Both the position numbers and the translations under genes were made by a program. 64,000 bases of DNA, from the NCBI RefSeq assembly GCF_000374645.1, contig NZ_KB894800.1, forward strand, positions 354,589 through 418,588, written 5' to 3'. Source of the stretch: Arhodomonas aquaeolei DSM 8974 (GTDB lineage: Bacteria; Pseudomonadota; Gammaproteobacteria; Nitrococcales; Nitrococcaceae). The notes under the pieces are model-generated. The model was not told the origin of the DNA. It made no database searches and saw nothing but the letters and a program-made list of their open reading frames with translations. This document shows, in pieces, positions 1-64,000 of this stretch; position 1 is the first letter of the stretch; each line of letters opens with the position of its first letter.

Positions 1-2022
1 GCCGAGGACCTGCTCTCGGTAGTCTTCCCGGACCAGCTCGCCTGCGCCGAGAACCTCGCCGGCGCCCGCGAGATCCCCGAGCACCCGCTGGTCACCCAGA
101 CGCTCCACGACTGCCTGGCGGAGAGTCTGGATACCGACGGTCTGGAGGCGCTGCTCGAGCGGCTGGAACGCAGCGAGATCACGGTCACGACCCGCGACCT
201 CGCCGCCCCCTCCCCCCTCGCCGAGGAGGTGATCAACGCCCGCCCTTACGCCTTCCTGGACGACGGCGCCCAGGAGGAGCGCCGCACGCTCAGCATCGCC
301 GGCAATGCCACCCCCGGCTCGCCGGAGGCCTGGGCGCAACCGGACGCCGCCGCCGTCGCACGGGTGTGCGCCGAGGTCTGGCCCCGGCCCCGCGACGCCG
401 ATGAGCTCCACGACGCCCTGGTCACCTACGGCTTCCTCACCACCGATGAAGGCACCGCCGGCGAGTGGCGCACACTCTTCGAACAGCTCGGCACCGAACG
501 GCGCGCCGGTGCCGTGTCCGTGCCCGGCGGCGTAACGTTGTGGCTGGCGGCGGAGCGCCTCGCGGAGGTGCAGGCCCTGTCCCCGGACGTCCCCGCCCGC
601 CCCGCCATCGACGCCGTGGGCACGCCCCCGACGGACGCCGACACGGCGCTCACCGGGCTGCTGCGCTCACGCCTGGAGGGGCTGGGGCCCGTGACCGCGG
701 ATGCGCTCGCGGCGCCGCTGGGTGTCGACGACGCATGCGTGGCGGCGGCGCTCGCCCGGCTCGAAACCGAGGGTTTCGCGATTCAGGGTCGTTTCACCGC
801 CGACGCCGGGGCCGTGCAGTGGTGCGAGCGCGGGCTGCTCGCGCGCATCCAGCGTTACAGCCTGCAGCGCCGCCGCGCCCGTGCCGAACCCGTCGCGCCC
901 CGGCGCTACCTGCGCTTTCTCGTCGGCTGGCACGGCCTCGACGAGCGCGGCGAGGGGGTGGAGACACTCGCCGGCGCTCTGGAACAGCTCGAGGGCTTTC
1001 CCGTGCCGGCGCGCGCGTGGGAGAGCGACGTACTGCCCGCCCGGGTCGTGGACTACACCGGCGGCCAGCTCGACCAGCTGCTCACCACCGGTCGTTTCGC
1101 CTGGCTGCGGCTGACCCCGCCGCGCGCCGGCGACGACGGCCGCCGCCACGCCGCCCCCGTCCGGCACACACCCATCTCGCTGATAGAACGTGAGAACCTG
1201 GCCCACTGGCGGACGGCGACCCCGGCACCGCAGGCCGGGGAGACCGGCCTTTCCGGCGGGGCGGAGCGGGTGCTCGCCGCCCTGGGCGGGCACGGTGCCT
1301 CATTCTTCGCCGACCTGGTCGCGGCCACGGGCATGCTCCGCACCCAGGTCGAGGAGGCCCTTGCCGAGCTCGTCGCCATGGGCCGGGTCACGGCGGATAC
1401 CTTCGACGGGCTGCGCGCGCTCATCGCCCCGAGTCACAAGCGCCCGTCGTTCGCTCCCCGCGGCCGGCGGCGCCGACGTAGCGCACCGGGCGTGGACGCC
1501 GCCGGGCGCTGGGCGGCGCTCCGGGCACCCGCACCGGGCGCCGACGAACGCCGGCGCATGACCGACCTCGCCGCCCTGGAGCACATCGCCCGGGTGCTGC
1601 TGCGTCGCTACGGCGTGGTCTTCCGCCGGGTGCTGGCCCGCGAGCAGGCACTGCCGCCGTGGCGGGAACTGCTCTACGTCTTCCGGCTGCTGGAGGCCCG
1701 TGGCGAGATCCACGGTGGCCGTTTCGTGGACCAGTTCGCCGGCGAGCAGTTCGCCCATCCCGATGCGGTGGGGGCGCTCGCGCGCTACCGCCATGCCGAA
1801 CCGGACGACACCCTCGTGGTGATCTCCGCGGCGGATCCGGTGAACCTGATGGGCATCGTCACGCCCGGCGGACGGATCCCGGCCTCCCCCGCCAACCGCA
1901 TCCTCCTGCGCGACGGCGCCCCCGTCGCCGCGCAGATCGGGGGCGAGGTCCACTACCTGGAGACGCTGCCCCCCGAGGCCCAGTGGGACGCGCGCACGCG
2001 GCTGGTACGGCGGGCGGGATAA
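1..2022 (+). CDS. lhr: Lhr-family ATP-dependent helicase, C-terminal part (5' truncated by window)
   Basis: The frame is open from base 1 and ends at a TAA at 2020-2022, so 673 residues of the C-terminal half are visible and the RecA-like motor domains lie outside the window. The segment FLDDGAQEERR near residue 83, the arginine-rich GRRRRRSAPGVDAAGRW segment and the following RYGVVFRRVLARE and GRFVDQFAGEQFA stretches are typical of the winged-helix and C-terminal regions of long Lhr-type DNA helicases (DNA repair). The first in-frame start-like codon inside the window, a GTG at 229, is internal and should not be taken as the start. The gene is convergent with ppc, 105 bases away. Confidence 0.85.
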   Translation, partial: AEDLLSVVFPDQLACAENLAGAREIPEHPLVTQTLHDCLAESLDTDGLEALLERLERSEITVTTRDLAAPSPLAEEVINARPYAFLDDGAQEERRTLSIAGNATPGSPEAWAQPDAAAVARVCAEVWPRPRDADELHDALVTYGFLTTDEGTAGEWRTLFEQLGTERRAGAVSVPGGVTLWLAAERLAEVQALSPDVPARPAIDAVGTPPTDADTALTGLLRSRLEGLGPVTADALAAPLGVDDACVAAALARLETEGFAIQGRFTADAGAVQWCERGLLARIQRYSLQRRRARAEPVAPRRYLRFLVGWHGLDERGEGVETLAGALEQLEGFPVPARAWESDVLPARVVDYTGGQLDQLLTTGRFAWLRLTPPRAGDDGRRHAAPVRHTPISLIERENLAHWRTATPAPQAGETGLSGGAERVLAALGGHGASFFADLVAATGMLRTQVEEALAELVAMGRVTADTFDGLRALIAPSHKRPSFAPRGRRRRRSAPGVDAAGRWAALRAPAPGADERRRMTDLAALEHIARVLLRRYGVVFRRVLAREQALPPWRELLYVFRLLEARGEIHGGRFVDQFAGEQFAHPDAVGALARYRHAEPDDTLVVISAADPVNLMGIVTPGGRIPASPANRILLRDGAPVAAQIGGEVHYLETLPPEAQWDARTRLVRRAG

Positions 2023-2127
2023 GCGACAGGGCGCGAGGAAGCAGGGACGGCCTGACGGGGCGCCGTGCCCCATACGGCCGGGGCGGCCCCGGTGTGTCCC
2101 GCGCTTTCCGCTCCGGGGTTGCCGCCC

Positions 2128-4767
2128 CTACCCGGTGTTGCGCATACCCGCGGCGATGCCGTTGATGCAGACCATCAGTGGCGGCAGCAGCGCCTCCTCG
2201 CGGCCGTGGCGCACGCGGTCGAGGAGCTCCACCTGGATCAGGTTGAGCGGGTCGACGTAAGGGTTGCGCACCGCCACCGAGCGCTGCACCACGGGGAAGT
2301 CCTCCAGCGGCGCCTCGTGGCCGGTGACCGCGAGCACCCCGTCGAGAGTCCGGTCGTACTGCCCGCGCAGCCGCTCGCCCAGCCCGCGCAGCGGCTCCGG
2401 CACCAGCCGCGCGTCGTACCAGGCGGCCACCTGCGGGTCGCCCTTGGCGAGCACCATCTCGACCATGTCCAGGAACGCGCGGAAGAACGGCCACTGGCGG
2501 TACATCTCGCGCAGGGTCTCGCCATCCTCCGCGAGTCCCTCCGCCAGGGCCTCGCCCACGCCGAGCCAGGCCGGCAGCAGCAACCGCGTCTGCGTCCACG
2601 AGAAGATCCAGGGGATCGCCCGCAGGCTCTCCACGCCGCGGGTCGGCTTGCGCCGCGCCGGGCGACTGCCGATGGTCAGCATCCCGATCTCGTGCTCCGG
2701 GGTGGCGTGGCGGAAGTAGTCGATGAACTCCGGGGTCTCGCGCACCAGGCCGCGGTAGGTATCCCGTGCGGTGGCGGCGAGACGGTCCATGAGCGTCCGC
2801 CAGTCGTCCTGCGGGGAGGCCGGCGGGCACAGCGAGGCCTCCAGCACCGCGGTGGTGTAGAGCTCGAGGTTGCGCTGGGCGATGCCCGGCAGCCCGAACT
2901 TCGCCTGGATCACCTCGCCCTGCTCGGTCACCCGCAGCCGCCCCTCCACGCTGCCCGGGGGCTGGGATAGGATGGCGGCGTGGGTGGGGCCGCCACCACG
3001 GCCGATGGACCCGCCACGGCCGTGGAACAGCGTCAGTCGGACGCCCTGGCGCCGGGCCAGCGCCACCAGCCGCTCCTGGGTCTGGTAGAGCGCCCAGGCG
3101 GCGGTGAGGTGCCCGGCGTCCTTGCCCGAATCGGAGTAGCCGATCATCACCTCCTGGTGACCCTGGATGCGCTCGCGGTACCAGGGGATCTCCAGCAGCC
3201 GCTCCATGGTGGCCTCGGCGGCCTCCAGGTCGTCCAGGGTCTCGAACAGCGGCACCACGCGCAGGAAGTGCCGCACCCCCGCCTCCTTCTGCAGCAGCTC
3301 GACGGCGAGGATGTCCGACGGGCGCGCGGCCATGGAGATCACGTAGGCACCGAGGGAATCCGGCCCCATCTCCGCCATCACGGCGAAGGTGTCGAGCACC
3401 TCGCGGACCTCCTCGTCCGGCTGGAACTCCCGCGGCACCAGCGGCCGGCGGCTGGAGAGCTCGCGGATAAGGAAGGCCTGGCGGTCGTCCTCGTCCCACT
3501 CGTGGTAGCTGCCCAGGCCCAGCTCCCGGGTGATGGCATCCAGGGCATCGTTGTGGCGCCCGGCCTCCTGGCGCACGTCCACGCGCATCAGGGTCAGGCC
3601 GAACACGGACAGCCGCCGGATCAGGTCCAGTAGCCGGCCCTCGGCGACCACGCCGGCACCGCACGCCTGCAGGGAGTGATAGCAGGTCAGCAGCGGCTCG
3701 CGCAGCTCCTCCGCATAGCGGTAGACGGGCGCGTCCGCCGGCCGCTCGCCGGCGAGGCGGGCGTCGATCCAGGCGCGGGTGTCGCGCAGACGCTGGCGAA
3801 CGTCCTTGAGGACCTGGCGGTACGGCTCCCAGGCTGCGCCGGAGGCGCGCTGGAGCTCGTCGTCGGCACACTGCAGCGACAGCTCGGTGATCAGCCGGCC
3901 GACCTCCTGCTCGTAGAGCTGGACGGCCATCCAGCGGTTGAGCAGGCAGACCTCACGGGTAACCGTGGCGGTGACCCGGGGGTTACCGTCGCGGTCGCCC
4001 CCCATCCAGGAGCCGAAGCGGATGGGTGCGGCATCCAGCGGCAGGTGCTCGCCGGTACGCCGGTAGACCTGGCGGTCGAGCCGGCGGAGGTAGCGCGGGA
4101 TGACGTCCCAGAGGGTCTGCTCGATCACCGCCAGCCCCCAGCGTGCCTCGTCCTGGGGGCGCGGGCGCTGGCGGCGAATCTCGTCGGTGTACCAGGCCGC
4201 GGTGATCTCGCGGCGCAGCGACTGGTGGACCTCCTCGATCTCCTCGGGGATGGGGTCGAGACGGTCCTGCTGGTCCAGCAGCTCGGCGATGCGGTTGTAC
4301 TTCTGCAGGAGGGTGCGACGGCTGACCTCGGTGGGATGGGCGGTCAGCACCAGCTCGATGGACAGGTCACACACGGCCTGGTGGAGCCGCTCGCCGTCGA
4401 CCTCACCGCTCAGGCGCTCGAAGCTCTCCTCCAGCGAGCCGCGCAGCGGTGCGGAATCCGGGTCGCGCAGCCACGTCCGGCTGCGGCGTACCCGGTGGTG
4501 CTGCTCGGCGATGTTGGCGAGGTTGAGAAACTGCGAGAACGCGCGCACCACCGGCATGATGTGCTCGTCCGGCAGCTCGGCGAGCATGCGCTCCAGCGCC
4601 TGCGCGGCCTCCGCGTCGCCGGCGCGTGCCTCCTTGGACAGGCGCCGGACCTCCTCGACGACGTGGAAGACGGACTCGCCGGCCTGCTCGTAGAGCGTGC
4701 TGCCGAGCAGCCCGCCGAGCTGGCGGATGTCCTCGCGGAGCGGCGCATCGGTGCGCTTGTCATTCAT
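2128..4767 (-). CDS. ppc: Phosphoenolpyruvate carboxylase
   Basis: An 879-residue protein, the usual length for bacterial PEP carboxylase, which makes oxaloacetate from PEP and bicarbonate to refill the TCA cycle. Visible signatures are the N-terminal catalytic histidine segment LTAHPTEVSRR, the MGGDRDGNPRV segment, the glycine-rich loop HGRGGSIGRGGGPTHAA, and the invariant C-terminal end NTG. It lies downstream of the isocitrate dehydrogenase gene on the same strand, but a strong terminator in between suggests separate transcription. The start ATG at 4765-4767 has GGGAG just upstream on the minus strand. Confidence 0.97.
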   Translation of the reverse strand: MNDKRTDAPLREDIRQLGGLLGSTLYEQAGESVFHVVEEVRRLSKEARAGDAEAAQALERMLAELPDEHIMPVVRAFSQFLNLANIAEQHHRVRRSRTWLRDPDSAPLRGSLEESFERLSGEVDGERLHQAVCDLSIELVLTAHPTEVSRRTLLQKYNRIAELLDQQDRLDPIPEEIEEVHQSLRREITAAWYTDEIRRQRPRPQDEARWGLAVIEQTLWDVIPRYLRRLDRQVYRRTGEHLPLDAAPIRFGSWMGGDRDGNPRVTATVTREVCLLNRWMAVQLYEQEVGRLITELSLQCADDELQRASGAAWEPYRQVLKDVRQRLRDTRAWIDARLAGERPADAPVYRYAEELREPLLTCYHSLQACGAGVVAEGRLLDLIRRLSVFGLTLMRVDVRQEAGRHNDALDAITRELGLGSYHEWDEDDRQAFLIRELSSRRPLVPREFQPDEEVREVLDTFAVMAEMGPDSLGAYVISMAARPSDILAVELLQKEAGVRHFLRVVPLFETLDDLEAAEATMERLLEIPWYRERIQGHQEVMIGYSDSGKDAGHLTAAWALYQTQERLVALARRQGVRLTLFHGRGGSIGRGGGPTHAAILSQPPGSVEGRLRVTEQGEVIQAKFGLPGIAQRNLELYTTAVLEASLCPPASPQDDWRTLMDRLAATARDTYRGLVRETPEFIDYFRHATPEHEIGMLTIGSRPARRKPTRGVESLRAIPWIFSWTQTRLLLPAWLGVGEALAEGLAEDGETLREMYRQWPFFRAFLDMVEMVLAKGDPQVAAWYDARLVPEPLRGLGERLRGQYDRTLDGVLAVTGHEAPLEDFPVVQRSVAVRNPYVDPLNLIQVELLDRVRHGREEALLPPLMVCINGIAAGMRNTG

Positions 4768-4928
4768 TCTCTAAATCTCCCCCTGGGCGGACGTGTTATC
4801 CAGACTACCCCGAACATGACTCCTGCCTCATCCCGGCGTCCCCGTCCGCACCGGCGCGGCACCAAATGCCCGCGCCCGTCCCGGGCGCAGATCCGCGTCG
4901 CCGCCGCCAGGCTCACGGGGCCGCACAC

Positions 4929-4963
4929 AGAAACGCCCGGGCGCACGCAGCACCCGGGCGTTC
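4929..4963 (-). terminator. Rho-independent terminator after icd
   Basis: On the minus strand the 10-base arm AACGCCCGGG pairs perfectly with CCCGGGCGTT across an 11-base loop and is followed by a short T-rich run. It lies about 25 bases after the isocitrate dehydrogenase stop codon and before ppc. Confidence 0.75.
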
Positions 4964-4986
4964 GGTACCGCCAGGGGCGGTGGGAC

Positions 4987-6744
<1,758 letters not shown>

Positions 6745-7086
6745 GAATAACCTCCCTAGAGACATTGGGGCGGCGCCGGCTTCTGGCCTTTGCCCGGGGC
6801 ATGCGCCCGCCCATCGTGGTCCGGTTGCATCGAAGGCGGCCCGACAGCCGATACCGCCGGGATTGTTCCCCCCGATCGGGGTCGGCCGGGCGCGCCCGGA
6901 TTCCGCGCTCTCGAAGCGCGCCATTTTCGCCGACCAGCCCCCACCGTTCAAGAAATTGCTGATTTTGATGCGTAGAATCACGATGATGGGCGCTGGGGCG
7001 CTTTCACGGTTGGTGCGGTGCAGCGCCGCCCGTGAAAGCGCCCTGCCGGCCTCATCCCACACAGAACAGCTCAGGGAGTCCCCGTC
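6745..7086. other. Intergenic region between divergent icd and thiolase genes
   Basis: This 342-base spacer has no convincing gene. It must hold the promoters of both divergent genes. On the thiolase side, TAGAAT at 6973-6978 resembles a -10 element, but no good -35 is seen at normal spacing. An AT-richer patch lies at about 6950-6980 and a perfect inverted repeat (separate entry) lies between it and the thiolase start. Confidence 0.6.
6996..7043 (+). promoter_or_regulatory. Perfect 14-bp inverted repeat in the thiolase leader
   Basis: GGGCGCTTTCACGG at 6996-7009 is repeated in inverse at 7030-7043 with a 20-base spacer. It sits downstream of a possible -10 element and about 43 bases before the thiolase start, so it could be a transcription-factor operator or a leader hairpin. 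No factor can be named. Confidence 0.55.
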
Positions 7087-8271
7087 ATGCAGGACGTAGT
7101 CGTTGTCAGCGGTGTCCGCACCCCCGTCGGCAGTTACGGCGGTGCGCTCAAGGACGTCCCCCTCGGCGAGCTCGCCGCCTCGGTGGTGCGTGAGTCGGTC
7201 GCCCGTGCCGGCGTCTCGCCGGAGGCGGTGGGACATACGGTCTTCGGCAATGTCATCCACACCGAGCCGCGGGACATGTACCTCGCCCGGGTCGCCTCCG
7301 TGAACGGCGGCCTGCCCGTGACCACCCCGGCGCTCACCCTCAACCGCCTGTGCGGCAGCGGCCTGCAGGCCATCCTCACCGCCGCGGACTACATCCGCGC
7401 CGGCGACGCGGACTGCACCGTCGCCGGCGGCGGCGACGCCATGAGCCGCGCCCCCTACTGGCTGCCGAGCGGCCGCTGGGGCCAGCGCATGGGCGACGGG
7501 CAGATGCTCGACGCCATGGTTGGCGCGCTCACCGACCCGTTCGACAAGTGCCACATGGGTGTCACCGCGGAGAACGTCGCCGAGAAGTGGGGGATCTCCC
7601 GCGAGGACCAGGACGCGCTGGCCGCGGAGAGCCACCGCCGGGCGACCGCCGCCATCGACGCCGGCTACTTCCGCGAGCAGATCCTCCCGGTGGAGATCCG
7701 CGGGCGCAAGGGCACGGTCACCGTGGACACCGACGAGGGCCCGCGCCGCGACATCGACGCCGAGCGTATGGCCGCGATGAAGCCCGTGTTCAAGCGCGAC
7801 GGCGGCACCGTCACCGCCGGCAACGCCTCGACGCTCAACGACGGCGCCGCCGCGGTGGTGCTCGCCTCCCGCGAGGCCGCCGAGCGCCAGGGCCTGAAAC
7901 CGCGGGCGCGACTGGTCGCCGGCACCGTCGCCGCCGTGGACCCCCGGTACATGGGTATCGGCCCCGTCCCCGCCGTGCACCAGCTGCTCGAGCGCACTGG
8001 AGTGGCCGCCGACGACGTGGACACCTGGGAGATCAACGAGGCCTTCGCCGCGCAGGCCCTCGCGGTGGTGCGCGACCTCGAGCTGGACCCGGCGCGGGTG
8101 AACCCCAACGGGAGCGGTATCTCCCTCGGCCACCCCATCGGCGCCACCGGGGCCATCCTCACGGTCAAGGCCATCCATGAGCTCGAGCGCATCGGCGGGC
8201 GTTACGCCGTGGTCACCATGTGCATCGGCGGCGGCCAGGGCATCGCCGCGCTGTTCGAGCGCCTGGACTGA
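7087..8271 (+). CDS. Acetyl-CoA C-acetyltransferase (thiolase)
   Basis: 394 residues, normal for a biosynthetic thiolase, which condenses two acetyl-CoA to acetoacetyl-CoA or cleaves the product. Visible catalytic motifs: [10 protein letters not shown] (nucleophilic Cys near 89), [18 protein letters not shown] (His near 348) and CIGGGQGIA (Cys near 379) at the C terminus. The start ATG follows a CAGGGAG-type ribosome site. No phaB or phaC is adjacent, so polyhydroxyalkanoate synthesis cannot be inferred from context; fatty-acid or amino-acid degradation is equally possible. Confidence 0.92.
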
Positions 8272-8294
8272 CCGTCCCGGAGACACCGTCACGC

Positions 8295-8333
8295 CCCCGG
8301 GGCACGGGCCGGCACCCGGCCCGTGCCCCGGGG
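8295..8333. terminator. Perfect 18-bp hairpin between thiolase and glnE
   Basis: The arm CCCCGGGGCACGGGCCGG at 8295-8312 has an exact reverse complement at 8316-8333, separated only by CAC. There is no T-run, so termination would be atypical; it may act as a transcription barrier or an mRNA 3'-end stabiliser. Confidence 0.55.
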
Positions 8334-8372
8334 ATGTGCCGAGGTGTGCACCACCTGTAGTAGGCTCCGCCC

Positions 8373-11300
8373 ATGAGCATGGACAACGCCCCCAAGCCCC
8401 TGCGCGACGCCCTCGATGCCCTGCCCGACACCCTCCGGGACGGGGTCGCGGAGCAGCTGGAAACCCTGCTCGCCGAACGCGGCGCGCCGGACGACGCCCG
8501 GGTCCGGGCCACCCTGCCCCGGGTCTGGGCGACCAGCCCGTTCGTGGCCCGGGTCTGTCTGCAGCGCCCGGAGGCGCTCACCACGCTGACCGACCCGGCC
8601 CCGCTCACCGAGGCGCGCACCCTGGACGCCTACCGCGAACGCCTGGACCACGCCATCGCGGATGCCGACGGCACCGAGGCACTGCAGCGCGCCCTGCGCC
8701 GCTTCCGCGACGTGGAGATGGCGCGTATCGCCTGGCGGGACCTCGCCGGCATCGCACCCCTGGAGGAGACCCTCGGCGAGCTCTCCGGCCTCGCCGAGGC
8801 CTGCATCGACCGTACCCTCGCCCACCTCTACGAGCGTCGCTGCGCGCTCTGGGGCGTGCCGCGCAACGCCGACGGCGAGGCCCTGCGGATGAGCGTGATC
8901 GGCATGGGCAAGCTCGGCGGCGGCGAGCTCAACTTCTCCTCGGATATCGACCTGATCTTCGCCTTCCCCGAAGCGGGCGAGACCGACGGCCGGCGCCCGC
9001 GGGCGAACGAGGAGTTCTTCAACCGCCTCGGCCAGGAGCTGATCGCCGCGCTGGACCGGCAGACACCGGACGGCCAGGCCTTCCGGGTGGACATGCGCCT
9101 GCGCCCCTTCGGCAGCTCCGGCCCGCTGGCAAGCAGCTTCAACGCCCTCGAGCTCTACTACCAGAACCAGGGCCGGGAGTGGGAACGCTACGCCATGATC
9201 AAGGCGCGGATCGTCGGCGGTGACTACGAGCGCGGGGCGACCCTGCTCGCGGCCCTGAGGCCGTTCGTCTATCGCCGCTACCTCGACTACGGCGCCTTCG
9301 AGAACCTGCGCGAGATGAAGGCCCTGGTCGACCGCGAGGTCCGGCGCCGGGGCATGGCGGACAACATCAAGCTCGGCCGCGGCGGCATCCGCGAGATCGA
9401 GTTCATCGTCCAGGCCTTCCAGCTCATCCGCGGCGGCCAGGAGCCGGCCCTGCAGGGGCGCTCGCTGCTGGAGATGCTCTCGCGACTCGCCGAGCACGAC
9501 CAGATCCCCGCGCACACCCGCGACGAGCTCGCCGAGGGCTATGCCTTCCTGCGCCGCAGCGAGAACCGGCTGCAGGCGATGTACGACAGCCAGACCCACC
9601 AGCTTCCGGACGATCCCCTGGACGGCGCCCGGCTCGCCCTCGCCATGGGCTACCCGGATTACGACACCTTCACCGCCGCGCTGGAGGGCTGGCGCGCCCG
9701 GGTGCAGGCCCACTTCGACCAGGTCTTCGTCGCCCCCCAGGAGGCCGGCGAGGCCGATGCCGGGGCCACCGACTTCGGCGACGTCTGGAACGCCACCCTC
9801 GACGACGACGAGACCGACGAGTTCCTCCACGACGCCGGCTTCGCCCACCCCTCGCGCGGCCGCGAGCGCATCGCCGCCCTGCGCGAGGGCCACACCGCAC
9901 GCTCGCTCTCGGCCCGCGGCCGGGGCCGGCTCGACCGGCTCATGCCCATGCTGCTGCAGGCCGTCTCCGGCCAGCCCGGCCCGGACGCCACCCTGGAGCG
10001 GGTGCTCTCGCTGCTGGAGACGGTGGCCCGGCGCACCGTCTACCTGGCGCTGCTCAGCGAGAACCCGATGGCGCTGTCCCAGCTCGTGCAGCTATGCAGC
10101 GCCAGCCCCTGGATCGCGCGGCTGCTCGCACGCCACCCGGTGCTCCTCGACGAGCTCCTCGACCCGCGCACGCTGTACACGCCGCTGCGCCGCGAGGCCC
10201 TGGCCGGGGAGCTCGCCGCACGCATGGCCCGGGTCGACGACGACGACCTCGAGCGCCAGATGGAGGAGCTGCGCCACTTCCGCCAGGCCAACGTCCTGCG
10301 CGTGGCCGCCGCGGACCTCGCCGAGGCGATCCCGATCATGGTGGTCAGCGACTACCTCACCGACATCGCCGAGGTGGTGGTCGAGGAGGTCCTGCGCGTC
10401 GCCTGGTACCACGTCAGCCGCCGTTTCGGTGAGCCCACCGGCTTGGTGGACGGCGAGCACGTGCGCCAGGGCTTCGCGGTGCTCGCCTACGGCAAGCTCG
10501 GCGGCATCGAGCTCGGCTACGGCTCGGACCTGGACCTGGTGTTCGTCAACGACGCCCGCGGCGAGGCGCTGCACACCGACGGCGAGAAGAGCGTGGAGAA
10601 CGCGGTATTCTTCGCCCGCCTCGCCCAGCGCATCATTCACATCCTGGCCACCACCACCCCCGGCGGCATCCTCTACGAGGTGGACACGCGGCTGCGCCCC
10701 AGTGGCAAGTCGGGGCTGCTCGCCACCAGCCTCGACGCCTTCGCCACCTACCAGCGCGACAACGCCTGGACCTGGGAGCACCAGGCCCTGGTGCGCGCCC
10801 GGGTGGTCGCCGGAGACACTGACCTCGGCAAGCGCATCGAGGCGCTGCGCCGCGAGATCCTCTGCCGCCCCCGCGACCCCGGGGCGCTGCGCGGGGAGGT
10901 CGCCGCCATGCGCGAGCGCATGCGCCGTGCCAAGGCCTCCGGCGACGAGGAGACCTTCGACCTCAAGAACGACCGGGGCGGTATCGCGGATATCGAATTT
11001 ATGGTCCAATATGGGGTCCTTGCCGGAGCCCATGACAACCCCGGCCTGCTGCGATTCACGGACAATATCCGCCTGCTCGGCGAGCTCTCCCGCGACGACG
11101 GTCTCGTCGGCGAGGACGACGCGGAGACCCTCGCCGAGGCCTACCGGGTATTCCGCGCGGAGATCCATCGGCTGACGCTACAGGAGCTGCCCGCACGGGT
11201 TCCCGCCGAGCGCTTCCGGGCGCAGCGCGAGGCGGTCACGGCGCTGTGGTCGCGGATCATGGGCGCGGCGCATACCCCGGAACCGGGCGAGACCACATAG
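8373..11300 (+). CDS. glnE: Bifunctional glutamine synthetase adenylyltransferase/adenylyl-removing enzyme
   Basis: 975 residues, the usual GlnE length. It adds and removes AMP on glutamine synthetase under control of PII and glutamine. The two nucleotidyltransferase domains are recognisable by [20 protein letters not shown] near 172-191 (deadenylylating half) and [20 protein letters not shown] near 706-725 (adenylylating half). The start lacks a clear Shine-Dalgarno sequence; TAGGCT lies only six bases upstream of the ATG, so a leaderless message is conceivable. It is followed after 21 bases by ilvE on the same strand. Confidence 0.97.
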
Positions 11301-11321
11301 AGCGTGTAAGGAGTGCCGCGC

Positions 11322-12245
11322 ATGAGCATGGCGGACCGGGACGGCGTGATCTGGATCGACGGCGAGTTCGTGCCCTGGCGCGACGCCAGGGTCCACGTCC
11401 TCACCCACACGCTCCACTACGGCTTCGGCGTCTTCGAGGGTGTCCGCGCCTACAACACGGTCCACGGCCCGGCGATCTTCCGGCTGTTCGAGCACACCCG
11501 GCGTTTCATGGACTCCGCCAAGATCCTCGGCCTGCCGATGCCCTTCGACGCGGACACCATCAACCGGGCCTGCATCGAGACGGTGCGCGAGAACGGCCTG
11601 GAGAGCGCCTACCTCCGGCCGATGGCGTTCCTGGGCTCCGAGGGCATGGGCCTGCGCGCCGACGGGCTGTCCACGCACGTGATGGTCGCCGCCTGGCACT
11701 GGGGCGCCTATCTCGGCGCCGAGGCCATCGAGCGCGGCATCCGCATCAAGACCTCGTCGTTCTCGCGCCACCACGTCAACGTGGCCATGTGCCGCGCCAA
11801 GGCGAACGGCAACTACATCAACTCGATGATGGCGCTGCAGGAGGCGGTGGCCGCCGGCTACGACGAGGCGCTGCTGCTCGACGTGGACGGCTTCGTCGCC
11901 GAGGGCTCCGGGGAGAACTTCTTCATGGTGCGCGACGGGGTGATCCACACCCCGGAGCTCACCTCCGCGCTCGCCGGCGTCACCCGCGACGCGGTCATGC
12001 AGCTCGCCGACGAGGCGGGCTACGAGGTACGCGAGCGGCGGATCACCCGCGACGAGGTCTACGTCTGCGACGAGGCGTTCTTCACCGGGACCGCCGCCGA
12101 GGTCACCCCCATCCGCGAGCTCGACGGCCGGATGCTCGGCGAGGGCCGCCGCGGGCCGGTGACCGCGGACCTGCAGAAACGCTTCTTCGACCAGGTGGAG
12201 GGCCGCCGGGACGCCCACCCCGAATGGCTGACCCCGGTCGCCTGA
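11322..12245 (+). CDS. ilvE: Branched-chain amino-acid aminotransferase
   Basis: 307 residues of the fold-type IV PLP aminotransferase family: FEGVRAYNTVHGPAIFRL near the N terminus, the PLP-lysine segment CRAKANGNYINSMMA, and the GSGENFFMV and FFTGTAAEVTPI motifs typical of IlvE. It transaminates Leu, Ile and Val with 2-oxoglutarate. I chose the ATG at 11322 because AAGGAG at 11308-11313 is eight bases upstream; a GTG at 11313 overlaps that site and is unlikely. It is probably cotranscribed with glnE and the two genes after it. Confidence 0.95.
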   Translation: MSMADRDGVIWIDGEFVPWRDARVHVLTHTLHYGFGVFEGVRAYNTVHGPAIFRLFEHTRRFMDSAKILGLPMPFDADTINRACIETVRENGLESAYLRPMAFLGSEGMGLRADGLSTHVMVAAWHWGAYLGAEAIERGIRIKTSSFSRHHVNVAMCRAKANGNYINSMMALQEAVAAGYDEALLLDVDGFVAEGSGENFFMVRDGVIHTPELTSALAGVTRDAVMQLADEAGYEVRERRITRDEVYVCDEAFFTGTAAEVTPIRELDGRMLGEGRRGPVTADLQKRFFDQVEGRRDAHPEWLTPVA

Positions 12246-12267
12246 ACATCGCTCGGGAGGATACGAC

Positions 12268-12522
12268 GTGCCTGATCCCCAGACTCACGACCGCCAGGAC
12301 CTGATCCAGCCGAACGCCGCGCACCGCTACGAGGTGACGGTGGACGACCTGCCGGTGTCCTGCCCCATGCCCGGGATGTACCTGTGGAACTCCCACCCCA
12401 GGGTCTTCATCCCGCTGCACAAGACCGGCGAGGGCAAGTGCCCCTACTGCGGCGCCGAGTACGTGGTGAAGGACTTCGACCCGGACGACCCGCGCATCCT
12501 CGAGCAGCACCGGCGGGAGTGA
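12268..12522 (+). CDS. Small zinc-finger-domain protein (NDUFS6-like)
   Basis: 84 residues. The motif set SCPMPG, then NSHPRVFIPL, then KCPYCGAEYVV gives a Cys-His-CxxC zinc-binding pattern seen in the small zinc-finger proteins related to the NDUFS6 subunit of complex I. Free-standing copies of this family commonly follow ilvE in gammaproteobacteria; the molecular role is unknown. The GTG start is supported by GGGAGG at 12255-12260, seven bases upstream. Confidence 0.85.
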   Translation: MPDPQTHDRQDLIQPNAAHRYEVTVDDLPVSCPMPGMYLWNSHPRVFIPLHKTGEGKCPYCGAEYVVKDFDPDDPRILEQHRRE

Positions 12523-12553
12523 ACCCGCCGGTCACCGCCCCCGCCCTTCCATC

Positions 12554-13471
12554 ATGCTGCGCGCCCGCCTCGTAGACGGCCTGCTCCGGCTGACCGCCCG
12601 GCTGCCCCTGCGCCTGCTCCACGGCGCCGGCCGGGCCGTGGGCACGCTCGCGGACGGCTTCCCCAACGACGTCCGGCGCATCGTGCGCGTGAACGTGGAG
12701 CTGTGCTTCCCCGCGCTGTCCCCGGCGGCGAAGCGCACGCTCGCCCGCCGCGCGCTGCAGTCCTCGGCGTGCAACCTGCTCGAGCTGGGGGCGATCTGGC
12801 ACCGGCCGGTGACGGAGACCCTGGCGCTGATCCGGGAGGTGGACGGCGAGGCGGTATTCACCGAGGCCCTGGCCGAGGGCCGCGGCGTGCTCATCATCGC
12901 GCCCCACCTCGGTGCCTGGGAGCTACTCCAGGCGTGGGTCGCGCAGCGCACCCCGCTCCACGCCCTCTACCGCCCGCCACGCCAGGCGTGGCTGGAATCG
13001 CTGCTGGTGGCGGCGCGCTCGCGTACCGGTGCGCGCTTCCACCCCGCCCGGGCCGGCGGCGTGCGCGCCCTGCTGCGGGCGCTGCGCGACGGCGAGAGCG
13101 TCGGCATCCTGCCGGACCAGCAGCCCCCCGGCGAGGGCGTGCACGTGCCCTTCTTCGGCCAGCCGGCCAAGACCATGACCCTGTTCGGCCGCATCGCCGA
13201 GCGCAGCGGCGCCCCGGTGGTGATCGGCTGGGCCGAGCGCCTGCCCGCCGGCCGGGGCTTCCGCGTGCACTGGCGCCGTGCCGACCCGGCGGTGGCCGCC
13301 CCGGACCCGGCCACCGCCGCGACCGCCCTCAACCACACCATCGAGGCGGCGGTCCGCGAGCAGCCGGAGCAGTACCTGTGGAGCTACCGCCGCTTCTCCC
13401 GCCAGCCCGAGGGCGTGCGCAACCCGTACAAGCGCTTCGCCGACCGCGGCCGCTGGCTGGTGGAGCGCTGA
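12554..13471 (+). CDS. Lysophospholipid/lipid A-type acyltransferase (LpxL/HtrB family)
   Basis: 305 residues. The segment HLGAWELLQ near 116-124 is the catalytic H(x)4-E/D motif of the lipid A secondary acyltransferase family; PDQQPPGEGVHVPFFG, and YLWSYRRFSRQPEG near the end, are also typical. These inner-membrane enzymes transfer lauroyl or myristoyl groups to Kdo2-lipid IVA. It is the last gene of the glnE-ilvE group and stands next to the surface-glycan cluster. A second paralogue lies at 28503-29435; which one acts first on lipid A cannot be decided from sequence. Confidence 0.88.
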   Translation: MLRARLVDGLLRLTARLPLRLLHGAGRAVGTLADGFPNDVRRIVRVNVELCFPALSPAAKRTLARRALQSSACNLLELGAIWHRPVTETLALIREVDGEAVFTEALAEGRGVLIIAPHLGAWELLQAWVAQRTPLHALYRPPRQAWLESLLVAARSRTGARFHPARAGGVRALLRALRDGESVGILPDQQPPGEGVHVPFFGQPAKTMTLFGRIAERSGAPVVIGWAERLPAGRGFRVHWRRADPAVAAPDPATAATALNHTIEAAVREQPEQYLWSYRRFSRQPEGVRNPYKRFADRGRWLVER

Positions 13472-13490
13472 CCCGGCGGGACGCGCCGGG

Positions 13491-14159
13491 TCAGTCCCCG
13501 TCGCCGAAGCGGTAGCCGAAGCGCTCGATGTCCTCGGCGTAGTGCCGGGCCACCAGCGCCCGGGTCTCCGGCGTGTAGTAATCCTGATAGGTCCCGCGGT
13601 CACCCGCGCGGCGGCGGTGCGGCAGCGCCGGCGCCTCGATGCCGATGCGCTCGCACACGTGGGCGAAGTCCTCGGAGAGACGCTCGTAGCGGGCGACGAA
13701 ATCCACGATCTGCCGGCCGTGGAAATCGCACACGTACTCCCACTGGCGCTCCTGGGAGATGTCCAGCAGGTAATCGTAGGCCCGTTCCGGGTCGAGCTTG
13801 GCACGGATGAACGTCTCGAAGGTATCCAGGTGCGCGGTGCGCTGCGGGTGCTCGCGCCTGAGGTGGTGGAACGAGCTCACCTGCAGATCCCAGGGATTGC
13901 GCACCACGGCGAACTTGAACAGCCCCTCGTAGAGCTCGCGGGGCAGCATCTCGTAGGCGGCGATCGCCTTGGCATGGCGCGGGAACTTGATGCCCAGCGC
14001 GTGCTTCGGCCGGGTCATCTGGCTGATCAGGCTCGCCGCAGCGAGCACCGGCGTGTACGGCCAGCCCCAGCGGTACGGACGCAGGGCCGTGCGGATGCTC
14101 GTGCCGCCGGTCTTGGCGATGTGCACGAACAGGAATCGGTGACGGTAGGAAATCAGCAT
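13491..14159 (-). CDS. Sulfotransferase-family protein
   Basis: 222 residues. The N-terminal FLFVHIAKTGGTSIRTAL matches the 5'-phosphosulfate-binding loop of the Sulfotransfer_2 family, and FAVVRNPWDLQVSSFHHL matches the 3'-phosphate-binding RNPWD-type motif. It would transfer sulfate from PAPS, here probably to a cell-surface sugar given its neighbours. Its ATG (14157-14159) overlaps the stop codon of the upstream glycosyltransferase by one base, so they are translationally coupled. The acceptor is unknown. Confidence 0.82.
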   Translation of the reverse strand: MLISYRHRFLFVHIAKTGGTSIRTALRPYRWGWPYTPVLAAASLISQMTRPKHALGIKFPRHAKAIAAYEMLPRELYEGLFKFAVVRNPWDLQVSSFHHLRREHPQRTAHLDTFETFIRAKLDPERAYDYLLDISQERQWEYVCDFHGRQIVDFVARYERLSEDFAHVCERIGIEAPALPHRRRAGDRGTYQDYYTPETRALVARHYAEDIERFGYRFGDGD

Positions 14160-15280
14160 CAGGGGGTTCCGGCTCGTTCGTCCAGGCCCAGCGCCCGCAG
14201 GTAGCCCGCCGCGCTGGCCTCCAGTGTATACCCCGCCGCCGCGCCCCGGAGCGTCTCCGGCGGCAGGGGGGCGTCCAGGACCGCCGCCATGGCCGCCGCC
14301 ATGGCGATGTCGTCGCCCACCGCCACCAGCGGCCCGAAGCGCCCGTCCGCGAGCAGCTCCCGGGGTCCGCTGGGGCAGTCCGTGGCCACCACCGGCGTGC
14401 CCAGCGCCACCGCCTCGGTGAGCACGTTGGGCGAGCCCTCCCAGGCCGAGGACAGCACGAACAGCGAGGCCCGCGCCATCCAGGCGTAGGGGTTGGCCAC
14501 GTGCCCCGGCAGGGCCAGATCGTCGGCGACGCCGAGCTCGGCCGCCTGCGCCTCCAGCGCCCCGCGCTGGCCGCCGTCGCCGAGGATCACCAGCCGCGCC
14601 GGGCGCCCGGCGCGCAGCCGCGCGAACGCGCGCAGCAGCGTGGGGAAGTCCTTCTGCCGGGTCAGCCGCCCGGCACCGAGGATCACCGGCGGGCCGGGCT
14701 CGCGCAGCCACGGATGGTCCGGCTCGGCGCGCGCCTGCTCGGCGAGATCCGGTGAAACCACCGGGTTGCGTACCACGCACACGCGCCCGGCGGCGAGCCC
14801 GGCGATACGCCGGGTGTCCTCGGCCACGCCCTCGGAGACCGCGACCACCCGGTCCACGCGATGGTAGAGCACCCGCATGGGCGCATAGCGCAGCCACCGT
14901 CCCAGCCGACTCCGTCCCGCAAGCGCGGCGGAGAGGTTGGTGCCGAGGCGCCCGGCGAGGTGCACCGGCACCCGGGCCAGCGCACGGGCGACGATGGCGG
15001 TGCGGATGGCGCGGTCCTTGGCGGCGAGCAGCGCCACCGGGCGCTCCCGGCGCAGGTAGCGCGCGAGCGCCAGCACCGCCATCTGGCTGTGGCGGTGGCC
15101 GGTGTCCACCAGCCGCACCCCCGCCGGCAGCGGACCGGGCAGCCGGTCGGCGCGCACCGCCACCAGGTCCACCGCGTAGCCCCGGTCCACCAGCCCGGCG
15201 AGCAGGCGCACGACCATGCGCTCCACCCCGCCCTTGCCGGAGAAGGCCAGGAACACGGCGATCCGCGGCGCGCCGCTCAT
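14159..15280 (-). CDS. GT4-type glycosyltransferase
   Basis: 373 residues with the two-Rossmann GT-B plan of family 4. N-terminal acceptor-side motif SGKGGVERMVVRLLAGL; C-terminal donor-side motifs GAGRLTRQKDFPTLLRAFA, VILGDGGQRGALE, and SAWEGSPNVLTEAVALGTPVVA with the conserved E-x7-E. It shares near-identical blocks (NPYAWMARA, ATDCPSGPRELL) with the genes at 17111, 18223 and 19534, so the four are paralogues. The start overlaps the asnB-like stop by four bases (ATGA). The sugar donor cannot be predicted. Confidence 0.88.
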   Translation of the reverse strand: MSGAPRIAVFLAFSGKGGVERMVVRLLAGLVDRGYAVDLVAVRADRLPGPLPAGVRLVDTGHRHSQMAVLALARYLRRERPVALLAAKDRAIRTAIVARALARVPVHLAGRLGTNLSAALAGRSRLGRWLRYAPMRVLYHRVDRVVAVSEGVAEDTRRIAGLAAGRVCVVRNPVVSPDLAEQARAEPDHPWLREPGPPVILGAGRLTRQKDFPTLLRAFARLRAGRPARLVILGDGGQRGALEAQAAELGVADDLALPGHVANPYAWMARASLFVLSSAWEGSPNVLTEAVALGTPVVATDCPSGPRELLADGRFGPLVAVGDDIAMAAAMAAVLDAPLPPETLRGAAAGYTLEASAAGYLRALGLDERAGTP

Positions 15281-17097
15281 GCCGGGTCCTCCAGCAGCCG
15301 GAAGGGATCCGCGTCGCTGCCCGGGTCGGCGCCGTCACCCTCCAGCACGATACGGTGCCAGAGCGCGAACTGGACGATGGCGAAGGCCGGCGCGCTGAGC
15401 CGGCCCCGGGCAGCATCCCGGCGCAGCAGCCAGGCCACGCCCTCCGGGCGGAACCACTCGCGCACCGCCGGATGGGCCGGCAGCACGCGCTCCAGCCAGG
15501 CAAGGTGGTCACCGAACCAGCCGCGCACGGGCACGTGGAAGCCGCGCTTGGGGGCATACAGGAGCTCCCGCGGCACCAGGCGCTCGGCCCAGCGCTTGAG
15601 AAAGTGCTTGCCCTGGCCGTCCGCGACCTTGAGCCGGTCGGGCAGCGACAGCCCGAAGGCAACGATGCGGTGGTCGACGAACGGCAGCCGGCCCTCGACA
15701 CCGCTGGCCATGAGCATGCGGTCCGCCTTGACCAGGAGGTTGTCCGGCAGCGCGGTGGTGAGGTCCACGTACTGCATCCGCTGCAGATCCGACCAGCCCC
15801 GCGGCGTCGATGCCCAGGCCTCGACGAACGGCTCCCGGGTGTGGCGCATGGCCCCGGCGAGGGCGTCGCCGGCCAGCCGCCGGCGCGTGCGCCCGCGCAG
15901 CAGGCCGCCGGTGCGGAAGCCGCCGCTGCCCGGCGCGGCCACGGCCTTGAGCCGCCGCTCCAGCGGGTTGACCCGGTAACGCCCGTAGCCGGCGAAGGCC
16001 TCGTCGCCGCCCTCGCCGGAGAACACGACCTTGAGGTCGCGCTGCGCCTGCTCGGCGAGATAGAGGGTCGGGAGGCTGGCGAAATCGCGCATCAGCTCAT
16101 CCGCCGCCCAGATCGTGCGCGGCAGGCGCGCCAGCAGTGCGGCGCCGTCCGGCGCGAAGGGGTGATGCCGGCTCGCGTTGCGCCGGGCCACCTGCGCCGC
16201 CAGGGGCAGCTCGTCGACCATGTCCGGGGCCTCGAAGCCGACGGAATAGGTGTGCAGCGGCTCGTCGCGCAGGCGCGAGAGCGCCCCGAGCAGGGTGGCG
16301 GAATCCACCCCGCCGGAGAGGAACAGGCCGAAGGGCACGTCCGAGCGCTGGTGCTGGCGCATCACCCGGTCGAAGAGCTCGTCGAAGGCGGTGCTGGCCG
16401 ACTCGAAGTCCGTCTCCCACGGCTCCACGGCGCTGGCGTCCCAGTAGCGGCGCCGGCCGCGGACCCGGCCGTCGACCACCTCCATCACCTCCCCCGGCAG
16501 GACCCGCTCGACCCCCTCCAGGATGGTCTCGCGCCCGGCGGCGTACTGGTGCTGGAGATAGCGCGCGAGCCCCACCGCGCGCACCGACGGGCGTGCCGGC
16601 AGCAGCGGCAGCAACGCCTTGATCTCGGAGGCGAAGCGCACGCCGTCGGCACCGGCGGCGACGAACAGCGGCTTCTGCCCGAGGTGGTCCCGGGCGAGCA
16701 GCAGCCGCCGGCGGGGGACGTCGTAGAGGGCGAAGGCGAACATCCCGCTCACGTGCTCGAGGAAGTCGTCGCCGTAGACGCGGTAGGCGTGCAGCAGGAC
16801 CTCGCAGTCCGAGTGCGTGCGGAACGCGCAGCCGGCGCGCTCGAGCTCGGCGCGCAGCTCCACGTGGTTGTAGATCTCGCCGTTGGCGATCAGCACCAGA
16901 GCGCCGTCGGCGGTGACCAGGGGCTGGTGACCGCCGGCGAGATCGATGATGGACAGCCGCGTGTGCCCGAGCGCGACGTTGCCCTCGCGCCAGACGCCGC
17001 GGTCGTCGGGGCCGCGGTGGCCGAGCCTCGCCACGGCGGCGGTGATGCGCTCCTCCGGCACCGGGGCGTCGAGACTGACACCGGCTATACCGCACAT
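15277..17097 (-). CDS. asnB: Asparagine synthase-family (glutamine-hydrolysing) amidotransferase
   Basis: 606 residues. Initiator Met is followed directly by CGIAGV, giving the N-terminal nucleophile Cys2 of class II glutamine amidotransferases, so the start at 17097 is fixed although the frame is open further upstream. The PP-loop FLSGGVDSATLLGAL marks the ATP-pyrophosphatase synthetase domain, and FSGEGGDEAFAGYGRY follows. In isolation this would be AsnB making asparagine; within a glycan cluster such proteins often amidate sugar carboxylates or peptides instead, so the substrate is open. GAGAGG lies nine bases upstream of the ATG. Confidence 0.88.
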   Translation of the reverse strand: MCGIAGVSLDAPVPEERITAAVARLGHRGPDDRGVWREGNVALGHTRLSIIDLAGGHQPLVTADGALVLIANGEIYNHVELRAELERAGCAFRTHSDCEVLLHAYRVYGDDFLEHVSGMFAFALYDVPRRRLLLARDHLGQKPLFVAAGADGVRFASEIKALLPLLPARPSVRAVGLARYLQHQYAAGRETILEGVERVLPGEVMEVVDGRVRGRRRYWDASAVEPWETDFESASTAFDELFDRVMRQHQRSDVPFGLFLSGGVDSATLLGALSRLRDEPLHTYSVGFEAPDMVDELPLAAQVARRNASRHHPFAPDGAALLARLPRTIWAADELMRDFASLPTLYLAEQAQRDLKVVFSGEGGDEAFAGYGRYRVNPLERRLKAVAAPGSGGFRTGGLLRGRTRRRLAGDALAGAMRHTREPFVEAWASTPRGWSDLQRMQYVDLTTALPDNLLVKADRMLMASGVEGRLPFVDHRIVAFGLSLPDRLKVADGQGKHFLKRWAERLVPRELLYAPKRGFHVPVRGWFGDHLAWLERVLPAHPAVREWFRPEGVAWLLRRDAARGRLSAPAFAIVQFALWHRIVLEGDGADPGSDADPFRLLEDPA

Positions 17098-17110
17098 TGA
17101 TCGCCTCTCG

Positions 17111-18226
17111 CTAGTGGCTCTTCCACCGCGGCAATCCGAAAACGTCCAGGTAGGCATCCGTAGCCGCACTGACGGAGTACCTGCGGACCGCCGTGCGGAG
17201 GGAGTCACTGTCCGGTGGGCTCCGGAGTGTCGCAGCCAGTCCCTTGGCCATTTGCTCCGCATGGTCGACCGGCACTAGTGGACCATATCTGCCGCCGTCC
17301 AGGATCTCGGCCGGACCGCTCGGGCAGTCGGTCGCCACTACCGGCGTCCCCATCGACATCGCCTCGATCAACACAAACCCGAGCCCTTCCCACCGGGACG
17401 TGAAGGCCAAAACGTCGGCATGGGCCATGAAGGCATAAGGATTGGAAACGAACCCCGCGAAATCCACATGTCCGCTGATTCCGAGCTGGGAAGCCATGGC
17501 CACAAGCTCCTCCCGCTGTCGTCCTGCTCCAAGTATTACGAGCCGGGCGTCGACGCGCTCGCGCAGAAGCGCGAACGCCTGAAGCAGCATATCGAAGCCC
17601 TTTCGCCTACCGAGCTCGCCGACAGCCAGAATCACCGGCTTGCACCGCGCGCCAAACCATGGGTGATCAGGTCGAGGCTGGGGAGCCGCGAATAAGGAAT
17701 CTGGCACAACCGGGCTGGGGACTACCGTGATGCGCTCGCGCCCGAGTCCCGTGTAAGCCGCCATGTCCTCAGCGACACCGCGGGAGGTGACAATCACGCT
17801 GTCCGCCAATGGGTATAAGCGCCCCATTGAGTTCCGCTGCAACCAACACTCGAATCGCCCGCGGTGACGCAGGTCGATCGATATTGTCGTACCGGAGCTC
17901 AACACAAGACGCGAGGCTACTCCAGATAACTTTCGCGCAAGCAAGGCCGTCCGATTCACCCTGTCCTTGTCCGAGAGGATAACCTTGGGCTGCAGCTCCC
18001 TGAGCCACCTGACCAATGCAGGCAGCGCTGTGTACACGTGTCTCGCCCCCAAATCGATGGCCATGAACCGCTCATGGGAAAAGTCGAGACTGGGTCCATG
18101 CTCACGAACCTTGAGAAGAGCGACGCTATAGCCTCTCCGAACTAACTCCGGCACGAGATGCCGTACCGCAACGTCAACCCCGCTGTGGCCGGATGTTGCA
18201 AAGAAAAGGCAGATATCAACGGTCAT
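17111..18226 (-). CDS. GT4-type glycosyltransferase
   Basis: 371 residues of the GT-B family 4 plan: LAVGELGRRKGFDMLLQAFA, LVILGAGRQREEL, NPYAFMAHADVLAFTSRWEG and GLGFVLIEAMSMGTPVVATD. The usual N-terminal GGVERM is altered to HSGVDVAVRHL, so acceptor recognition may differ from its paralogues. This gene and the next are visibly lower in G+C than the rest of the window, suggesting a separate origin. Its start overlaps the stop of the upstream paralogue by four bases. Confidence 0.86.
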   Translation of the reverse strand: MTVDICLFFATSGHSGVDVAVRHLVPELVRRGYSVALLKVREHGPSLDFSHERFMAIDLGARHVYTALPALVRWLRELQPKVILSDKDRVNRTALLARKLSGVASRLVLSSGTTISIDLRHRGRFECWLQRNSMGRLYPLADSVIVTSRGVAEDMAAYTGLGRERITVVPSPVVPDSLFAAPQPRPDHPWFGARCKPVILAVGELGRRKGFDMLLQAFALLRERVDARLVILGAGRQREELVAMASQLGISGHVDFAGFVSNPYAFMAHADVLAFTSRWEGLGFVLIEAMSMGTPVVATDCPSGPAEILDGGRYGPLVPVDHAEQMAKGLAATLRSPPDSDSLRTAVRRYSVSAATDAYLDVFGLPRWKSH

Positions 18227-19359
18227 GAGGTTACCGGTTCCAGACCGAGCGCCTTCAGGTAAGCTCCGGCGCTTGATTCCGCCTTATAGGGCTCGGCCGC
18301 CAAACGCGTACATTCCGGCGATAACGGGCTCTCAAGCGCCTGATGGATGGCCGCAGCAAGGGCGGAGACATCGTTGACGGGAACCAAATGTCCCAGACGC
18401 CCGCCTTGGAGTATTTCCCTCGGGCCGCTGAAACAGTCCGATGCAACGAGCGGCACCCCCAATGCGGCGGCTTCCACCAAGGCATTGGGCGACCCTTCCC
18501 AACGCGAACTCATGACGAACACCGACGCATGCGCCATGAACGCATAGGGATTGGGTTGCCACCCGGGCAAATCCACATCGCCAGCCACGCCGAGACGTCT
18601 CGCAAGCGCCAATAACCGTTCCCTCTGGCGCCCCTCACCAAGGATAATGAGTCTGACATGACATCGCGCCCGTACTTCCGCAAATGCCCGTAACAACACA
18701 CCGAAGTTTTTCTGCCGACGCAGCCCACCGATTGAGAGGACAACCGGAACCGCATCATCACGCAACCATCGATGCGGAACGGGTTCCTTTGACTCATCGT
18801 AAAGCGAGTCAACAACAGTCGGATTGGGTAGAGTCCAGATCCTCTCACGTGGCACACCGAGCCCTCTCACCAAGTCATCGGCTATACCCGATGACACCGC
18901 AATGAAACCATCAGCACGCCGATATAGCCGCGCCATCTGCATGCAGGTGTACCAGACCCTGATCGGATTCTTGGTTCGTTGCCGCAGTCGGTGAACCAGG
19001 GGATTCCCAACCCTGAAGAGGACGCGGGTGTCGACACCCGCAGCGTCCCGGGCGTCAACGGCGAGCCGGTCGTCACGCAGCTTGGCGCTGATGAGCACGG
19101 CCGGGCGTTCTTGCTCCAGAAAACGGCGCACCGCCGCCACCGGGGAGCCGGTCTCCAGCTCGCTCAGCGCAACAGCGTCATCGCAGCGGTCGAGGAAAGG
19201 GTGGTCACGATCAGCCACCAGCAGATGAACCGTAACGCCCCGCGCCGCAAGCGCATTCGCAGTATGCACCAGCATGCGCTCGACACCGCCATCGCCCTGG
19301 TCGGTGATCAGGATCGCTAGACGGTTGTCATGGACCTCTTGTGCGGGGGTGACTGCCAT
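18223..19359 (-). CDS. GT4-type glycosyltransferase
   Basis: 378 residues. Motifs in order: ILITDQGDGGVERMLVH (acceptor-side loop), SIGGLRRQKNFGVLLRAFA, LIILGEGRQRERL, NPYAFMAHASVFVMSSRWEG, and SPNALVEAAALGVPLVASD with the E-x7-E pair. It is a paralogue of the genes at 14159, 17111 and 19534 and shares their low G+C with 17111. It is divergent from the 19534 gene across a 174-base spacer that must hold both promoters; no convincing -35/-10 pair was found there. It probably heads the minus-strand run down to the sulfotransferase. Confidence 0.86.
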   Translation of the reverse strand: MAVTPAQEVHDNRLAILITDQGDGGVERMLVHTANALAARGVTVHLLVADRDHPFLDRCDDAVALSELETGSPVAAVRRFLEQERPAVLISAKLRDDRLAVDARDAAGVDTRVLFRVGNPLVHRLRQRTKNPIRVWYTCMQMARLYRRADGFIAVSSGIADDLVRGLGVPRERIWTLPNPTVVDSLYDESKEPVPHRWLRDDAVPVVLSIGGLRRQKNFGVLLRAFAEVRARCHVRLIILGEGRQRERLLALARRLGVAGDVDLPGWQPNPYAFMAHASVFVMSSRWEGSPNALVEAAALGVPLVASDCFSGPREILQGGRLGHLVPVNDVSALAAAIHQALESPLSPECTRLAAEPYKAESSAGAYLKALGLEPVTS

Positions 19360-19533
19360 CGGAAGCGGGCGATACCTGTAATTGATCAGAGCCGGTAAGG
19401 AGCATCAAGTGCGAAAAGCTCCACAAGAGACGGCTGAAACGATGGGATACTATCACGTACGCCACAGCTATAGCGCAGGAACGCTGATAGACTCGCGCAC
19501 CAGTAGGCACACAACACCGAGGCGCCCGCTGTC

Positions 19534-20673
19534 TTGAACCAGCCGATCGACATCGCCCTATTCGGCATGATTAGCCGACACCCCGGACGCAACCAGGGGG
19601 GCGTGTCCGTCAGCGTTCAACGCCTCGCCAACGCCCTGGATGCACAAGGCCTTGAGATCCTCGTCGTCACCGCGGAGACCTCCTGCCGCCCAGAGTGGCG
19701 TGCGGGACTCAACCCCGGGGTCCAGTTGGCCGCCTGCCAACGCCTGTCACGCTGGCGGCTGACCCTGCGACTCACCGCTATCCTGCGCCGCCATCGGCCG
19801 CGCGCATTGATCGCGTTTGATCAGCGCGCGGGACTGATCGCCGCCGCGGCCGGGCGCTTTCCCGGCATTCACAGCCCGCTGTTCTGGTCGCCGCGAATCG
19901 CCATTGGCCCCCAGGTCGCAGGAGGCGGCAGATCGGCCCGTCGCGTACTGGCCGGCATCCGGCGCATCCATGCCCGTGCACGGGGCATCATCGCAATCAG
20001 TCAAGGCATGGCCGCGGATCTGGGCGCGCTTACCGGCATACCGGCGTCATCCATCACCACGATATATAATCCGATCGTGGACGGAGCGCTCGAACAAAAG
20101 GCGAAGGAGCCCGCCCCGGGCCGGTTCGACCTGCCCGAAGACACCCCTCTTCTCGTCGCGAGCGGTCGGATGACGCCGCAGAAGGACTACCCCACGCTGC
20201 TACGCGCCGTGGCCAGGGCGAATCGCCGTACGCCCCTGTCCCTGCTGATCCTCGGCGAGGGCCCGGAACGGCCGGCCCTGGAGGCCCTGAGCCGGGAGCT
20301 CGGCCTGGGGGACAGAGTCGCCATGCCCGGCTATCTGTCCAACCCGTTTCCGGTCATGCGACAGGCGGACACCTTCGTGCTGAGCTCCCGATACGAAGGA
20401 TTCGGCAACGTCCTCGCCGAGGCCCTGGCACTGGGTCTGCCGGTGGCCGCCACCGACTGCCCGTTCGGGCCGCGCGAGATCCTCGCCGACGGCCGCTACG
20501 GCGCGCTGGTACCCGTGGGGGATAGCGAGGCACTGGCAGAGGCGATCGCCACCACCCTGGAGCACCCGCCGACCCCCGAACACCAGCATGCGGGGGCGGC
20601 ACGCTTCGAGACCGGGCGAATCGCACGGCAGTACCGCGACACGGTCCTCGGCCCCCCGGGGGATCCCGCCTGA
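19534..20673 (+). CDS. GT4-type glycosyltransferase
   Basis: 379 residues from a TTG start; the first residues NQPIDIALFGM form the first beta strand of the fold, so a later ATG at 19567 would cut the fold and is less likely. Donor-domain motifs: ASGRMTPQKDYPTLLRAVA, LILGEGPERPALE, SSRYEGFGNVLAEALALGLPVAATD, and PFGPREILADGRYGALVPVG. It is the only glycosyltransferase of the cluster on the plus strand and ends six bases before the convergent FkbM gene, an arrangement suggesting an inversion or separate insertion. Confidence 0.86.
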   Translation: MNQPIDIALFGMISRHPGRNQGGVSVSVQRLANALDAQGLEILVVTAETSCRPEWRAGLNPGVQLAACQRLSRWRLTLRLTAILRRHRPRALIAFDQRAGLIAAAAGRFPGIHSPLFWSPRIAIGPQVAGGGRSARRVLAGIRRIHARARGIIAISQGMAADLGALTGIPASSITTIYNPIVDGALEQKAKEPAPGRFDLPEDTPLLVASGRMTPQKDYPTLLRAVARANRRTPLSLLILGEGPERPALEALSRELGLGDRVAMPGYLSNPFPVMRQADTFVLSSRYEGFGNVLAEALALGLPVAATDCPFGPREILADGRYGALVPVGDSEALAEAIATTLEHPPTPEHQHAGAARFETGRIARQYRDTVLGPPGDPA

Positions 20674-20679
20674 ACCCGC

Positions 20680-21669
20680 TCAGCGCCCACGTATGGCGAG
20701 CCGAAGCGCACGCCATGCGGCGCTGAGCTCACGCCGGCGAAAGGCGCCCGCCTGTTCCCGGGAAACCCGTGACAGGACCGCTTCCGGGTCGATGCCGAGC
20801 CGTTCCCGAAGGCCGGCGGCGACGGCCGGGATCGACCATACGGCCGCGGCGTAGTCCACGAGGCCGTAGGCCAGCGCGATCACCCCCGCGGACGCCCCCA
20901 TGTGGACGACGTCCCCTGCCCTGCCGGGCAGCACGTCCGGATCCATCAGGTACAGGACATCGCCGTGAATGAGCTCCCCGCGGGAGAACGGCCGCTCGCC
21001 GCCGGCGAGCTGGCCCGGACGACGCTCGCTGTCGCGGCGCCAGGCGTGCAGCTCGGGGAAACCAACGGGGCGCAGGCCCCGTGACTGCAGGGACTCGTCG
21101 ATACCGGAGAACAGGGGCTGGCCACGATATATGGGGCGGAAACTCACCTCGGTGCGTACTGCCACCAGCTCCTCGGCCAACAGCGAGGACGCGCCGTCGA
21201 AGACCGCCTGCTCCCACCCCTGGACATCGATCTTCATGTACCGGGGGTGGTCCACCGCCTCGTCGCGGACGACGTCATCGAGGGCCTGCGTCACGAGGTC
21301 CACGGTCCGCTCGGTCTCGTAGCGGTGCCCCCGGGAGAACGACTCGGCCAGTGGCCTGTCCGCCGGCAGCAGCGACGAGCATCCCGGGGCGTGGGTCACG
21401 TACAGCACACCGGCCTCGTCCCGGCGCCCGAGCGGGGTGGAGCGCACGCGCAGCGATCGCCACCCCCGGGACTCGCCCGGGGGGAAGTCCGTTGCCCGGG
21501 CATCCGCATCGAAACCCATGACATCGACGCAGACGCCAATCCCGGTCAGATCGGGACAGACCGAGCCGCGGCAACCCACGTCGATGGCGGAAAACGCCGA
21601 CTTATCGCCCATGCGCCCTGCCAGTTCGCGGAGATGGTCACCGACGACGACGGGTTTAATCAGTTCCAT
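20680..21669 (-). CDS. FkbM-family methyltransferase
   Basis: 329 residues. AIDVGCRGSVCP near residue 28 is a SAM-binding glycine motif and YMKIDVQGWEQAVFDGA near 146-162 is the hallmark KIDVxGxE segment of FkbM methyltransferases, which methylate sugar hydroxyls or related groups. The C-terminal 100 residues are alanine-rich and less conserved. It follows the O-antigen ligase gene after 11 bases and closes the minus-strand LPS run, so the substrate is probably a surface sugar. Confidence 0.8.
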   Translation of the reverse strand: MELIKPVVVGDHLRELAGRMGDKSAFSAIDVGCRGSVCPDLTGIGVCVDVMGFDADARATDFPPGESRGWRSLRVRSTPLGRRDEAGVLYVTHAPGCSSLLPADRPLAESFSRGHRYETERTVDLVTQALDDVVRDEAVDHPRYMKIDVQGWEQAVFDGASSLLAEELVAVRTEVSFRPIYRGQPLFSGIDESLQSRGLRPVGFPELHAWRRDSERRPGQLAGGERPFSRGELIHGDVLYLMDPDVLPGRAGDVVHMGASAGVIALAYGLVDYAAAVWSIPAVAAGLRERLGIDPEAVLSRVSREQAGAFRRRELSAAWRALRLAIRGR

Positions 21670-21680
21670 AATGTTCTACT

Positions 21681-23042
21681 CTATTGCCTGCCGGCGGCCG
21701 ATAACTGATCGCCGCCCCTGCCCGGACGGGACAGATGGAGCGCAACCGCGACCCCGCAGAACAGCGCAATCATGAACGGATTACGATAGCCCTCTATCAC
21801 GTGATCGGCCATCGACTGCCATGTCATCGCGACGAGACTCACGAATACGCCTCCGGCGACACCGGTGACGTCATCACACAGGGCCCTGAATAGGGTAACC
21901 ACGCAGAAAACGAATAGTGCGAGAAAAAGACCCAGCCCGATGATGCCGTGCTCGACCATGATGGTGATCGCGGTGTTATGGAAATGGCGAAACCCTCGAG
22001 TCGCGACCGCCTCGAACCGGGAATGCGCGAGCAGCTCAGGGGCGCTCGCGAATCCATGTCCGAGAACGGGCTGCTGCCACCATATGGAAAGCCCCTCATA
22101 GGCCATCTTGGCGCGGAGGCCGACAGAGCCATTGCCCAGTGCCTCCCAGTTCCCCTGCACCAGCATGTCAAGCGCGTGCTGACCTTTCTCCCAGCGGCCG
22201 GCGATGATGTCACCGGCCCCCCAGGCAATCGCCAGGCAGAGTGCGACCAGGACCAGACCGCCGGCCACCGCGGCCCGCAACCAGTAGCGCCGGGGGACCC
22301 TTGGGCCGACACCGAGAACGGCCGCCAGCGGCAGCGCGACGGGAACGATCAGCCACACGGAGCGGGTCTTGGCCAGCACGACACTGACAAGGGCGAGCAC
22401 GAACACGGAAACCAGATAAGCCAGTGCCGCGTTACGCCGCAGCGGCGAGCGCATGCGGCACGCCCCGCGGATGAGTGTCAGCGCGAAAATCGCCACAACC
22501 AGGGACCAGAATCCGAAATCCACCGCCGAATCGCCGAACCTGAATCGCCCGTGCCCGTAAAGGGCGCCGGTAAAATCCCCGGGCTGCCATTTCTCGGCCA
22601 CCCGGACCAGAAGCCCCGCCGGCAGCAGCATGAAGACCGTAAACTGCCACTCCGGCTTGCGGTACAGCCAGTAGCCGGCCGCCAGGGCAGCCAGATAACC
22701 GACGGCGATATAACTCTTGAATGCCTCGAACTGGGCCGCCATCGGCACCGCAGGGCGAAGCGGCCCCAGGGCGAGCTGCAGGACGAGGAACCCCAGATAC
22801 ACGAGTGTCAGCCACACGAACGGCGAGCGTGTCAGCCCCACCCGCGCCCGCGGCGCATCGACGACGAAGGCGACCAGCAGCAACACCAGCGCGACGTTGC
22901 CCATCGCCACCCCCATCAGCGCGCCACTGCCAAGCAGTAGCAGCGCGAGAATGGCGCCCACGGATACAACCCTGTCCCAGCCTGTCATTACGTAATGCGT
23001 GTCAGAACGAACGTTCGCTTTCCCCGGTAGCGACTCGGTCAC
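21681..23042 (-). CDS. O-antigen ligase/polymerase-like membrane protein (WaaL/Wzy type)
   Basis: About 453 residues with roughly ten to twelve hydrophobic segments and a long periplasmic loop holding GHGFASAPELLAHSRF and HFHNTAITIMVEHGIIGLGL, the pattern of the Wzy_C/WaaL family that joins polymer to lipid A-core or polymerises repeats. I prefer the GTG at 23040-23042: it overlaps the preceding stop as GTGA and has GAGGAG upstream. The next ATG at 22988 (MTGWDRVVSV) has no ribosome site but would keep all membrane segments. Inner-membrane location. Confidence 0.82.
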   Translation of the reverse strand: MTESLPGKANVRSDTHYVMTGWDRVVSVGAILALLLLGSGALMGVAMGNVALVLLLVAFVVDAPRARVGLTRSPFVWLTLVYLGFLVLQLALGPLRPAVPMAAQFEAFKSYIAVGYLAALAAGYWLYRKPEWQFTVFMLLPAGLLVRVAEKWQPGDFTGALYGHGRFRFGDSAVDFGFWSLVVAIFALTLIRGACRMRSPLRRNAALAYLVSVFVLALVSVVLAKTRSVWLIVPVALPLAAVLGVGPRVPRRYWLRAAVAGGLVLVALCLAIAWGAGDIIAGRWEKGQHALDMLVQGNWEALGNGSVGLRAKMAYEGLSIWWQQPVLGHGFASAPELLAHSRFEAVATRGFRHFHNTAITIMVEHGIIGLGLFLALFVFCVVTLFRALCDDVTGVAGGVFVSLVAMTWQSMADHVIEGYRNPFMIALFCGVAVALHLSRPGRGGDQLSAAGRQ

Positions 23043-24136
23043 GGACGACGCGTCTCCTCGACAATGCGTTGGTAAATCGACCGGTTTCCGGCCACCATGC
23101 GTTCCACGGAGAACCGGTCGACGACAAAATCGCGTGCCCGTCCCCCCATCTCCTGCCGTTCCCGCGTACTCGAAAGCAGGCCGTTGAGGCGGTCGGCCAG
23201 GATACCCGGCTCCCCTGGCGATATCAGCCAACCGCTTTCCCCGTCCATCACCGCCTCCTTGATCCCGCCCGCCGCAGACGCCACAACCGGCACGCCGCAG
23301 GCCGCCGCCTGGAGCAGGGTCACGCCGAGGCCCTCCATGTAGGCCGGGTGCGCGAGGACATCGAGGCAGGGAAAGATGTGCGCCATGTCCGTGCGGAAGC
23401 CGGCGAACACGAACCGGTCCGCCAGGCCCTGCCCGTGGACCAGCGAGCGGATCGCCGCCTCCCCCGGGCCACGGCCGAACAGCAGGAAGCGGGTGCGCGG
23501 ATGCGCCGCCAGCACGGCCGGCGCCGCCGCCACGAGCACGCGGTGCCCCTTGCGCGGGATGAACTGCGCGGCCATGCCCACGACGGCCTCGTCGTCGGCC
23601 AGGCCGAACTCCCGCCGGAACCACGCACGGTCGCCGCCGGGACGATACGTCTGTGTGTCCACGGCGCTGGGCACGCAGGTGACGCGCTCCGGGGCCAGCC
23701 CCTCGGCGAGCAGGACCTCGCGTATGCCCTCGGAGATGGTGATCACGTGGGCGTAGAGGCGGTATTTCAGCGCCACCCACCAGCGCCGTTCCGGGTTGTC
23801 CACCCGGCGGCTGAGCACCGCCGGTACGCCGGCGAGGCGGGCGGCGATGCCGCCGATGACGTCGGCGCCGCGGCGGCTGTGGAGGTGGACGAGGTCCGCG
23901 TTCTCCTCGCGCAGCACGCGGTAGAGACGGGCACCGAAGGCGACGTCCAGGTCGCCACGCACGGGCATCGCAACCACGCGGTCGGCGACGCCCTGCGCCG
24001 CCTCGGCGATCTCGCTGCCCGCGGGGCAGACCAGCACGTGCCGGCCCGGCGAGGCCGCAAGCCCGCGCAGCAGCATCAGCACCTGCAGCGCCCCCCCGTA
24101 GAGGTGCATGCCGGTCTCGACGTGGACCACTGTCAT
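23039..24136 (-). CDS. GT4-type glycosyltransferase (LPS-core type)
   Basis: 365 residues starting MTVVHVETGMHLYGGALQVL; the ATG at 24134-24136 overlaps the previous gene's stop as ATGA, while the frame upstream is meaningless. Donor-domain motifs: GMAAQFIPRKGHRVLVAAA, FLLFGRGPGEAAI, and HPAYMEGLGVTLLQAAACGVPVVAS with the E-x7 acid pattern weakly kept. It differs clearly from the four-paralogue set at 14-20 kb. Its place between a GT9 gene and the ligase suggests LPS-core assembly. Confidence 0.86.
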   Translation of the reverse strand: MTVVHVETGMHLYGGALQVLMLLRGLAASPGRHVLVCPAGSEIAEAAQGVADRVVAMPVRGDLDVAFGARLYRVLREENADLVHLHSRRGADVIGGIAARLAGVPAVLSRRVDNPERRWWVALKYRLYAHVITISEGIREVLLAEGLAPERVTCVPSAVDTQTYRPGGDRAWFRREFGLADDEAVVGMAAQFIPRKGHRVLVAAAPAVLAAHPRTRFLLFGRGPGEAAIRSLVHGQGLADRFVFAGFRTDMAHIFPCLDVLAHPAYMEGLGVTLLQAAACGVPVVASAAGGIKEAVMDGESGWLISPGEPGILADRLNGLLSSTRERQEMGGRARDFVVDRFSVERMVAGNRSIYQRIVEETRRP

Positions 24137-25164
24137 GCCGCGGCCATCAGCTCGCGGGCGACGTCGAACACGTCGCCGGGGCGGTGCAGGCGCATGCAGC
24201 TGAATTCGCCGCCGCACAGCGGACGCCGGCGGCAGGGCGAGCACCACAGCGGCTCGTAGAGCACGCGGGTGCGTGGGCTCTCGGTCTCCAGGTAGGGACG
24301 GGTGGAGCCGAACAGCGCCACGGTGGGCACGGTCAGGGCGGTGCCCATGTGGGTGAGGCCGGTATCCACGCCCACCAGGGCCTCGGCACCGGCGATGGCC
24401 GCGGCGCTGGCGCGCAGCGACAGCCCGCCGGCGACGCTGATCGCCGGGCTGTCGGCGACCAGCGCCTCCGCCACCGCGCGGTCCTCCGGGCCGCCGAGCA
24501 CCACCGGAGTCGCGCCGGTCTCAGCCGCAAAACGCCCCGCGAGGTCCCGCCAGCGCTCGTCGAACCAGTGTTTCTGGGGACGGGTGGTGAACGGCGCGAA
24601 CGCGACGTAGCGCCCGTTCACCCCGGCCGCGGCGATGGCCGAGCGGGCGGCGGCGTGGTCGTCGTCGCCGAGTGCCAGGTCCATGGGGAAACGGGTGGTG
24701 TCCGCGCCGAGGTGGGCGGCCAGGGCGCGGTACTCGCTGGCGATGCGGCGGTCGTCCCGCGGCGGCGCGAGCACCTCGGTCATCAGCCGCTCGCTGCCCT
24801 CCCGCGAGCCCAGGCCGATACGCTCGCCGGCGCCGGTGAAGCGGGCCCAGACGCCGCTCTTCAGCAGCCCCTGGGTGTCGAGCACCAGGTCGAAGCCCTC
24901 GCCCCGCAGCCGCGCGGCGAAGGCCCGCACGGACCGTGCCAGGGCCAGGTAGCGGCGCTCGGCGCGCAGCCGCCGCCACTCCCCGCGGGGCCAGACGATC
25001 ACCTCGTCGAGGCGGGGGTTGGCCTGCAGCAGGCTCGCGCCGGCGGGCTCGGCGAGCCAGGCGATGTGGGCATCCGGCCAGCGCGAGCGCAGCGCGGGGA
25101 TGAGCCCGGAGGCCATGACGATGTCGCCCAGCGCGGACAGCCGGATGACGAGTATGCGCCGCAT
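24133..25164 (-). CDS. GT9-family glycosyltransferase (ADP-heptose:LPS heptosyltransferase-like)
   Basis: 343 residues starting MRRILVIRLSALGDIVMASG, the classical N terminus of heptosyltransferases, with FAPFTTRPQKHW and GVDTGLTHMGTALTVPTVALFG in the donor domain. It would add L-glycero-D-manno-heptose to the inner core, using the product of the HldE pathway encoded three genes upstream. A C-terminal cysteine cluster (WCSPCRRRPLCGGEFSCM) could bind a metal. The ATG at 25164 overlaps the previous stop as TGATG; a GTG nine bases earlier is an alternative. Confidence 0.9.
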   Translation of the reverse strand: MRRILVIRLSALGDIVMASGLIPALRSRWPDAHIAWLAEPAGASLLQANPRLDEVIVWPRGEWRRLRAERRYLALARSVRAFAARLRGEGFDLVLDTQGLLKSGVWARFTGAGERIGLGSREGSERLMTEVLAPPRDDRRIASEYRALAAHLGADTTRFPMDLALGDDDHAAARSAIAAAGVNGRYVAFAPFTTRPQKHWFDERWRDLAGRFAAETGATPVVLGGPEDRAVAEALVADSPAISVAGGLSLRASAAAIAGAEALVGVDTGLTHMGTALTVPTVALFGSTRPYLETESPRTRVLYEPLWCSPCRRRPLCGGEFSCMRLHRPGDVFDVARELMAAA

Positions 25165-26267
25165 CAGCCCCACCCCCCGGTGGCGCGGTGCAGGGTGTCA
25201 TAGAGGCGGACGTAGGCCTCGACGACCGCGGCCTCGCCATGGGCCCGGGTCAGCTCGGCGTGACCCGCCGCCACCATCGCCGCACGCCCATCCGCGTCCA
25301 GTGCCAGCGCCCGCTCCAGGGCCTCCGCCAGCGCCGGCGGGTCCTCACGGGGGACCAGCAGCGCGTTGTCGCCGTCCCGGGCGATCTCGGTGGCCCCCGG
25401 CGTGCGCGTGCTCACCACCGGCAGGCCGTGGTTCCAGCCCTCCAGGATGACGTTGCCGAGGGTCTCGTGGCGCGACGGGCAGACCAGCACGTCCGCCAGC
25501 CCGAACCAGGGCTCCGGGTCGTCCAGCCAGCCCGGCCAGTGCACCCGCCCCGCGACCCCCAGCTCGCCGGCCAGGGCGTGCAGCTCGCCGGCCAGCGGAC
25601 CGTCGCCGACGATGACCAGTCGCAGCGGCCGGCCGTCGCGGTCCTCCCCGGGCATACGCGCGAAGGCGCGCAGGAGATCGTCCATGCCCTTGATGCCGAT
25701 GAACCGCCCCAGGGCGAACAGCACCCGGGCCGAGGGCGGCAGGCCGGCCTCCTCGCGCAGGGCGGCCAGCTCCGCGTCGGTGACCGTCCGTGGCGGCGGC
25801 ACGAAGTTGCCGATGTGGAAGACCCGTTCCCGCGGCAGGCCCTCACCGACCAGGTAGTCGCACACGCCCCGGGTGTTCCCGACCCAGGCGTCGCAGTGGC
25901 GGTAGTAGCCGTCGAGCTTGTAGTAACCGCCGAGGCGGGCGATGTGCGCGGCACCGCTGCGCCGGGGGACACGGGTCAGCCGCGTCGCCCGGCCCATGTA
26001 GCTCTGCACCGCCATGGGGCGTTCGCGCCGCACCAGCGCACGCAGGCGCAGCACGGTGGCGAGGTCCCACTTGTTGGCGAACGGCAGGTGATACTGGCGC
26101 ACCGGGAGCTCCGCCGGCGTGGCGGCGAGCGCCTCCGCCACCGGGCTGCCGGGGCGGTTGACGGCCACGGTCTCGTGGCCGGCGGCGGCGAGCGCCTGGA
26201 TCAGGCGCACGTAGAAACGGTCCGCGCCTCCGAACTGGCGGCTTCCGAGGACATGGAGACTCTTCAT
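25164..26267 (-). CDS. GT4-type glycosyltransferase (LPS-core type)
   Basis: 367 residues starting MKSLHVLGSRQFGGADRFYV, a common start in LPS-core and heptose-adding family 4 enzymes. Donor motifs: FALGRFIGIKGMDDLLRAFA, LVIVGDGPLAGEL, and PSRHETLGNVILEGWNHGLPVVSTR with the E-x7-E pair. It is coupled by ATGA to the deacetylase upstream and by TGATG to the GT9 gene downstream, so all three are likely made together. Confidence 0.87.
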   Translation of the reverse strand: MKSLHVLGSRQFGGADRFYVRLIQALAAAGHETVAVNRPGSPVAEALAATPAELPVRQYHLPFANKWDLATVLRLRALVRRERPMAVQSYMGRATRLTRVPRRSGAAHIARLGGYYKLDGYYRHCDAWVGNTRGVCDYLVGEGLPRERVFHIGNFVPPPRTVTDAELAALREEAGLPPSARVLFALGRFIGIKGMDDLLRAFARMPGEDRDGRPLRLVIVGDGPLAGELHALAGELGVAGRVHWPGWLDDPEPWFGLADVLVCPSRHETLGNVILEGWNHGLPVVSTRTPGATEIARDGDNALLVPREDPPALAEALERALALDADGRAAMVAAGHAELTRAHGEAAVVEAYVRLYDTLHRATGGWG

Positions 26268-27031
26268 GCCGCGCGCGCCGCGCCCCCGCGGTCCTTGCGC
26301 GCGTGCTTGGCGTGCAGCTTCCAGAGGTAGCCGATCAGGTTGTCGCCGTAGGAGATCGCCTTGCGCGGGATCTCCAGCGGGTTGTCGGCGGTGTTGGCCG
26401 CGCCGCGGATACAGGTCAGGCCGCTGGCATAGCCGGCCTCCGCCACCAGCTCCCGGCTGCGGGCGTCGTAATCGCCGTAGGGATAGCAGAAGTGGCGTAC
26501 CTCCGCCCCGAGGATGTCCTCCAGGCGTGCCTTGCTGTCGACGATCTCACGGCGCTGGTCGGCCTCCTCCAGCCGGGAGAGCCGCGGGTGGCTGAGGGTG
26601 TGCGAGCCGAAGGTCACGCCCTCGGCGTGGAGCGCGCGCACCGTGTCGGCGCCCATCAGTGCGGCCCGGGTCTGGCCGTCGCCCAGCCACTCGGCGCGTC
26701 CGCCGACCCGCTCGGCCACCAGGAAGACCGTCGCCGGGAAGCCGTGGCGCCGCAGGATGGGCCAGGCGTGCTCGCGGAAGTTCTCGTAGCCGTCGTCGAA
26801 GGTCAGCACCACCGCGCGCGGCGGCAGCGGCGTGTCACCGAACAGGCCGTCGAGCAGGCGGTCCAGGCCGATGACGTGATAGCCGAAACGCCGCAGCCAG
26901 GCCATCTGCGCACCGAAGCGTCGTACGTGGCAGTAGCCGGCACGATGCGACGCGGGCGGGGCGAACGGCCCCACCTGGTGGTACATCAGCACGGAGACCG
27001 GCGGCGCGGCGGAGGGGATCGATCGGCTCAT
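26264..27031 (-). CDS. Polysaccharide deacetylase (NodB-homology, CE4)
   Basis: 255 residues. VVLTFDDGYENF gives the first metal-binding Asp pair and FGSHTLSHPRLS the SHTxxHP metal-binding histidines of the carbohydrate esterase 4 family, which removes N-acetyl groups from amino sugars. VLMYHQVGP near residue 14 is the usual family N terminus. No convincing signal peptide is seen, so it may act on a cytoplasmic lipid-linked intermediate. The start lies 53 bases after the hldE stop codon. Confidence 0.88.
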   Translation of the reverse strand: MSRSIPSAAPPVSVLMYHQVGPFAPPASHRAGYCHVRRFGAQMAWLRRFGYHVIGLDRLLDGLFGDTPLPPRAVVLTFDDGYENFREHAWPILRRHGFPATVFLVAERVGGRAEWLGDGQTRAALMGADTVRALHAEGVTFGSHTLSHPRLSRLEEADQRREIVDSKARLEDILGAEVRHFCYPYGDYDARSRELVAEAGYASGLTCIRGAANTADNPLEIPRKAISYGDNLIGYLWKLHAKHARKDRGGAARAA

Positions 27032-27084
27032 GACTCGTCAGCGGCGAAGCGACCACGGCAACGCAGTGTAGCAAATCGCCCCCA

Positions 27085-28503
27085 CTACCGCCCCAGCCGC
27101 GTCACGATATCGGTGGTGGAATAGCCCTCGAGCAGCGGCAGGATCCGGACGTCCCCGCCGCGGGCGAGCACCGACTCGTGGCCGGCGATGTCCTCGACGC
27201 GGTAGTCCCCGCCCTTGACCAGGACGTCCGGGGCGACCGCCTCGATGAGCCGGGCCGGGGTGTCCTCGGCGAAGGGTACCACCCAGTCCACCGCGGCCAG
27301 GCCGGCGAGCACCGCCATACGGTGCCCCAGGGGATTGACCGGGCGGCCCTCGCCCTTGAGACGCCTGACCGAGTCGTCGTCGTTGACGGCGACGATGAGC
27401 CGGTCGCCCAGCGCCGCCGCGGCCTCCAGGTAGGCGACGTGGCCGGGGTGGAGGATGTCGAAGCAGCCGTTGGTCATCACCAGCCGCTGCCCCTGGACCC
27501 GTGCCTCGCGGACGCCGGCGATCAGGCCCGGCTCGTCGAGCACGCCCTCGGCGGTACGCACCGGCGCCCAGTGGCGGAGCGCGGCATGCAGCTCCGCGGG
27601 CGTGACGGTGGCGGTGCCGAGCTTGCCCACGACCACCCCGGCGGCCAGGTTCGCCAGCGCCGCGGCCTGGGCCAGGGACTCGCCGGCGGCCACCGCGGCG
27701 GCGAGCACGGCGATCACCGTGTCCCCCGCGCCGGTCACGTCGAACACCTCGTGGGCCTGGGCAGGGATGTGCACCGGCTCACCGTCCCGGCGCAGCAGGG
27801 TCATGCCCTCCTCCCCCCGGGTGAGCAGCAGCGCCTCGATGTCGAGCTCGCGCAGCAGGGCACGGCCTCGCGCCACCAGGGTCGCCTCGTCGCCGCAGTG
27901 GCCGACGATGCGCTCGAACTCCGGGCGGTTGGGGGTGATCACGGTGGCCCCGGCGTAGGCCTCGAGATCCGGGCGTTTCGGGTCGACCAGCACCGGACAG
28001 CCGGCGGCGCGGGCGGCGCGGATCAGCGGCTGCGGGTCGCGCAGCGCGCCCTTGGCGTAGTCGGAGAGGATCACCGCCCGGACCCCGTCCAGCGCGCCGG
28101 CGATCTCGGCGGCGGCCAGCGGGGACGAGGCGGCGGCGCCGTCCTCGAAATCCAGCCGGATCATCTGCTGGTGCTGGCTGATCACGCGCAGCTTGGTCGT
28201 GGTGCGCGCACCGGGGCGCCGCACCCAGTGGCGCTCGACGCCGGCGCCGGCGAGGCAGCCGTCCAGGGCCCCGGCCGCCTCGTCCTCGCCCACCGGCGCG
28301 GCAAGCCGCGCCCGGCAACCCAGCGCCGCGAGCCCGAGGGCCACGTTCGCGGCACCGCCGGGGCGGTCGTCGCTGGCGCCGATGCGCACCACCGGCACCG
28401 GGGCCTCCGGCGATATCCGGCCGGTATCGCCGTGCCAGTAACGGTCCAGCATCACGTCCCCGGCCACCAGCAGGGTGACGTCGCCGAAATCGGGTATCCG
28501 CAT
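27085..28503 (-). CDS. hldE: Bifunctional heptose-7-phosphate kinase/heptose-1-phosphate adenylyltransferase
   Basis: 472 residues. The N-terminal ribokinase-type domain has GGAANVALGLAALGC and the catalytic DVTGAGDTVIAVLAAAVA; the C-terminal nucleotidyltransferase domain has TNGCFDILHPGHVAYLEAA and DDDSVRRLKGEGRP. It makes ADP-glycero-manno-heptose, the donor for inner-core heptosyltransferases such as the GT9 product nearby. The ATG at 28503 overlaps the acyltransferase stop as TGATG, with GGAAGGG six bases upstream; a GTG at 28506 is the alternative. Confidence 0.96.
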   Translation of the reverse strand: MRIPDFGDVTLLVAGDVMLDRYWHGDTGRISPEAPVPVVRIGASDDRPGGAANVALGLAALGCRARLAAPVGEDEAAGALDGCLAGAGVERHWVRRPGARTTTKLRVISQHQQMIRLDFEDGAAASSPLAAAEIAGALDGVRAVILSDYAKGALRDPQPLIRAARAAGCPVLVDPKRPDLEAYAGATVITPNRPEFERIVGHCGDEATLVARGRALLRELDIEALLLTRGEEGMTLLRRDGEPVHIPAQAHEVFDVTGAGDTVIAVLAAAVAAGESLAQAAALANLAAGVVVGKLGTATVTPAELHAALRHWAPVRTAEGVLDEPGLIAGVREARVQGQRLVMTNGCFDILHPGHVAYLEAAAALGDRLIVAVNDDDSVRRLKGEGRPVNPLGHRMAVLAGLAAVDWVVPFAEDTPARLIEAVAPDVLVKGGDYRVEDIAGHESVLARGGDVRILPLLEGYSTTDIVTRLGR

Positions 28504-29435
28504 CACTTGCCCTTCCTGCGCCGTTTGCGCCGCCCCCGATAGGGATTCGGCCCGCCGTCGGGCCGGGTCTTGAACCGCCGGTGCACCCAGTAGTACTGCG
28601 CCGGGCGCTGCCGGATCTCCGCCTCCAGCCGGGCGTTGAGCCGCTCGGCGTCGGCGGTGTCGTCACCGCTCGGGAACCCCTCCAGCGGGGGGCCGAGCCG
28701 GACCACGTAGCCGCTGCCATCCTCGCGCGCCACACCGTAGCAGGGGATCACCACCGCCCCGGAGAGCCGCGCGAGGCGGGAGGTCATCGTGATCGTCGCC
28801 GCCGGCACGCCGAAGAACGGCGCGAACACGGCGTGCCGGCGACCGTAGTCCTGGTCCGGGGGGTACCAGACCACCCGCCGCTCACGCAGCGCCCGTACCA
28901 TGGCACGCATGTCGCCGCGGTCGAAGGCGTGCTCGAAGTGCCGCCGCCGGCTCTCGCGCATGAAGTGCTCAATGACCGCGTTCCGGTTCTCGCGGTAGAT
29001 CGCCTGAAAACCGAACCACCGGCTCATGATTCGCCCCGAGATGTCCAGCGGCGTGAAGTGCGCACTCACCAGGATCACGCCGTGGCCGTCGGCCTGCGCG
29101 CGCGCCACGTGTTCGGCCCCCTCCACGGTCCCGAGCCGGGCGATACGCGACTCCGCACCCCACCACGCCAGCGCGACCTCCACCAGTCCGCGTCCTGTAT
29201 AGCACAGGTTCCGGCGGGCGAGATCGCGCCGCTGCGCGGCGGTGAGATCCGGGAAGCAGAGCCGCAGGTTGGTCTCGACGATGCGGCGACGGTAGGGCAC
29301 GAGGTACCACGAGAGCAGGCCGAGCCCGTCGCCCGCGCGCATGGCGAGCCGGTACGGCAGCGCCGCCAGCAGCCGCAGCAGCCCCATACCCAGCCAGGTC
29401 AACCAGTAGCGCGGCGCGAACAGCGAGCGGTCCAT
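28503..29435 (-). CDS. Lipid A biosynthesis lauroyl-type acyltransferase (LpxL family)
   Basis: 310 residues from MDRSLFAPRYWLTWLGMGLL, which matches the LpxL N terminus (xxPRYWLTWLG). Catalytic SAHFTPLDISGRIM gives the H(x)4-D motif; WYPPDQDYGRRHAVFAPFFG and YYWVHRRFKTRPDGGPNPY are family marks. Start choice is uncertain: family length favours 29435, but an in-frame ATG at 29492 has GGGAGG five bases upstream and would add 19 residues. It leads the hldE-deacetylase-glycosyltransferase run. The encoded C terminus is very basic (GRRKRRRKGK). Confidence 0.92.
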   Translation of the reverse strand: MDRSLFAPRYWLTWLGMGLLRLLAALPYRLAMRAGDGLGLLSWYLVPYRRRIVETNLRLCFPDLTAAQRRDLARRNLCYTGRGLVEVALAWWGAESRIARLGTVEGAEHVARAQADGHGVILVSAHFTPLDISGRIMSRWFGFQAIYRENRNAVIEHFMRESRRRHFEHAFDRGDMRAMVRALRERRVVWYPPDQDYGRRHAVFAPFFGVPAATITMTSRLARLSGAVVIPCYGVAREDGSGYVVRLGPPLEGFPSGDDTADAERLNARLEAEIRQRPAQYYWVHRRFKTRPDGGPNPYRGRRKRRRKGK

Positions 29436-29832
29436 CGGCGATTCAACAGCGATCGGCAGGAGCGCGGAGTATACTAACCTCGCGGCTCGCATCACCACCT
29501 CCCGCGGCCGCACGTGCCCCGGCCCGGGCAGCACGCGCCCGATGACGCCCGGCGTGCTTGACCGGACTATCGCAGCGTCGAATCACGACGACCCGTTGAT
29601 CCGGCGTATCCCCGCGAACCGGCACGCCCGCATGGAACGCCGATCCCCGGGGCGCACCGCGGCACGCCGCCGCCTTCGCCGGTCCGGCGGCGCTCATCGC
29701 GCCCCCCGACCTCCACGGCCGGGGCAACGGTGATCGCCACGGGCTGGCCGCAACGCTTCGGCGCAAGCCCCCGCACGCCGGGCCGGTAGAATGCCACCGC
29801 ACCCCGATCGCTGAATTGATAGAGTGTGCGCC
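29436..29832. other. Divergent intergenic region, lpxL-type operon and waaA
   Basis: No gene was recognised. TATACT on the minus strand (29468-29473) may be the -10 of the LPS operon, and TAGAAT at 29787-29792 may be the -10 of waaA; neither has a good -35. The middle is GC-rich with small inverted repeats and no coding pattern I trust. Confidence 0.45.
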
Positions 29833-31116
29833 ATGCCGCGTACCCTTTATACCCTCGCCCTGCGACTCGCCACCCCGGCGATCCTCTCCCGGCTGTTGTG
29901 GCGCTCCCGCCGCGCACCCGCCTACCGGCGGCGCTGGGGGGAACGCTTCGGCTTCGGCCCGGCCATCGACGGCGCGCCGGTGTGGGTCCACGCCGTCTCC
30001 GTCGGCGAGACCGTGGCCGCCCGCGGACTGATCGAGGCGCTGATGGCGGCCCATCCGGAGCGGCCGGTACTGGTCACCTCCACGACGCCCACGGGCTCGG
30101 AGCGGGTGCGGGCCCTCTTCGGGGACCGGGTCCGCCACTGCTACCTCCCCTATGACACGCCCGGCGCGGTACGGCGTTTCCTGGCACGGACACGGCCGGC
30201 GCTGGGTGTGCTCATGGAAACCGAGATCTGGCCCAACCTCATCGCGGAGGCCGACGCCCGCGGCATCCCGCTGGTGCTCGCCAACGCCCGGCTGTCAGCG
30301 CGCTCCGCCGCCGGCTATGCCCGCACCGGGCGGCTGGGCACGGAGGCCGTTCGCGGCCTGGCCGCGATCGCCGCGCAGCACGACGCGGACGCCGAGCGGT
30401 TCCGGGCGCTGGGGGCCTCCCCCGGGCGACTCCACGTCACCGGCAGCCTGAAGTTCGACCAGCCCGTGGACGAGACCCAGCGACAGGCGGGGGAGGCACT
30501 GCGCGGGTTGCTCGGCCCGGCGCGTGCGGTGTGGATCGCCGCGAGCACCCACGAAGGCGAGGAATCCGCCGCGCTCGCGGCGCACCGGCGCGTGCTGGAG
30601 GCCGTTCCTGGCGCGGTGCTCGTGCTGGTTCCCCGACACCCGGAGCGATTCGACGGTGTCGCCGCGCTGACCCGCTCGGAGGGGTTCCGGTTCGCCCGGC
30701 GCAGCACCCCGGGGACCACCGACGCGGCGAATGTGGACGTGCTGGTGGGAGACACCATGGGCGAGCTGCCAACGCTGCTCGCCGCGGGGGATATCGCCTT
30801 CATGGGCGGGAGCCTGGTGGCGGTGGGCGGTCACAATCCGCTGGAACCCGCCGCCCTGGGGCACCCGGTGATCACCGGGCCCCACGTGCACAACTTCGCG
30901 CGGATATTCGAGCTGCTGACCGAGGCGGGCGGCGCGCGCACGGTCACGGATGCGGAGGGGCTGGCCACGGCGGTGATCGAGTGGCTCACCGACTCCGGGG
31001 CCCGGATCCGGGCGGGCCAGGCCGCGGAGGGCGTGGTCGCCGCCCACCGCGGAGCCCTGGGCCGCACCGTGGCGCTGATCGAGGCGCTTACTCCGCGGAG
31101 TTCTCCCCGGGAGTGA
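29833..31116 (+). CDS. waaA: 3-deoxy-D-manno-octulosonic acid (Kdo) transferase
   Basis: 427 residues from MPRTLYTLALRLATPAIL. APAYRRRWGERFGF, VWVHAVSVGETVAARGLIEAL, ETEIWPNLI, NARLSARSAAGYAR and FMGGSLVAVGGHNPLEPAALG are the classical WaaA/KdtA motifs. It transfers Kdo from CMP-Kdo to lipid IVA at the inner membrane. I chose the ATG at 29833 by alignment with known WaaA N termini; a GTG at 29824 is possible. Its last 29 bases overlap the 3' end of the convergent tolC gene. Confidence 0.96.
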   Translation: MPRTLYTLALRLATPAILSRLLWRSRRAPAYRRRWGERFGFGPAIDGAPVWVHAVSVGETVAARGLIEALMAAHPERPVLVTSTTPTGSERVRALFGDRVRHCYLPYDTPGAVRRFLARTRPALGVLMETEIWPNLIAEADARGIPLVLANARLSARSAAGYARTGRLGTEAVRGLAAIAAQHDADAERFRALGASPGRLHVTGSLKFDQPVDETQRQAGEALRGLLGPARAVWIAASTHEGEESAALAAHRRVLEAVPGAVLVLVPRHPERFDGVAALTRSEGFRFARRSTPGTTDAANVDVLVGDTMGELPTLLAAGDIAFMGGSLVAVGGHNPLEPAALGHPVITGPHVHNFARIFELLTEAGGARTVTDAEGLATAVIEWLTDSGARIRAGQAAEGVVAAHRGALGRTVALIEALTPRSSPRE

Positions 31117-32473
31117 TCGCGTCCTCGCTCACGTACGGCGCCGCGTTCGCTGAGAGCAGGCGGTTGATCGAGGCAAGGTCGTCCTCTGAGAGCACGCCGG
31201 CGGCCTGCTGGAGGCGCAGGGTGTTGAGCAGGTAGGCGTGACGCGCCTGCTGATAGTTCCGCTCTGCCTCGAAGACATTCTGCTGGGCGTCGAGGACGTC
31301 CACGATGGTACGCGTACCGACCTCGAAGCCGGCCTGGGTCGCCTCCAGGGCCGTCTTGGTGGAGACGCGGGACTGCGCGAGGGCCTGCACCCGCTCGAGG
31401 GCCGTCTGCACACCGCGGTAAGCGTCGGCGGCGTTGCGGGTCACCGAGCGGCGGACCTCCTCCAGGCTGGCACGTGCCTCCGTGTACTGCGACTGCGCCT
31501 CACGCACCCGCGAGCTGGTGGCCCCGCCGGTGTACAGCGGCACGGTGACCTCGATACCGGCGGCGAGCTCCTGATTATCCGAACCGTCGTAGGTGGCACC
31601 GCTGGTCACCCCGCCATCGGTGTGGCTGCCGCCGTAGCTCGCCACCGCGTCGACCTGCGGATAGTGCCCCCCGCGGGCCACGTCGACGTTCTCCATGGCG
31701 GCCTTCGAGGCCTGGCGTGCCGCGGTGAGCTCCCAGTTCTGCTCCTCCGCACGCTGGCGCCATGCATCCTCGTCCGCGGGCTGCGGCGCCGAGAGATCGA
31801 CACCGCTGCGCACCCGGGCGAGCTCCCCCGGGGGCTTTCCGATCACCTCACGCAGCTGGGCACGGGCGCTCTCCAGGTCGTCCTCCGCCTGGATGACCGA
31901 GGCACGGGCGGTATCGTAGCGGGCCTTGGCCTCCTCCACGTCGGTACGCGCGATCAGACCGACGTCGAAGCGCTCCCGGGCCTGCTCGAGCTGGCGCTGG
32001 ATGGCCTTGAGCTGTGCACGGGCGGCGGCGAGCGCCACCTGGGCGTCGAGCACGCCGAAGTAGCGCTCCGCGGCGCGGGTCATCAGCGACTGCTCGGCGG
32101 AGGCGAAGCGCGCCTTGGCCTGGGCGACGTTCGCCTTCGCCACGTCGAGCTGCTGGAAGTCCGAGTAGCGGAACAGCGGCTGGCTGAGCTGAACGCCGTA
32201 GGTCAGCGAGTTGTAGCTATCGTCGGCTTCAGGACCGTTGACGATATTGGTGTCCTGATAGTTGCGCTTGGCCGCGGCATCGACACCGATCTCCGGCAGC
32301 CGTAGTGCCCGGGCCTGCGGCAGGGCCTCCTCCGCCGTACGCAGCTGCGCCTGCGCCTGCTGGAAGACCGGGTCGCTGTCCAGGGCGTTGCGGTAGACGT
32401 CGAGCAGGTCCTCGGCAGCCAGCGCCGGCAGGCTCAGGCTGCCGAGGGCGACGGCCAGTAGAATTCGTTTCAT
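31088..32473 (-). CDS. tolC: TolC-family outer-membrane efflux/secretion channel
   Basis: 461 residues with a signal peptide ending LPALAAEDL near residue 20. The rest shows the duplicated outer-membrane efflux protein plan: long alanine/glutamine-rich coiled helices (NALDSDPVFQQAQAQLRTAEE, and EAKARYDTARASVIQAEDDLE) with the typical GTRTIVDVLDAQQNVFEAERN near the C terminus. It forms the outer-membrane exit duct for type I secretion or RND pumps; no inner-membrane partner is nearby. It lies 13 bases after the rhodanese gene. Confidence 0.95.
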   Translation of the reverse strand: MKRILLAVALGSLSLPALAAEDLLDVYRNALDSDPVFQQAQAQLRTAEEALPQARALRLPEIGVDAAAKRNYQDTNIVNGPEADDSYNSLTYGVQLSQPLFRYSDFQQLDVAKANVAQAKARFASAEQSLMTRAAERYFGVLDAQVALAAARAQLKAIQRQLEQARERFDVGLIARTDVEEAKARYDTARASVIQAEDDLESARAQLREVIGKPPGELARVRSGVDLSAPQPADEDAWRQRAEEQNWELTAARQASKAAMENVDVARGGHYPQVDAVASYGGSHTDGGVTSGATYDGSDNQELAAGIEVTVPLYTGGATSSRVREAQSQYTEARASLEEVRRSVTRNAADAYRGVQTALERVQALAQSRVSTKTALEATQAGFEVGTRTIVDVLDAQQNVFEAERNYQQARHAYLLNTLRLQQAAGVLSEDDLASINRLLSANAAPYVSEDAITPGENSAE

Positions 32474-32486
32474 GGGCAGGTCTCCG

Positions 32487-32804
32487 TCAGTAGCGGGGCA
32501 CGGCAGGGTCGACCTCGACCGACCACGCGTCTATCCCGCCATCAAGATTGATGACGTCTGTGAATCCGGCGCGCTCGAGCAGCCCGGCGGCCATCGCACT
32601 GCGCACGCCGTGGTGGCACATCACAACCGTGGGCCGTTCCCGGGACAGCTCATCAAGGCGCTGTGGCAGCAACGCCAGGGGCACCAGGCTCGCTTGCGCA
32701 AGACTCGCGGTCCCGTGCTCCCAGGGCTCGCGCACATCGATGAGCTGCGGGGGCGCCTCCCCTGCGAGCCAGTCGGCGAGTTCGCTGGCATTGACCGATC
32801 GCAC
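32487..32804 (-). CDS. Rhodanese-like single-domain protein
   Basis: 105 residues. LIDVREPWEHGTASL at 21-35 and VVMCHHGVRSAMAAGLLERAG, with active-site Cys63 in a CHHGVRS loop, are typical of single-domain rhodaneses that carry sulfur as a persulfide. GIDAW near the end is the usual terminal motif. It lies between a pcm-like gene and tolC, an order common in gammaproteobacteria. The sulfur acceptor is unknown. Confidence 0.9.
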   Translation of the reverse strand: MRSVNASELADWLAGEAPPQLIDVREPWEHGTASLAQASLVPLALLPQRLDELSRERPTVVMCHHGVRSAMAAGLLERAGFTDVINLDGGIDAWSVEVDPAVPRY

Positions 32805-32823
32805 GGTAGTGTCCCCGCGCGCC

Positions 32824-33486
32824 CTAGAGACGGAACCGCGGCGTGACGCGGGCGCCGCGCAACGGCGGCACGCTGGTGTCGAACAGGCTCTCGCTGGCCC
32901 ACTGGTCCTCGCCGACCCGGGTAATCAGCAGCGCCTCCATGATCGGCGGCTGGCCGACGATCAGGAATACCCGGCCGCCGATGGTGAGGCTGCGGTGAAA
33001 GCCCTGATGGAGCTCCGGCAGCGACCCCGTGACCGCAATCACGTCGTAGCGCCGGCCGTCGTCCCAGCCGGCAGCGGCGTCGCCCACCTCCAGATTGACA
33101 CCACCGACCCCGGCGGCGGCAAAGTGCTCGCCGGCCAGCTCGCGGAAGTCCTCGTGGATGTCGATGCTGGTGACCTCACCGGCGAGCTGAGCCAGGCACG
33201 CGGCGAAATAGCCCGTGCCGGTGCCGATCTCCAGGGCCCGCTCGTCGGGCTGGGGGTCCAGCGCCTGGAGCATCCGCGCCTCGAGCCTCGGCTCCAGCAT
33301 CACCTCGCCGTGAGGCAGCGGAAGCTGGAGATCCGCATAGGCGAGGTTGCGGTGGGCCGCGGGCACGAAATCCTCGCGCGGCAGCGCTTCGAGCACCGAG
33401 AGGATGCGGTCGTTGAGCACCTCCCAGGGGCGGACCTGCTGCTCGACCATGTTGTAGCGCGCGCGCTCGAGATTGACGTCGGTCAT
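32824..33486 (-). CDS. Protein-L-isoaspartate O-methyltransferase-family protein
   Basis: 220 residues. NMVEQQVRPWEVLNDRIL near the N terminus and ALEIGTGTGYFAACLAQLAG (SAM-binding motif I) match the Pcm-like branch that lies upstream of tolC in many gammaproteobacteria. The branch lacks part of the standard Pcm active-site pattern, so true isoaspartyl repair activity is uncertain. It probably leads the pcm-like/rhodanese/tolC operon. Confidence 0.88.
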   Translation of the reverse strand: MTDVNLERARYNMVEQQVRPWEVLNDRILSVLEALPREDFVPAAHRNLAYADLQLPLPHGEVMLEPRLEARMLQALDPQPDERALEIGTGTGYFAACLAQLAGEVTSIDIHEDFRELAGEHFAAAGVGGVNLEVGDAAAGWDDGRRYDVIAVTGSLPELHQGFHRSLTIGGRVFLIVGQPPIMEALLITRVGEDQWASESLFDTSVPPLRGARVTPRFRL

Positions 33487-33576
33487 TTGCGCATCCTCAT
33501 CGCCAGTGACCTTGTTGGATTAGGGATCGAGGGACTCCGCCCCGGCAGCATCGTCCCGCCAGCGCGGCGCGTCGAC

Positions 33577-33600
33577 AAAGGGTAAGCACTTTACCCCTTT
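33577..33600. terminator. Small inverted repeat between cbpA and the pcm-like gene
   Basis: AAAGGGTAA and TTACCCCTTT flank a short loop, with one unpaired C. It follows the cbpA stop on the minus strand and could end that transcript, although no T-run follows beyond the arm itself. Confidence 0.4.
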
Positions 33601-33619
33601 CAGGCAACCGATTAGCGCA

Positions 33620-34567
33620 CTAATAATCCATGTTCGCCCGGGGGTCGAACCGGCACCGGTCGCGCAACTGTTCATACAGACCGCGCACCGCGTCGTCATC
33701 CATGGGCGGGTTAACGATACGCAGGGTCACGTACTGGTCCCCCGGCGGCTCTCCGGGCAGCCCCCGCCCTTTCAGGCGCAGGCGCTTGCCCGCCTGGCTC
33801 CCGGCCGGTATCCGCATGTCCACCGGACCGCCCAGGGTCGGCACCTTCAGCCGCGCGCCCAGCGCGGTCTCCCAGGGCGCTACCGGCAGATCCAGGTGGA
33901 TGTCCCGGCCGCGCAGGTGGAACTGGTGGTGCGGCGAGATATGGATCTCCAGATAGAGATCGCCGCGCTCGCCTCCCCCCATGCCCGGCTGCCCCTGGCC
34001 GGCGAGACGGATGCGCTGACCGTTGGTCACCCCCGCGGGCACGCGCACGCGAAGGCTGCGCTGGGTGCGCCGCATGCGGCCCTGGGTATCGGGCTCGGCA
34101 CCCTCGAGCTGCACGGTACGGGCGCCACCGTGGAACGCCTCGTCGAGCGAAACGGTCAACCGCGCGGTCTGATCCTGGCCGCGGGCCGAGAATCCGCCGT
34201 GCTGCCGGGCGGCGCCGCCGAATATGTCGTCGAACGGGGAACGGCCGCCGCCGAACAGTGACTCGAAGAAGTCGCTGAAGTCGGCGCCGCCACGGCCGCC
34301 ACCGGTATGGAACTCCCACTCCGGCGGCGGACGGAAATCCTGGCCCTCGCGCCAGCCGCTGCCCAGCTCGTCATAGGCGCGGCGCTTCTCGGGATCACGC
34401 AGCACCTCGTAGGCCTCCGCGACCTCCTTGAAGCGCTGCTCGGCATCGGGCTCGCTGCTGACGTCCGGATGGTACTTGCGGGCAAGCTTGCGGTAGGCAC
34501 GCTTGATCTCGTCCGCATCGGCATCCCGTCCGACCCCGAGTATCCGGTAGTAGTCCTTGTACTCCAT
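33620..34567 (-). CDS. cbpA: DnaJ-class co-chaperone (CbpA-like)
   Basis: 315 residues. The N-terminal J domain ([20 protein letters not shown]...) carries HPD at 33-35, needed to stimulate DnaK. A glycine/phenylalanine-rich stretch (about 80-125) follows, then the two C-terminal beta domains ([47 protein letters not shown]-type segments). There is no Cys-rich zinc domain, which separates it from DnaJ. It lies 84 bases after hsp20 on the same strand, so the two probably form a stress-chaperone operon. Confidence 0.92.
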
Positions 34568-34651
34568 GCCCTGTTCGCCACCTCAGTCGCGTTACCGGTG
34601 TGCCCTGGCACGGCACGGCGGCGCGGCGCCCGCGCCGCCGCCTCCCCGACC

Positions 34652-35089
34652 TCAGCCCTCGACCTGGATGCGCCGTGGCCGGGTCTTCTCCTGCTTGGGA
34701 ATGCTGACCTCGAGCACGCCCTGGTCACAACGTGCCGTGATGCCGCTGGGATCGGCGGTATCCGGCAGGCTGAAGCGCCGGGAGAAGCTGCCGCTGGCAC
34801 GTTCGACCCGCTTGTAGCCTTCACCGGCCTCGTTCGTGTGGGACTCCCGGCGACCACTGATGCTGAGCATGCCGCCCTCCATGTGGACCTCGATGTCCTC
34901 CGGACGCACCCCGGGCAGGTCCGCATGGATGACGTAACGGTCGGTTTCCTCGCGGATATCCACCGCAGGCGTCCAGTCACTGGTAGCCAGGCTGGAGCTG
35001 TCCCCCGTCTCCGCGGACTCGGACAGACGGCCCAGCTCGCGGGAGAGCTCGTTGAGCAGCCCCCAGGGCTCGTAGCGACGAATGGCCAT
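34652..35089 (-). CDS. Hsp20/alpha-crystallin small heat-shock protein
   Basis: 145 residues starting MAIRRYEPWGLLNELSREL. The alpha-crystallin domain runs from about 40 to 135, with VHMEGGMLSISGRRESH and GSFSRRFSLPDTADPSGITA, and the C-terminal VSIPKQEKTRPRRIQVEG holds the I-x-V-type tail motif. It is an ATP-independent holdase. The ATG at 35089 has GGAGG six bases upstream; the longer frame to 35149 has no ribosome site. Confidence 0.93.
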   Translation of the reverse strand: MAIRRYEPWGLLNELSRELGRLSESAETGDSSSLATSDWTPAVDIREETDRYVIHADLPGVRPEDIEVHMEGGMLSISGRRESHTNEAGEGYKRVERASGSFSRRFSLPDTADPSGITARCDQGVLEVSIPKQEKTRPRRIQVEG

Positions 35090-35154
35090 AAACACCTCCT
35101 GTCGAATAGACCTGTGGCTCGATGGCGGCACGCCGAGCGCGCCGTTCATCGCTC

Positions 35155-35183
35155 ATGTGTGTCCCGCGCCCGGTAAATTCAAG
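35155..35183 (-). promoter_or_regulatory. Possible heat-shock (sigma-32-like) promoter of hsp20-cbpA
   Basis: On the minus strand CTTGAA (35178-35183) is followed after about 15 bases by ACACACAT. The -35 matches the sigma-32 consensus CTTGAA exactly; the -10 is a weak match to CCCCATNT. The position, about 65 bases upstream of the hsp20 start, fits. Confidence 0.35.
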
Positions 35184-35194
35184 CCCGATGGTGC

Positions 35195-35223
35195 TTGAAC
35201 CGCGGCGGGGGCGCTGGTATAAA
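35195..35223 (+). promoter_or_regulatory. Sigma-70-type promoter of rpmB-rpmG
   Basis: TTGAAC (35195-35200) and TATAAA (35218-35223) are separated by exactly 17 bases, about 100 bases upstream of rpmB. This is the best sigma-70 match in the window, as expected for ribosomal protein genes. Confidence 0.8.
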
Positions 35224-35324
35224 GGCCGATCTTTCGGGAACCCTGCGATCAGGCGCGTCGCCGCCCGGGCCTGATCAGAGGTTTCCCGGCTCATCACGGT
35301 CACGGATTCTAGGAGGCAGCTCCC

Positions 35325-35561
35325 ATGGCGAAGGTCTGCCAGGTCACGGGCAAGCGCCCGGCCACGGGCAACAACGTCTCGCACTCGAACATCAAGTCCA
35401 AGCGGCGCTTCCTGCCCAACCTGCGGTTCCACCGCTTCTGGGTGGAGAGCGAGAAGCGCTTCGTTCGGCTGCGGGTATCTTCCAAGGGCATGCGGATCAT
35501 CGACAAGAAGGGCATCGATCAGGTGCTCAACGATATCCGTGCGCGTGGCGAACGGGTCTGA
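35325..35561 (+). CDS. rpmB: 50S ribosomal protein L28
   Basis: 78 residues, the standard length. [20 protein letters not shown] and [23 protein letters not shown] are diagnostic of proteobacterial L28. A Shine-Dalgarno-like AGGAGG lies 9 to 14 bases upstream. It is cotranscribed with rpmG, 11 bases downstream. Confidence 0.98.
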
Positions 35562-35572
35562 GGAGGTCAGAC

Positions 35573-35728
35573 ATGCGCGAGAAGGTGAAACTCGTCTCGA
35601 CCGCCGGCACCGGTCACTTCTACACCACCGACAAGAACAAGCGGAACACCCCCCACAAGATGGAGTTCCGCAAGTACGATCCGGTGGTGCGCAAGCACGT
35701 GACCTACCGCGAGACCAAGCTCAAGTAG
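35573..35728 (+). CDS. rpmG: 50S ribosomal protein L33
   Basis: 51 residues, standard for L33: [19 protein letters not shown] and [18 protein letters not shown]. The zinc-binding CxxC pairs of some L33 forms are absent, so this is the zinc-independent form. GAGGAGG precedes the ATG. A rho-independent terminator follows. Confidence 0.98.
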
Positions 35729-35760
35729 CAGCGCCGCCACCCCGGCGGCGCCCGCGATGA

Positions 35761-35786
35761 AACCCGCCCTCCGAGGCGGGTTTTTT
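35761..35786 (+). terminator. Rho-independent terminator after rpmB-rpmG
   Basis: AACCCGCC and GGCGGGTT pair perfectly around a six-base loop and run into TTTTTT. It lies 32 bases after the rpmG stop. Confidence 0.92.
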
Positions 35787-35787
35787 C

Positions 35788-35818
35788 TTGCCCGGACGCG
35801 GACGCGGACGGGTATCAT
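35788..35818 (+). promoter_or_regulatory. Possible promoter directly before mutM
   Basis: TTGCCC (35788-35793) and TATCAT (35813-35818) are 19 bases apart. Transcription would start at about the mutM ATG (35825), which also lacks a Shine-Dalgarno sequence, so the message may be leaderless. Confidence 0.4.
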
Positions 35819-35824
35819 CACGGC

Positions 35825-36643
35825 ATGCCCGAGCTCCCCGAAGTCGAGACTACCCGGCGCGGCCTCGCGCCGCACCTGGCCGATGCCCGCGTCACCGCCG
35901 TGACCGTGCGCGAGCGGCGTCTGCGCTGGCCGGTGACCGACGGCATCGAGGCCGCGGTGACCGGCCGGCGGATCGAATCGGTCTCGCGCCGGGGAAAGTA
36001 CCTGCTGCTGACCCTGGACGACACCAGCCACCTGCTCTGGCATCTGGGCATGTCCGGCAGCCTGCGGGTGGTCCCGCCGGAGACGCCGGTACAGCGGCAC
36101 GACCACGTGGACGTCACCCTCGACGACAGCCGTGTACTGCGCTTCAACGACCCCCGCCGCTTCGGCAGCCTCCACCACGTCCTCGGCGCCCCGGAGGCCC
36201 ATCCGCTGCTCGCCCGCCTCGGGCCCGAGCCGCTCGGGCCGGACTTCCACGGCGACCGGCTGCACGCCCGCGCCCGTGGCCGGCGCGCCCCGGTCAAGGC
36301 GTTCATCATGGACAGCGCCACGGTGGTGGGTGTCGGCAACATCTACGCCACCGAGGCCCTGTACCTGGCCGGCATCCATCCGGCCCGCGCCGCGGGCCGG
36401 ATCTCGCGCAACCGCTACCGCCGGCTTGCGACCGCCATCGCCACAGTGCTCGGCGAGGCGATCACCGCCGGCGGCACCACCCTGCGCGACTTCACCGACG
36501 CGGACGGCCGCCCCGGCTACTTCCGCCAGCGCCTGCGCGCCTACGGTCACGGCGGCGCCCCCTGCGGCCGCTGCGGCCACCCCCTGCGCGAGATCACCGT
36601 CGCCCAGCGGACCACAACCTACTGCCCCACCTGCCAGCGCTGA
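35825..36643 (+). CDS. mutM: Formamidopyrimidine-DNA glycosylase
   Basis: 272 residues, the usual length. MPELPEVETTRRGL gives the catalytic N-terminal proline and Glu after Met removal; RRGKYLLL holds the conserved lysine near 57; the C terminus has the zinc finger CGRCGHPL...TYCPTCQR. It excises 8-oxoguanine and formamidopyrimidines during base-excision repair. It has no visible ribosome site (see the promoter entry). Confidence 0.97.
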   Translation: MPELPEVETTRRGLAPHLADARVTAVTVRERRLRWPVTDGIEAAVTGRRIESVSRRGKYLLLTLDDTSHLLWHLGMSGSLRVVPPETPVQRHDHVDVTLDDSRVLRFNDPRRFGSLHHVLGAPEAHPLLARLGPEPLGPDFHGDRLHARARGRRAPVKAFIMDSATVVGVGNIYATEALYLAGIHPARAAGRISRNRYRRLATAIATVLGEAITAGGTTLRDFTDADGRPGYFRQRLRAYGHGGAPCGRCGHPLREITVAQRTTTYCPTCQR

Positions 36644-36662
36644 GCCGATTTCGGTTTCCCCG

Positions 36663-36676
36663 TTGACCAAGGTCAA
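36663..36676 (+). promoter_or_regulatory. FNR/CRP-family-type palindrome upstream of cytochrome c peroxidase
   Basis: TTGACCAAGGTCAA is a perfect 14-base palindrome of the TTGAC-N4-GTCAA form, close to the FNR/ANR consensus TTGAT-N4-ATCAA. It lies 93 bases before the ccp start; a possible -10 (TAGAAT, 36722-36727) follows. Bacterial di-heme peroxidases are often induced through FNR-family regulators at low oxygen. Confidence 0.55.
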
Positions 36677-36768
36677 TTCCCGGAACGATCGCGGTCGACT
36701 CTGAGAGTCAGGGTGCTAGCTTAGAATCAGTCAAGAAAACAGGCATGCTGACTACAAGGAGCACCGCC

Positions 36769-37839
36769 ATGGCTTCAATACCCCTGCGCGCTTTGCCGCT
36801 CGCCGTCCTGCTCGTGGCCGGGGGCGCCCACGCCGATTCGCAACTGATGGAGATGGCGAAGGGCAGCTTCGAGCCCATTCCCGAACCGCCGGCGAACGTC
36901 GACGGCGTCAAGGTGACCGACGACATGGTCATCCTGGGCAAGAAGCTGTTCTTCGACCCGCGCCTGTCAGGCAGCCAGACGATCAGCTGCAACACCTGCC
37001 ACAACCTCGGCATGGGCGGTGACGACAACCAGCCGACCTCCCTGGGGCACGGCTGGCAGCGCGGCCCGCGCAACGCCCCGACCGTATTCAACGCCGTCTA
37101 CAACGTCGCCCAGTTCTGGGACGGCCGCGCCTCCGACCTCAAGGAGCAGGCCAAGGGCCCGATCCAGGCAGGCGTGGAGATGCACAACACGCCCAAGCGC
37201 GTGGTCGAGACCATCAAGAGCATGGATCCCTACGTCGAGGACTTCGAGGCCGCCTTCCCGGATCAGTCCGACCCGGTGACCTTCGACAACGTCGCCGCGG
37301 CGATCCAGGCCTACGAGGCCACCCTGCTGACCCCGGATGCGCCCTTCGATCGCTACCTGAAGGGCGACGAGGACGCGCTCAGCGACCACCAGAAGGAGGG
37401 ACTGCAGGCCTTCATGAACAAGGGCTGCGTGGCCTGCCACAACGGCATCAACGTCGGCGGCCAGGGCTACTATCCCTTCGGCCTGGTGGAGAAGCCCGGC
37501 GCCGACGTCCTGCCGGAGAATGACAAGGGTCGTTTCTCGGTAACCGGCACGGCGACCGACGAGTACGTCTTCCGGGCACCGTCACTGCGCAACGTCGCGG
37601 TGACCGAGCCCTACTTCCACTCCGGCCAGGTCTGGGACCTGACCCAGGCGGTGGCCATCATGGGTGAGGCGCAGCTCGGCCAGGAGCTCAGCGACAAGGA
37701 GGTCTCGGCGATCACCGCCTTCCTCGAGAGCCTGACCGGCCCGATGCCGGACGTCTCCTACCCGCAGCTGCCGCCGAACGGAGCGAACACGCCGCGTCCG
37801 CTCGAGGCACCGGCCCCGACCCGCAACCCGCAGGGCTGA
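36769..37839 (+). CDS. ccp: Di-heme cytochrome c peroxidase
   Basis: 356 residues with a signal peptide (MASIPLRALPLAVLLVAGGA, cleavage likely after AHA at 23) and two c-type heme sites, CNTCH at 74-78 and CVACH at 220-224, as in CcpA-type peroxidases. TSLGHGWQRGPRNAPTVFNA and WDGRASDLKEQAKGPI are family segments; APSLRNVAVTEPYFHSG near the end is also diagnostic. It reduces H2O2 with electrons from periplasmic cytochrome c. I chose the ATG at 36769 because AAGGAG at 36756-36761 is seven bases upstream; an earlier in-frame ATG at 36745 has none. Confidence 0.95.
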   Translation: MASIPLRALPLAVLLVAGGAHADSQLMEMAKGSFEPIPEPPANVDGVKVTDDMVILGKKLFFDPRLSGSQTISCNTCHNLGMGGDDNQPTSLGHGWQRGPRNAPTVFNAVYNVAQFWDGRASDLKEQAKGPIQAGVEMHNTPKRVVETIKSMDPYVEDFEAAFPDQSDPVTFDNVAAAIQAYEATLLTPDAPFDRYLKGDEDALSDHQKEGLQAFMNKGCVACHNGINVGGQGYYPFGLVEKPGADVLPENDKGRFSVTGTATDEYVFRAPSLRNVAVTEPYFHSGQVWDLTQAVAIMGEAQLGQELSDKEVSAITAFLESLTGPMPDVSYPQLPPNGANTPRPLEAPAPTRNPQG

Positions 37840-37853
37840 CCCTGCCAGCCACG

Positions 37854-37873
37854 TGCCCCGCACCCGCGGGGCA
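37854..37873. terminator. Bidirectional hairpin between convergent ccp and HAD genes
   Basis: TGCCCCGC and GCGGGGCA pair perfectly around ACCC in the 39-base spacer between the two stop codons. It has no T-run on either strand. Confidence 0.5.
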
Positions 37874-37878
37874 TGCCC

Positions 37879-38622
37879 TCAGGCGCTGCCCGCCAGCCAG
37901 GCGGGCAGCGCCTCGACCGTTTCCATCACCATGTCCGCCTCTGCGGCCAGTCCCTCCCGGGAGCCGGTGCCGCTGAGCACGCCGATCGCCAGACCGCAGC
38001 CCGCCGCCCGCGCCATGCGGATGTCATGGAGGTTGTCGCCGACCACGGCCACCGCCTCCGGCCCGATACCGGTAGCGGCGCAGAAGCCCCTCACCATACC
38101 GGGCTCCGGCTTGCCGCCGTGGCCGCTGTCGTAGCCGGCGACGAACGACAGCACCCCCGGCGTAACAAAGCCGGCGAGCATCGCCCGGGTCGCCCGCTCG
38201 CCGTCGCTTGTGGCCACACCGAGATGCAGGCCTAGGGCACGCAACGCGGCGAACAGTGCCTCCAGCTCCGTGACCGGGGTGGCATGCACGGGCCCAAGGC
38301 GGGCGAAGACGCGGTCGAGACGGGCCACCAGCGCGGCCCGTTCGGACGCCTCCAGGCCCAGGGTCTGGGCCCAGGCCCCGGCGATCTCACCGGTATGTCC
38401 GGCGGCTAGCAGGCTGCCGGCGGCCACCCGGCCACTTGCCGGGTCGTGGCCGGCCACGCTCAGCAACCGGTCGGCCAGGGCGGCATCGCCGCCGGCGGCC
38501 TCCAGGGCGGCGGCCTCGTTCACCGGCCGCCAGGTGCGATGATAGTCGAACAGCGTGCCGTCCTTGTCGAACAGCACGCCGCGTATCCCGGCGCGCACGC
38601 CGGCACTGCCGGACATCGTCAT
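37879..38622 (-). CDS. HAD-superfamily phosphatase (Gph-like)
   Basis: 247 residues. Motif I is VLFDKDGTLFDY (nucleophile Asp), motif II is VATSDG, the lysine is in GGKPEPGMV and motif IV is VAVVGDNLHDIRMARAAG. It resembles phosphoglycolate phosphatase-type HAD enzymes. The start ATG at 38620-38622 overlaps the stop of the upstream kinase-like gene as ATGA, so it belongs to the osmolyte operon; a phosphate-ester intermediate there is the obvious candidate substrate, but this is inference. Confidence 0.85.
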   Translation of the reverse strand: MTMSGSAGVRAGIRGVLFDKDGTLFDYHRTWRPVNEAAALEAAGGDAALADRLLSVAGHDPASGRVAAGSLLAAGHTGEIAGAWAQTLGLEASERAALVARLDRVFARLGPVHATPVTELEALFAALRALGLHLGVATSDGERATRAMLAGFVTPGVLSFVAGYDSGHGGKPEPGMVRGFCAATGIGPEAVAVVGDNLHDIRMARAAGCGLAIGVLSGTGSREGLAAEADMVMETVEALPAWLAGSA

Positions 38623-39542
38623 TCGCCCCGGCGCACGGCGGCGACGTGGCCGGCGAAGGCGGGGTCCGCCATCAGGGCCTTGCAGCGGGCGAAGCGCTCC
38701 GTCGAGTAGGCCCAGAAGTCCTCCGCGGGATTGCCGTTGCCGTGCTGGATGAGCCCCCACAGGGTCCAGAGCAGGTCGCTCGCGGCCTTGTAGAGCACCA
38801 TCCGGCCCCACTCCGCCGCATTCGGCTCACGCCCGAGGTAGGCACGCATCAGCCGCTCGTCCTGGCTGCGCGACAGACCCGCCTCGACAGAGAAGTCGCC
38901 GACGTCCCAGAGGGGGTCATTCATGCCGGAGTACTCCCAGTCGACCACCCACATGCGCTCGCCGTCGTCGAGAAAGTTCTCGCACAACGGGTCGCAGTGG
39001 CAGGGCGCCAGGGCCGCGGGCTGCGCGTCCAGGGCCTCGCGCATGGTGCCCGCCTCCGCGAGCACGTCGTGATAGCCCTCCGGGAGCTCGGTATCCAGGC
39101 CGGAGAGCACCTGCAGGTACTCATCGATCATGGTGAAGAGCTCGAAGCGGAACCGGAAGATCTCGCCGGAGTTGTGCATGCGCGCGAGGACCTCGCCGGC
39201 CCGGTCGGCAGCGGCGTCCTCGGCCTGGAAGCCCTCCGGCGACATGGTGCGACAACCCTCGAGGCTGCGCATGAGCATCAGCCCGTCCGTCTCGTCGAAG
39301 TGCAGCACCTCCGCACCGACACCGGCGCGGGCCGCCGCCCGGGTGTTGTGGGCCTCCACGCCGCGGTCGATGTAGGCCTCGGTGCCCTCGCCGGGGATGC
39401 GCAGCACCAGCTGCTCGCCGCCATCGTTGAGGCGGTAGACGAGGTTCGTCATACCGCCCAGCCGCTCGGCGCCCAGCGCCTCGGCACTGCGGCCCGCCAG
39501 CCGCGGGATCCGTGCGATCGCGTTTTCGAGATGGCTATCCAT
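38619..39542 (-). CDS. Choline/ethanolamine kinase-like phosphotransferase
   Basis: 307 residues. GGMTNLVYRL at 29-38 is the nucleotide-loop segment of LicA/choline kinases; CHCDPLCENFL at 181-191 gives the catalytic H-x-D-x4-N loop (Asp184, Asn189); VVDWEYSGMNDPLWDVGDF at 199-217 supplies the metal-binding Asp201. The ATG at 39542 has AGGAGG just upstream. Its position in a betaine/choline-type uptake operon with a methyltransferase and a phosphatase suggests it phosphorylates choline or another methylated amine. Confidence 0.83.
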   Translation of the reverse strand: MDSHLENAIARIPRLAGRSAEALGAERLGGMTNLVYRLNDGGEQLVLRIPGEGTEAYIDRGVEAHNTRAAARAGVGAEVLHFDETDGLMLMRSLEGCRTMSPEGFQAEDAAADRAGEVLARMHNSGEIFRFRFELFTMIDEYLQVLSGLDTELPEGYHDVLAEAGTMREALDAQPAALAPCHCDPLCENFLDDGERMWVVDWEYSGMNDPLWDVGDFSVEAGLSRSQDERLMRAYLGREPNAAEWGRMVLYKAASDLLWTLWGLIQHGNGNPAEDFWAYSTERFARCKALMADPAFAGHVAAVRRGE

Positions 39543-39583
39543 CGGGTCCTCCTGATTGCGGGGTCCGTGTTCGCTCCGCCGGC

Positions 39584-40390
39584 TCACCCGGCCGGTTTCT
39601 CGGCGAGATAGAAGTCCAGACTGAGCTTGCCCTCGGCGGCGAGGTCCGCCCAGTGGGCCCAGCTGCGGTGGTTGTTCTCCAGCGTTTCCGCGTCCATCTC
39701 CCGGGCGAACTCGCTCATGTGCTGCTCCAGGCGCGCGAGCACCTTGGCGCGGTGAAGCGCGGCGTGGCGCTGCCAGTCCCGATGCTCGACGAGCGTGAAG
39801 CCGGCGTCGGTGATGTGGCGCTCGTAGTCCGCCGGCGAGGAGAGGTTGGACATGCCGTAACGCGCCTCCACCGCGGCACGCTCCTGCGGCGTGAGCCGCT
39901 CGTGCCAGAAGATGTGATCGGAGATCACGGCGCGGCCGCCGGGCTTGAGCACGCGGTAGGCCTCACGCAGCACGCGTTCCTTGTCCGGCGAGTGCACCAT
40001 CGACTCCTGGCACCACCACACGTCGAAGCTCTCGTCCGGGAACGGCAGGTCGTGGAAGTCCGCGTACTCGAAGCTCACACGGTCGTCGAGGGCGCGGCCC
40101 CCCGCCATCTCGCGGCAGCGCGCGAGCTGGGTCTCGGAGATGTTGCTGGCGACCACCGAGACACCATACGCCTCGGCGAGGTAGCGCGCCGTGGCGCCGT
40201 AGCCGCAGGCGACCTCCAGCACCCGCTCGCCGGGACGCAGGCGCGCGGCCTCGGCCATCAGGCGCTTGGCCGCCCAGGTGGCGGTCTCGATGGTCTCGTC
40301 ACCGGTTTCGTACACGCCGTAGTGGATGTTCTCGCCCCACACGGCGGAATACAGGCGGTCGACGCCGCTGTTCTCGTAGTGTTCGGACAT
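39584..40390 (-). CDS. SAM-dependent N-methyltransferase, sarcosine/dimethylglycine methyltransferase-like
   Basis: 268 residues. The N terminus (DRLYSAVWGENIHYGVYE) follows the pattern of halophile sarcosine/dimethylglycine N-methyltransferases, which complete glycine betaine from partly methylated glycine. RVLEVACGYGATARYLAE is SAM motif I; WWCQESMVHSPDKERVLREA and RVLKPGGRAVISD follow. No glycine/sarcosine methyltransferase partner is in the window, so it may act on imported dimethylglycine, sarcosine or another amine. It lies between the transporter permease and the kinase-like gene. Confidence 0.72.
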   Translation of the reverse strand: MSEHYENSGVDRLYSAVWGENIHYGVYETGDETIETATWAAKRLMAEAARLRPGERVLEVACGYGATARYLAEAYGVSVVASNISETQLARCREMAGGRALDDRVSFEYADFHDLPFPDESFDVWWCQESMVHSPDKERVLREAYRVLKPGGRAVISDHIFWHERLTPQERAAVEARYGMSNLSSPADYERHITDAGFTLVEHRDWQRHAALHRAKVLARLEQHMSEFAREMDAETLENNHRSWAHWADLAAEGKLSLDFYLAEKPAG

Positions 40391-40435
40391 GGTATGTGTT
40401 CTCCGTTCCTTCAGGGTTGGGGCCGCGGCCCGGGC

Positions 40436-42415
40436 TCAGGCGAGCCCGAGCGCGGCACGGCGCCGGGCCACCCAGGCGCCTATGAGCCGGTCGGCGATCA
40501 TGGCGATGAAGGCGACACACAGCCCGGCGACCAGGCCGGCGCCGATATCCGCGCGGGTCAGCGCGATGTAGACCTCCTGGCCGAGGTCGCGGGTCCCCAC
40601 CAGGGCGGTAATGACGAGCATGGACAGCGCCATCATGATGGTCTGGTTGAGGCCGAGCATGATCTCGGGCAGTGCCAGCGGGAGCTGCACCCGCCAGCGG
40701 ATCTGGCCGCGCGTGCATCCGCACATGCGCGCCGCCTCGATGGTCTCGGCGGGCACGCCGCGGATCCCGTGGTCCGTATAGCGGACCGCCGGCGCCAGGG
40801 CGTAGAGGACGATGGCGACCATCGCGGAGAAGTCGCCCACCTGGAAGAGCATGACCACCGGGATGAGGTAGACGAAGCTCGGCAGGGTCTGCAGCGTGTC
40901 CACCACCGTGGTGGTCACCCGGTGGACGCGATCGCTCGCCGCCGACCATATGCCCAGCGGGATGCCGATCAGCGCGGCAATGGCCACCGAGATACCGCAG
41001 AGATAGACGGTGATCATCGCCTTCTCCCAGTTGCCGGTGACGGCGATGAACAGCGCCAGAGCGGTGACGCCCGCGGCGAGCCGCCAGCCGCCCAGGCGGT
41101 GGCTGAGCACCGCCAGGGCGGCGACGACACCAGTCCACGGCAGAGCCACCAGCGCCCGCTTGAACGGGATGAGCACGTACACCAGCAGCACCGACTTCGC
41201 CCCGTTGAGCGGCCCGTAGAGCTCGGTGTTGACCCAGGCGACGAGCCGCCCCCAGTACTCCGCCGTGCTCACGGTGAGGGCGTCCGGCACCCCGGCCAGC
41301 GGCGACCAGAACACGCCGGCAATCGTGGGCAACGCCACCACGGCGGCCAGCAGCAGGCCGAAATGCCGCCGCGGGAGTCGCGCCCGGCTGCGGGTGCCGT
41401 CGGTAAGCGCGCGCCCCAGCCGCTCGGTGGCGATGGCGATCAGGGTGATGGCGACGCCCGCCTCCAGCCCGTCACCGATCTGCAGCCGGCGCAGGGCACG
41501 GAGCACGTCATAGCCCAGACCGCCGGCACCGATCATCGAGGCGATGATCACCATGTTGAGGGACAGCATGATCACCTGGTTGACGCCGACCATCAGGCCC
41601 TGGCGGGCGGCCGGCACCAGCACGCGCCAGGTCAGCTGCCGGCGGGTGCAGCCGCTCATGCGGGCGAACTCCAGGATCTCCTCGGAGACGCCGCGCAAAG
41701 CAACAATGGTCACCCGGGCCATCGGCGGCATGGCATAGATCACCGTGGCCACCACGGCGGCCACGGGGCCGAAACCGAAGAGCACCAGCACCGGCACCAG
41801 GTACGCGAATATCGGCACCGTCTGCATGAGGTCGAGAACCGGGCGCAGAACGCGCTCGAACGCGGGATGACGGTAGGCGGCCAGCCCCAGCAGCAACCCC
41901 AGGACGAGCCCGACCGGCACGGCGACAAGGATGGAGGCAATGGTGGTCATCGCACTCTGCCACTGCCCGAAGAAGGCCAGATAGGCCACCGTGAAGAACA
42001 GCAGCGTCGCCAGACGGCGCCCGCCGACCCGGGCGCCGAAGAGCACCAGCGCGGCGGCGACCCCGAGCCAGCTCAACGCCGGTAACGTCATGCCGCCGCC
42101 GAAGGGCAGCTCGAAGCCCTTGGCAAGCACGAGGGTGCCGGCCTCCAGCGGCACGGAGAGCAGGGTCGCCAGGCTCCGCACCACCGAGCGGAAGCCGATG
42201 CCGCCGATGGCGGCGTCCTGGAGCAGCCACTCCATGACACCGCTCACCCAGTCGGATACCGGCAGCTCCCAGCTGCCGGGATAGACGCCGACCCAGGGCA
42301 GCCATCCGGCGAGCCGGTCGGCGACGAAGAGGGCGAGCACCACGGCCGCCACGGTCACCGCCGTGCGCGACAGCCCGCCGCCGGCCCCGGTGCGTTCCGC
42401 GACGGCCTCATTCAT
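40436..42415 (-). CDS. Osmolyte ABC transporter permease, tandem fusion of two ProW-like units
   Basis: 659 residues made of two homologous ProW/OpuAB-type permease units in one chain. The permease signature occurs twice: ALRGVSEEILEFARMSGCTRRQLTWRVLVP in the first half and GIRGVPAETIEAARMCGCTRGQIRWRVQLP in the second, each followed by an NQ(V/T)IM helix. Usually two copies of one half assemble; here a single gene supplies a pseudo-dimer. It overlaps the ATPase gene by eight bases. Inner membrane; role in glycine betaine/choline-type uptake. Confidence 0.92.
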   Translation of the reverse strand: MNEAVAERTGAGGGLSRTAVTVAAVVLALFVADRLAGWLPWVGVYPGSWELPVSDWVSGVMEWLLQDAAIGGIGFRSVVRSLATLLSVPLEAGTLVLAKGFELPFGGGMTLPALSWLGVAAALVLFGARVGGRRLATLLFFTVAYLAFFGQWQSAMTTIASILVAVPVGLVLGLLLGLAAYRHPAFERVLRPVLDLMQTVPIFAYLVPVLVLFGFGPVAAVVATVIYAMPPMARVTIVALRGVSEEILEFARMSGCTRRQLTWRVLVPAARQGLMVGVNQVIMLSLNMVIIASMIGAGGLGYDVLRALRRLQIGDGLEAGVAITLIAIATERLGRALTDGTRSRARLPRRHFGLLLAAVVALPTIAGVFWSPLAGVPDALTVSTAEYWGRLVAWVNTELYGPLNGAKSVLLVYVLIPFKRALVALPWTGVVAALAVLSHRLGGWRLAAGVTALALFIAVTGNWEKAMITVYLCGISVAIAALIGIPLGIWSAASDRVHRVTTTVVDTLQTLPSFVYLIPVVMLFQVGDFSAMVAIVLYALAPAVRYTDHGIRGVPAETIEAARMCGCTRGQIRWRVQLPLALPEIMLGLNQTIMMALSMLVITALVGTRDLGQEVYIALTRADIGAGLVAGLCVAFIAMIADRLIGAWVARRRAALGLA

Positions 42416-43469
42416 GGCCGCCCCCCGTGCCGGCGAGCACGGCAATGACCTCGTCGCGGCCGATCGTGCCGACCACACGCCCGCTTCCGGGATCGCGCAC
42501 GCGCAGCGACGTTCCGGCCGCCAGCACACGGGGCGCCACCGCCTCGATGCGCTCCTCCGCACCGATCTCCGCCGCCCCGGCGGGTGCGGTGTCCTCATGG
42601 CGCATGACCGAGGAGACACTGACGACCTTGGCCGCGGGCACGTGGCGGGTGAACTCCGCGACGTAGTCATCCGCCGGCGAGAGAACCAGGCGCTCCGGTG
42701 TATCCACCTGGACGATCTCGCCGGCCTTCATGATCGCCACCCGGTCGGCGAGCCGGATGGCCTCGTCGAAGTCGTGGGTGATGAAGATGACGGTCTTGTG
42801 CAGCACGCGCTGCAGCCGGAGCAGCTCGTCCTGCATCTCGCGGCGAATCAGCGGATCGAGGGCGCTGAAGGGCTCGTCGAGGAACCAGAGCTCCGGGTCC
42901 ACGGCGAGCGAGCGCGCGATGCCGACGCGCTGCTGCTGGCCGCCGGAGAGCGCCGCCGGCCGGCGGGCCTCGTAGCCGTCCAGCCCGACGAGCTCGATCA
43001 TCTCGCGGGCCCGGCCCTCGCGCTCGTCACGCCCAATGCCCTGGATCTCCAGCGGGAAGGCGACGTTGCCGAGCACATCCCGGTGGGGCAGCAGCGCGAA
43101 GTGCTGGAAGACCATCCCCATCTGGTGACGGCGGATCTCGGTAAGCTCGCGCTCCGGGGCAGCGAGCAGGTCCCGGTCCTCCAGGGTGAGGGTGCCCAGG
43201 CTCGGCTCCACCAGGCGCGAGAGGCAGCGCACGAGCGTGGACTTGCCGGAGCCGGACAGGCCCATGATCACGAAGACCTCGCCGGTGTGGACGTCGAGGC
43301 TGGCGTCGCGGACCGCCGCGGTGAGCCCGTGCCGCGCGAGGATCGCGGCATCCGGGGCACCGCCGGAGCGCTCGAGCACACGGTCGGCGTGTTCGCCGAA
43401 GACCTTCCACAGGCCCCGGCAGGCGAGCTTGACCGGGGCATCCCCGGCCTCGCTGGTATCGGCATGCAT
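42408..43469 (-). CDS. proV: Glycine betaine/choline-type ABC transporter ATPase (ProV-like)
   Basis: 353 residues. GLSGSGKST (Walker A), MVFQHFALLPHRDVLGN (Q-loop), ALSGGQQQRVGIARSLA (signature), LWFLDEPFSALDPL (Walker B) and FITHDFDEAI (H-loop) are complete. The QHFALLPHR segment and a C-terminal regulatory region ending in a CBS-like part are typical of the ProV/OpuAA group, where such regions sense ionic strength. It is downstream of the binding-protein gene. Confidence 0.93.
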   Translation of the reverse strand: MHADTSEAGDAPVKLACRGLWKVFGEHADRVLERSGGAPDAAILARHGLTAAVRDASLDVHTGEVFVIMGLSGSGKSTLVRCLSRLVEPSLGTLTLEDRDLLAAPERELTEIRRHQMGMVFQHFALLPHRDVLGNVAFPLEIQGIGRDEREGRAREMIELVGLDGYEARRPAALSGGQQQRVGIARSLAVDPELWFLDEPFSALDPLIRREMQDELLRLQRVLHKTVIFITHDFDEAIRLADRVAIMKAGEIVQVDTPERLVLSPADDYVAEFTRHVPAAKVVSVSSVMRHEDTAPAGAAEIGAEERIEAVAPRVLAAGTSLRVRDPGSGRVVGTIGRDEVIAVLAGTGGGHE

Positions 43470-43530
43470 AGGACGATGACCTGGCGTCAGCGGTGATACG
43501 GAGGGACGGGGCGCCCGCCCCGCGGAGCAG

Positions 43531-43556
43531 GGCGGCGCCGCGAGTGCGGCGCCGCC
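43531..43556 (-). promoter_or_regulatory. Intercistronic hairpin between binding protein and ATPase genes
   Basis: GGCGGCGCCGC and GCGGCGCCGCC pair perfectly around GAGT, ten bases after the binding-protein stop. Such hairpins often protect the upstream message so that the binding protein is made in excess over the membrane parts. Confidence 0.6.
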
Positions 43557-43566
43557 GTTACCGGCG

Positions 43567-44544
43567 TTACTTCGCCGGAATCCAGGACCGCCAGGTGTCC
43601 TCGTTCTCGGCCATCCACTTATCGACCACGGTCTGCAGCGGTCGCCCGTCGACGTCGATGGCACCGATCATCCGGCCCATTTCGTCGTTCTCGATGTGGA
43701 AGTTGCGGATCGCGGTGTAAGCGGCAGGCCAGACGTCCTCGCCACCGGCCCAGGCGACCTTCTTGATCCAGCCGCGGGGGTTGCCGCAGTCATAGGTGGC
43801 ATCCGGGTTGATCCCCCAGGACGGGTCGTCGTAGCAGCCGTCCCCGTACTTCGGGAACCGCACCCACTCGCCCTCGAACTGCTGCGGCGCCCAGTGGGGC
43901 GTCCAGAGCCAGGCGAGGATCGGGGCCTTGCGCTGGTAGGCAGACTGGATCTCTGCCATCAGCGCCGCCTCCGTGCCGGAATGCACGACCTCGAAGGGCA
44001 GGTCCAGGGCCTCGATACGCTCCTCGGCGTGGCCGTCCCAGGTGACCGCGCCCCCGAGGTAGCGCCCCTTGGGCTGCGTGGTGGGCGTGGCGAAGACGTC
44101 GGCGCAGTCCTTCAGCGCCTCCCAGTCCGGCAGCCCGGGGCAGCGCTCCTCCATGTACTTCGGATACCACCAGTCCTCGACGGCCCGCATCCCGGTCTCG
44201 CCCATGTCGAGGACCTTGCCGCCGGCAACGGCCTCCTCCATGAGGTCCTTAGCGGTCGTTTCCCAGATCTCCATGGCGACGGTGAGATCGCCGGACTTCA
44301 GGCCCGTGAACTGGGCCATGTAGTCCGCCTGAACGTAGTCCACCTCGTAGCCCATCTCCTCGAGCACGCCACCCATGATGCGGGTGCTCACGTTCTGGCC
44401 GGTCCAGTCGTTGAGCGTCAGCCGGATGGGCTTGTCCGTCTCCGGGAAGTCAGCGGCGGAAGCCGCACCGGCGGCGCCGAGCGCCACGGTCGCACCCACG
44501 GCCCACAAAAACCCACAATTTCTGATCCAATTCCTGAGCTGCAT
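43567..44544 (-). CDS. proX: Glycine betaine/choline-type ABC transporter substrate-binding protein (ProX/OpuAC-like)
   Basis: 325 residues with a signal peptide ending near residue 30 (AGAASAADFPE). The mature part has ETDKPIRLTLNDWTGQNVS, MEIWETTAKD, WYPKYMEERCPGLPDW and FPKYGDGCYDDPSW, with many tryptophans of the kind that form the aromatic cage for quaternary amines. Two cysteine pairs are probably disulfides. It leads the osmolyte operon; the DeoR gene is divergent. Confidence 0.9.
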   Translation of the reverse strand: MQLRNWIRNCGFLWAVGATVALGAAGAASAADFPETDKPIRLTLNDWTGQNVSTRIMGGVLEEMGYEVDYVQADYMAQFTGLKSGDLTVAMEIWETTAKDLMEEAVAGGKVLDMGETGMRAVEDWWYPKYMEERCPGLPDWEALKDCADVFATPTTQPKGRYLGGAVTWDGHAEERIEALDLPFEVVHSGTEAALMAEIQSAYQRKAPILAWLWTPHWAPQQFEGEWVRFPKYGDGCYDDPSWGINPDATYDCGNPRGWIKKVAWAGGEDVWPAAYTAIRNFHIENDEMGRMIGAIDVDGRPLQTVVDKWMAENEDTWRSWIPAK

Positions 44545-44897
44545 CGGTCATTCCCCTCTTCAGCCGATCTCCTGCTTCGGCGCCCGGGCACAGCCGTACA
44601 AGGACCGGCCGGCAGCGCGTCAGCATTCACAAATTACCGATCAAAGGCCATTTATTTCGTAATCCGGGCCATCTCTGACGCCGGTCTCGTCACCCACGCG
44701 ACCACGGCGCAAGGCCGTGAAAGGCGTGCTGCCGCCCCGCCGGCACGGGATCCGGGGGTCGACAAAGATCAAACTTTTTCCACAAATTACCACATATTCA
44801 GTCAGACTCAAGCCCGTATGCGTTACAATCGGCGAGCAAGAGGCGTGGTGGTGTGATCGCCGCCGGCGCCGGGGACGGCTCACAGGGAGGGTTCGAT
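44545..44897. promoter_or_regulatory. Divergent control region between osmolyte operon and DeoR gene
   Basis: CACAAATTACC occurs twice in direct orientation (44628-44638 and 44781-44791). GATCAAA occurs once beside each copy, after the first (44639-44645) and eight bases before the second (44767-44773). The pairing in a short AT-richer region between a regulator and its likely target suggests operator sites. No coding sequence is seen, apart from an alternative GTG start for DeoR at 44853. Confidence 0.5.
44802..44829 (+). promoter_or_regulatory. Possible promoter of the DeoR gene
   Basis: TCAGAC (44802-44807) and TACAAT (44824-44829) are 16 bases apart. The -10 is good and the -35 weak. The start point would lie 60 bases before the TTG start chosen for the gene and just downstream of the second CACAAATTACC copy. 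Confidence 0.45.
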
Positions 44898-45674
44898 TTG
44901 CACAAAGCCGCACGACACAAGGCCATACTGAGTCTCCTCGAGACCCACGGCTCCTGCAGCGTCGCCGAGCTGGTGGACTCGCTGGGGGTCTCCGACGAGA
45001 CCGTGCGCCGGGACATCAAGACCCTGGCCAACCGGGACCTCATCGAGCGGGTCCGCGGCGGCGCCATGCTGCCCGCGTTCGTGCGCGAGCCCGGCTTCCA
45101 GCAGCGCATGACCAGCAACGCCCGGGAGAAGCGGGCCATCGCCCGCGAGGCCGCCGCACTGATCGAGAACGGCGACTCCGTGCTGCTGGAGAACGGCAGC
45201 ACCAGCCTGTACGTCGCGCGGGCGCTGCGCGGCCACCGCGACCTGTTCGTCGTCACCAACGGCCTGGACATCGCGCGCACCCTGCTCGGCAACGGCAACC
45301 GCGTGCACATGGCCTGCGGCGAGGTCCGCGCCGACGACGGCGCGGTGCTCGGGGCCAGCGCGATCGAATTCGTGAGCCGCTTTCGCGTGCGCTACGCGGT
45401 CATCACCGCGGGCTCCGTACACGTGGACGGCGGTCTGATGAACTACTACTACGACGAGACCGAGTTCTCCCACGCCGCCCTGGGGCAGGCCCTGCACGTC
45501 ATCGCGGTAACCGACCACACGAAGTTCCGCACCCAGGCACCGGTAAGGCTGTGCGAGTTCGAGCGCATCGGCACCCTGATCACCGACCGCCAGCCCTCGG
45601 AACCACTGGTGGAGCGTCTCCGCGATGCCGAGGTGCGCCTGCTCGTCGCCGGCCCGGGATCGGCCGGGGACTGA
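44898..45674 (+). CDS. DeoR-family transcriptional regulator
   Basis: 258 residues from the TTG at 44898 (HKAARHKAILSLLETHGSCS). The DNA-binding helix-turn-helix is VAELVDSLGVSDETVRRDIKTL; the sugar-phosphate-isomerase-like sensor domain has ENGSTSLYVARAL, VVTNGLDIARTL and GGLMNYYYDETEFSHAAL. GGGAGGG six bases upstream supports the TTG; a GTG at 44853 would add 15 residues without family match. DeoR proteins usually sense phosphorylated metabolites, which would fit the kinase-like gene in the divergent operon. Confidence 0.88.
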   Translation: MHKAARHKAILSLLETHGSCSVAELVDSLGVSDETVRRDIKTLANRDLIERVRGGAMLPAFVREPGFQQRMTSNAREKRAIAREAAALIENGDSVLLENGSTSLYVARALRGHRDLFVVTNGLDIARTLLGNGNRVHMACGEVRADDGAVLGASAIEFVSRFRVRYAVITAGSVHVDGGLMNYYYDETEFSHAALGQALHVIAVTDHTKFRTQAPVRLCEFERIGTLITDRQPSEPLVERLRDAEVRLLVAGPGSAGD

Positions 45675-45747
45675 ACGCCGCAACGCACGATTGCCTCTGC
45701 GCTCAGATCGTCGATAATGCGTGCAGACCTTCGATGGGAGCATTCAC

Positions 45748-47751
45748 TTGGCGCAGGGGCGGCAGCGCTGGCTGCAGAGACAGGCACCGGTCCTGGAATC
45801 GATACCGGATGCCGTGGCGATACTGGACCGGCAAGGACGCCGCCTCTACGGTAACGATCTCTACCACGCGCTGTGCCGCGAGCATGGTGTCCCGGATCTA
45901 CGCCCGGCCACGCTGGATGCCGCCATGCCAGACTGGGACGCAATAGGCGCCGCGGCGTCCGCCGCCGGCCACTGGGAGGGGGCGATAACCGTGCCCGCGG
46001 CGCACGCCCCCCGCCGGACCCTGCGCTGCCATGTCCGCCCCATGACCGCCCCGGCCGGCGGGGATACGCTGTTCGCGGCGACGTTCACCGACATCACGGA
46101 GCTGGCCGAGGCGCACCAGACCTCGGACGGCCATGCACGGCTGATCGCACAGCTACCCCATCTGCAGGCCCCCGGGGCGGGCGCCGGAGACACCGCGGTG
46201 CGGGTCTTCCGAGACACCCTGGTCGAGGCCCTTGCGGCGCTCGATCTCGGTCGCGCCGAGACCATTCCCGACGGTGACGAGACCGACGGGGGGTGGTTCT
46301 ACTGCCCGCTGACCGGGGACCGGCAGGAGGCCCGGCTGGTCTGGCGCGTCGGTGAGCCGCGCCACGGCGGCCGGGCCTTCCAGGCCCGCTTTAACGCGGC
46401 ACGCGAGCTCTCGCCCGCCGAGCGCCGCCTGGCCGTGACCGCCACCCGGGCGCTGACCACGAGCACCGAGCGCGCCGGCCAGCTCGCGCGCCTGCACCGC
46501 ACGGCATTCAGCGACGACGTCACCGACCTGCTCAACCGCCGCGGCTTCGAGCATTTCGCCGCGCCGCTGCTCGCCGGCGGCGAGCCGGCATCGCTGCTGC
46601 TCATCGACATGGACCGTTTCAACCGCGTGATCGGCACGCTCGGCCACGACGCCGCCGACGCCTACCTCCACGCCATGGGCGAGCGGCTGGTCGGCGCCGC
46701 CGGCCCGGGACGCCTGGTCGCGCGCATGGGCGGCGACGAGTTCGCCATCCTTGTGCCCGGCGGCATGGGACTCGCCCGCGGCGTCGCCGAGGCCATTCAC
46801 GAGCGCCTGGAGACGCCGATGACCATCGCCGCCCGGCCGGTGCGCGCGCGGGTGCACATCGGTATCGCCTCCGCCCCGAGGCACGGGAGCAGCCTCGCGG
46901 AGCTCCGCCGCTGCGCCGATCGCGCCATGTTCACCGCCAAGCGCACCGGGCGGAGCACGAACCTGTTCCGGCCGGAACGCGAGCTCACCGACCGAACCGC
47001 CCTGTGGGTGGAAGGGCGACTGGAGGCGGCCATCTCCGAGGAACTCCTCACCCTCGCCGTGCAGCCGATCATGCGGCTCGACAGCGGCGAGGTGACGGAG
47101 GTCGAGCTACTGCTGCGCTGGGACGACCCGATGCTCGGCACGGTCGCACCGGCCACGTTCGTGCCCGTCGCCGAGCACGCCGGCCTGAGCGAACGCCTGG
47201 ATCGCTATGTCGTCGCCAAGGGCCTGCGCGAGACGCGCCACCTGGACTGCGCCGTGGCCATCAACCTCGCCGCCCCCACGCTCTACGACCCCGCCTTCGC
47301 GGACTTCGTGTTCACCCACCTCGAGCACGCCGGACGCACACCGGACACGATGGTCTTCGAGATCACCGAGCGCCTCGTCGCCGACGCGGACCGCGCCCGC
47401 CCCACCCTGCAGCGGCTCACCGACGCGGGCGTGCGCATCGCCATCGACGACTTCGGCGCCGGCTACTCGTCCCTCGGGGTGCTCCCCGACCTGCCGCTCA
47501 GCCGCCTCAAGGTGGACAAGTCCTTCCTCATCGGCAGCCGCGGCAACCCGCGCCACCGCGAGGTGATCATCGGCACCCTGCGGCTCGCCTCGGCACTCGG
47601 GCTGGAGGCACTGGTCGAGGGCGTGGAGCGCGCCGAGGACATGGAGTGGCTGCGCGGCGTGGGCTGCGACTTCGCCCAGGGCTTCCTGTTCGGCACCCCC
47701 ATCGCCCTGTCGGACTGGCCCGGCACCGACGACGACCCCCGCCCCGCCTGA
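45748..47751 (+). CDS. GGDEF-EAL cyclic-di-GMP protein with N-terminal PAS-like region
   Basis: 667 residues from a TTG start with GGGAG seven bases upstream; a GTG at 45721 without a ribosome site would add nine. Order: PAS-like sensor (PVLESIPDAVAILDRQGRRLYGND), linker, GGDEF domain with an intact RMGGDEFAIL, then an EAL domain. EAL residues are largely intact: the core triplet reads ELL in VELLLRW, followed by INLAA, FEITERL, IDDFGAGYSSL, KVDKSFL and LVEGVE. So both synthesis and breakdown of c-di-GMP are possible. No membrane segment is visible, so it should be cytoplasmic. Confidence 0.9.
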   Translation: MAQGRQRWLQRQAPVLESIPDAVAILDRQGRRLYGNDLYHALCREHGVPDLRPATLDAAMPDWDAIGAAASAAGHWEGAITVPAAHAPRRTLRCHVRPMTAPAGGDTLFAATFTDITELAEAHQTSDGHARLIAQLPHLQAPGAGAGDTAVRVFRDTLVEALAALDLGRAETIPDGDETDGGWFYCPLTGDRQEARLVWRVGEPRHGGRAFQARFNAARELSPAERRLAVTATRALTTSTERAGQLARLHRTAFSDDVTDLLNRRGFEHFAAPLLAGGEPASLLLIDMDRFNRVIGTLGHDAADAYLHAMGERLVGAAGPGRLVARMGGDEFAILVPGGMGLARGVAEAIHERLETPMTIAARPVRARVHIGIASAPRHGSSLAELRRCADRAMFTAKRTGRSTNLFRPERELTDRTALWVEGRLEAAISEELLTLAVQPIMRLDSGEVTEVELLLRWDDPMLGTVAPATFVPVAEHAGLSERLDRYVVAKGLRETRHLDCAVAINLAAPTLYDPAFADFVFTHLEHAGRTPDTMVFEITERLVADADRARPTLQRLTDAGVRIAIDDFGAGYSSLGVLPDLPLSRLKVDKSFLIGSRGNPRHREVIIGTLRLASALGLEALVEGVERAEDMEWLRGVGCDFAQGFLFGTPIALSDWPGTDDDPRPA

Positions 47752-47829
47752 ACCGCCGCCTGCGCGGACTGGTATCCTGCCCGCACCGACGCAGGGCAGC
47801 CGGAGCACGACTCGCACACCGGAGGCACC

Positions 47830-48336
47830 ATGGGCCGCTACCGACCGCCACGTCCACGCTCGTCACCCTACATCACGCCCGAGGGCTGGGACCGCCTCAA
47901 CGCCGAGCTCGACTGGCTCTGGCGCGAACGCCGCCCCGAGGTTACCCAGGCGGTATCGGAGGCCGCCGCGATGGGCGACCGCTCCGAGAACGCGGAGTAC
48001 ATCTACGGCAAGAAACAGCTCCGCGAGATCGACCGCCGGATCCGCTATCTCAGCAAGCGGCTCGACGCGCTGACCGTCGTGCGTGAGCGCCCGGCGGACC
48101 GGGACCGCGTGTTCTTCGGCGTCTGGCTGGAGGTGGAGGACGAGGCCGGCGACCCCGCCTGCTTCCGCATCGTCGGCGCCGACGAGATCGACCCCGCCCA
48201 CGGCTGGATCAGCGTGGACTCGCCATTCGCCCGCGCGGCCCTGGGCAAGGCCGTGGACGAGGAGTTCGTCGTGCCCACGCCCCACGGCGAGACGGTCTAC
48301 ATCGTCACCGCCGTGCACCACGAACCACCGGCCTGA
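47830..48336 (+). CDS. greB: Transcription elongation factor GreB
   Basis: 168 residues. The N-terminal coiled coil has YITPEGWDRLNAELDWLWRE and the tip acidic residues in MGDRSENAEYIYGKKQLREIDRR; the C-terminal FKBP-like domain has FRIVGADEIDP, ISVDSPFARAALGKAVDEEF. The LWRERRPEVTQAVSEAAA stretch separates GreB from GreA. It rescues backtracked RNA polymerase by stimulating cleavage. CCGGAGG precedes the ATG. Confidence 0.96.
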   Translation: MGRYRPPRPRSSPYITPEGWDRLNAELDWLWRERRPEVTQAVSEAAAMGDRSENAEYIYGKKQLREIDRRIRYLSKRLDALTVVRERPADRDRVFFGVWLEVEDEAGDPACFRIVGADEIDPAHGWISVDSPFARAALGKAVDEEFVVPTPHGETVYIVTAVHHEPPA

Positions 48337-48521
48337 GACCCCCGCACGCCCCCCGGTCCCTGCACGGAAGCAGCCTCCGGCGGCCCGGCCGGGAGTGCCG
48401 CGTGAGGGCGGGAACCGCCTCCCGGAAGCAACGACAGGCCCGGGCCGTGACAGGGTCACCGCGCCCGCGGGACGGCACTTCACCGGCCACTGAGGGCCGG
48501 CCGCCGCCACCCCGAACTAAC

Positions 48522-48557
48522 AAACAGTCTTGACTGTTTTTATCTTTCTCCTACGCT
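48522..48557 (+). promoter_or_regulatory. Palindromic operator overlapping the -35 of the TRAP operon
   Basis: AAACAGTC-TT-GACTGTTT (48522-48539) is a perfect palindrome. Its right half contains TTGACT, a good -35 (48530-48535), followed 16 bases later by TACGCT, a weak -10. This geometry fits repression by the TetR-type protein encoded second in the same operon. Confidence 0.65.
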
Positions 48558-48622
48558 CAATTTTGGGGTTTGCGTAACCGCAACTGGCTCCAAGAACAAC
48601 GCCACCACGCTGGAGGAAGACC

Positions 48623-49753
48623 ATGAGAGCACCCCTTATCGCCCTGTCACTGGGGCTTGCGACCGCCCTGACCGCCACCGCCGCGGTCGGACAGACCGAG
48701 TTCACGGCCAATTCCTTCTATTCCGCCGGCAGCCCGCTGTCGAAGTACGGCTTCATCGAATGGTCCAAGCTGGTCAAGGAGATGTCGGGGGGCGACCTCC
48801 AGCCCGACCCGATGATCGGCACCGCACTCCTCGAGCCCCGGGCATCACTCGAGGGCGTCCAGAAGAACATCGCCCAGGTGGCGACCATGCCTGCGATGTA
48901 CACGCCCTCGGAAATGCCGGTCGCGAACTCCGTACAGCAGCTCGGCTTCACCTACTCCGATCCGCTCGCCACGATCTTCGCGGTGACCGACTTCTCCGTG
49001 CACAACCAGACGCAGCTCCAGGAGTGGAAGGACCTCGGCATCGTCTATCTCGGCGGCTACGCCACGCCGCCCTACATCCTCATGTGCCGCATGCCGGTGC
49101 ACACCCTCGACCAGATCAAGGGCAAACGGATCCGCACCGCCGGCTCCGCGGTCTCGCAGTGGGTCGAATCGGTGGGCGGCATCCCGGTGAATGTCCCCTC
49201 CAGCGAGATGTACACCGGGCTCGATCGCGGCACGCTCGATTGCGCGAGCAACGCCGGCAACGATCTGGTGGACCGTTCGCTGTGGGAGGTCGCCAAGCAC
49301 GTCACCCCGCTGTCGACCGGCCTCTACTACGCCGGGCCTCACTGGGGCTATAACGCGGACTTCTGGGCCAGCCTCACGCCCGAGCAGCGCCACACCCTGA
49401 TGAAGGCGACGGCCTACAACATGGCGGACATGACCATCCACTACATGGCCAACGTCGACAGTGCCGAGAAAACGGCCAGGGAGAAGGGCGTCGAGTTCCA
49501 CGAGGCGTCCGAGGGACTCCAGGGCTCTGCCGACGAGTTCAGCAAGAAGGTGGTCGAAATGGCCTACGACCAGGCCGAAACGACCTTCAAGCTGAGCAAC
49601 CCGAAGGAAGTCATCGACGATTTCCGGGCCACCCACGAGAAGTGGAAGAAGCTGCTCAAGGACGTCGACCGGGACGATCCGGAGGCGCTGGCGAAGCTGG
49701 CCATGAAAGAGATCTACGGCGATCTTGATCCCGAGGCCTACGGCGTCTATTAG
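48623..49753 (+). CDS. dctP: TRAP transporter substrate-binding protein (DctP type)
   Basis: 376 residues with a signal peptide (LSLGLATALTATAAVG, cleavage near 24). KGKRIRTAGSAVSQWVESVGGIPVNVPSSEMYTGLDRGTLDC is the typical TRAP ligand-loop region with the conserved Arg that salt-bridges a carboxylate, so the ligand probably carries a carboxyl group. Together with the DctQ and DctM genes it makes a sodium-driven uptake system for the compound broken down by the enzymes at the end of the operon. Confidence 0.92.
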   Translation: MRAPLIALSLGLATALTATAAVGQTEFTANSFYSAGSPLSKYGFIEWSKLVKEMSGGDLQPDPMIGTALLEPRASLEGVQKNIAQVATMPAMYTPSEMPVANSVQQLGFTYSDPLATIFAVTDFSVHNQTQLQEWKDLGIVYLGGYATPPYILMCRMPVHTLDQIKGKRIRTAGSAVSQWVESVGGIPVNVPSSEMYTGLDRGTLDCASNAGNDLVDRSLWEVAKHVTPLSTGLYYAGPHWGYNADFWASLTPEQRHTLMKATAYNMADMTIHYMANVDSAEKTAREKGVEFHEASEGLQGSADEFSKKVVEMAYDQAETTFKLSNPKEVIDDFRATHEKWKKLLKDVDRDDPEALAKLAMKEIYGDLDPEAYGVY

Positions 49754-49830
49754 TCCGCGCCGATCGTAGACCGCCGGTCCCGGTGCCGCAGGCCCGGGGC
49801 CGGCGCAGCCACATGGAAGGCAGGCAGGTC

Positions 49831-50511
49831 ATGAACGAAACCACCAGCACCAAGCCGCGCCGCCGGACCCAGGCCGAACGCTCGGCCGCCACGCGCACGC
49901 GCATTCTCGATGTCACGCTCGACTGCCTCATGGACATAGGTCTGCGGGACACCTCAACGGTCGAGATCGCACGCCGCGCCGGTGTTTCCCGGGGGGCGCT
50001 GCTGCACCACTACCCGTCCAAGGTGCTGCTGCTCCAGGAGGCGTTCAGGCATCTTCTGGACCGGGAGATTGCCGAGATCCAGCTGATGGCCTCCGATCTG
50101 GCCGAGGCCGAGATCACGCTGGAGGATTTCCTCGATACGCTCTGGGGCCATTTCTCCGGGCGGCTGTTCATGATCACCATCGAGTACCTCGCCGCGGCGC
50201 GGACCGACGAGGCCATACGTGAAACCATGACCGCCGTCGCGCTGGAGTTTAACGACTCCCTCGACGTCATCTGGGACAGCCTCCCGCTCAAGCAGGGGGT
50301 CTCGCTCGAGGAGCGCCGCCTGGCGCTCAATGCCACGCTTTGTTTCCTGAGGGGGATGGGCACGCAGACCGTATGGCGTGACGACCCTGCATTGCACCGG
50401 CAGATGCTCGAGTTCTGGAAACGCACGCTCGCAGCGATCGACATCATGAACGACTCGACGAGTGCCGGCGATCCCGCTCCTCCTCACCAGGAAAAGGACC
50501 CACGCGGATGA
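49831..50511 (+). CDS. TetR-family transcriptional regulator
   Basis: 226 residues from the ATG at 49831 (MNETTSTKPRRRTQ), supported by GGAAGG and AGGCAGG upstream. Helix-turn-helix: TVEIARRAGVSRGALLHHYPSK. The C-terminal ligand domain is unspecific. It lies inside the TRAP operon, coupled by ATGA to dctQ; the palindrome at the operon promoter is its likely target. A ligand related to the transported compound would relieve repression. Confidence 0.9.
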   Translation: MNETTSTKPRRRTQAERSAATRTRILDVTLDCLMDIGLRDTSTVEIARRAGVSRGALLHHYPSKVLLLQEAFRHLLDREIAEIQLMASDLAEAEITLEDFLDTLWGHFSGRLFMITIEYLAAARTDEAIRETMTAVALEFNDSLDVIWDSLPLKQGVSLEERRLALNATLCFLRGMGTQTVWRDDPALHRQMLEFWKRTLAAIDIMNDSTSAGDPAPPHQEKDPRG

Positions 50512-51005
50512 TTGAAACACTCGACAGGATCACCGCCCGGATAGATCGCGTTCTTCTCGTTATCGGCTGTCTATTCCTCGCGGTGATGATGATCCAGATC
50601 ACCGTGGATGTGCTGCTACGGGCGATTTTCAACGCCTCCGTCCCGGTCACGCTCGAGACGGTTTCCTACTACTACATGATCTTCGCGGTATTCCTGCCGC
50701 TGTCCTACGTCGAGCGGCGGAACGCCCATATCAAGGTGGACCTGTTCACCCAGCTCATGCCCGAACGGGTGCAGTTCGCGCTCCACGTCCTCGCCTGCCT
50801 GATCGGGGTGGGATTCTTCGGCGCACTCGCCTATCAGAGCTTCCTCGACGCGGTGGACGCAACGATAAAACAGCAGACGGTTATGTCCAATTTCATCTTC
50901 TATATCTGGCCGAGCCGGTGGGCGCTGCCGATCGGGTTCGCGGCGACGTGTCTCGCGATCATCAACAACATGGCTGCGGCCGTGATTCAGCGCCGGGCGC
51001 TCTGA
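50508..51005 (+). CDS. dctQ: TRAP transporter small permease (DctQ type)
   Basis: 165 residues with four hydrophobic helices (about 13-37, 46-66, 87-109 and 131-157) and the typical FLPLSYVERRNAHIKVDLF segment with the conserved Arg/Asn. It forms the small membrane subunit that pairs with DctM. The start overlaps the TetR-type stop by four bases. Confidence 0.92.
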   Translation: MIETLDRITARIDRVLLVIGCLFLAVMMIQITVDVLLRAIFNASVPVTLETVSYYYMIFAVFLPLSYVERRNAHIKVDLFTQLMPERVQFALHVLACLIGVGFFGALAYQSFLDAVDATIKQQTVMSNFIFYIWPSRWALPIGFAATCLAIINNMAAAVIQRRAL

Positions 51006-51020
51006 GCTAGGGGGACATCG

Positions 51021-52331
51021 ATGAGCCATCTTGCAATCGGCCTTATCGGGGTAGCCGTAGCGCTATCGATGATCGCGCTGCGGGTCCCCATCGCGGTAGC
51101 GCTCGGCTCGGTCTCGATCGTCGGCGTGGGCATGATGACGAACGCCCAGGTCGCCTGGGGACTGATCTCCGTCACACCGTTCGATTTCGTCGGCCAGTGG
51201 GCACTCACCGCGGCACCCATGTTCCTGCTCATGGGCTACATATGCACCACGACCGACCTGACGAGCGGGCTTTTCGACGCCATGCGGGTCTTCCTGTCCC
51301 GGGTGCCGGGCGGCCTGGCCCTCGCCAGTGTCGCGGGCTGTGCGCTTTTCGCTGCGGCGTCGGGTTCCAGCACGGCCACCGCTGCGGCGATGTCCCGCAT
51401 CTCGGTGCCGGAGATGCTCAAGCACAACTACGACAAGGGGCTCGCCGCCGGCACGATCGCCGCCTCCGGCACACTCGGGTCGCTAATCCCGCCGTCCGTG
51501 CTGCTGATCCTCTATGGCGTATTCGCGCAGGTCTCGGTCGGCCAGCTCTTCATGGCGGGTTTCATTCCCGGCGTGCTCTCCGCGCTGCTGTACATGGCCA
51601 TGATCAGCGGGCGGGTGATCGCCAGGCCCCAGCTCGCCGGCGCCGTCAATGAACGCCCGGACGCAAGCGAATGGAAGGCCGCGATAAGGCACATATGGCC
51701 CCTGCCGGTGCTCATCATCGCGATCCTCGGGGGCATCTTCTTCGGCATCTTCTCCCCCACCGAGGCCGGGGCGATAGGGGCCGCCGTGTCACTGCTGCTC
51801 GCAGCGGTACGCGGGACGCTGACCTGGCCGGCGGTGAAGGACGCCTTCGTGAGTACCGCCGTCAGTACGATCAGCATCTTCATCATCCTGATAGGCTCGG
51901 CCTTCTTCACCCGCTTTCTCGCACTGAGCGGTGTCCCGGACGCGTTCGCCAACACCATCCTCGACGTCAGCACGAACCCGCTGTGGATCATCTTCTCCGT
52001 CGCTGTGCTCTACCTGGTGCTCGGCATGCTGCTCGACCCGATCGGGCTGTTGCTGCTCACGCTGCCGCTGGTGCTGCCCCTGGTCGACGGCGCCGGTCTC
52101 AACCTCATCTGGTTCGGCATCCTGGTGGTCAAGCTGCTCGAGATCGGCCTGGTGACCCCACCGGTCGGCTTGAACGTCTACATGGTCAAGGGCTCGCTGG
52201 GCGACATCGTCACGCTCCCGCAGGTCTTCAAGGGCATCACCTGGTTCATCGTCATGGACATCGTCACGATCGTGCTGCTGGTGGCCTTTCCCATGCTCGC
52301 GCTGTTCCTGCCGCAACTCATGATTCGCTAG
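51021..52331 (+). CDS. dctM: TRAP transporter large permease (DctM type)
   Basis: 436 residues with about twelve hydrophobic segments. APMFLLMGYI, FAAASGSSTATAAAMSRI, TIAASGTLGSLIPPSVLLILYG and GLVTPPVGLNVYMVKG are the classical DctM motifs of the sodium-coupled elevator subunit. It follows dctQ after 15 bases. Confidence 0.95.
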   Translation: MSHLAIGLIGVAVALSMIALRVPIAVALGSVSIVGVGMMTNAQVAWGLISVTPFDFVGQWALTAAPMFLLMGYICTTTDLTSGLFDAMRVFLSRVPGGLALASVAGCALFAAASGSSTATAAAMSRISVPEMLKHNYDKGLAAGTIAASGTLGSLIPPSVLLILYGVFAQVSVGQLFMAGFIPGVLSALLYMAMISGRVIARPQLAGAVNERPDASEWKAAIRHIWPLPVLIIAILGGIFFGIFSPTEAGAIGAAVSLLLAAVRGTLTWPAVKDAFVSTAVSTISIFIILIGSAFFTRFLALSGVPDAFANTILDVSTNPLWIIFSVAVLYLVLGMLLDPIGLLLLTLPLVLPLVDGAGLNLIWFGILVVKLLEIGLVTPPVGLNVYMVKGSLGDIVTLPQVFKGITWFIVMDIVTIVLLVAFPMLALFLPQLMIR

Positions 52332-52357
52332 AAGCCACATCAACAGGAGAACGGATC

Positions 52358-53587
52358 TTGGCTACGATACGGCTTACCGACGCAAACGTCCTCGACACCG
52401 AGGCCGGGCGACTGCTGCCCGACCACAACCTGCTGATCGAGGACGGCCTCATCTCGCAGGTCTCCTCCGAGCCCATTGAAGGCAAGGCGGATCAGACGAT
52501 CTCGCTCGGCGGTCGCGTGGTGATGCCGGGGCTGTGCGACGCGCACGTCCACGTCACTGCACTGACCCCGGATTTCGCACTGCTTAAACGCCTGTCGCCG
52601 TTCTACGTAGGCGCTCACAGCGCGGAGATCATGCACGGCATGCTGATGCGCGGCTTCACCACCGTGCGCGACGCCGGCGGCGCGGATCACGGGCTCGCGC
52701 GTGCGGTGGACGAGGACCGGGTGATCGGGCCGCGGCTGCTGTTCTGCGGCCACGCCCTCTCGCAGACCGGTGGACACGGCGACATGCGCTCCCCCGGCGA
52801 GAACGACGTCGATCAATGCTTCTGCTGCGCCGGCCTCGGCGTGGTCTGCGATGGGGTACCGGAGGCCCGGCGCGCCGCCCGCGATGAGATCCGCAAGGGC
52901 GCCACGCATATCAAGATCATGGCCTCCGGCGGCGTGGCCTCGCCGACCGACCGCATCGACAGCACGCAGTTCTCGCTATCCGAGATCGACGCGATCCTCG
53001 AAGAGGCGGAGGCGGCCAACCTGCACGTCATGGCCCACGCCTATACGGCGCGAGCGATCAACCGGCTCATCGCCCGGGGCGTACGCACCATCGAGCACGG
53101 CAACCTCATCGATGAGGAGAGCTGCCGGCTGTTCCGCGAGCACGGCGCGTTCCTCACGCCGACGCTGGTCACCTACGACGCACTGGCGCGCGAGGGCGTG
53201 GAGGCCGGCCTGCCGACGGACCTTCAGCGCAAGGTGTTCAATGTGCTCGAGGCGGGGTCACAGGCACTGGAGCTTGCCCATCGCGAGGGCGTGCGCATGA
53301 TCTTCGGCACGGATCTGCTCGGGAGCATGCAAAAGCATCAGCTCAACGAGTTTCACATCAGGAAATCGGTCGTGCCCACCGACGAGCTCATCCGGGCGGC
53401 GACGTGCACACCGGCCGAGGCGTTCCAGCGCAAGGGCGAGTTCGGCGTGGTTGCGCCCGGCGCGCGCGCGGACCTGCTCGTCCTCGACGAGAATCCCCTT
53501 GAAGACATCAACGTGCTGACGCAACCGGAACGCCACCTGAAGGCGATCATGAAGGGCGGCAAATTCTACAAGAACGAGCTCACCTGA
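52358..53587 (+). CDS. Amidohydrolase-superfamily metal-dependent hydrolase
   Basis: 409 residues from a TTG with AGGAGA seven bases upstream. Metal motifs in order: DAHVHV (HxH), IKIMASGG (the carboxylated lysine), VMAHAYT, TIEHGN and FGTDLLG, as in the imidazolonepropionase/prolidase-like branch of two-metal amidohydrolases. These hydrolyse cyclic amides, dipeptide-like bonds or esters. With the amidase-like gene 49 bases downstream it suggests stepwise hydrolysis of an imported cyclic or N-acyl amide. Confidence 0.85.
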   Translation: MATIRLTDANVLDTEAGRLLPDHNLLIEDGLISQVSSEPIEGKADQTISLGGRVVMPGLCDAHVHVTALTPDFALLKRLSPFYVGAHSAEIMHGMLMRGFTTVRDAGGADHGLARAVDEDRVIGPRLLFCGHALSQTGGHGDMRSPGENDVDQCFCCAGLGVVCDGVPEARRAARDEIRKGATHIKIMASGGVASPTDRIDSTQFSLSEIDAILEEAEAANLHVMAHAYTARAINRLIARGVRTIEHGNLIDEESCRLFREHGAFLTPTLVTYDALAREGVEAGLPTDLQRKVFNVLEAGSQALELAHREGVRMIFGTDLLGSMQKHQLNEFHIRKSVVPTDELIRAATCTPAEAFQRKGEFGVVAPGARADLLVLDENPLEDINVLTQPERHLKAIMKGGKFYKNELT

Positions 53588-53636
53588 GCACGGCCATTAC
53601 ACCTGCTGTTGTGACACAGACGAGGAGGAGCCAGAC

Positions 53637-54284
53637 ATGGGCGATCAGCGCGACTATACCGAACGCAGTTACGGCGAGATCGACGTCGGCCTCGGGCAGC
53701 GCCCCGGGATCGTCGTCATCGACTTCCAGAAAGGGTTCACGGAGGAGCAGTATCCGCTAGGCGGCGCACCACTGATCATGCGGAGTCTCGAGAACACCGC
53801 GCGCCTGCTCGATACCGCCCGTGCGTGCGGGATCCCGGTGGCGAACTGCTACACCGCCTACCAGGGCGGGCTGGACATGCCCTACTGGAAGATTACCGCC
53901 GTGCGCGAGCAGTTCCGCCTCGGGGATCCGTCGATCGAGCTCGATCCGCGCATTCACGAGCCGGGCTACGACGTCGTGGTCTGCAAGAAAGGGCCCTCGA
54001 TCTTCTTCCAGACCGGCGTCGTACCGTACTTCATCAAGGAGCAGGTCGACACGGTAATCATCACCGGCTGCACCACCAGCGGCTGCGTCCGCGCCTCCTC
54101 GATCGACAGCTTCCAGTGGGGCTTCCGGACCATCGTCCCGGAGGACTGCGTGGGCGATCACGAGGAACAGCCCCACCGCGACAACCTGCGGGACATCTCG
54201 CGGCGCTACGTCGACCTCAGCAGCGCCGATGACCTCATCCCCTATCTCGAGAAAATCAGCGCCAACAGGCGCGCCGCGGTGTAG
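53637..54284 (+). CDS. Isochorismatase-like amidase, N-carbamoylsarcosine amidohydrolase type
   Basis: 215 residues. The cysteine-hydrolase triad is visible: Asp29 in VVIDFQKGF, a lysine at 117 or 118 in VVCKKGPSIFF, and Cys150 in GCTTSGCVRASSIDS. The N-terminal layout and the KKGPSIFF segment match N-carbamoylsarcosine amidase, which releases ammonia and CO2 from an N-carbamoyl amino acid. GAGGAGGAG precedes the ATG. It is the last gene of the TRAP operon and the last chromosomal gene before the mobile element. Confidence 0.83.
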   Translation: MGDQRDYTERSYGEIDVGLGQRPGIVVIDFQKGFTEEQYPLGGAPLIMRSLENTARLLDTARACGIPVANCYTAYQGGLDMPYWKITAVREQFRLGDPSIELDPRIHEPGYDVVVCKKGPSIFFQTGVVPYFIKEQVDTVIITGCTTSGCVRASSIDSFQWGFRTIVPEDCVGDHEEQPHRDNLRDISRRYVDLSSADDLIPYLEKISANRRAAV

Positions 54285-54413
54285 CGGCACGCGCATGACC
54301 TTCACGGTGGACCACCGCGGTTCACCGTGGAGGCGGCGTCGGCGGCTATTCCCGGTGGCATGCCACCGGAACGCCCTGCCGGGGGGGGACGACCGGTGCA
54401 CGCGTCGTGGACA

Positions 54414-54440
54414 CAAAAAACCCGGCGCGACGGCCGGGTC
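54414..54440 (-). terminator. Native terminator of the displaced tRNA-Phe gene
   Basis: On the minus strand CCCGGC pairs with GCCGGG (extended by A-T) around a six-base loop and is followed by TTTTTT. It lies 22 bases beyond the tRNA-Phe 3' end, so the chromosomal 3' flank of the tRNA gene is on this side. Confidence 0.85.
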
Positions 54441-54461
54441 TCTCGTAAGTGCTTGTCTGGG

Positions 54462-54511
54462 TGGTGGCCAGGGAGAGAATCGAACTCCCGACACGGGGAT
54501 TTTCAATCCCC
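54462..54511 (-). repeat. Attachment site: 3' fragment of tRNA-Phe (GAA) including CCA
   Basis: Read on the minus strand this is the last 50 bases of a tRNA-Phe: anticodon arm GGGGATTGAAAATCCCC with anticodon GAA, variable loop GTGTC, a five-pair T arm around TTCGATT, acceptor strand CCTGGCC, discriminator A and encoded CCA. The 5' half (acceptor GGCCAGG and D arm) is missing: upstream sequence is unrelated. So this is not a working tRNA but an att repeat left by integration. The 5' half, with a restored 3' end, is expected at the far end of the element beyond the window. Confidence 0.9.
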
Positions 54512-54602
54512 TCAAGACCACTTTCAAAAGCTCCCGCCACAAGCGGCGTTTCCTCGAATAAACCCATAAACTCAGTAACTTATAATATGCCATTTGCCGC
54601 CA

Positions 54603-54653
54603 TTGACCGTCAAGACATTCCGGTTATGCTGTGACACAACTGTGACCGTCACA
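54603..54653 (+). promoter_or_regulatory. Integrase promoter with downstream palindrome
   Basis: TTGACC (54603-54608) and TATGCT (54625-54630) are 16 bases apart. Just downstream, TGTGACCGTCACA (54641-54653) is a perfect 13-base palindrome, and a further TGTGAC copy begins at 54630. This is the layout of an autoregulated integrase promoter; the binding protein is unknown. Confidence 0.55.
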
Positions 54654-54664
54654 CCGGATTTCCG

Positions 54665-55885
54665 ATGCCGAACCTCACGGACGCCCGCATCCGCAAGATG
54701 GAACCGCCCGCGCGCGGCCGACGGCTGGTGTTCGACGAACACCGCGACGCGCCGAAAGGCTTCGGCCTGCGCATTACCGCTGCGGGCAAACGCGCATTCG
54801 TTCTCCGCTATCTCACGCACGATGGAAAAGACCGGCTCCTTACAATCGGCGAGCATCCGACCTGGAGCCTCGCGGCCGCGCGCAAGCGCGCGGCCGAGCT
54901 GCGCCGCGAGATCGACAGCGGCGCCGATGTGCTCGCGCAGCGGCGCGAGAAGCGTGCGGAGCCGACCGTCTCGGGGGTGGTGCAACGCTACTGCGCGGCT
55001 CACGTCGATCACCTGGCCAGCGCGACGAGCGTTCGCGGCACGCTTGAGCGGCACTTACTCCCGGCGCTCGGTGACAGGAAACTCCGCGACGTGCGGCGGC
55101 GTGACGTGATCGCGCTGCTGGAGCCGCTGGCCGCTGCCAAGCCACGTCAGGCCGGCAAGCTGCTCGGCTACCTCAAGCAAGTATTCGCCTACGCCGAGGA
55201 CCGGGAGATCATCGAGGCGTCGCCGATCGCGACGCTCAAGTCCAGCAAGATTGGCCCCGGGCTCACGGCCCGCCGGCGCGCGCGGGTGCTCACCGACGAC
55301 GAGCTACGCGCCTTCTGGCGGTGCGTCGAAACCTGCGGGATGCACCGCCTCACGGCCCTGGCGCTCAAGCTGGTGCTAATTACGGGCCAGCGCCCGGGCG
55401 AGGTGGCCGGGATGCGCCACGACGAGGTAGACGGCGACCTGTGGACCATCCCGGCGGAGCGGCGCGGCAAGACCGACACCGCCCACGTCGTGCCGCTCAC
55501 GGATACCGCCCTGGCGCTGCTGGAGGCCGCAAAGGCCGAGGTAAAACGGCTAAGCCGGCGCCACCCGCGAACCGGGGATTACGTCTTCGAGACCCGCCCC
55601 GGTAGTCCCCTCACCTCCTTAGCGGCCGCCCGCGCCGCCAACCGCTACGCCGCCGCCCTGGGTAACGAAGACGCCAAGACCTGGGGGCACTGGACACCGC
55701 ATGACCTGCGCCGCACCTGCCGTACCGGGCTCGCCGCCCTCGGCATCGGCGAGGTAGTGGCGGAAATGACTATCGGGCACGTCCGCAAGGGCATCGCCGC
55801 GGTCTATGACATGCACAGATACGACCGCGAAAAGCGTACCGCGCTAGAGGCGTGGGAGCGGCGGTTGCTCGAGCTCACCGCCTAG
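54665..55885 (+). CDS. int: P4-type tyrosine integrase
   Basis: 406 residues. The N-terminal DUF4102-type arm-binding domain has LTDARIRKMEPPARGRRLVFDE and RLLTIGEHPTWSLAAARKRA. The C-terminal catalytic domain shows Arg in LITGQRPGEVAGM, HDLRRT (His and second Arg), IGH and a C-terminal tyrosine in AVYDMHRYDREKRTALEAWE. Integrases of this group insert into tRNA 3' ends, consistent with the tRNA-Phe fragment 154 bases upstream. The ATG has only a weak CCGGA ribosome site. Confidence 0.96.
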   Translation: MPNLTDARIRKMEPPARGRRLVFDEHRDAPKGFGLRITAAGKRAFVLRYLTHDGKDRLLTIGEHPTWSLAAARKRAAELRREIDSGADVLAQRREKRAEPTVSGVVQRYCAAHVDHLASATSVRGTLERHLLPALGDRKLRDVRRRDVIALLEPLAAAKPRQAGKLLGYLKQVFAYAEDREIIEASPIATLKSSKIGPGLTARRRARVLTDDELRAFWRCVETCGMHRLTALALKLVLITGQRPGEVAGMRHDEVDGDLWTIPAERRGKTDTAHVVPLTDTALALLEAAKAEVKRLSRRHPRTGDYVFETRPGSPLTSLAAARAANRYAAALGNEDAKTWGHWTPHDLRRTCRTGLAALGIGEVVAEMTIGHVRKGIAAVYDMHRYDREKRTALEAWERRLLELTA

Positions 55886-56227
55886 ACCTACCGTTCATCG
55901 GGAAAAAACTACCGCTCGTCACGGCTCGGACCGCGACATCCCGCCCTATGCCCCGCACCGCACGCCATCGCATGGGTAAAAATGCGTGCAAAATCAGTCG
56001 GTGCAAATTCGATAATACTTTATTTGACACAAGCCACTGATTTTGCGCGGTTTTCCGGTGGCGTGGTACTCATGTGGTCATCGTGAGCCACACGGAGTCC
56101 TCCCGAGCTATCGCCCGACATAGATACGCCCCGCCGGCGGCCACCGGCAGGGCGTAGGGGCACTCCCCATTTATCCCGTATCCACGCCAGCCCCGCAGGG
56201 CTGGCCTTGCAACCAAAGGAGTACCCG
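55886..56227. other. Regulatory spacer between int and the AlpA-like gene
   Basis: No gene was recognised in these 342 bases. GCAAAATCAGT (55988-55998) is repeated in inverse as ACTGATTTTGC (56036-56046) around an AT-rich core with TAATAC and TTGACA. Two hairpins follow: a 12-pair stem with one mismatch at 56125-56156, and CCAGCCC/GGGCTGG at 56187-56204 just before the ribosome site of the next gene. Confidence 0.55.
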
Positions 56228-56467
56228 ATGCCACAGTATGACAGCCGCATCGGCACGTCCACCTCGCGCACCGTGCTGACGCAGGCCGAAGCCGCAGACT
56301 ACCTGCGCGTGACTCGACGCACGCTGTACCGCTGGCGGCATGAGCGCCGCGGTCCGCGATGGACGTATGCCGGTCGTCAGATCCGCTACCGGCGCACCGA
56401 TCTCGACTCGTACCTCGACGCCCGCACTGCCGAGCCGGTCGCCGATGGCGACCAGGAGGCGCGGTGA
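56228..56467 (+). CDS. AlpA/excisionase-like helix-turn-helix protein
   Basis: 79 residues. VLTQAEAADYLRVTRRTLYRWRHERRGPRWTYAGRQIRYRRTDLDSYL is a MerR-like winged helix of the HTH_17/excisionase type. Such proteins act as recombination directionality factors or as regulators of integrase and replication genes. AAAGGAG lies seven bases upstream of the ATG. Its stop overlaps the next start as TGATG, so it is the first gene of the replication operon. Confidence 0.87.
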   Translation: MPQYDSRIGTSTSRTVLTQAEAADYLRVTRRTLYRWRHERRGPRWTYAGRQIRYRRTDLDSYLDARTAEPVADGDQEAR

Positions 56468-56928
56468 TGCCGACGACCGATGCACCGATCGACCGCCTGC
56501 TCGCGCAGCTCGATGCCGTCCGCGGGCGCGGCGAGGGGCGCTGGATCGCCCGCTGCCCGGCGCACGATGACCGTACCCCCTCCCTCGCGGTCGCCGAGGC
56601 CGAAGACGGCGTGATCCTGGTCCGCTGCCATGCCGGCTGCGGGGCGGCGGACGTGGTGGCCGCAGCGGGTATGACCCTCGCGGACCTGTTTCCGCGCCGC
56701 GTCCGGCGCGGCGGCCGCGGGCCGCGGCGGGCGGATGCGCGCCGGCTCCCGCGGCCGTCTGCGGCCGAGATGCTGGCCGCGGTCGGCGGCGAGGCCGCGG
56801 TCGTCGCGCTCGCGGCCTCCGACCTCGCCGCCGGGCGGGCGCTCGGCGGCGATGACTACGCCCGCGTGATGCGCGCGGCGGCGACGCTCCGGCGGGCGGC
56901 GGATGCCGCCGGGAGGCGTCAGGCATGA
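56467..56928 (+). CDS. Free-standing CHC2-type primase zinc-finger protein
   Basis: 153 residues. ARCPAHDDRTPSLAVAEAEDG and VRCHAGCGAADVVAAAGMTLADLF make a complete CHC2 zinc-binding domain as found at the N terminus of DnaG-type primases. No TOPRIM catalytic domain follows; the C-terminal 80 residues are Arg/Ala-rich helices. It may guide priming at the element's origin or recruit the host primase. It is coupled on both sides (TGATG and ATGA). Confidence 0.78.
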   Translation: MPTTDAPIDRLLAQLDAVRGRGEGRWIARCPAHDDRTPSLAVAEAEDGVILVRCHAGCGAADVVAAAGMTLADLFPRRVRRGGRGPRRADARRLPRPSAAEMLAAVGGEAAVVALAASDLAAGRALGGDDYARVMRAAATLRRAADAAGRRQA

Positions 56929-57959
56929 CGGCGTGGATCGACATGAGCGACGACCTCTCGCGCGAGGCGCCGCCGATCGACTGGATCGTCGAGGGGCTGC
57001 TGCCGGCCGGCGCGGTCGGCGACATCTACGGCGCGCCGGGCGGCGGCAAGTCGACGCTCGCGCTGCACCTCGCGGCCCACGTCGCGGCGGGGCGGCGGAC
57101 CTGGTTCCGCCGCCGGCTCGCTGGCGGCCCCGTGCTCCTCGTCGGCGGCGAGCGCAGCGGCAGTGCGGTGTGGGCGCGCGATATGCACCGTACTGCCGGC
57201 ATGGCCGGCATCACGCCCGACGAGCTCCGCGGGCGGGCGCTGCGCGCGCCCGCAGACCTCGGCCCGCTATGGGCCTGGGATCGCCGCGAGGGCACGTGGC
57301 TCGGCGGCGAGGCACTAGCCGCGGTCCACGAGCAGGCCGCGGCGGTGCGGCCGGCGCTGATCATCATGGATACCATCGGCCGCGTCGCTCGCGGCCAGGA
57401 CCCGCTCGATATCGCGCAGCAGCAGCAGCTCGCCGAGCGTATCGAGGCGCTCGGAGCGGCGACCGGGGCGGCGGTGCTATCAGTTTCGCACACGTCCCAG
57501 GCGGCGCGGCTCGAGCGCCTCGATCGACGGCTCCGCTACGAGGCCCGCAGCGGCAGCAGCGGGCTGCCTGGGCACCTCCGCTGGCTCCTCGGCGTCACCC
57601 GTATCCCGCCAGATGAGGCGGAGCAGATCGGGCTCGACCCGCGCGGCGGGCGACTGATCGCGGGCGGCGTCGGCAAGGGGTCGGAGATGCCGCCGGCGGC
57701 GTGGACGCCGGACGCGCCGGCGATCCTGCGGATCGGCCGCGACGGCGCCGTCGAGCTGGTCCGCGACGGCGAGGAGGTGAGCGCGGACGGCGGGATCGCG
57801 GCCATGCTCCGGGGCGACAGCAGCGCCAGGCAGCGGCGCGGGACACGTCGATATGCAGCGGCGAGCCAGCCGGCGTCGGTGGGCCGCGCCGGCCGGGACT
57901 ACGACACGCCGGCGGACGCGATGGCGGCGATCCGCGCCGGACTGCCGGGGGCGCGATGA
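56925..57959 (+). CDS. repA: RepA-like hexameric replicative helicase
   Basis: 344 residues. IYGAPGGGKST at 35-45 is Walker A; PALIIMDTIGRV near 144-155 is Walker B; LSVSHTSQAA near 183-192 matches the sensor histidine segment. The N-terminal DWIVEGLLPAGAVGDIYG and overall RecA-fold order resemble RepA of IncQ plasmid RSF1010 and related plasmid/phage helicases. It probably unwinds DNA at the origin next to repC. Confidence 0.82.
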   Translation: MTAWIDMSDDLSREAPPIDWIVEGLLPAGAVGDIYGAPGGGKSTLALHLAAHVAAGRRTWFRRRLAGGPVLLVGGERSGSAVWARDMHRTAGMAGITPDELRGRALRAPADLGPLWAWDRREGTWLGGEALAAVHEQAAAVRPALIIMDTIGRVARGQDPLDIAQQQQLAERIEALGAATGAAVLSVSHTSQAARLERLDRRLRYEARSGSSGLPGHLRWLLGVTRIPPDEAEQIGLDPRGGRLIAGGVGKGSEMPPAAWTPDAPAILRIGRDGAVELVRDGEEVSADGGIAAMLRGDSSARQRRGTRRYAAASQPASVGRAGRDYDTPADAMAAIRAGLPGAR

Positions 57960-58696
57960 GCAGGCGCGACCGCGACGTGACTACCGCGTATCAGTCCCGC
58001 ATCCCCATCTTCGCCGCCACCCGCCGCCCGCGGCGGGTGGCGGCGGAAGAAGTAGAGACCCCATGGGGACGAGCGACGATCACCGGCCGGCTCGGCCAGG
58101 GCCACCGCGACCTGCTCGAGGCCGCGATGTACATCGCGGCGGGCGCCGGAGTCGATGCCGAGGGCCGAGCACGGATCACGATCGACCCCTATCGCCTGCG
58201 CCGGACGATGGGCGCCGGGACGCGAGACGTGAGCTACCGGCACATACTCGGACTCGCGCGTGACCTGCGCGCGGCCGAGGTCGATCTGCACATCCCCGCG
58301 CGCGATATCCATGTCTACGGCGGGGTCATCGACGAGCTAGTGACCGCCGGCGATCCCATTGCGCGCCGCGCTGGCACCCGTGGCGGCGACGGCATGACCT
58401 GGCGCATCACCTTCTCGCGCGCCTGGTCGATGCTGCTAGCCGCGGACATCCCCATCGCCTATCCATCGCTCCGCGCCGTGCTCCGCCTGCGCCGCGGCGC
58501 GACCCAGGCGGTCGCCCGGTGGGCGCTGACCCACCGGTGCGTCCGCGGCGAGGCCATCGCGGACGTCCTCCGGCGCCTCACGCCGAGCAGCAGCCCGGCG
58601 CGTCGCCGGCAGCAGGTCGCCGAGGTGCTCGCCGACGCGGACGCGCTCGCGGATGCCGGGGTGACCATCGATGCGGGCGGGCGGGTGTGGGTGTGA
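57956..58696 (+). CDS. repC: RepC-like iteron-binding replication initiator (putative)
   Basis: 246 residues. The helical layout (RLGQGHRDLLEAAMYIA, SYRHILGLARDLRAAEVDL, GATQAVARWALTHRCVRGE and RRRQQVAEVLADADALADAG) follows the tandem winged-helix plan of IncQ RepC and similar initiators, though identity is low and no single motif proves it. Context is strong: it is coupled by ATGA to the repA-like gene, and four iterons begin two bases after its stop codon. Confidence 0.68.
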   Translation: MSRRDRDVTTAYQSRIPIFAATRRPRRVAAEEVETPWGRATITGRLGQGHRDLLEAAMYIAAGAGVDAEGRARITIDPYRLRRTMGAGTRDVSYRHILGLARDLRAAEVDLHIPARDIHVYGGVIDELVTAGDPIARRAGTRGGDGMTWRITFSRAWSMLLAADIPIAYPSLRAVLRLRRGATQAVARWALTHRCVRGEAIADVLRRLTPSSSPARRRQQVAEVLADADALADAGVTIDAGGRVWV

Positions 58697-58698
58697 CA

Positions 58699-58774
58699 CA
58701 TATACCCGGTGGGCGAACACATATACCCGGTGGCGTGCTCCATATACCCGGTGCTGTGACGCATATACCCGGTG
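58699..58774 (+). repeat. Four iterons at an exact 21-bp period
   Basis: The 13-base core CATATACCCGGTG occurs without a mismatch at 58699, 58720, 58741 and 58762. The 21-bp period places every copy on the same helical face, as in plasmid origins bound by RepC/TrfA-type initiators. Confidence 0.92.
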
Positions 58775-58777
58775 GCG

Positions 58778-58810
58778 TCAGGCCTGTCAGGCCGATCAGG
58801 CCTATCAGGC
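58778..58810 (+). repeat. Four TCAGGC repeats at a 9-bp period
   Basis: TCAGGC begins at 58778, 58787, 58796 and 58805; the first three continue as TCAGGCC. The ladder starts four bases after the last iteron, and its last copy forms the arm of a hairpin with GCCTGA further on. Confidence 0.85.
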
Positions 58811-58815
58811 GGGGC

Positions 58816-58854
58816 GCGCCCAGCGCCCCCGCCTGATGGCGGGGCGCTGGGCGC
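58816..58854. repeat. Large GC-rich hairpin in the origin region
   Basis: The left arm 58816-58833 pairs with the right arm 58838-58854 (17 pairs, one bulged C) around TGAT. The left arm can instead pair with 58804-58817, so two mutually exclusive hairpins are possible. It resembles single-strand initiation hairpins of IncQ origins in kind, not in sequence. Confidence 0.7.
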
Positions 58855-58864
58855 TATGTTACCT

Positions 58865-58888
58865 CGGCGGCGCGACGCCGCGCCGCCG
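58865..58888. repeat. Perfect 10-bp hairpin in the origin region
   Basis: CGGCGGCGCG and CGCGCCGCCG pair perfectly around ACGC, 10 bases after the larger hairpin. Confidence 0.75.
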
Positions 58889-59013
58889 GGATCGCCCCGG
58901 GGGAGAGTGGCCGGGCGAGATGGACGTGAGGGCGGTGCGCCACCCTATCTCCCATCTCCTATCCCCACCGCCTCACGTCGTCGGCGGCGGCGCGCTCGCC
59001 CCGGCGCTAGGCC

Positions 59014-59035
59014 GCCCGCGCGGCGTCGCGCGGGC
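59014..59035. repeat. Perfect 9-bp hairpin in the origin region
   Basis: GCCCGCGCG and CGCGCGGGC pair perfectly around GCGT, just before the sequence turns AT-rich. Confidence 0.65.
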
Positions 59036-59182
59036 GCGGCACTGCCTTCCCTTCTGTCCTTTTCACCCGCCTTTTGTCAAATTCGTTGACCTTATTTTTG
59101 TCGCTAAAACAGTGACTTGCGACTCGTATCCGCATCGTGTACCTTTACCTCCATGGGTTTTCACACCCGACGCACCTATGGT

Positions 59183-59225
59183 GGCTATAGATCGGTTTTT
59201 TGGGCGTTTTCCGGTGAAAAAATCG
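59183..59225 (-). other. Candidate oriT: nic-like TCTATAGCC with adjacent inverted repeat
   Basis: On the minus strand TCTATAGCC (59183-59191) equals the nic core recalled for plasmid R388 (TCT/ATAGCC). Immediately 5' of it on that strand lies an inverted repeat, CGATTTTTT (59217-59225) and AAAAAACCG (59193-59201), with one mismatch, ending four bases before the presumed nick. The polarity would send the transfer genes in last, as expected. Confidence 0.45.
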
Positions 59226-59354
59226 GTTCGAGTATCTGAGAAAAATGGTTTATAAACAGTAATATATGTGACCATGATGGCGATGCGAACCGCTTCCGGT
59301 TCTACGTTTCACAAACCCGCCGTTTTTCATGGCCTATACGACCCGGGAGGGCCT

Positions 59355-60356
59355 ATGCGAGATGACCAGTATGAGGAGCACACGAGCGTGCAGGTGCACG
59401 TCGATGCCGGTATCCGCACGTCGCCGGCAGGCAACGGCATGCGGCCGATCGAGCTCCCCTGCCGGATACGGCGATGGCGCGATACGGGACGCGTCGCGAT
59501 GGAGTATCTGGACACCGATGGCGGCACCGTGCCCTGCGGTGCCGCTACACGCGCGGGTGTCCACGGCCGTGGCGTGAAACACACGCTGATCAATTCCCGC
59601 GCAATCGGCCGATCGCGGACGGTCGATGACGTAGTGGCGGCTGTGGCCAATCAGGCTGGCACCGTCGTCCCCTGTACGCTCGCCGGGGACGGCCCATCAG
59701 ACCGCAGTTGCCGGGTGCGCATCCGCGCACGCACGGGCGATGGGAAGACCGTGCACCACACCTACACCGTGCCCGCCTCCCAGCTGAGACAAGCCGATGA
59801 CGGCAGCTGGTGGTTGGCGAGCTGGGTCGCTCGCGAGCGCCTGGACACGTATACGGACCGCGCCGAGGAGCCCATTGATGAGCGTCCGTGGCTCGGGACC
59901 GAGGCCCTCCGGCGCCAGCTCCATGCGCAGGTCGAGGCCATCCGGCACGAGGAAGCCGAGGCTGCAGAGGCGGAGCGACAGCGCCGCGAGAAGGCTGAGG
60001 CCAAGGCCAAGGCCAAGCGCGAAGAAGCCAGACGTCAGCGCGAGCGGGACCGCGAGGCGGCGCCCGAGCCGAAGCCGGATCCGGAAACCGAGCGGGAGAA
60101 GGAGAACGAGAAGTGGCGTAAAATACTGATTAGATTGGAAAAAAGAGAGAATGTGGCGGTACGGATCTACGGCTGGCGGCCCAGCGGTAGTGGCTACTAC
60201 ACGCGCACCCAGGAGGATGTCCCCGCTTGTGATCTCTATTACACCGCCTCCGGTAAAAGCGTCTACATCGTGGAGGACGACGATTACGTTGGATGCCGGC
60301 GTAAAGCGCTGACCAACGTGGAGATCCTGGGGGCGGCAGAGGGGGCCGAACAGTGA
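59355..60356 (+). CDS. Unknown element-encoded protein with charged coiled coil
   Basis: 333 residues from an ATG with GGGAGGG just upstream. I do not recognise a family. Residues to about 190 are a mixed alpha/beta region (YLDTDGGTVPCGAATRAG, HHTYTVPASQLRQADDGSWWLASW); a long highly charged helix follows (about 200-265, rich in E, A, K and R, e.g. RREKAEAKAKAKREEARRQR), then a short C-terminal domain with YYTRTQEDVPACDLYYTASG. It lies between the candidate oriT and the trwA-like gene and is coupled to it by GTGA, so a role in transfer-complex assembly is plausible. Confidence 0.7.
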   Translation: MRDDQYEEHTSVQVHVDAGIRTSPAGNGMRPIELPCRIRRWRDTGRVAMEYLDTDGGTVPCGAATRAGVHGRGVKHTLINSRAIGRSRTVDDVVAAVANQAGTVVPCTLAGDGPSDRSCRVRIRARTGDGKTVHHTYTVPASQLRQADDGSWWLASWVARERLDTYTDRAEEPIDERPWLGTEALRRQLHAQVEAIRHEEAEAAEAERQRREKAEAKAKAKREEARRQRERDREAAPEPKPDPETEREKENEKWRKILIRLEKRENVAVRIYGWRPSGSGYYTRTQEDVPACDLYYTASGKSVYIVEDDDYVGCRRKALTNVEILGAAEGAEQ

Positions 60357-60619
60357 GAGCCATCACCATCCGTCTGCCGGACGCCAGCCACGCCACCCTC
60401 TCCCGCGCCGCCCGGCGCGGGGGGATCTCGCTCGGTGCCGCCGCCCGGGAGGTCATCGCCAGCGGCCTGGCCGTCGATGATATCGGCGATCGGATCGCGC
60501 AGCTCGACCACCGCCTGGCGCGCATCGAGCAGCGGTTCGATCAGCTATTCGCGACCGTAGAGGTAGAGATCGTCAGCGAGGACGACCAAGGAGGGACCGG
60601 CGATGGCCGCACCCCCTGA
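60353..60619 (+). CDS. Small ribbon-helix-helix protein, TrwA-like accessory factor
   Basis: 88 residues from a GTG that overlaps the previous stop (GTGA). MRAITIRLPDASHATLSRAARRGG is a ribbon-helix-helix start, and DRIAQLDHRLARIEQRFDQLF is a coiled coil that could give a tetramer. By position (directly before the coupling ATPase and MobF relaxase) it matches TrwA of R388, which binds oriT and stimulates relaxase and ATPase. Its C terminus overlaps the next gene by 17 bases. Confidence 0.72.
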   Translation: MRAITIRLPDASHATLSRAARRGGISLGAAAREVIASGLAVDDIGDRIAQLDHRLARIEQRFDQLFATVEVEIVSEDDQGGTGDGRTP

Positions 60620-62705
60620 TTCCCGGGACTGGGCGCGCACCCTCGCCGCTGGGGGCATCCTCGGCGTCATCGGGGGCGGGGTCCTGGCCCTCGCCGCGGT
60701 GGTCGCCATCGGGACGATATGGAGCGGCACGCCGGCCGATGACCTGATCCGCGCCACCCTGTCGGCGGCGATACCCCCCATCCTCGCCGACGCCCTGCGT
60801 CTGCCTCTCTCACCGATCGCCGCCGACTGGCTCTCCCGCGCGGCCCCAGGCTGGCAGGGGGTCGCCGTTGCCGGCGCCGCACTCGGCGTGGCCGCCGGTG
60901 CCACCCTCGGGGGCGTGGCCGGCGCACCGCGCCCACCCGTCACGGAGCGGGGGCGTATCGTCACCCGTGGTGCCCGTGCCGCGGCCGCGGAGAGCCGGCG
61001 GGAGTCCCGGCATGCCGGCGGTCCGGGGGTACACATCCATCCCGAGGTGCGCATCAGTCGGGATCGCGAGACCCGCGGCATCATGCTCTCGGGCTCGGTA
61101 GGCGCCGGAAAAACCGTGATACTGCAGCATCTTATCGGCGATATCCTGGCGAACCCATCCGCGCGACTTCTCATCCACGATATTAAGGGCGATTTCACGG
61201 CCACGGTCCCCGGGCTGATGCGCGAGGCCGGTGGCGGCCTCGGCCTGATCGCGCCCTGGGACGCGCGCTCGATGCGCTGGTCGGTAGCCGCCGATATCCG
61301 CTCCTCGGCCGACGCGCGCGAACTCGCTTCCCGCCTCATCCCCTCCGGTGAGGCCGACGGTACGGATAGCCACTGGACGCAAGGGGCGGCGATGATCCTC
61401 GGCGGCCTCATCGTCTCGCTCGCCCGCCGCACCCGCGGGCAATGGGGCTGGCGCGAGCTCGTGGCCGAGATCGGCCAGTCCTATCCGCAGCTGCGCGAAG
61501 CGGCCATCGCCGGCGCTCCGGCAACCGAGGCCCTGCTCACCCACCGGGAGCCGAGTCCCACCACCGCGAGCTACCTCTCGCTGCTGACATCCTCCGCCGG
61601 TGGATTGATCTCGGATCTGGCGGCCGCGGACGCCGAGCATGCGCGGCATCGACCCTTCTCCGCCCGGCAGTGGCTACGAGGCCATGGACCCCGCGTGGTG
61701 ATCCTCGGCGGGTCCACCCGGTACGCCACCCTCGCCACGGCGCTGCACAGCTCCATCGTGCGTGCCATTGCCGGGGGGCTGGATGCCCTCGAGGACGACC
61801 CCGAGCGACGGATTTGGCTCGTCCTGGATGAGGCGGCGCAGCTGGGCCGAGTGGACCTGCAGCCGATCGTCGAGACGGGTCGGTCGAAGGGCGTCTGCGT
61901 GGTCACGGGCTGGCAGGACGTCGCCCAGCGCCGCAAGATATACGGCGCCGACGCGGCAGCGGCAATGGACGGGATGACCGGTACCCACATTATCGGCCGG
62001 CTGCTCGGGGCCGACTCGCAGCAGTGGGCCGCGCAAATGGTGGGGCAGCGCCGGGTACGGCGCTACACCACCTCCTATGGTGCCGATGGGCGCTCGGTGA
62101 GCGAGCAGGTTGGCGATGAGGCGGTCATCCCACCGGACGAGTGGGGTGGACTCGGCCGGGTGCGCGACGGTATCGAGGCCGTGCTGATCCGCGGCGGTCG
62201 CACCGTGCACCGCGTGGTCTGGCCGTTTCCCGACCGCCGCCAATGGCGCAAGGTGACACCGCCCCATCGCCCGGCGGCCTGGACCGATACCCTCCAGACT
62301 GCACCGACGCCCTCGGGCGGTGACAGCGACCCGGATCCCACGGCGTCACCGCGCCCGGCAGCGGAATCGGCCCCTTCCCACCGCCCGGCCCCGGAGGGTG
62401 GGGATCACGGCTCCCCGCCGGCGGCCGAGGCCCGCGCGGCTCAGGAGGATCGCACCGGTGGCGGTTCGCGCAGCGGCGAAGCCGGAAAGCCGTCCGGCAG
62501 AGCGGGGCCCGCAGCACCGCACGACGGGAATGCCGCCTCCGGGAGCGGAGCGATTAAGGTTCCGGAGGAGCCGGCGATGGCCCCGGAGATCCCGGCGCAT
62601 ACCCAGGGGCCCGACACCGGTGACACCACGCCCCGGCCGCGCCGACGGCTGGTCATCCGCCGTCCGCGCGGGGACGGCGCCGGCCCCGAGCGGGACGATC
62701 GCTGA
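60603..62705 (+). CDS. Type IV coupling protein (TrwB/TraD-like)
   Basis: 700 residues. Two N-terminal membrane helices (about 13-39 and 83-107), Walker A GSVGAGKT at 164-171, and Walker B in RIWLVLDEAAQLG; GRSKGVCVVTGWQDVAQ follows as in TrwB. The C-terminal 170 residues are Pro/Ala/Gly-rich and probably disordered. It pumps the relaxase-DNA complex to a type IV secretion channel. AAGGAGGG precedes the ATG. Its stop overlaps the relaxase start as TGATG. Confidence 0.93.
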   Translation: MAAPPDSRDWARTLAAGGILGVIGGGVLALAAVVAIGTIWSGTPADDLIRATLSAAIPPILADALRLPLSPIAADWLSRAAPGWQGVAVAGAALGVAAGATLGGVAGAPRPPVTERGRIVTRGARAAAAESRRESRHAGGPGVHIHPEVRISRDRETRGIMLSGSVGAGKTVILQHLIGDILANPSARLLIHDIKGDFTATVPGLMREAGGGLGLIAPWDARSMRWSVAADIRSSADARELASRLIPSGEADGTDSHWTQGAAMILGGLIVSLARRTRGQWGWRELVAEIGQSYPQLREAAIAGAPATEALLTHREPSPTTASYLSLLTSSAGGLISDLAAADAEHARHRPFSARQWLRGHGPRVVILGGSTRYATLATALHSSIVRAIAGGLDALEDDPERRIWLVLDEAAQLGRVDLQPIVETGRSKGVCVVTGWQDVAQRRKIYGADAAAAMDGMTGTHIIGRLLGADSQQWAAQMVGQRRVRRYTTSYGADGRSVSEQVGDEAVIPPDEWGGLGRVRDGIEAVLIRGGRTVHRVVWPFPDRRQWRKVTPPHRPAAWTDTLQTAPTPSGGDSDPDPTASPRPAAESAPSHRPAPEGGDHGSPPAAEARAAQEDRTGGGSRSGEAGKPSGRAGPAAPHDGNAASGSGAIKVPEEPAMAPEIPAHTQGPDTGDTTPRPRRRLVIRRPRGDGAGPERDDR

Positions 62706-64000
62706 TGCTCTCGATCTCCGCGCGCGGATCCGCCACCGAGGCCATGGGCTACTACGTCCATCTCGCCGCCGGCGACGGCCCGGAGGACTACTACGCCGCC
62801 GAGGCCGCGGGGGTCTGGCAGGGCGCCGGGGCCGCCGCCCTGGGCCTCGCCGGTCCGGTCACCGGCGAGGCCTTCCGGAGCGCGGCGGAGGGGTGCGCGC
62901 CGGACGGAGCGGCCCTGGTGCAGGGCACCGGTGAGGCGCACCGCGCCGGCTGGGACCTCACCTTCTCGGCGCCGAAGTCGGTATCCGCGATCTGGGCCGT
63001 CGCCGATCCCACCGAGCGCACCGCCATCGCCGACGCTCACGACCAGGCGGTGCAGCAGGCCCTCGCCTACATCGAGTCCGGCTTCCCCCTGGCCCGCCGG
63101 GGCCGCGGCGGCCTCGAGCGGGAGCGGGCAGGGCTGGTGATCGCCACCTATCAGCACGGCACCTCCCGGGCCCTGGACCCGCAGCTGCACACGCATGCGT
63201 TTCTCCACAATCTCGCGCAGCGCGCCGATGGCACCTGGGGCGGCCTGGAAGTGCGTGATCTCTATCGGTGGAAACACGCGCTGGGGGCGATCTACCGGGC
63301 GGCGCTCGCCGCGGAGCTCGCCGCACAGGGCTACGCCATTGCCGCCGATGGCCCCTCCTTCGCCATCGCCGGCGTACCGGAGGCGGTGACCGACCGGTTC
63401 TCGACGAGACGCCAGCAGATCGAGGCCGCCCTTGCCGAGCGCGGTATCTCCGGGGCGAAGGCCAGCGAGGTCGCCGCGCTGGACACGCGGGCCGCGAAGA
63501 CCGAGATCCCGGACCACGACACCCTGCACGCCCGCTGGACGACGGAGGCCCAGGCCGCCGGTTTCACCCCCGCGGACGCCCATGGCGCCGCCGCCGCGGC
63601 CCCGTCACCGGAGCCCATGCCGACGCCAGAGACGTTGCTCCGGCAGGCCACCGAGCACGAGGCGGTCATCGAGACACGCCATATCTGGCAGGCCGTGGCC
63701 GTCGCCGCCCAGCACCGCGGCCTCGGCCTCGACACCATCCGCGAGCAGGTCGGCGTGGTACTCAGCGATCCGGAGTGCCTGCGCCTGGTCGGTGCCGACG
63801 GGACCGTCCGCTACACCACCCGCGAGCTCTACCGGATGGAGCGTGCGGTGATGGCCTCGGCGCGGGCGCGGGCCGCCGAGACCCACCACGCCGTCGACGC
63901 CGCGACGGTGACCATCGCGCTCGCCCGCCACGCCAGAGAGGAGGGATTTCCGCTCAGTGACGAGCAGGCCGCGGCGGTGCGCCATGTAACCGCCGCCCCC
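62705..64000 (+). CDS. MobF-family relaxase (TrwC/TraI-like), 3' end outside window
   Basis: 432 residues are visible and the frame is still open at 64000. Catalytic tyrosine pairs are at 16-17 (GYY) and 29-30 (DYY); WQGAGAAALGL and WDLTFSAPKSVSAIWA are family marks; the HUH metal histidines are His151 and the HTH at 162-164 in DPQLHTHAFLHN. The last visible residues (LSDEQAAAVRHVT) are the start of the RecD-like helicase domain, so this is the full relaxase-helicase type. It nicks oriT and leads the strand into the recipient. Confidence 0.95.
   Translation, partial: MLSISARGSATEAMGYYVHLAAGDGPEDYYAAEAAGVWQGAGAAALGLAGPVTGEAFRSAAEGCAPDGAALVQGTGEAHRAGWDLTFSAPKSVSAIWAVADPTERTAIADAHDQAVQQALAYIESGFPLARRGRGGLERERAGLVIATYQHGTSRALDPQLHTHAFLHNLAQRADGTWGGLEVRDLYRWKHALGAIYRAALAAELAAQGYAIAADGPSFAIAGVPEAVTDRFSTRRQQIEAALAERGISGAKASEVAALDTRAAKTEIPDHDTLHARWTTEAQAAGFTPADAHGAAAAAPSPEPMPTPETLLRQATEHEAVIETRHIWQAVAVAAQHRGLGLDTIREQVGVVLSDPECLRLVGADGTVRYTTRELYRMERAVMASARARAAETHHAVDAATVTIALARHAREEGFPLSDEQAAAVRHVTAAP

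Follow-up and report, generated by a model that had tools for sequence, protein, structure and literature searches.

Tandem iterons behind a repC-type gene mark a probable IncQ-like replication origin in an integrated element of Arhodomonas aquaeolei

We found that four exact tandem repeats with a period of 21 bp, directly behind a putative initiator gene of Arhodomonas aquaeolei DSM 8974, are best read as iterons belonging to an IncQ-like origin of replication that lies in an integrated mobilizable element and would be served by the adjacent RepC, a reading to which we give a probability of about 0.82. Such an origin would most likely be used by the excised circle. The stretch of DNA analyzed here, referred to as the window, is 64,000 nucleotides long, and positions without a prefix refer to it. 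We regard this as the best explanation because of the integration of the element, the gene order, the predicted fold of RepC, the conserved repC-iteron pair, the co-variation of its two members, and a cassette exchange between plasmids, as computed here.

Exact copies of the core CATATACCCGGTG start at 58699, 58720, 58741, and 58762 (array at 58699-58774, + strand, by exact-copy search of the window and the genome) and keep a register of 21 bp, and because the stop codon TGA of the upstream gene (57956-58696) occupies 58694-58696, the first core follows after a gap of 2 bases. The original prediction had described four perfect copies on the same helical face, two bases past a repC-like stop, and it holds on each of these points. 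Across the genome (3.96 Mb in 48 contigs), this 13-mer has no occurrences other than the four of the array. When up to 3 mismatches were allowed, the window contained 16 matches versus 10.6 expected, and 7 of 100 shuffles reached 16; what stands out is therefore the set of exact tandem copies alone.

The array belongs to a probable mobilizable element of about 29 kb that, as read from the sequence, is integrated at a tRNA-Phe gene. Identical 51-bp direct repeats lie 29,074 bp apart, one at 54462-54512 (attL) and the other beyond the window at C1:438124-438174 (attR), where it makes up the 3' portion of an intact tRNA-Phe gene, and the near copy is adjoined by a tyrosine integrase gene (54665-55885, + strand; Pfam Phage_integrase, E 3e-20; Arm-DNA-bind_3, E 6e-18). 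That the DNA is an integrated element had been supposed beforehand, and the identical repeats, the intact tRNA-Phe gene at the far end, and the integrase at the near end bear this out. Downstream of the array, also on the + strand, are genes for a small ribbon-helix-helix-like protein that may be a relaxosome accessory protein or a regulator (60353-60619; FitA-like_RHH, E 0.001, and RHH_1, E 0.004, both below cut-off), a TraD/TrwB-type coupling protein (60603-62705; TrwB_AAD_bind, E 6e-55), and the start of a TrwC/MobF relaxase-helicase (62705-64000; TrwC, E 4e-81; NCBIfam MobF, E 4e-76), which has 903 aa in full and continues past the window (C1:417293-420004). The element has att repeats with an integrase, as expected of an integrative and mobilizable element, and also encodes a TrwC relaxase and a coupling protein; we therefore consider it to be integrated and probably mobilizable. 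Matches to the window initiator were sparse, with 1 of 54 genomes in the order (its own genome), 5 of 369 genomes in the class sample (including its own and the doubtful G145), and 3 of 398 genomes in the phylum sample (including its own and the doubtful G401), which fits horizontal acquisition. The matches in G145 (26%, within a 1326-aa frame) and G401 (E 8e-5, 57 positions) were set aside as probably unrelated.

Between the integrase and the array, all genes lie on the + strand. An AlpA/excisionase-like helix-turn-helix (HTH) protein (56207-56467; HTH_17, E 1e-14; excise domain, E 3e-10) is followed by a small CHC2 zinc-finger protein that resembles the N terminus of DnaG and phage primases (56467-56928; Zn_ribbon_DnaG, E 7e-4, below the Pfam cut-off; phrog_6088, a phage primase family, E 5e-14) and in which no primase catalytic domain was matched. 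The open reading frame of this protein is listed from 56359, and the start at 56467 is our choice. The next gene, whose start overlaps the preceding stop (ATGA), encodes RepA, an RSF1010-type helicase (56925-57959; AAA_25, E 1.6e-27), which matches the RSF1010-type RepA structure 1g8y over residues 12-255 with an E value of 8e-13 by phmmer. This link appears with phmmer; a tblastn search of plasmids with the window RepA at 1e-5 gave no match. The putative RepC-type initiator gene (57956-58696) in turn overlaps the repA stop, again by ATGA.

By sequence, the window RepC matched no family in Pfam, NCBIfam, or PHROG at E 1 and no PDB chain at E 10. Membership in the RepC family PF06504 was rejected, given that there was no Pfam hit at E 1, while the RepC of plasmid p14154B hits PF06504 at 1e-160, and no relationship between the window-type RepC and PF06504 RepC was found by blastp (with the RepC of plasmid pUL3AT) or by hhalign (with a 62-row alignment). 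An AlphaFold model was built on the 62-row alignment (pLDDT 81.7, pTM 0.81). Foldseek matched this model below E 0.001 to domains 2-3 of RctB and to nothing else (best E value, 1.8e-5), and these domains superimposed with a VIA Z of 13.2 and an rmsd of 4.3 over 212 residues. RepE54 structures, many of them with iteron DNA, gave Z 8.4-9.8, including 1rep, which contains iteron DNA, with Z 9.4 and an rmsd of 3.8 over 181 residues; the first row for a non-replication protein had Z 5.9, and dimeric RepE had only Z 5.3. RctB and RepE are tandem winged-helix iteron binders. The predicted model of the window RepC has the RepE/RctB arrangement, and the protein is thus probably an initiator with the fold of these iteron-binding initiators. 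In viral contigs, no occurrence of the window RepC was confirmed and a two-iteron pattern gave 0 matches, and no RepC of the pUL3AT type was found in phages.

Arrays of this kind are kept by most relatives of the locus. A scan of genome contigs with five relatives yielded at least 64 loci, a non-random sample, and these loci, the window, L007, and six plasmid loci make up a set of 72, in which L014 and L015, with identical accessions for RepA and RepC, are both counted. Four loci (L040, L089, L090, and L091) were too short to score, leaving 68 that could be evaluated. With an array defined by a tandem score of at least 28 of 42 within 500 bp around the end of repC, 59 of the 68 loci carry a tandem array at that place, with a period of 21 in 57 loci and periods of 20 and 22 in one locus each. 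The threshold was beyond all 1360 dinucleotide shuffles (3 reached 26), and none of 65 upstream control stretches reached 26 (L079, where the match starts at base 9, was left out). The 59 include L070, where the scored sequence is of low complexity rather than a set of iterons, and L042, whose unit is doubtful. Below the threshold and read by eye, copies are degenerate or spaced unevenly in five loci (L044, L072, L078, L082, and L087), a single copy is seen in each of L061 and L074, and none is visible in L081; in L014, the array spans the start of the record. Retention of the protein with loss of the repeats, which would have spoken against the original prediction, does not apply to most loci, the exceptions being L061 and L074, which retain one copy each, and L081, where no array is visible.

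The repC frame continues past the single iteron-like unit of L061 and of L074, and these loci are perhaps islands with a decayed origin. In L006/L029 and in L007, the repC frame reads through the array, so that the iterons encode a repeated peptide at the C terminus of the protein. The array sequences differ among loci; the majority unit over 56 loci is GCGTgnCaCAnCnGCCCGana, and the window unit agrees with the rotated family reference at 11 of 21 positions. RepA was matched in at least 56 of 71 loci with the window RepA as the query, a count that is a lower bound because the same query missed the RepA annotated in L013.

The repeat sequence tracks RepC more than it tracks RepA. Iteron distance and RepC distance are correlated (Mantel r 0.73, n = 56, p 0.0005), the set of 56 being the 57 loci at period 21 minus L011. 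Where RepA was matched (46 loci), the partial r of iterons with RepC given RepA is 0.66 and that of iterons with RepA given RepC is -0.29, values that carry no significance test and that control for RepA distance while otherwise retaining the relatedness of the loci. Both the arrays and their co-variation with RepC could have been inherited by linkage in elements that are past replicating.

Relatives of the window RepC occupy the place of repC in small IncQ-type plasmids, in Leptospirillum plasmids, and in chromosomal islands, and plasmids with this RepC are listed as circular records. A tblastn search with the window RepC found eight plasmids at E 0.01, four of which are 8.3-9.0 kb in size (pUL3AT, pPSKoxy4_4, KX946994, and MN180807); the others are pSMBC31-5K, a 5.2-kb Citrobacter plasmid, and two plasmids of Leptospirillum ferrooxidans. 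Of the four, pUL3AT and pPSKoxy4_4 were opened, and both carry the PLSDB type IncQ2. Read from base 6001, pUL3AT is 95.7% identical to p14154B over 2,237 bp, a stretch that comprises the end of a mob gene, a putative repB, and repA up to about 43 nucleotides before its stop (the mob and repB names in pUL3AT rest on gene place and on the accessible part of PMC7557826, and the repB product has weak Toprim matches at E 0.01). After the shared stretch, p14154B continues with a PF06504 RepC (E 1e-160), and elsewhere it has three iterons with 22-bp spacing, CCCCCACGGTAACTC, and no unit of the pUL3AT type, whereas pUL3AT continues with a window-type RepC and then four units of its own (spaced 21, 21, and 20), with no canonical units. 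A 104-bp hairpin-rich stretch (95%) near both iteron sets is common to the two plasmids. We read this pair from the sequence comparison as a natural cassette swap of repC together with its iterons, which provides a system for studying initiator-iteron specificity.

According to the accessible text of a 2020 paper on IncQ-3 plasmids, p435_c4, pJF-707 (KX946994), and pUL3AT lack repC, and it was proposed that RepC is supplied in trans or, more probably, is unnecessary (PMC7557826). Both pJF-707 and pUL3AT carry a window-type repC annotated as "ABC transporter ATPase," which that paper overlooked. A plasmid that shares its RepA and RepC accessions with pUL3AT carries the carbapenemase GES-5, and naming the repC of pUL3AT and pJF-707 matters for replicon typing. 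Three short contigs (L068, L075, and L079; 14.2, 15.0, and 4.8 kb) combine a window-type RepC with a relative of the pUL3AT repB product and are perhaps unrecognized plasmids of Vreelandella and Methyloprofundus. The Leptospirillum ferrooxidans plasmids p49879.1 and p49879.2 (L010 and L011; phylum Nitrospirota) resemble the window locus in a distantly related RepC-like protein (E 1e-15) and repeats at the gene end, but they are plasmids of about 28-29 kb, typed MOBQ, with repeats spaced 22, 31, and 21 bp in both, and the window RepA as the query found no RepA match in them.

The putative origin extends past 58699-58774. Four 9-bp TCAGG repeats, TCAGGNNNN, lie on the + strand at 58778-58813 (starts at 58778, 58787, 58796, and 58805), followed by a hairpin with perfect 14-bp arms (58816-58854), a second hairpin with 10-bp arms (58865-58888), and an AT-rich block (59041-59280) with a G+C content of 0.44 versus an average of 0.71 in the element's part of the window, where 2 of 930 windows of 240 bp are as low as 0.44. 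Single-strand folding of 58775-58900 gave a z of -7.35. In 45 of 68 loci, the 400 bp surrounding the end of repC contain a CAGG-N5/6-CAGG pair (9-10 bp spacing); among the controls, such a pair was present in 87 of 3400 sequences after mononucleotide shuffling and in none of 65 stretches upstream. In most relatives, the 9-bp repeats are CAGGATAT or nearly so, and those of the window are G+C rich; it is plausible that the CAGGATAT-like repeats serve as a melting element. The origin region of the window contains no exact DnaA box and one match with a mismatch.

The element also appears to do without the primase of IncQ plasmids. Within the 40 kb that hold it, phmmer at E 1e-5 found no relative of the pUL3AT RepB, and the relaxase-Toprim protein that the Citrobacter plasmid has of its own found no relative there either. 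Relatives of the pUL3AT repB product were found in 6 of the 72 loci, the plasmids L013-L015 and the contigs L068, L075, and L079, and therefore the window element and the loci flanked by guaA have, within the fetched flanks, a helicase and an initiator and no IncQ primase.

Comparison with known systems places the replicon close to IncQ. The accessible part of PMC7557826 gives iterons of 20-22 bp, hairpins, and G+C-rich and A+T-rich regions as the parts of an IncQ-3 oriV, and the window replicon has in common with IncQ plasmids, as described there, a helicase gene repA of the RSF1010 type ahead of repC, an array of iterons, hairpins or other palindromes, and G+C-rich and A+T-rich parts. Unlike IncQ plasmids, it has a RepC outside PF06504 by sequence and no RepB/RepB' primase was found in the element, and it is chromosomally integrated; because neither a PF06504 RepC nor RepB was found, it is not a classical IncQ replicon by strict features. 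Its shared RepA and origin layout mark it as a putative variant of a known replicon type, one that would work like IncQ. The experimental precedent is Salmonella genomic island 1 (SGI1), which, according to the accessible parts of two papers (PMC7433901 and PMC7826253), is likewise integrative and mobilizable and has, downstream of its initiator gene, four iterons that support replication; it differs in its Rep_3/IncN2-type Rep, its 16-17-bp iterons, and its trigger by an IncC helper, and those parts do not mention an IncQ-type RepA helicase. Plasmid pPDL2 of Sphingobium fuliginis likewise combines an integrase and attP with a working iteron-type oriV-repA replicon but is a plasmid with a Rep_3-type RepA, and an IncQ-type helicase goes unmentioned in the accessible part of the source (PMC3516476).

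A similar gene row is known from the guaA islands (GIsul2, IncP islands, and ICERspD18B): the accessible parts of PMC5704250, PMC9376610, and PMC7775301 place int, alpA, repA, and repC at guaA and describe no iterons. In the fetched flanks of our 72 loci, guaA was found near 29, a TrbJ relative near 30, and a TrbL relative near 28, and gene order suggests that the guaA-flanked loci are the guaA islands of this literature. They are likened to the window element by their gene row and not by RepC sequence, and they differ from it in integration site and transfer genes. The repA-repC pair of one guaA-type locus, L055, matched 66 of 5426 complete Escherichia coli genomes, at 64 chromosomal places and 2 plasmid places, with 31 matches covering at least 80% of the query. 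The one E. coli match that was opened (L093) has the order guaA, integrase, HTH, RepA, RepC, TraJ, TrbJ, and TrbL, with four units after repC as read by eye. For GIsul2, according to the accessible text of PMC9376610, the circular form required nested PCR at very low yield and integration persisted after deletion of alpA and repA/C, so a high copy number is not evident there. In a search that lay mostly outside the subscription literature, neither 21-bp iterons downstream of repC in guaA islands nor the window RepC family in pUL3AT had an earlier description, and a prior report is thus possible.

Our results lead us to propose how such an origin may work. The integrase would excise the element from tRNA-Phe, and RepC, with its predicted RepE/RctB fold, would be made from the zinc-finger-repA-repC gene row. 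It may then bind the four iterons on one face of the DNA, 21 bp being two turns, and open the adjacent region of 9-bp repeats, hairpins, and AT-rich DNA, where the RepA helicase would presumably load. The circle would thus copy itself before re-integration or transfer, and the origin is presumably silent while the element is integrated. As for priming, our guess is that host DnaG acts, either alone or with the small CHC2 zinc protein.

Binding to their own operators is common among iteron initiators, and the array might be nothing other than an operator for RepC, repressing the operon or marking the end of its transcript, in an element that never replicates alone and is a relic or a pure regulator. 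This common habit of initiators, the single copy left in the integrated relatives L061 and L074, and the missing pUL3AT-type RepB, both in the element and beside guaA, would agree with such a role. We nevertheless hold it to be unlikely, as the array lies after the gene and not at its promoter and is followed by an origin-like block of 9-bp repeats, hairpins, and AT-rich DNA, as the same repC-array pair occurs in small circular plasmids, and as two plasmids that are almost identical elsewhere have both a different repC and different iterons.

Integrase arm sites and parS-like sites can be tandem repeats as well, and genes for the ribbon-helix-helix protein, the coupling protein, and the relaxase begin 1.6 kb downstream, both of which would suit a partition, excision-accessory, or transfer (oriT) site. 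Such a site is quite improbable, given that the array sequence tracks RepC more than RepA, that the array stays with repC despite differing transfer genes (TrwC-type, TrbJ/TrbL-type, or plasmid mob), and that RepC has the predicted fold of an initiator. Functionless repetition, arising by chance or driven by coding, finds some footing in the repeated peptides that the repC frame gives through the arrays of L006/L029 and L007, but its probability is close to nil: the exact, genome-unique set and the failure of all 1360 shuffles to reach the threshold rule out chance, and the shuffles, the co-variation with RepC, and the single period shared by 57 of the 59 arrays despite their differing sequences rule out a coding cause. 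The IncQ-like origin is thus the reading we retain. The original prediction had taken the repeats as a latent plasmid origin and the protein upstream as its likely initiator, and both claims stand as far as sequence can carry them, on the predicted fold of the protein, the 59 of 68 evaluable relatives that score as keeping an array, the co-variation, and the joint difference of repC and iterons in plasmids.

More tentatively, and at somewhat less than even odds, we speculate that this RepC represents an unnamed initiator family (without a Pfam, NCBIfam, or PHROG model, in the members scanned) that, paired with 21-bp iterons and 9-bp repeats of its own, swaps as a cassette for IncQ RepC in plasmids and drives the replication of excised islands across Proteobacteria without the IncQ primase, presumably by way of host primase. 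If this is true, a common replicon has been overlooked, and many "islands" would be part-time plasmids. According to the accessible part of a 2017 review, the replication of excised mobilizable islands had never been studied (PMC5704250), and in the literature found here, again in the accessible parts, it has since been demonstrated for SGI1 (PMC7433901 and PMC7826253). The present locus offers a small, defined replicon, one gene row and about 600 bp, that is common to islands of other Proteobacteria.

Two further observations concern the gene content of these islands. In L093 (13748-14719, - strand) and in 23 loci of the set, a conserved protein of about 323 aa is encoded divergently from the HTH-repA-repC row of guaA islands; it has no significant family match and is possibly a regulator or a replication protein. 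The element of A. aquaeolei carries, beyond the window, a BREX set of BrxA, BrxB, BrxC, PglX, PglZ (type 1 B), and BrxL (C1:420807-437105; L016:12219-17103 and L017:2-8517), in which a PADLOC "Orf5"/SspE-like protein lies between PglX and PglZ.
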